NCBI GenBank assembly: GCA_026770585.1
Contig: MU647229.1
Coordinates: 20,344-47,149 of the forward strand
Direction of reading: 5' to 3'
From: Baffinella frigidus
Lineage: Eukaryota; Cryptophyceae; Cryptomonadales; Baffinellaceae
Length of the DNA: 26,806 bases
The position numbers and the translations under genes were made by a program. The notes under the pieces were generated by a model. It ran no database searches. It was given only the letters and a program-made list of their open reading frames with translations, and was not told where the DNA came from. Positions 1-26,806 of this stretch are shown here, piece after piece (positions within the stretch are counted from its first letter, which is position 1; each line of letters opens with the position of its first letter).

Positions 1-57
1 GGGGGGGGGGGGGGGGGGGCTCGTAACCTGCAAGAAAAACAAAGGGCGGCTCGTAAC
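1..57. repeat. G19 homopolymer and duplicated donor flank
   Basis: A run of 19 G opens the window. GGCTCGTAACCTG occurs at 18-30 and again at 48-60, the latter being the exon 54 donor; the former is a copy of it. Confidence 0.85.
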
Positions 58-163
58 CTGGTAGCGGCGGCAGCGTCCGGATCCTTCGCGCCCGCCTCCT
101 CGCCGTCCGGGTCCGCCGACGGGCCCGCCTCGGGGAACACCGCGGTCGCCGCTGGCTCCTCGC
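58..163 (-). CDS. Exon 54: acidic Ala/Pro/Glu linker
   Basis: 106 nt, phase 1 to 2; the last exon in the window. [18 protein letters not shown] then Ala-rich. Acceptor TTCAG|G, donor ACCAG|GTTACGAGCC. The next exon lies beyond position 1. Confidence 0.78.
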
Positions 164-3100
164 CTGAATGGTAGAAAAAGGGCTCAAAGAGACGCGGACG
201 CGAATCAGGTTCCATCCAGGGTCTCGCAGTAGTGTCCGAATCGTCCGGGGGTGAAGGGCCCGCCTCGGGAAACACCGCGATCGTCGCTGGCCTCTCACCT
301 GGAACGAGAGAAATGGCTCAAATGACTGGTGGGAGAAAAGGCTCCAAAAGAGGGCCAGACTTCCAGAGGCGGGCCCGCCTCGGGAGAAACCACGGGCGCC
401 GCTGGCTCCTCGCCTGCGTTGTGGGAGAAAGGGCTCAAATTACGGACGGGATAAAGGGCTCCTGCTTGGAGCGCTAGTGGGTACCGTGCACCGGAAAACA
501 GCCACTTCACGAGAAAACAGCCACTTTACGCACCGAGGACCGGGGGGCGCGCACGGCGTGGGGAGTGAGTGAGAGAGACATATAGAGGGAGAGAGAAGGA
601 TATTACCCAGGGCCGGGGGTGCGCCGGGCGTGGAAACGGCCGGGGTCGGAGGGGATGAGTTCGGTAGCAGAGGCGACTCGAGCGCGGCCATCGAGAGAGG
701 TAGAGGTAGAGGTAGAGATAGAGGGAGAGAGAGATTGAGAGAGAGAGAGAGATAGAGGGAGGGAGAGAGAGACACACACGGACACACAGACACAGAAACA
801 CACAGAAACACACAAGACACACAGGATGGGAGATGTACCTAGGGCCGGGGGCGCGCCGGGCGTCGATACAGCCGGAGTTGGCGGGGATGAGTTCGGCAGC
901 AGCGGCGACTCGAGCGCGGCCATCGAGATCACGTTCGCCGAGTCGCCGACGAGCGCCGACGACCGGATGTTCCTGGATAGGCGAACGCGCGTTTGTGAGT
1001 GTGTTTGTTAGTGTGTGTTGGATGAACGTGTGGGGTGTGTTGGATACGCGTGCGGGTGTGCTGGACACGTTATGGGAGTGTTGGGGACACTCGTGTGGGG
1101 GGTGTTGGGCACACGTGCGGGGTGTGCTTGGCACACGTGTGGGGTTTAGGATTTAGGGTTTATGGTTTATGGTTCATGATTTATGGTTGATGATTTATGG
1201 TTTATGGTGTATGGTTTATGGTGTATGGTTTATGGTTTATGGTTGAGGGTTTGAGGTCGAGGATTTGGGCGCACCTCGGGTGTTTCCGGCGCTCCGACGC
1301 CTTCTCATTCAGGAACGCCACCTAGGGTTCGGCGTTTGAGGTTTAGGGTTTAGGGTTTCTGGTTCAGGGTTTAGGGTTTATGGTTTATGGTGTAGGGTTA
1401 AGGGCTTCGGGTTTTGGGTTCTGGATTTCGGGTTTCGGGTTTCTGGTTCAGGGTTTCGGGATTCGGGTTTCGGGTTTATGGTGTAGGGGTTGCACCAGGT
1501 GCGTGTCGAGCTCCTCGGGCCAGTTCGGGTTGTCGTACCCCCCGTCCGCCAGCGCGTCTGCGAAACGACGCGTTTTCGTGTCAGCAAGCAAGCAAACAGG
1601 CGCGGCTTCAGTGTGTCGAATACGAATGCAGTGTGTTCAACACGCGCGTCTGTCAACAGGTGCGGTTTCGCGTCAGTACGCGTGCGAACAGGTGCGTTTT
1701 CGGGGTAAAAACGCCAACACACACGCGTCGTGTGTCGAACACACATGCGGCGGCCGGGGCTCGGGTTTCTGAAAGTGCTGCCCACCGAGACAAAAGTCGA
1801 GAGTGAAACGTCTCAAAGCAAACATGGAACCTCCGTTAACTCAAGTAACGGTGGATTACCGGCTGCGGCGACGCGCTCCTCCCCGCTGGAGGCAGACGTG
1901 CTCCCGCCTGCGATCGAGAGCTCGCCCCCCGCGGCCCCGCCCACCTGAGTGCGGTTAGGGTTTAGGGTTTAGGGATTAGGGTTTGGGATTGGGTGATTGG
2001 GGATTGGGGATTGGGGATTGGGGTTTAGGGTTTAGGGTTTAGGGTTTAGGGTTTAGGGTTCAGGGTTTAGGGTTTAGGGTTTAGGGTTTAGGGTTTAGGG
2101 TTTAGGGTTTAGGTTTTGGGATTTATTGTTTATGGTTTGGGGGTTAGGGACAGCATCAGTGCTTCTGCCTGACGTCTTAGGGTTTACATTAGGGTTCAGG
2201 GTACCGCGAAGTGTAGCAGCGAGGGGAGCCCCTCCACGATACGTTCGAGCACCTGCGTTCGGTTTGGGGTTTGGGGTTTGGGGTTGGTGGATATGGGGTT
2301 TAGGGCTCAGGGTTTTAGTTGGGGGTTCAGTTAGAGTTTGTTAGAGGTTACCACTTCAGGATTTGGTCAGGGTGTAGTGAGGGATTATGGTTCAGGGGGG
2401 AGGCTCCTCCGTACCGTGGAGGATTCAGGGGTTGAAGGTTATCGTAGAGCGCCACGCGCCGGCGCCCGAGGGGGGTTGGGGGGGCACTCACAGGATTGTT
2501 TTGTCTAGATGCAATTGACAATTCGGTTGGACACAATCCACACAACGGGCTACAAAGGGAGTTTCGGGCACTCAGTGACCGATTTTCCGTTACCTTATCC
2601 GAAGGAACCCCCCTATGCCCCTATGGGTTGCCTACCGTAGGTTCCTAGGTAGTATCGCTTAAATAAGGTTTATTCAAAAGCCCTTCGAAGTCCTCTGTGT
2701 GGGAAGACAATACTCAATATGTTTCACCTGTACCGGAGGGGTACACACAGGATGTTTCTGACCAGATACAATTAACAATTCTGTTGGGACACGATGTCCA
2801 CAATACTCGATATATTTCCCACACAATATTCGATATATTTCCATGTATTTCGATATATATTCTGTACCGTGGAGCGCCACGCGCCGGCGCCCGAGGGGGG
2901 TGGCGTCGTCGCGGATGCCTCTCCTCCCGCCGGGGTGGGCGTTGTCGACTCCGCGACCCACCGCGAGACTGAGAAGTGCAGGGTGCGCCTGAAACACGAT
3001 CAGTTCAGTATCAGGCTCGAGAGTGACACAGAGGGAGAAGCTTGAGAGAAAAGCGGCATCAGTAGCTCAAGGGCACCGCTCAATATTGCAGGGCAGAGTG

Positions 3101-6100
3101 CTGAGGCTAGGGCAGGAGAAAGATGAGGGATACCTGGACATGTCGACGTGGACGCCGACCCTGTCGCCGCGCTTGAACTTCGCGAGCCCGTGCCCCCCCT
3201 TCCAGTCGCCGTCCACCTATTTTGGTGTTTGGTGTTTGGTACTTGGTGTCTGGTGTTTTGTGTTTGGGGTGTAGGGTTTAGGGTTTAGGGTGGTTTCGGG
3301 TTTCGGGTTTCGGGTTTCGGGTTTCGGGTTTCGGGTTTAGGGTTTAGGTCTGACCTTCAGGGTGCCTTCCGCGGCAAAGAAGCCGTACCCTGCAGTAAGG
3401 TTTAGGGTTCAAGGTTGAAGTGTAAAGTGGGTTGGTTACCAGGGTTCAGGGGCGAAGTGTCAAGTGGGTTCAGGGGCGAAGAGTCAAGTGGGGTGGGTAC
3501 CCCCGCGCTTGTTCCCGAGGTAGGTTTCGACATCCACGTCCGGGGCAGCGACGCCCACCAGGCACTGGTCCCGCCCGTGCACTTCGAACTCCATCACGTG
3601 CACCCCCTCGCTCGGGATCGGCGTCGTCATCAGCACCGTGGCCATGCCCGAGAACTCGACGTTGGTCCTGCTCGCATCCAGCGTCGCAGCCGCTCCGCAC
3701 CTTGTTTAGGGATTGGGGTTCAGGGGTTGGTGTTTCGGGTTTAGGGTTTAGGGTTTAGGGTTTCGGGTTTAGGGTTTTGGGTTTAGGATTTCGGGTTTGG
3801 GTTTGGGGTTTGGGTTTTGGTTTTTGGGTTTTTGGGTTTTTGGGGTTCGGGGTTTGGGGTTTGGGGTTTGGGGTTTGGGTTCTCGGGTTTCGGGTTTCGG
3901 GTTTCGGGTTTCACCGCGCCGCATCAAAGAGCGCCTCCACCCCCCCTCCTCCGCCCGAGCCCGGACCCCCCGCGGCCGACGTTACACCCCCGGTGGAACA
4001 GCCGCCGGATGAGGAGGGGGGGGGGGAGGAGGGAGGGGCTGGGGACGGGGCGCCGGGGAGGGGGGTTGATGGGTCGACAACACCGGAGGGGTTGGGTTCG
4101 ATCTCGGTCTTGAACCACCCGGGGAGCGGCTCCGAGGAGATGATTGAGTCGACCACCTGTTTGAGGGTTTGATTTGGGTTCATGCTTTGGCAGACTATTC
4201 CTAAGTTGACATGCTGGGTCCACGGTACAAACCCGTCAACCTTGGAGCAAAACGAGCCGCGTCTCAGCAAGTTGGTGAGCACCAATAGACTGCGAGAGAG
4301 AGATCTCGGTCTTGAACCACCCGGGGAGCGGCTCCGACTAAATGATTAAGCCACCTGCGTTCAGGGTTTGATTGGAGCTATTGGAGCTTTAATGAACGTT
4401 ATACAGCAGCACGCACGCTCCCATATCCGCATCCGGATCGAAACGCCGTGGTGAGCACAGCCGCGGGAGACGTGACGGGCCTTTAGGGTTCATGGTTTGA
4501 CCATCAAGGGTCCAGGTTCAGGATTTGACTAGAGTTCAGGGGTTGACCAGGGTTCAGAATTTGACCAGGGTTCAGGGTTTGATCAGGGTTCAGGGTTCAG
4601 GGTGTGGAATTTAGACCTGGAAGCACTTGATGTAGCGGTCGAGCCACTTGGGAATGTCCAACCGCGACCAGGGCGGCTCCTGCTGCCTGATCGTCTCCAT
4701 CCGCTTCATCTGGTTTACGGGGAATGCGGTTGGGCAACAACAAATAATCATTTGTATTGCGACTCGGCCACTTTTGGAGAGAATGCGTAGAGAATGCGTA
4801 GAAAGAGTTGACTTTGAGTTTCGATGGACGTTCGCCAGGAGCACGACCACTTCAACAGCTGACGATTCTGATACAGCAGCTGACGATTCTGATACAGAAA
4901 CCGCTTCATCACGGGAGGGGGGTTACCAGGAGGTGGCGCGGGATGCGGTCGGCCCAGCGCTGCTCCGCGTCCAGCACTGTCTCGTTCTATCCGGTCTCAC
5001 CAAACTCACCAAACTGACCAAACTGGTGAGATCGGGCTCTTTTTCGCGCTACCGTTGACATATTTGTACCGCCCACCCAACATCGTCAAGTTAACAACAG
5101 TCCGCGAGCCTGAATGAGACAGAGCCAGAACGTTGGGAGGGGGGTTACCAGGAGGTGGCGGGGGATGCGGTCGGCCCAGCGCTGCTCGGCGTCCAGCGGC
5201 TCGATGCGATACTTCGCCTGCGGACAACGAACCCGGTTATATCCATATATTCCGAAAAGGCGTCCATCTATAGGATTTCCGGTATACACCCGGGTATCTA
5301 AAACTGTAAAAGTACGAAATGGCTCCAACGCCACGCCGAAATGTGAGATGGAATCGAGGAGGTGGCGCGGGATGCGATCGGCCCAGCGCTGCTCCGCGTC
5401 CAACGGCTCGATGCGATACTTTCTCTGCGGAGGGATTGGCGTTGCGGGTTTGAGGCTGAGGGGGGTTCAGAGTTTCGGGTAGCTCGAAAATGTAAAGCGT
5501 TAAGCACGGAGAGTGTGTCTTGGCACTCGACGGGGCGTACCTTGAGGTGAGTGACGGCTAAGCCACCGAGAACCGGTTAGGATATCTCTAGGAACAACCC
5601 TATGTCCCTACGGACTGCCTACCGTAGGGTCCTACAGATTATCCATTATGGGTTATTCACGAGATCCCTTAGTACCTTGAGGTGAAGGGCGATGCGCGTG
5701 ACAGCGGTCTCGGCGAGCGGGCGGTCGTACACCAGGATCGCCGCCAGGTCGCCCTGTCCACGCCAGGACACAAGCGGGGATGTCAGAATGCGACGTTTCG
5801 CTTCGTGGTACTGAACGAGTGTGCGCTTTGCAGTGAAACGCCGCTCCTCGTGCTTTCCACGTCCGGGCTTTTACCGGATTCCGAAAAACCCGGTATTAAA
5901 TTAGGTCCCCCTCAGGGGGTGCCCGGTTTCGGGTATCAGGTTTCGGCTTTCGGCTTTCGGGTTTAGGGTTTAGGGGGGAGGCTCCGGCATAAAACAACCC
6001 ATGTCTGACATAGCATCAACGTGGAACTGATTCAATGATCTTCCGAGAAGAGGTCCAGACCGTGTGTAAAGTTCTGTAGCGTTTAAAAGTGTTGGAAAAT

Positions 6101-9100
6101 GGCTCCAAGGATGAAAGTGGCGCGGGGTCGTTTTGTAATGAGACCTTGCACTTGTTGGAGCCCAACACTCCAACAAGTGCAAGGTCTCATATAAACAAAT
6201 GACTCCAATGCGAAGGTAGTTTTATAATGAGACCTTGAGCTTGGTGCCCAGTTTCGGGTATCACGTTCCGGGTTCCGGGTCAGACCTTGCACTTGTTGGA
6301 CCCCAACACTCCAACAAGTGCAAGGTCTCATGTTTAAAACTGGCTCAAGGTGGTTAAAAAAGGCTCAAGGAAGGTGGTTTTATGATGAGACCTTGCACTT
6401 GTTGGACCCCCGGCGCGTCCCGAAGAGGTGCAGGTGCTCCACTGGGACCTGTTGAGGGTGTGCGGTTTGGGGTTTTGGGTTTTGGGTTTTGGGTTTAGGG
6501 GTTTAGGGTTTAGGGTTTAGGGTTTAGGGTTTAGGGTTTAGGGTTTGGGGTTTAGGGATTAGGGTTTAAGGTTTAGGGTTTGGGGTTTGGGGTTTAGGGT
6601 TTAGGGTTCAGGAGGGTTTAGGGTTTAGGGTTTGGGGTTTGGGGTTTCGGGTTTGGGGTTTGGGGTTTGGGGTTTAGGGTTCAAGAGGGTTTCGGGTTTA
6701 GGGTTTCGGGTTTCGGGTTTCGGACCTTGTCTTCTGCCGCCTGGAGCACCACAACCTGTTCGAGCGAAAAGCGATTAATAATACGATTGTAAAGCACGGA
6801 TTAAAACAATTTTGCAAAACACAGAGTTCAAAAACGTTTTATTGTGAAGCACACACTTGAAAACGCCTGTAAAGCACAGAGTTGCGAGGGGGGGGGCTCG
6901 TAACCTGCCAGGTTCCGTCGAGGAATCCATCGTCTGGCACAAGCCCTTCCGTCGAGCCCTCCTCCGATCTGATACAGGGGGTAGGGGGTAGGGGTTAGAG
7001 GGGTCAGGGTTCAGCACGCAACTTGCCACGCCAGATTGATCGAGGGAAACCGACACCTTATCCACGCCAGATCTGGCGTCCTTGACTCAAGAATTCAAGG
7101 TCTTTCCCCTTAAATATGTCAAAAGTGGATGTTTCGATCCCTCTGGCGTGGTGAGCTCCCCGATGTGGTACAGGGGTTACTCGAAAGTACGGACACTTTC
7201 GAGCACCGCCATAGGGTTCTACCGTAACCCAATGCCGGAAGCATGTGCTAGCACACATGACACACTCAAGTGTGTGCTAGACACAAGAATACCCGCGCTA
7301 GAACACAATAATGCCTGTGCGAGTGCTAGACACACCAACGCATGTGCTAGACACACGAAAGATTGAGATAAAACACCGATTCGTGTGTTAGACACACTAA
7401 AACGGCTGTTAGACACACTACACCGGGTGTTAGACACACCTGGTGTCATCGGTCGGCTCCGGGGGCTCCAACGCGTCCTCGCCACGAACAAGCCGCGGCG
7501 TCGCGTCCTTCTAGAAACACCCGTCCGTGTGCTAGACACACCAGCGCACGTGCTAGACACACTAACACGTGCGCTAGCCACACTAAAGGATATGCTAAAA
7601 ACACCTGTTCGTGTGTTAGACACACTACACCGAGTGCTCGACACACCTGGTGTCATCGGTGGGCTCGGCGGGTTCCAACGCGTCCCCGCCACGAACAAGC
7701 CGCGGCGTCGCGTCCTTCGCGCCCAGGAGCCACACCTTCTCCCAGGCTGCTCCCACGGCGCGCTCGACCTGGGTTGGGGTTTGGGGTTTGGGGTTTGGGG
7801 TTTGGGGTTTGGGGTTTGGGGTTTGGGGTTTGGGTTTGGGGTTTGTTGTTTGTAGTTTGTGGTTTGTAGTTTGTGGTTTGTGGTGTATGGTTTGTGGTTT
7901 GTGGTTTGTGGTTTGTGGTTTGTGGTTTGGTGGTTGGGACGCAAAAAACGGTGGAGGGGGAGAGGGAGGGAGAGAGGGAGGGGGAGAGGGAGGGGGAGGG
8001 GGAGGGGGAGCAGGCTCTCGCGCCGAGAGAACGCGCGAGCAACAGAGCGTGGCCCGCACCTTCCCAGACGCCATGAGGCTCGCGCCCTCCACGACCCTTG
8101 GCCCCGCAGCGCGCGCCCCCGCCCCCGCCGCCGTCCCGCTGGGCCGCTCGGTTGGTTCGACCTGGCGTGGGGGTCGGGGTTTAGGGGTTTGGGGTGTGGG
8201 GTTTGGGGGTTGGGGGTTGGGGTCTAGAGGTTCGGGTTTGGGGTTTAGGGTTTTAGGTTTTGGGGTTTTGGGGTTTGGGGTTTGGGATTTGGGGTGTGGT
8301 GTTTTGGGTTTTGGGTTTTGGGTTTTGGGTTTTGGGTTTGGGGTTTTGGTGTTTGGTGTTTCGGGTTTTGGGTTTTGGGGTTTCGTGTTTGGGGTTCAAG
8401 GTATGGGGTTTGGAGTTTGGGGTTGAGGCGTGGGGATGACCGAGGGGATGCGGCGCGTCGCTTCGTCGGCCGCCGTTCTGGAGGGGGGGGTTTAGGGTTT
8501 AGGGTTTAGGGTTTAAGGTTTAGGGTTTAGGGTTTAGGGTTTAGGAATTATGGGTTATGGTGTGGTGTTCTGGGTGGGAGGGTTGGAGGTTTGGGGTGAG
8601 GGGTTTGGAGTTTGGGGTGAGGGGTGATACGGCCCGCCATTTGCGGCTTCAGTTTCCAGGTTTCAGGTCTTATGTTCCGGGTTGAGGGTTTGGGGTTCCG
8701 GGTTGAGGGTTTGGGGTGAGGGGTAGGGCACGTACGGCCCGGCATTCCCTGTGTCAGAGCCTGTCGTTGAGCCGTTCCAACGCGGCATAGCCTGCTTCGG
8801 GTTTAGGGTTTAAGGTTGGGTTAATACAGCAAGTTTGGGGTTGGGTTTTGTAAAGCAACTTGCGTGGCCTGGTTCGGCTTGGGGGTTCGGCCCGACCAAT
8901 CCATTTTCAATCCTTCAAAAATGCTCCATTTTCCAACGACAACCTGCCAACTAATCCATTTTCCAAACACACCACCACAATATGAGGGTTAGGGATTAGG
9001 GTGTCTAAAGGTCTAGTAATTATTTATGAAATATCTCTTGTAATCTCATACACGCAAAGGTCTCTAGTAATTAACTAAAGGTCTCTAACAATTCTTTCAA

Positions 9101-11974
9101 CGCCTCGAGAAATTCTTTAGAAATTAACTAAAGGACTTTAGCGATCGCGTTAACACACCTGGGCGCGGACAATGGAGAACATCTGTTCGCGCGCGAGCGA
9201 GAGGAGCCGCTCGTTCATCGCTCTCTCTTCCCGACTGCTCTCTAGTAATTCTGTTTTAAAAATCCCTAGTAATTACTCAAGGTCTATAGTGATATCTAGT
9301 AATATCTAGTAATTATTTACTAAAGGTCTCTAGTAATCTCATAAACCCAAAAAGGTCTCTAGTCATTACCCAGAGGTCTCTTCAGTAGAGTAATTATCTA
9401 CTAAAGATCTCTAGTAATTAGTGGCATCCCTAGTATTTTTTTGATCAAGGTCTCTAGCAATCTCGGTCTCTCCCGGCAACACACCTGGGTGCGGACGTTG
9501 GAGAACATCTGTTCGCGCGGGAGCGAGAGGAACCGCTCGTTCGCCGCCTCCCTCTCCCTCGATGCCCGCACCGGTGCTTCGCCAACTGATTGTTTGCGAG
9601 CGGGGTGTGTTAGGTTCACGCGCCTGGGATTCAGGATCAAGCGCGGAGAGGGGGGGGGAGCCTTGCGGGGTTTGGGGTTTGGGGTTTGGGGTTTGGGGTT
9701 TGGGGTTTGGGGTTTGGGGGTTGTTAGGGTTTAGGGTTTGGAGTTTAGAGGATAGGGTGAGGATTTAGGGATTGGGGTTTAGAGTTTAGGGTTGAAAGTA
9801 TAGTGTGTAGGTTTCGGCGGACGCACCAGCCCCACCGGCACCCGACACACCCCTCGCACCTCCCCCCCGCCCCGCGACATCCGCCTCACCCCGCCGCACC
9901 TGGTTGAGGGTTTAGGGTTTTGGGGTCTGGTGTTTGGGGTTTAAGGTTTTATGGTTTATGGTTTCAGGGTTTAGGGTTTACAGGTTTGGTGATTGTGGTT
10001 TGGGGTTTGGGGTTTGGGGTTCAGTGATTACGGTTTGGTGTTCTGAGTCGGGGGGTTGGAGGGTTTGGGGTTTGGGTGAGTGGTGAGGGGTGAGGGGTGA
10101 GGGGTGAGGGGTGAGGGGTTACCGGCGCCCCTCTCACGCTCCCGCGCGTTGAGTTTAGGGTTCAGGGTTTAGGGTTTGGGGTTTGAAGTTTAGGGTTTAG
10201 GGGTGAGCGTTTAGGCACCGGCGTCCCACTGCCGCTCCCGCGCGCTGTCAGCCCGGCCCGATCACTGCGCTGCCCCAGGGGGTCCGCCAGCGCCTGCGTT
10301 AGGGTTTGCGGTTGAGAGATTAGGGTGTGGTGTTTGGTGTTTGGTGTTTGGTGTTTGGTGTTTGGTGTTTGGGGTGTGGGGTTACGGGTTTGAGGTTTGG
10401 GGTATGGGGTGTAGGGTGCAGGGGTTAGGGGTGAGGATTTAAGGGTGTAGGGTGCCTGCGCGGCGCCCCCTGCAGCGTAGCGTCGCGTGGGGGTGTTCGA
10501 GGACGACCCCGCTGCCCCGGAGGGCTGCCGGGTCGGGTCGTCGCTCACCACGGACGCGGGGGCGGCCACGGAGGCGGGCGCGGGCGGGGAGGACGCCCCC
10601 CCGCCCTGGTTTTGGAGGAGTTCCTGGGTGGGGGTTTGGGGTTTGGTGTTTGGTGTTTGGTGTTTGGTGTTTGGTGTTTGGTGTTTGGTGTTTGGGGTTT
10701 AGGTTTAGGGTTTGGGGGTTAGGGTTTGAACCAGGCGGGCGCGGTCGCGGAGGGGTGCGGCTTCGGAGGGGGGGTTGCCTGGGGCGGGGTTTGGGGTTTG
10801 GGGTTTTGGGTTTGGGGTTTAGGGTTTGGGGTTTGGGGTTTTGGGTTTTGGATGTTGGTGTTTAGTGTTTAGAGTTTAGTGTTTAGTGTTTAGTGTTAAG
10901 TGTTTAGTGTTTAGTGTTGAGTGTCCAGGGTTTAGAGATGTACCGGCGACCGCCGGGCGGGCGCGGACGCTGGGGGGAGGGAGCCCCCCACCCCCCGAGG
11001 AGACGGAGGAGGGTGGAAGGGCGGTGCGTGAGGCGGCGTTAGGGTGGACGGTGGGGAGGGCGGGGGAGGGGGTGGGAGTGGGGTGGGCGAGGGAGGCGGC
11101 GACGGAGGTGGAGGATAGGGAGGACTCCCATGGGGGGAGGCGCGTTGGGCCGACGTCGAGGAGGCACTGGGGGGGTGGGTGGGGGGGTTAGGGTTTAGGA
11201 TTATCGTGACGAAAGTGAGGTGGGGTTTCGGTTTCGGTTTTTGGTTTTTGGGCTTCGGGTTCTGGGCTTCGGGGTTCGTTTCAAGGATTTAGGGCCAAAC
11301 CAAAGGATTTAGGGTTTGGGGTTAAATCAAAGGGTTTCGGATCTCAGGGTCAAATCCAAGCTGACAGGGTTTGGGTTCAAATCAAAGGGTTTAGGGTTTG
11401 GGGTTAAATCAAAGGGTTTGAGGCTGTACCTGGGAGTCTGACGTATTGTGGGTGCGCGAGGATCCATCTGTCGGCGGCGCCGCTCGCACCACCAGGAACA
11501 CTGAATCTCTCACCCCCAACCGAACACCCCTCAAACCCCCACACCCTCAACCCTCAAGGTGCAGCAGTAGGGCGAACACGCCAACGCTTTACACTTCATC
11601 CCGAAACCCGACGCCCGAAACGCGAAGGTGGGTAGGGTGTAGGTACCTGTGAGTCGGAGGCGTTGTGTGTGCGCGATGATCCAGCTGTCGGCGGCGCGGC
11701 ACGCACCACCAGGAAAACCGTGTGCACCTGGAGGGTTTAGGGTTGGGGATTTTGGGGGTGGTGTTCAGAGGGGTTTAGGGTTCCCTAAACCCTAACCAAG
11801 GTGTAGGGTTTAGGGTTTAGGGTTTAGGGTTTAGGGTTTAGGGTTCAGGGTTTAGGGTTTATGGTTTATGGTGTGGGTTTACCTTCACAGGTGCCGCGGT
11901 GCGGAATACGCCGTCCCGTCGAGGTGCAGATAACTAGTCGAAGCTGTACCCCCCTTTGTCGTTGCTCCGAAACG

Positions 11975-12006
<32 letters not shown>

Positions 12007-15000
12007 ACTGACTGTCTGTCTGTCTGTCTGCCTGCCTGCCTGACTGGCGGACAGACATACATACAGACAGACAGACTAACAGAAATACAGACATACATAC
12101 ATACATACATACAGACTGACTGACTGACAGACTGACAGATTGAGGGTTACCTTCACAGGTGCAGCGGTGCGCGGTCCCGTCCAGGTGCAGATAATCGAAG
12201 GAGCACCCCCCCCTGTCGATGCTCCGGAACGCCCACGACAACAGTAACCACTAGCCGTATGGTGACAATATAACCTCATGGCAGTTACTGTCAAGCAGCT
12301 TTAGTGTAAAGCAAAAGGGTATGATGAAGACACCTTTACGGGCGCAGCGGTGCGCAGGAGCGCCGTACCGTCGAGGTGCAAGTAGTCGAAGGAGCACCCC
12401 CCCTTGTCGTTGCTCCGGAACGCCCACGACGAGAGCCACTGGTCATGCCGCCACGACTCGGGTAGCGGATTGTACGCGTGCGAGGCCACTGCGCAGGGTG
12501 TCGGGGTTAGGGTTCAGTGTTCATTGTCTAGTGTTTATGGTTTCGGGATTAGGCTTTCGGGGTGACGGGTTAGGGTTCAGGATTAGGGTTTAGTGTTTAG
12601 GGTTGAGCGTTCAGGATTTGGGGGTTAGGGGGGGGGGGGTCGTAACCTGCTTCGATGGTCGATGGAGGTGGTTTGGTGTTCAGGGTTTAGGGGTTAGTGT
12701 TCAGGGGTCAGTGGGGGCTCGTCACCTGCTTCGATGGAGGTGCGGGGCGCGGCGCCGTCCTCTGGCACAGACGGCGCGGGCGAGGCTGCCGCTGTCGCCA
12801 TAGCGTCGCGTGCGTCCATCCACCTGCAGGAGGTGGAGTCAGAATCCATCCGGAAAATGCTCGTATGAGCGGCCGACACGGGGTACAGTGAGTGGCACAA
12901 TGCGTAGCATGTGCGGCGCTGACGCTGGTTGTTTGGCAATGAATTACCAATCTCTGTCCATCCACCTGCCGGGGTGTGGGGGTTAGAGCGCTGTGCAGAT
13001 ACGCTGGCCCCATAAATAATTAAAAATGGCAAATTTAACGGTGCTGGTACAAACTTGTCAGCTTTTACCATTATTCAATTATTTTCTGGGCCAACTTTTC
13101 TGCACACCGCTCTAGGGTTCGGAATTTCGGGATTGTAAGTTTGGGTTTGTCCACCTGAAACGGCATGCGGCGTCCCAGCAAGCCTGGCACAGGTCGAAGT
13201 CGCACTGCGGCCCGTTGCTTCTGTACCGCCGCCCTTGCCCCTGAAGTCAGGCGTTGGTGTTCAGAGTCTGAGGGTTCAGGATTCGCGTAGGTCATGGTTT
13301 CGGGTCTAGGGGGTTTGGTGGACCTGGGCGGTGCAACCATCGCAGGGTTTCGGGTTTTGGGTTCAGGGTTCAGGGTTCCGGGCTCAGAGTTTGCACACGT
13401 TGTGGTTCCGGGTCCAGGGTCTGAGGATTCAGGGTTTCAGGTTTAGGAGTGGTGGACCTGGGCCGTGCATCCGTCACACCTCCACTCATTCACGCGCAGC
13501 GTTTCGGGATCAGGATGGTAGAGTTTGGGATTGCACAAGTTATGGTTTCAGGTTCAGGGTTATCATCTAGGGGTGTAGGGCGACCTGGGCAGTGCAGCCG
13601 TCGCAGCACCACTCATTCGCGCGCAGCGTCAGCTCGATCGCTATACACGTTTCTACATAGTTACACATAGTTACACATATTTGTACATAGTTATACATAG
13701 TTATACACAGTTATACACAGTTATACACAGTTATACATAGTTATACACAGTTATACATAGTTAAACAGCATTATACATAGTTATACATAGTTATACAGCA
13801 TTATACATAGTTATACGCATTCATAAGGTCTGGCTGGACCTGGGCGGTGCAGCCGTCGCAGCGCCACTCATTCGCGCGCAGCGTGAGCTGGATCGGGTGT
13901 GGGTGGATGTTCGGGATCGTCTGCGGGCCCTGCCGGTCCGGCATGCCCAGCCCGGCCTCGGCGGCGAGCACCTGATTTCGGTTTCGAGGTTAGTCACCAC
14001 GTCCGTGCACAACACAGCCATGGACTGGTATCAGAAAACGAGTTGCCATGGACTTGTCTCAGAAAACGAGTTAATTAACGCCTTTTCCGCCGACGAAATT
14101 TACTACACGATTGCTGCTCTAGTAATAATATGATCCAGTTGTGAAGTAATTTTGGTCGGAAGGAAGGATATTCGGGATCGTCTGCGGGCCCTGCCGGTCG
14201 GTCCGGCATTCCCAGGCCTGCTTCTGCCGCGAGAGCCTGGTCGTTCGGGTTTGGGGCATAGGGTTTAGCGAGATTATAAGGCATGTTGTGCGCTTTATTA
14301 TAAGGTTTGTGGTGTGGTTTAGTATAAGGGTTGAGGTTTGGGGGTTGGGGTGGTTTGAAGTTTGGAGTTTGGGGTTTGGGGTTTGGGGTCTGGGGTTTGG
14401 GGTTTGGGGTTTGGGGTTTAGGGGTTTAGGGGTTTATAGGCAAGGTTTAGGGTTCAGGGTTCAGGGTTCAGGGTTCAGGGTTCAGGGTTCAGGGTTCAGG
14501 GTTGAGGGTTGAGGGTTTGGGGTTTACCAGGCCGGGGGTCGCGAGGGGCGGGAGCTCCGAGAGGTGCTTTTCGAGCACCGAAACCTGCGTTTTGGGTTGG
14601 GGTTTGGGAATGGGGGTTTGGAGTTGGGAGGTTTATGCTTCGGGTTGGTTCAGGGGATACGGGTTAGGGGTCGAGGTTTAAGGTGTGGGGGTATGGTTTA
14701 TGGTTAATGGTTTGGGGGTGAGGGTTTAAAAAGAAGAAGGGAGGGTCCCAGGGCTTACACGTTGTGGTCGAGCGTTCTTAATCCATGTAGGGAGCAGGGG
14801 TTCAGGGATCAGGGGTTATGGGGATGGGGGACCATCCCCCTACAAGCCCTGTGGCTGGTCACAGGGCTTTTAAGCAGGGGTTGAGCGTTGCACATCCATA
14901 CATGTGGGTCAGGGATCGGGTTATGGGGGACGTACTGAGTACTGGCCAGAACCAGGGATCAGGGTTACAAACGAGGAAGGAGGATCCTAGGGGTTGAAAG

Positions 15001-18000
15001 TAGGGGTCAGGAGGGACCATAGCGCGGGCGTCAGCCTTCTTGAGCGCCCCGACGCCTTCCACCGCCCCCGCGCCCCCAGACCTGGTGCAGTGTTTGGGAT
15101 TTAGAGTTTAGAGTTTCGGGTTTAGGGTTTGGGGGTTGCCCGTGTGCTTGCTGATGAAAGTGTATTGGCGGCGGTGGAGAGGGGTTTGGGGTTTGGGGTT
15201 TGGGGTTTAGGGTTTAGGGATTAGGGTTTAGGGTTTAGGGTTTACCCGGAGCGCGCAGCTTTCTATAACCGTTTCTATAACCGCCACATCAACGTGAAGC
15301 CTACCCTGAACAACAAACCTTGAAGGGGTTCAGAGTTTAAGGCGTAGGGATAAGAGTTCAAGGTGTAGGGTGTAGGGGATCTAGGGTTTGAGTGTTGGGG
15401 TTTAGGGATTAGCGGTTACCCGGAGCTCTGCGCAAAGGCGGCCTTGGCCAGCTGCAGCGCCCTGGTTTAGGGTTTAGGGTTTAGGGTTTAGGGTTTAGGG
15501 TTTAGGGTTTAGGGTTTAGGGTTTAGGGTTTAGGGTTTAGGATTTAGGGTTCATGGCTCTGGGTTGAAGGTTGGGGGTCTAGGGTTCAGGGTTTAGGGTT
15601 TAGGGTTTAGTGTTTAGTGTTTGGGGTTTGAACCCGGTGCCGCGGCGGTTCTGGTGGAGGGCGTTTGCTCCCAGGGAGAGGAGCTTTTCAACCTGGGATT
15701 AGGGTTGAGGGTTAGGGTTCAGTTCTAAAAAAGAGAACTGTTTAGGGTTCACGGGTGTAGGGTTTAGAGCGTGGGGTTGAGGGGTAAAGGTCGAGAGTTT
15801 GGGGGTTGGGGTTGAGGAGTTGGGGTTCGGGATTTGGAATTCTGGGGTGAGGAGTGAGGGGTCAGGGTTGAGACTTGAGGGTTGATGGTTGATGGTTTAG
15901 GGGTTAGGGTTGCGGGTTGAGGGGGTACCGTGGACTTGTGTCCGCGCGAAACGGCCCAGGCGAGCGGGTGGTTTCCGTCCCCGTCCTAGGTCAAGGGTTG
16001 GGGATTAGGGTTGAGGGCGTAGGGTTTAGGGTTGAGAGTTTGGGGTTGGGGTTTAGGGTTTAGGGTTTAGGGTTTAGGGTTTAGGGTTTAGGGTTTAGGG
16101 TGTGAGGGTTTAGGGTTTGGGGTTTGGGGTGTAGGGTTCAGGGTTTAGAGTTGAGGTCCCCATCCTGGGATTGCAGGTCCGAACCGCGTGCCAGCAAGGA
16201 GGTTCATCCACTCTCAACACATAACGCAGAGTCATGCACTCTTGACAGCTAGAGTGAGGCACTCGTGACAAATGGGATGCTCAGATGTATGACCTGGGAG
16301 TGGAGGTCTCTATACAGTTATGGAGTTACAGAGTTATATAGTTATACATAGTTATTCACAGTTGTACACAGTTATACATATTTATAAACAGTTATACACA
16401 GTCATACATATTTGCACACAATTATACACAGTTATGCACCTGGGAGTGGAGGTCTCCGCCGCGATCGAAAAGCAGCTGCACCAAGTCGTCGCGCGCGCCC
16501 CACGCCGCGTAGTGCAGCGCCGTGTGCGGGAGCGGAAACGCCTGCGCGGGCGCGGTTTAGGGTTCAGGCAGAAGGTGGGGGTTTGGGTGTGGGGTTTAGA
16601 GGTGAGGAGCGAGGTGGGGTGCGGTTTGCGGAGGGGAGACGCCTGGTTGGGGTGTGGAGTTTAGGGTTCAGGGTTTTTTAGGGTTTAGGGTTCAGGGTTT
16701 AGGGCTTAGGGTTTAGGGTTTAGGGGGGTGGGTTCAGAATTTGCACAGGTTATGGATGATATTAGGGCTTAGGGTTGAGGGTTTCCACCTGGACGAGGCG
16801 CTCCGGGCACGCGGTCCACACGCGCGCCCCCCGGCACAGGCACCACTGCACCTGTTGGGGTGAGGGTTTGGGGTTAAGCTTGAGGGTTTGAATCTGAGGC
16901 GTCGCGCTGTCAACACCAACACGCACCGGTTCGCGCGGTACCCCACACCAACACGCACCTGTTCGAGTGCTATCAACACCAATACGCACCGCCTCGCACC
17001 GTATCCACACCATCACGCACCTGCTCGAGGTTGCCCTGGAGCACCGCGCGGCAGAGCGCCGTCGCGGGTGCGCCGTCCACCTGGGTTTTGAGTGTTGGGT
17101 TTAGGGTTTGGGGTTTAGGGTTTGGGGTTTGGGGTTTGGGGTTTGGGGTTTGGGGTTTGGGGTTTGTGGTTTGGGGTTTGGGGTTTATGGGTCAGGGTTT
17201 GTGGGTTACCGCCTCCACAGCGCGCACCAGCTCTGCCCGCGACATCACCGCGATGTCCTGGAGGGGGAGTGTATGGAGTTAATGGGGCGGGTTTGGTTGG
17301 TTTGAAGGTAAGGGGTTTGAAGGTTGTAAGTTGGAAGGATTTCAAGATGTGCAGGGGTTTGAAGGCCGACAGCCTCCACTGCGCGCACCATTTCTGCCCG
17401 CGACATCACAACGATGTCCTGCCGGGGTGTTAGGGTTTTGGGTTTAGGGTTTAGGATTTCGGGTTTCGGGTTTCGGGTTTCAGGTTTAGGGTTTAGGGTT
17501 AAGGGTTTAGGGTTTAAGGTTCGAAACATGCAGGGGGCGGGGGTTAGGGTTCCGGGATCCAGGTTCCGGGTGTCGAATTCACGGTTTCGAGTTGACGGTT
17601 TTTAGGTTCCAAATTTCGTGTTCCGGGTTTCGTGTTCCGGGTTCCGTTTGTAGGGGGATACCTGGACGGAGCCGGCGTCGAGTGCGGCTACGACTGCTCC
17701 CCCCCCTAGGGTGTAGGGCTTATGCTTCCGGGTTTCGGGATCCGGGTGTAGGGTGTAGGGGGGTACCTGGACGGGGCCGGCGTCGAGCGCGGCGACGACC
17801 TCCACCAGGCACTGCAGCGCCGTCGAAAAGTGTACGCCTGGGTTGGGGGTTGATGGTTAGGGTATGAGGCTTGAGGTTTGGGGTCTGGGGTTAAGGCGGA
17901 AGGCGAGTTTGGTGAAAGGGTCTAGGGTTTAGGGTATAGGGTTTGGGGTTTAGGGTTTAGGGTTGAGGGTTGAGGGCTTACGCTGCGAGCCCACGAGGGG

Positions 18001-21000
18001 CAGCTCGGTCGCGTACCTGGTTGAGGGTCCAGGGTTCAGGGTTGAGCGTTGAGGGTTGGGGGGTTGAGGGTTTGGGGTTGAGGGTTGAGGGTTCGGGATT
18101 GAGGGTTTATACGGGGTTATAAGGGTCTATCAAGGTTTATATGGGTTCACAAAGAGTTTTAAATGGTCATTTAAAACTCTTGGGGACCCATATAAACCCA
18201 TATAAACCTTTTTGGGAACCCATATAAACCTTTTTTGATCGGGGTTGGGGTGTACTGGGCGACGGCAGCCTCGCGGAGCGCGTTTAGGTTTTAGGGTTTC
18301 GGATTTCTTGTTGAGGGTTTGGGGTCTCTGGTTTCTGGTTTCTGGTTTCTGTTTTCTGTTTTCTGGTTTCTGGTTTCGGGTTTTCGGGTGTGGGGTATAC
18401 TGGGCGACGGCAGCCTCGCGGAGCACGCGGAGCGCGCGGAGCGCCTTCGGAGACAGGTTCTTCACTACCTGTTTTTTTGGGGGGGAATTCAGGGGTTTTG
18501 GGCAGTAAAATGTGAGGGTTTTGAGTAAAATTTTACTCAGCCCCAAACCCCAACCCCCGCGTTCAGGTTTACGGTTTGGGGGTTGGGGTTTCGGATTCAG
18601 GGGTTAGGGTGTGGGGCTAGGGTTTATGGGGCGTACCGCAGCGCCCCAGCCGCGCACAGACGTCGCGAGCGCGGAGCGCACTGCCATGGTCGCCTCAAGG
18701 CACGCTTCGTATGGTTTCAACGGGGCGGGTTTCAAGGATTTCGTGGGTTTGCGGGGCGCCTCAGGTTTCAGGTTTCAGGTTTCGGGTGTCAGGGTAGGGC
18801 GTGTGGTGAAAACGGGGCGGGGGGTTGAAGGGTTTGAAAGGTTTATGGGGCGTACCGCAGCGCCCCAGCCGCGCACGGACGTAGCGAGCGCGCGCAGCAG
18901 CGCGGAGCGCAGCGCGGGGCGCACTGCCATGATCGCCTCGAGGCACGCTTCGGCCACTTCGAGGATTTGCGCCTCGACCCACGGGTTCGACTGCCCGCAG
19001 CGCACCAGGACGCCTGGGGTGGGGTGGGTGGGGTTGGTATTTAGGGTTGACGGTGTGGGTTGAAGGGTGTGGGTGCTGTGGTTGAGGCTTGGGGTTTGGG
19101 GGTAGAGTTCAGGATTGAGGATTCAAGGTTTAGGGTTCAGCCTCGACCCACGGGTTGGACTGCCCGCAGCGGACCAGGACGCCTAGTGTGAGGTTTGGGG
19201 TGCAGGGTTTAGGGTTTGGGGTTTAGTTTTTGTTCTTCATTGTGAAGGGTTTAGGGTTTAAGATTTAGGGTTTAGGGTTTCAGGTTTGGGGTTTGGGTTG
19301 AGGTGGGAGGTTTGGGTTCAGGGTTCAGGGTAATTGGGCAATCGTGCAATCGTGTATTTGTGTATCAGCAGGGTGCACGCAACGGTCGTGGGCGCGCACA
19401 GCGCCACCATGACCCACGTGCTAAAGGGTTCAGGGATTGGGGTTCAGGGATGAGGGTGTAGGGTCTGGGAGATTTGGGTATTTGGGTATTTGGGCTCAGG
19501 GTTCACCGGTCGTGGGCGCGCACAGCGCCACCATGACCCACGCGATGAAGTCCCCATCCGACGGCCCGACCTGGGTTAGGATTCAGGGTCAGCGGAGAGG
19601 GGCGGGGGATAGGGTTTGGTGTTTGATGTTGCGGTTTGGGGTTCAGGGTGTGGGGTATGAAGTTCAGGGTGTAGGGTTGTGGTCTCGGGTTTGGGTTTAG
19701 GGTTTAGGATCTCGGGTTTGGGTTTTACGGTTGAGAAGGGGTTAGAAGGGTTGAGCCGGGCTGCTGGTGTAGGATACAAACGCACTTTTTCTCGCATCGG
19801 GGTATCCCTTAAGTGACCAGTAGGCTCCTACGCCCTACCGCAGGGCCCTAGGACCTGCCTAGGGCGAGTTAGTGCGAATATTCACCCTTTGGTCACTTAA
19901 GGGATAGGGTTGAGACCGGGAGGAGCGGCTCCCCAGAAGGCGCCTTCCCGGCTGGGCCCGCCTCGGTTTCGGAGCCCTCGGGCGTGGCGGACGGCTGGAT
20001 GATCTCTGTCTTGAGGTTGAACTCGATGCGCCCCTGGTTGGGTTTTTGGGTTGAGGGTCTACAGCTCAGGGTGTGGGGATCAGGAATCAAGGTTAAGGGT
20101 TTAGCGTGGAGAGTATAGGGTCGAGATTTTCTGGTTTCTGGTTTCTGGTTTCTGGTTTAGAGTTCAGGGTTTAGGTTTCAGGGTTTAGGAATCTAGGGTT
20201 GAGGATTTAGGGTCTATTTATGCTTAGGGTTGATTTATGTTTAGGGTGTATGGGTTTAGGGTGTACCTGAGAGCCCGAAGCGACGGTCGGCGTCTTCCAA
20301 TCGAGTGTAAAGCGGCTCGTCCCGCGCAGCTCGACAGGCTTCCACGCCTGCGTTGGGGTTCGAAGTGCACGATTTAGAGCCTCGAAGAATACACGGGGGC
20401 GTTCCCGGGCTTTTCCAAGTTCCATTTTAGTGGGTTCCCGGATTGTCCACGGGGTTTCCGGGAAATGACTTGGAGCCATTGTTTTTTCAAAAGCGTCTCC
20501 CTGTCGAGTGTGAAGCGGCTCGCCTCCCGTAGCTCGACAGGTTTCCATGCCTGGATTTAGGGTTTGGGGTCAAATGGATTTATGGAGCCCGCGGGGGCAC
20601 TCCATAATGACCACACAAGACTCCCAAGACATAACTGTATGCACCGCGCCAGTCATCGCGCCAGCCCCGTTCGAACCGCGCATCAAATCAAATCAAATGA
20701 CAAGAGTAAAGCGGCTCGTCCCAGCTCGACAGGCAGCTCGACAGGTTTCCATGCCTGCCTTCGGGTTGTTCTTAAGTTGACATGCTTAAGAGTCCGCGGT
20801 GCACACCCATCAACGGGAACAACGTGACCAAACGCGATCATGTGTTTGACAATTACTACCCACCGCCCCACTTGTAAAGGAAGACGGGGTTTGAATATTC
20901 AAATTTCGAGCCTCGAGTGGAGGGGTAGGCACCTGGCCCTCTGGGAAGAGGTGCGTGGTTTCTGAGGCCGCCGCCAGACGGGCTATTCTTAAGTTAACAC

Positions 21001-24000
21001 GCCGAGTCCGCGGTACAAACCCGTCAATTTTGCAGGGGGAAAGCGCCGGGTCTTCCCAAATCGCTTCGCCCAAATAGACGGAGACGGAAGTAGGGGCTCG
21101 TAACCTGGCCCTCTGGGAAGAGGTGGGTGGTTCCCGAGGCGGTGATCTTGAGGCGGCCGCCGGACGGGCCCCCCTCGGGAGGGTCGGCGGGCGGCTCCTG
21201 CCGAAGAGGTGCGTTTAGGCGTCGTTTCGAGGTTATACAACGTTGTATACTGTTATATAACGTTTTATACTGTTATAAATGTTGTATAACGGTATACAAT
21301 GTTGTATACTGTTATACACCGTTGTTCACGTTGTTCTTACAACGTTGTTAACTGTGATTTTGAGGCAGCCGCCGGACGGGCCCCCCTGGGGAGGGTCGGC
21401 GGGCGGCTCCTGCCGAAGAGGTGCATTTTCAGCACGTTTCAGGGATGCGACAGTTATACAACGTTGTTTGACTGGGATTTTACAATGTTATTAACATTGT
21501 ATACTGCTATACAACGTTGTATACTACTATAAAACGTTGTTAAGTGTGAGCTTGAGGCGGCCGCCGGACGCCCCCCCCTCGGGAGGGTCGGCGGACGGCT
21601 CCTGCCGAAGTGTACATCGATAACAACGTTGTAAAACCAAGGTTAACAACGTTTTATCACCCCAAAACGAAGTCTGAACGCGCCCTTTTGGATGGATCTA
21701 CGGGCCGAGGGGGCAACTCGTTGTAGCGTCTGAAATTGACCATCAATTAATAGACCCAACTTATTGCATCTGCGGTGGTACCTGATTGAAGGACACGAGC
21801 AGCGACGCGTCGCCCGTATCGGGGAAGTCTCCATGCAGAGTGACGTCCAGCTTCCCGCGCGGTTATAAAGTTGTATACAGCGATACAACGTTGTCAACAT
21901 TATACACTATCATAAAACGTTGTTAGCGTGCCCAAACCGCACCGATTCGAGAAAAATGTACCTGGTTGAAGGACACGAGCAGCGACGCGTCGCCCGTGTC
22001 GGGGAAGTCTCCGTGCAGAGTGACGTCCAGCTTCCCGCGCGTACCGCGGGGGTAGGAGGGGAGTGACTCCATCGCGCAGAGGGGGACCTGCGGTTAGGGT
22101 TGAGGGATCAGAGTTTGGGGTTTGGGGTTTGGGGTTTGGGGTTTGAAGTTTGGGGCTTAGTAAGCGGTGGTAGGTAGTTCAGGGTTTAGGGTTAATGTTA
22201 CCTACTTTTCGAAAGGGACTGAGGGTAAAAATAAAGAAGAAAAAGAAGAAGAAGGTGTATGGTTCAGGGTTCGGGTTTTATGGATCGGGAAGTACAGTCA
22301 TGGGCTGCCCCTCCGCATCCAACGGCTCCACCACCATCCGGAAGCCCCACTCCCCGGGCGACCCGTCGGTTTCGAACTGAAGGATGAAGGAGCTTCCGCG
22401 GACCACGTTGTTCGCGCCCCTGGATTCGGGTTCAGGGTTCAGGGTTCAGGGTTTATGGTTTATGGTTTATGATTTATGGTTTCGGGTTTAGGATTTACAA
22501 GGGTTTAGGGGTTCAGAAGGGGTTAGACGGGGTTAGAGGGGTTTAGAAGGGCTTAGAAGGGTTCATGGTTTGTGGTTTCAGGGTTCGGATTTCGGCTTCA
22601 GGGTGTACCAGCCAGCGCCCGCCTGGCCGTGGAAGCACGCGACTACCCTCGAGAGCGAGGAGGTCCCGTGGCAGATCTGCAGCTTGTCTCTGTCGCGCTT
22701 CGTCGCGGATCGAGAGTCCATCGAGAAGCGAATGGATGAGGCGGTCGGAAGCCGCACCTGTTTAAATGTCAGGTTTTACGCTCGTGTCCCGGTTTGTACC
22801 GCGGTCGTTGTTTAAATGCCAGGTTTTACGCGCGTGTCCCGCACAAAAACCTTTAAAAGAGGTTACACACCTCTGAAAGAGGTTCTACACCTCTGCGCGT
22901 GTTCGGGGAGAAGTTGTGCTTGAACTCAGGGTTCCGGGGTTTGGGTTGCGGGTTTCGTGGGGCTCTGCGCCTCACGCAAATCCGAGATAGAATCTATTGG
23001 GTGCCGGGAAGCAGGGGCTCACCATGACGGCGATGCGCGTGTTCGGGGAGTAGTTGTGCTTCGACTCGAGCGCGATCGACGACACGCGCGCGAGCGCCGG
23101 AACACCAGGGGACACCTTCGCCTGTCAGGGGTCAGGGGTCAGGGGTTAGGGACCAGGGGTCAGGGTATTTGACAGGAAAGCGCAGCAATTCTCCCCCGTG
23201 ACGGGGAGGAGTTGTGTTTGGACTCGAGCGCGATCGACGACACGCGCGCGAGCGCGTGAACCCCGGGGGACACCTTCGCCTGTATTGAGGGTTTGGGATT
23301 TAGTGTTGAGCGGTTGGTGTTTAGTGTTTAGTGTTTAGTGTTGGGTGTTGAGTGTTGAGTGTTGGGTGTTGAGTGTTGGGTGTTGAGTGTTGGGTGTTGG
23401 GTGTTGAGTGTTGGGTGTTGAGTGTTGAGAGTTGGGTGTTGGGTGTTGAGTGTTGAGTGTGGAGTGTTGGGTGTTGGGTGTTGAGTGTTGGGTGTTGAGT
23501 GTTGATTGTTGGGTGTTGAGTGTTGAGTGTTGAGTGTTGAGTGTTGAGTGTTGAGTGTTGAGTGTTGAGTGTTGAGTGTTTAGGGTACTCAACACTCAAC
23601 TGAGTGCTGGTAGTGTTTCGGGTTTAGGGTGAAGGGGTTAGGAGAGGGCGATCGAGGACACGCGAGAGAGGGCCGGGACCCCAGGGGACACCTTCGCCTG
23701 GGGTCTTGGGGTTTGGGGGTTAGGGTTTCGGGTATTTGATAAGCAGGGTTTAGGGTTGAGGATTTGGGCTTTAGGGTTTAGGGTTTGGGGTTTAGGGTGT
23801 GAGGTTTAGGGTGTTGGGTATTTGGGTTCAGCGTTCAGGGTTTAGGGTTTAGGGTTAAGGGGTCAGGGTTCAGGGTTCAGGGTTTAGGGTTTAGGGTTTG
23901 GGGTCTTTGATAAAAATGGTTGAGGTTTGAGGGTATTTGATAAGAAGGCTTTAGGTCTAGGCGTATTTTTACCCGCCGTGTGGTGTATGGGCACTTTCAG

Positions 24001-24629
24001 GAGGGTTCAGGGTCTATGGTTGAGGGTATTTGCCACCTGGGCAGCGAGCGAGCGCAGCAGAAGACACGCGTGCTTGGTCAACTGCGCGACCGTGGTCGCC
24101 GAGAAGACGTCGGCCGGCCCGCCCTCCCCGTCGCCCGCCTCCGCGGCCTCGGCGCTGCCCCGGCGCATCTGCGACTCGAGCACCCCCTGCAGGCGCGGGC
24201 GCCAGAGCGCCATCGACAAGTCCGGGCGGATCGTGCGGAACAGTCGCCTGTTTTAGGGGTTGGGATTAGGGATTGGGGTTTGAGGTTTGGGGTTTGGGGT
24301 CAGGGGTTTGGGGTTTCGTCAACCACTAAACCGTTTGTGCATGGACAACGGTGTGGTCGTTCTCATCCTTAGGGTTCAGGGTTTAGAATGTACTCATCCT
24401 TTGGATTGAGGGTTTGGGGTGTGTGCCTGAGGAGGGTCGCGAGGGTCTCGACGTCGAGGGCCATGGGCGGAGGGGTCGAGCGCCCCGCCGCGGAGTGCAG
24501 CACCTGCAAAGCGATTGAAAATTTAATTAATAGATATGAACATTTTTAAATTATATATATATCGATGCATACATCTATCATATATATATATATATATATA
24601 TATATACTCACATACACACACACAAACAA

Positions 24630-24698
<69 letters not shown>

Positions 24699-26806: not shown

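Follow-up and report, generated by a model that had tools for sequence, protein, structure and literature searches.

The window analysed here is a stretch of 26.8 kb from a 156-kb contig of the eukaryotic assembly of Baffinella frigidus (382 Mb in 1,364 contigs), and it is spanned by a predicted gene on the minus strand (58..26299). The gene was modelled from DNA alone as a Viterbi path, by a basic gene finder for which clear exons served as the training set; seven of its exon calls corresponded to the partial exon copies described below and were taken out by hand, leaving 51 exons with 4,623 coding nt and a median exon length of 81 nt. Thirty-five of the 51 exons start in phase 0, and the 50 acceptors include 45 CAG and three TAG. 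The model penalises stops. Regarding the product, an ankyrin-repeat match (Pfam) was detected in two joined exons (16541-16440 and 15985-15929), and a SPRY-like stretch scores below the Pfam cut-off; no homologous proteins were found for a piece of 124 residues. A search of the genome for the RPB1 family gave no match, and short exons make such a search insensitive.

The introns of this gene are rich in TTTAGGG-like heptads throughout, for example at 15464-15629, and a heptad word is present in the last 60 nt of 27 of the 50 introns and in the first 60 nt of 22 of them; these intronic heptads may act as branch site and pyrimidine tract. A 40-copy array of the heptad AGTGTTG lies inside a single intron (23302-23580). 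In addition, nearly the same 10-12 nt (GTTACGAGCC..) open several introns or partial exon copies, i.e., at 18-27, 48-57, 6895-6904, 12637-12646, 12716-12725 and 21095-21104; with up to one mismatch this type of start has 7 matches in the window against 1.5 expected, and 2 of 100 shuffles gave as many.

A first-pass annotation claimed that the introns contain partial copies of the directly adjacent exons, referred to here as echoes. Comparison of the window with itself by self-BLAST and local alignment revealed, apart from the heptads, local direct repeats of 34-279 nt, mostly spaced by 100-300 nt. In a specific echo test, each exon end was aligned to its own neighbouring intron, and the threshold was set at 99.5% of a control of 4,418 comparisons with non-adjacent exons. 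A copy of the 3' end of the upstream exon (donor-side echo) was detected in 22 of the 50 introns and a copy of the 5' end of the downstream exon (acceptor-side echo) in 15, where about 0.25 are expected for each type from the control, and the claim is thus borne out. An echo of either type is present in 27 of the 50 introns and on 37 of the 100 intron sides, with alignment scores from 25 (the threshold) to 143; the top control score was 31, and five of the 37 matches are weak, with scores of 25-32 (acceptor side of introns 14, 28 and 31, donor side of introns 29 and 39). The median length of echo-bearing introns is 556 nt versus 208 nt for those without an echo (p 7e-8). Both types occur together in 10 introns, the donor type only in 12, the acceptor type only in five and none in 23 (odds ratio 3.8, p 0.06); this co-occurrence is a check of a single contiguous insertion of exon end, whole intron and next exon start from another allele, and it is confounded by intron length.

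The echoes are direct in orientation, ordered and adjoin their source exon; they are about 25-113 nt long and lie 105-576 nt from the exon or from the next copy. For the best-scoring copy on each intron side, the end of the upstream exon comes after the donor and a spacer, and the start of the downstream exon stands before a spacer and the acceptor. This side rule was examined on the 33 exons that measure 66 nt or more, using 30 nt from each end. The last 30 nt were found in the downstream intron for 18 of the 33 exons and in the upstream intron for 2, and the first 30 nt in the upstream intron for 11 and in the downstream intron for 3, that is, 29 exon ends on the expected side versus 5 on the wrong one, the latter being by eye mostly complete or nearly complete copies. 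The scale and regularity are unlike ordinary exon duplication, as had been suggested from the first inspection, which was also correct about the local origin of the copies. Tandem or mutually exclusive duplication would give complete copies with both splice sites and the frame kept; here far-side ends number 5 against 29, no more than 6 among 20 gaps have a length divisible by 3, and two exon copies, at 24735-24826 and 17369-17427, are whole or almost whole. Five inverted pairs are present in the filtered self-comparison list, at 6138-6406 (around exon 6448-6392) and at 21259-21660. At 6126-6410, the donor end of exon 6448-6392 is repeated in both orientations, direct and inverted, and these copies are hairpin-forming.

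Following the gene from its 5' end, the echoes are distributed as follows, all on the minus strand and recovered by both self-comparison and the echo test, except where only one method is named. Exon 26299-26240 has a donor-side echo at 26045..26093, with the donor GT lost, and exon 25729-25619 an acceptor-side echo at 25843..25934. Exon 25246-25142 is echoed on both sides, at 25360..25464 (acceptor) and 24936..24972 (donor; echo test), and the complete or nearly complete copy of exon 24503-24427 in its upstream intron (24735..24826) has an in-frame gap of 3 nt. Exon 23121-23023 has a distal (23644..23725; self-comparison) and a proximal (23202..23283) acceptor-side echo, as well as a donor-side echo of its inner part (22894..22927). 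The donor-side echo of exon 22087-21962 (21778..21861; self-comparison) comprises 84 nt that match 21958-22041 with 3 differences, all synonymous in frame. The two acceptor-side echoes of exon 21197-21105 (distal 21546..21610 and proximal 21354..21418, both by self-comparison) share their inner boundary, the proximal one being repeated as a unit with intron flank; the donor-side echo of this exon (20931..20968) may by eye reach 20982, where a dispersed element begins. Exon 20347-20267 has acceptor-side echoes at 20703..20767 (self-comparison), with 8 extra nt that break the frame, and at 20493..20553. The donor-side echo of exon 19570-19507 (19354..19426) has lost its donor GT, and exon 19013-18856 has an acceptor-side echo at 19140..19216 and a donor-side echo at 18621..18709 with three in-frame gaps (12, 6 and 6 nt). 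Donor-side echoes of exons 18468-18401 and 17837-17767 lie at 18239..18282 and at 17621..17694 (self-comparison), the latter sharing its intron flank, and the copy of exon 17257-17210 (17369..17427) has both splice dinucleotides by eye.

In the 3' half of the gene, exon 13971-13840 has an acceptor-side echo at 14166..14251, with gaps of 2 and 4 nt, and a graded series of donor-side echoes, as the first-pass annotation had described for this exon, its exon 27; the series was recovered at 13582..13640, 13453..13502 (self-comparison) and about 13320..13344 (sequence comparison). Two donor-side echoes of exon 12488-12334 came from self-comparison, one at 12144..12239 with 8 nt missing, and a second at 11876..11976 with a stop in the exon's frame as well as two gaps (4 and 1 nt). 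Exon 11727-11647 has a donor-side echo at 11426..11501; that of exon 9553-9485 (9155..9231) belongs to a unit repeated with intron flank, and the donor half of exon 7768-7631 is repeated in tandem together with its intron flank at 7314..7511, with an offset of 206 nt (self-comparison). Exon 5217-5149 has an acceptor-side echo (5357..5431, matching 5150-5224) that lacks only the donor end, and a donor-side echo (4913..4975; self-comparison) that has two synonymous states in common with the upstream one. The acceptor-side echo of exon 4156-4119 (4302..4373) includes 36 nt (4302-4337) identical to 4100-4135. Three more complete the set: a donor-side echo of exon 2988-2868 at 2440..2476, with the donor lost by eye and transposon-like DNA in between, a donor-side echo of exon 972-839 at 604..696, for which 9 of 9 in-frame differences are synonymous, and an acceptor-side echo of exon 163-58 at 370..439. 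The examples 21778-21861, 4302-4337 and 5355-5424 (here 5357-5431), singled out from the start, were all recovered by self-BLAST and local alignment.

It had also been stated that most copies start at a splice site. The site itself is indeed retained, since 29 of 31 pairs still have the splice dinucleotide when four coordinates are shifted by eye (25 of 31 by script alone, i.e., 13 of 17 and 12 of 14), and such retention is also expected from neutral drift at this echo age; an exact stop at the site was not upheld, because similarity often continues past it, by eye mostly for 0-45 nt, and then fades in the intron. A shared intron flank was detected in 4 of 31 pairs by a control-based script, or 5 of 31 with pair 9540/9213 added by hand, which is what plain tandem duplication predicts for those pairs. 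Units repeated together with intron flank are 7718-7520/7511-7314, 9558-9305/9231-9012 and 21610-21354/21418-21142 in the window, and 2305-2402/2504-2607 in locus L012 of another contig. On the other hand, three donor-side pairs that are about 96% alike (22041/21861, 5197/4975 and 18427/18282) have only 2-15 nt of intron in common beyond the GT.

The 33 spacers, of 31-388 nt, are a mix of heptads, microsatellites, AT-rich repeats, a dispersed element and transposon-like pieces, and by eye they are mostly unrelated to each other. The dispersed element measures about 55 nt, has ends resembling CTTAAGTTGAC and in some cases directly adjoins the truncated edge of an echo (partly by eye); it is found in the window at 4205-4231, 20993-21019, about 20769 and about 5060 (by eye), in L033 at 591-643 and 1002-1054, and in L012 at about 6977 (by eye). 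Elements with terminal inverted repeats (CACACAGCGG.. and CACACGGTGG..) were also seen by eye between or inside echoes, at 8152-8318 in L012, about 640-780 in L031 (reverse complement), and about 2500-2700 and 5590-5640 in the window (by eye).

Another aspect of the echoes is the way in which they differ from their exons. Coding counts were made on 32 hand-trimmed pairs of the window with frames fixed by the peptide, and 31 of these (23067/22927 left out) entered the flank and G/C tests; pairs 462/345, 439/188, 2901/2476, 2802/2542, 7646/7562, 10247/10151 and 17029/16967, those around 6126-6410, AT-rich pairs near 13650-13800 and echo-echo pairs were set aside. In the exon's frame 119 differences are synonymous and 60 nonsynonymous (dS 0.32, dN 0.048, dN/dS 0.15), which deviates from the nonsynonymous share of 0.586 expected for echoes neutral from birth (p 1e-11), and a single stop is present in 586 codons. 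A frame-free test points in the same direction, the largest-phase sum being 137 of 203 differences, where 106 are expected and the maximum of 5,000 simulations was 127. A copy that was non-coding from birth should give a ratio of four-fold to zero-fold differences of at most about 2; the observed ratio is 4.8 (bootstrap 3.3-7.0), and 3.7 (2.6-5.6) for G/C sites only. At non-CpG sites it is 2.4 (1.4-4.5), not clearly above 2, which counts against a derivation from coding sequence. In six exons with several echoes, the states common to the echoes and absent from the exon are 10 synonymous and 0 nonsynonymous, and those of a single echo are 33 and 21; some of these may be changes in the exon itself.

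Other features of the divergence are those of non-coding DNA. Only 6 of the 20 echo gaps are multiples of 3 and 14 break the frame, and exon G/C with echo A/T outnumbers the reverse both at degenerate (61 vs 25) and at zero-fold sites (31 vs 13). The pairs with a shared flank show 11 synonymous and 15 nonsynonymous differences versus 107 and 43 for the flankless ones (p 0.006 with 9540/9213 moved by hand; 10:12 vs 108:46, p 0.029, before moving it), a split that was made post hoc. On the assumption of equal rates, the divergence divides roughly into about 0.05 changes per site accumulated while non-coding and, before that, about 0.1 at each silent site. Gene-conversion mosaics with short tracts were considered and rejected, given that no clustering of third-position differences was detected in 29 pairs (20 of the window and 9 others; p 0.13).

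The first-pass annotation also proposed a search for the same pattern elsewhere in the genome, and this search was positive: comparable copies are present on C350, C4, C6 and C7, four contigs other than that of the window. In L012, one exon is followed by five donor-side half copies, and there are more series besides. Six independent loci were read, i.e., L028, L029, L030-L032 (as one), L033, L034 and L035, the last two in part. Echoes are present in L028, where one exon has eight extra copies, in L031 and in L034; L029 has one weak pair and a tandem repeat, L033 has local repeats that may involve exons, and the part of L035 that was read has no echoes. In L031, copies on the acceptor side keep the acceptor and lie upstream of the exon, and those on the donor side lie downstream. 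The donor start CAG|GTTACGAGCCCC, of a type present in the window gene and equal to the above intron opening with CAG before it and CC after it, has 164 occurrences in the genome against 0 for its reversed form; among 100 of the 164 places listed there are 15 neighbouring pairs on the same strand spaced by 87-439 nt and one more at 1,051 nt, and no opposite-strand pairs within 1,500 nt. With respect to divergence, 13 echo stretches of L028 and L031 repeat the pattern of the window (42 synonymous vs 15 nonsynonymous, p 2.5e-8), and the G/C decay bias is absent from them (24 vs 22). In contrast, 19 stretches of L012 have 37 synonymous and 60 nonsynonymous differences, as for neutral copies (p 0.83), which counts against a general coding-like divergence. 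Two L031 echoes, near 603-815 and 1031-1102, seemingly have the same truncated boundary and differ by about 4 synonymous and 1 nonsynonymous changes (by eye), which hints that constraint may have continued once they were truncated, although the explanation favoured below does not require this.

The position of the echoes, their order, direct orientation and retained splice site, the recurrence on other contigs and the intron flank included in some units are direct observations, and among the causes put forward at first, template switching or local tandem duplication fits them best, the copies being direct, ordered and next to their source, some as units with intron flank. Slippage between heptad tracts finds no support as a general cause, as one breakpoint lies within the exon and many spacers by eye contain AT-rich repeats, microsatellites or dispersed elements instead of heptads. 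In the explanation that we prefer, short local duplications would be very frequent. Copying would jump back, the exon and the adjoining intron each containing one of the two breakpoints; successive copies are spaced by roughly 100-310 nt. Two forms would result: either the exon is followed by a spacer and then by its own 3' portion including the donor, or the acceptor and the 5' portion of the exon come first, followed by a spacer and the exon itself. Candidate molecular steps are staggered breaks that are filled in and joined, or strand-annealing repair. A half-exon without a second splice site would be skipped by the spliceosome under exon definition, and selection would remove whole-exon copies and cuts within exons; because of this selection nearly only half-exons would remain, and the introns would lengthen with them. 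The synonymous excess suggests that most copies originated from functional sequence that was already unlike today's exon, and the simplest addition would be allele exchange. In a highly polymorphic species, homologues would exchange sequence, and a diverged functional allele of the exon in question would either have supplied most copies or have overwritten them afterwards; from then on they would decay freely. The flank-sharing minority would be plain tandem duplications of the same molecule. Judging from the sequence comparisons, the chances that local jump-back duplications were tolerated as half-exons, most of them from or overwritten by diverged alleles, appear evenly balanced.

The alternative that survives best, although we regard it as rather unlikely, is that all echoes are plain tandem duplications within one molecule, neutral from birth and with no part for other alleles, the synonymous excess being due to faster silent mutation in exons than in introns. 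The units repeated with intron flank, the neutral ratios of the flank-sharing pairs (11:15) and of L012 (37:60), and the indels free of frame constraint agree with it. Nevertheless, this would require silent sites of exons to outpace echoes by a factor of about 4.6 in the window and 8 in L028/L031, whereas the rates in L012 are equal; the three donor-side pairs of about 96% similarity with only 2-15 nt of common intron beyond the GT do not fit.

Quite unlikely is an error of assembly or consensus, also raised at the outset, by which pieces of divergent haplotypes, strains or cryptic species were strung in a row. A collapsed mosaic of this kind would be expected to show coding-like differences, unalignable intron flanks and, as found for two pieces of the window, no second assembly place among the best-scoring candidates; the missing G/C decay bias in L028/L031 also agrees with it. 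The recurrence on four contigs and the eight extra copies of one L028 exon, which would need about nine haplotypes, tend to argue against it, and so do the 14 of 20 gaps that break the frame while the exon model, with its penalty on stops, reads through 4.6 kb, the one-sided G/C decay in the window, and the transposon-like elements seen by eye at or inside echoes; the lack of a second place among the best candidates was also counted against it. A mosaic of only two haplotypes was rejected as the sole cause on the grounds of copy number and gaps.

It is decidedly unlikely that the echoes are in use, with selection on the protein maintaining them as alternative exons or as ones that are partly redundant. 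The dN/dS of 0.15, the single stop in 586 codons and the seven echoes called as exons by the gene finder are in accordance with such a use; however, the second splice site is weak, and three of the five donor-side echoes that were called need AAG or GAG as acceptor, versus the 45 CAG and 3 TAG in the 50 acceptors of the gene. Moreover, gap lengths show no regard for the frame (6 of 20 divisible by 3), a stop and frame-breaking gaps occur in the echoes of exon 12488-12334, and L012 is neutral. Finally, insertions of small mobile elements or introner-like introns, which would be the spacers with the echoes as long target-site duplications, are improbable, in spite of the dispersed element in several spacers and the terminal-inverted-repeat elements seen by eye between or inside echoes in L012 and L031, given that most of the 33 spacers look mutually unrelated by eye and that target-site duplications of 35-110 nt fall outside the usual range of DNA transposons.

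Duplications that span a single exon-intron boundary are already known. One such case is a tandem duplication in an RdRp gene of potato, which took in the 3' side of an intron and the 5' side of the exon after it (Ma, Lan and Niu 2016, PMC4974935); the event is a local duplication across the boundary that includes branch site, polypyrimidine tract and acceptor, as in the acceptor-side echoes. However, it was one event in one gene and made a new spliced intron, whereas here 37 of 100 intron sides (five weak) and both types of boundary are involved and the copies are apparently silent. The nearest described process is the repair-mediated proximal duplication of vertebrates, in which short copies (mean 162 bp for those within 5 kb), ascribed to break repair, occasionally include exons and splice sites (Pace et al. 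2009, PMC2671141). Echoes are likewise short copies with the source within a few kb; nevertheless, they are direct, ordered, adjoin their source and occupy about half of the introns, while only 4 of 824 human donors in that report were partial exon/intron and an inserted exon can be inverted. Fill-in at break ends with 3' overhangs produces small direct tandem duplications in human and mouse cells (PMC8355091) and would be one possible chemistry, in an experimental system whose abstract contains neither the exon pattern nor the coding-like divergence. When an exon segment with AGGT is duplicated, an intron can be gained, and in this way too intron sequence arises beside exons from exon duplication (reviewed in PMC3443670); there, the intron lies between two AGGT copies, whereas here the copies are inside the intron behind a spacer, with their own donor or acceptor. 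No description of boundary-spanning copies in about half of a gene's introns, with a strict side rule and recurrence across contigs, was found in searches of a collection of open-access papers; it is the density of the echoes, the two-sided rule and the coding-like divergence that set this case apart.

Echoes mislead gene finders into exon calls, seven of them in this gene. Should the preferred explanation be true, the echoes would represent datable steps of intron growth, both new introns and false gene predictions would be likely to arise from them, and they would offer a natural experiment on exon definition, in which many half-exons with good splice sites should be ignored. They would perhaps also be a record of past alleles. 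In its strongest form, which we hold as doubtful, the introns would be an archive of other alleles, into which half-exons were repeatedly written from the homologous chromosome, or overwritten by it; on the same tentative footing, each intron would store several versions of its own exon ends that were once functional, and nothing but the requirement of exon definition for two splice sites would keep these versions silent.
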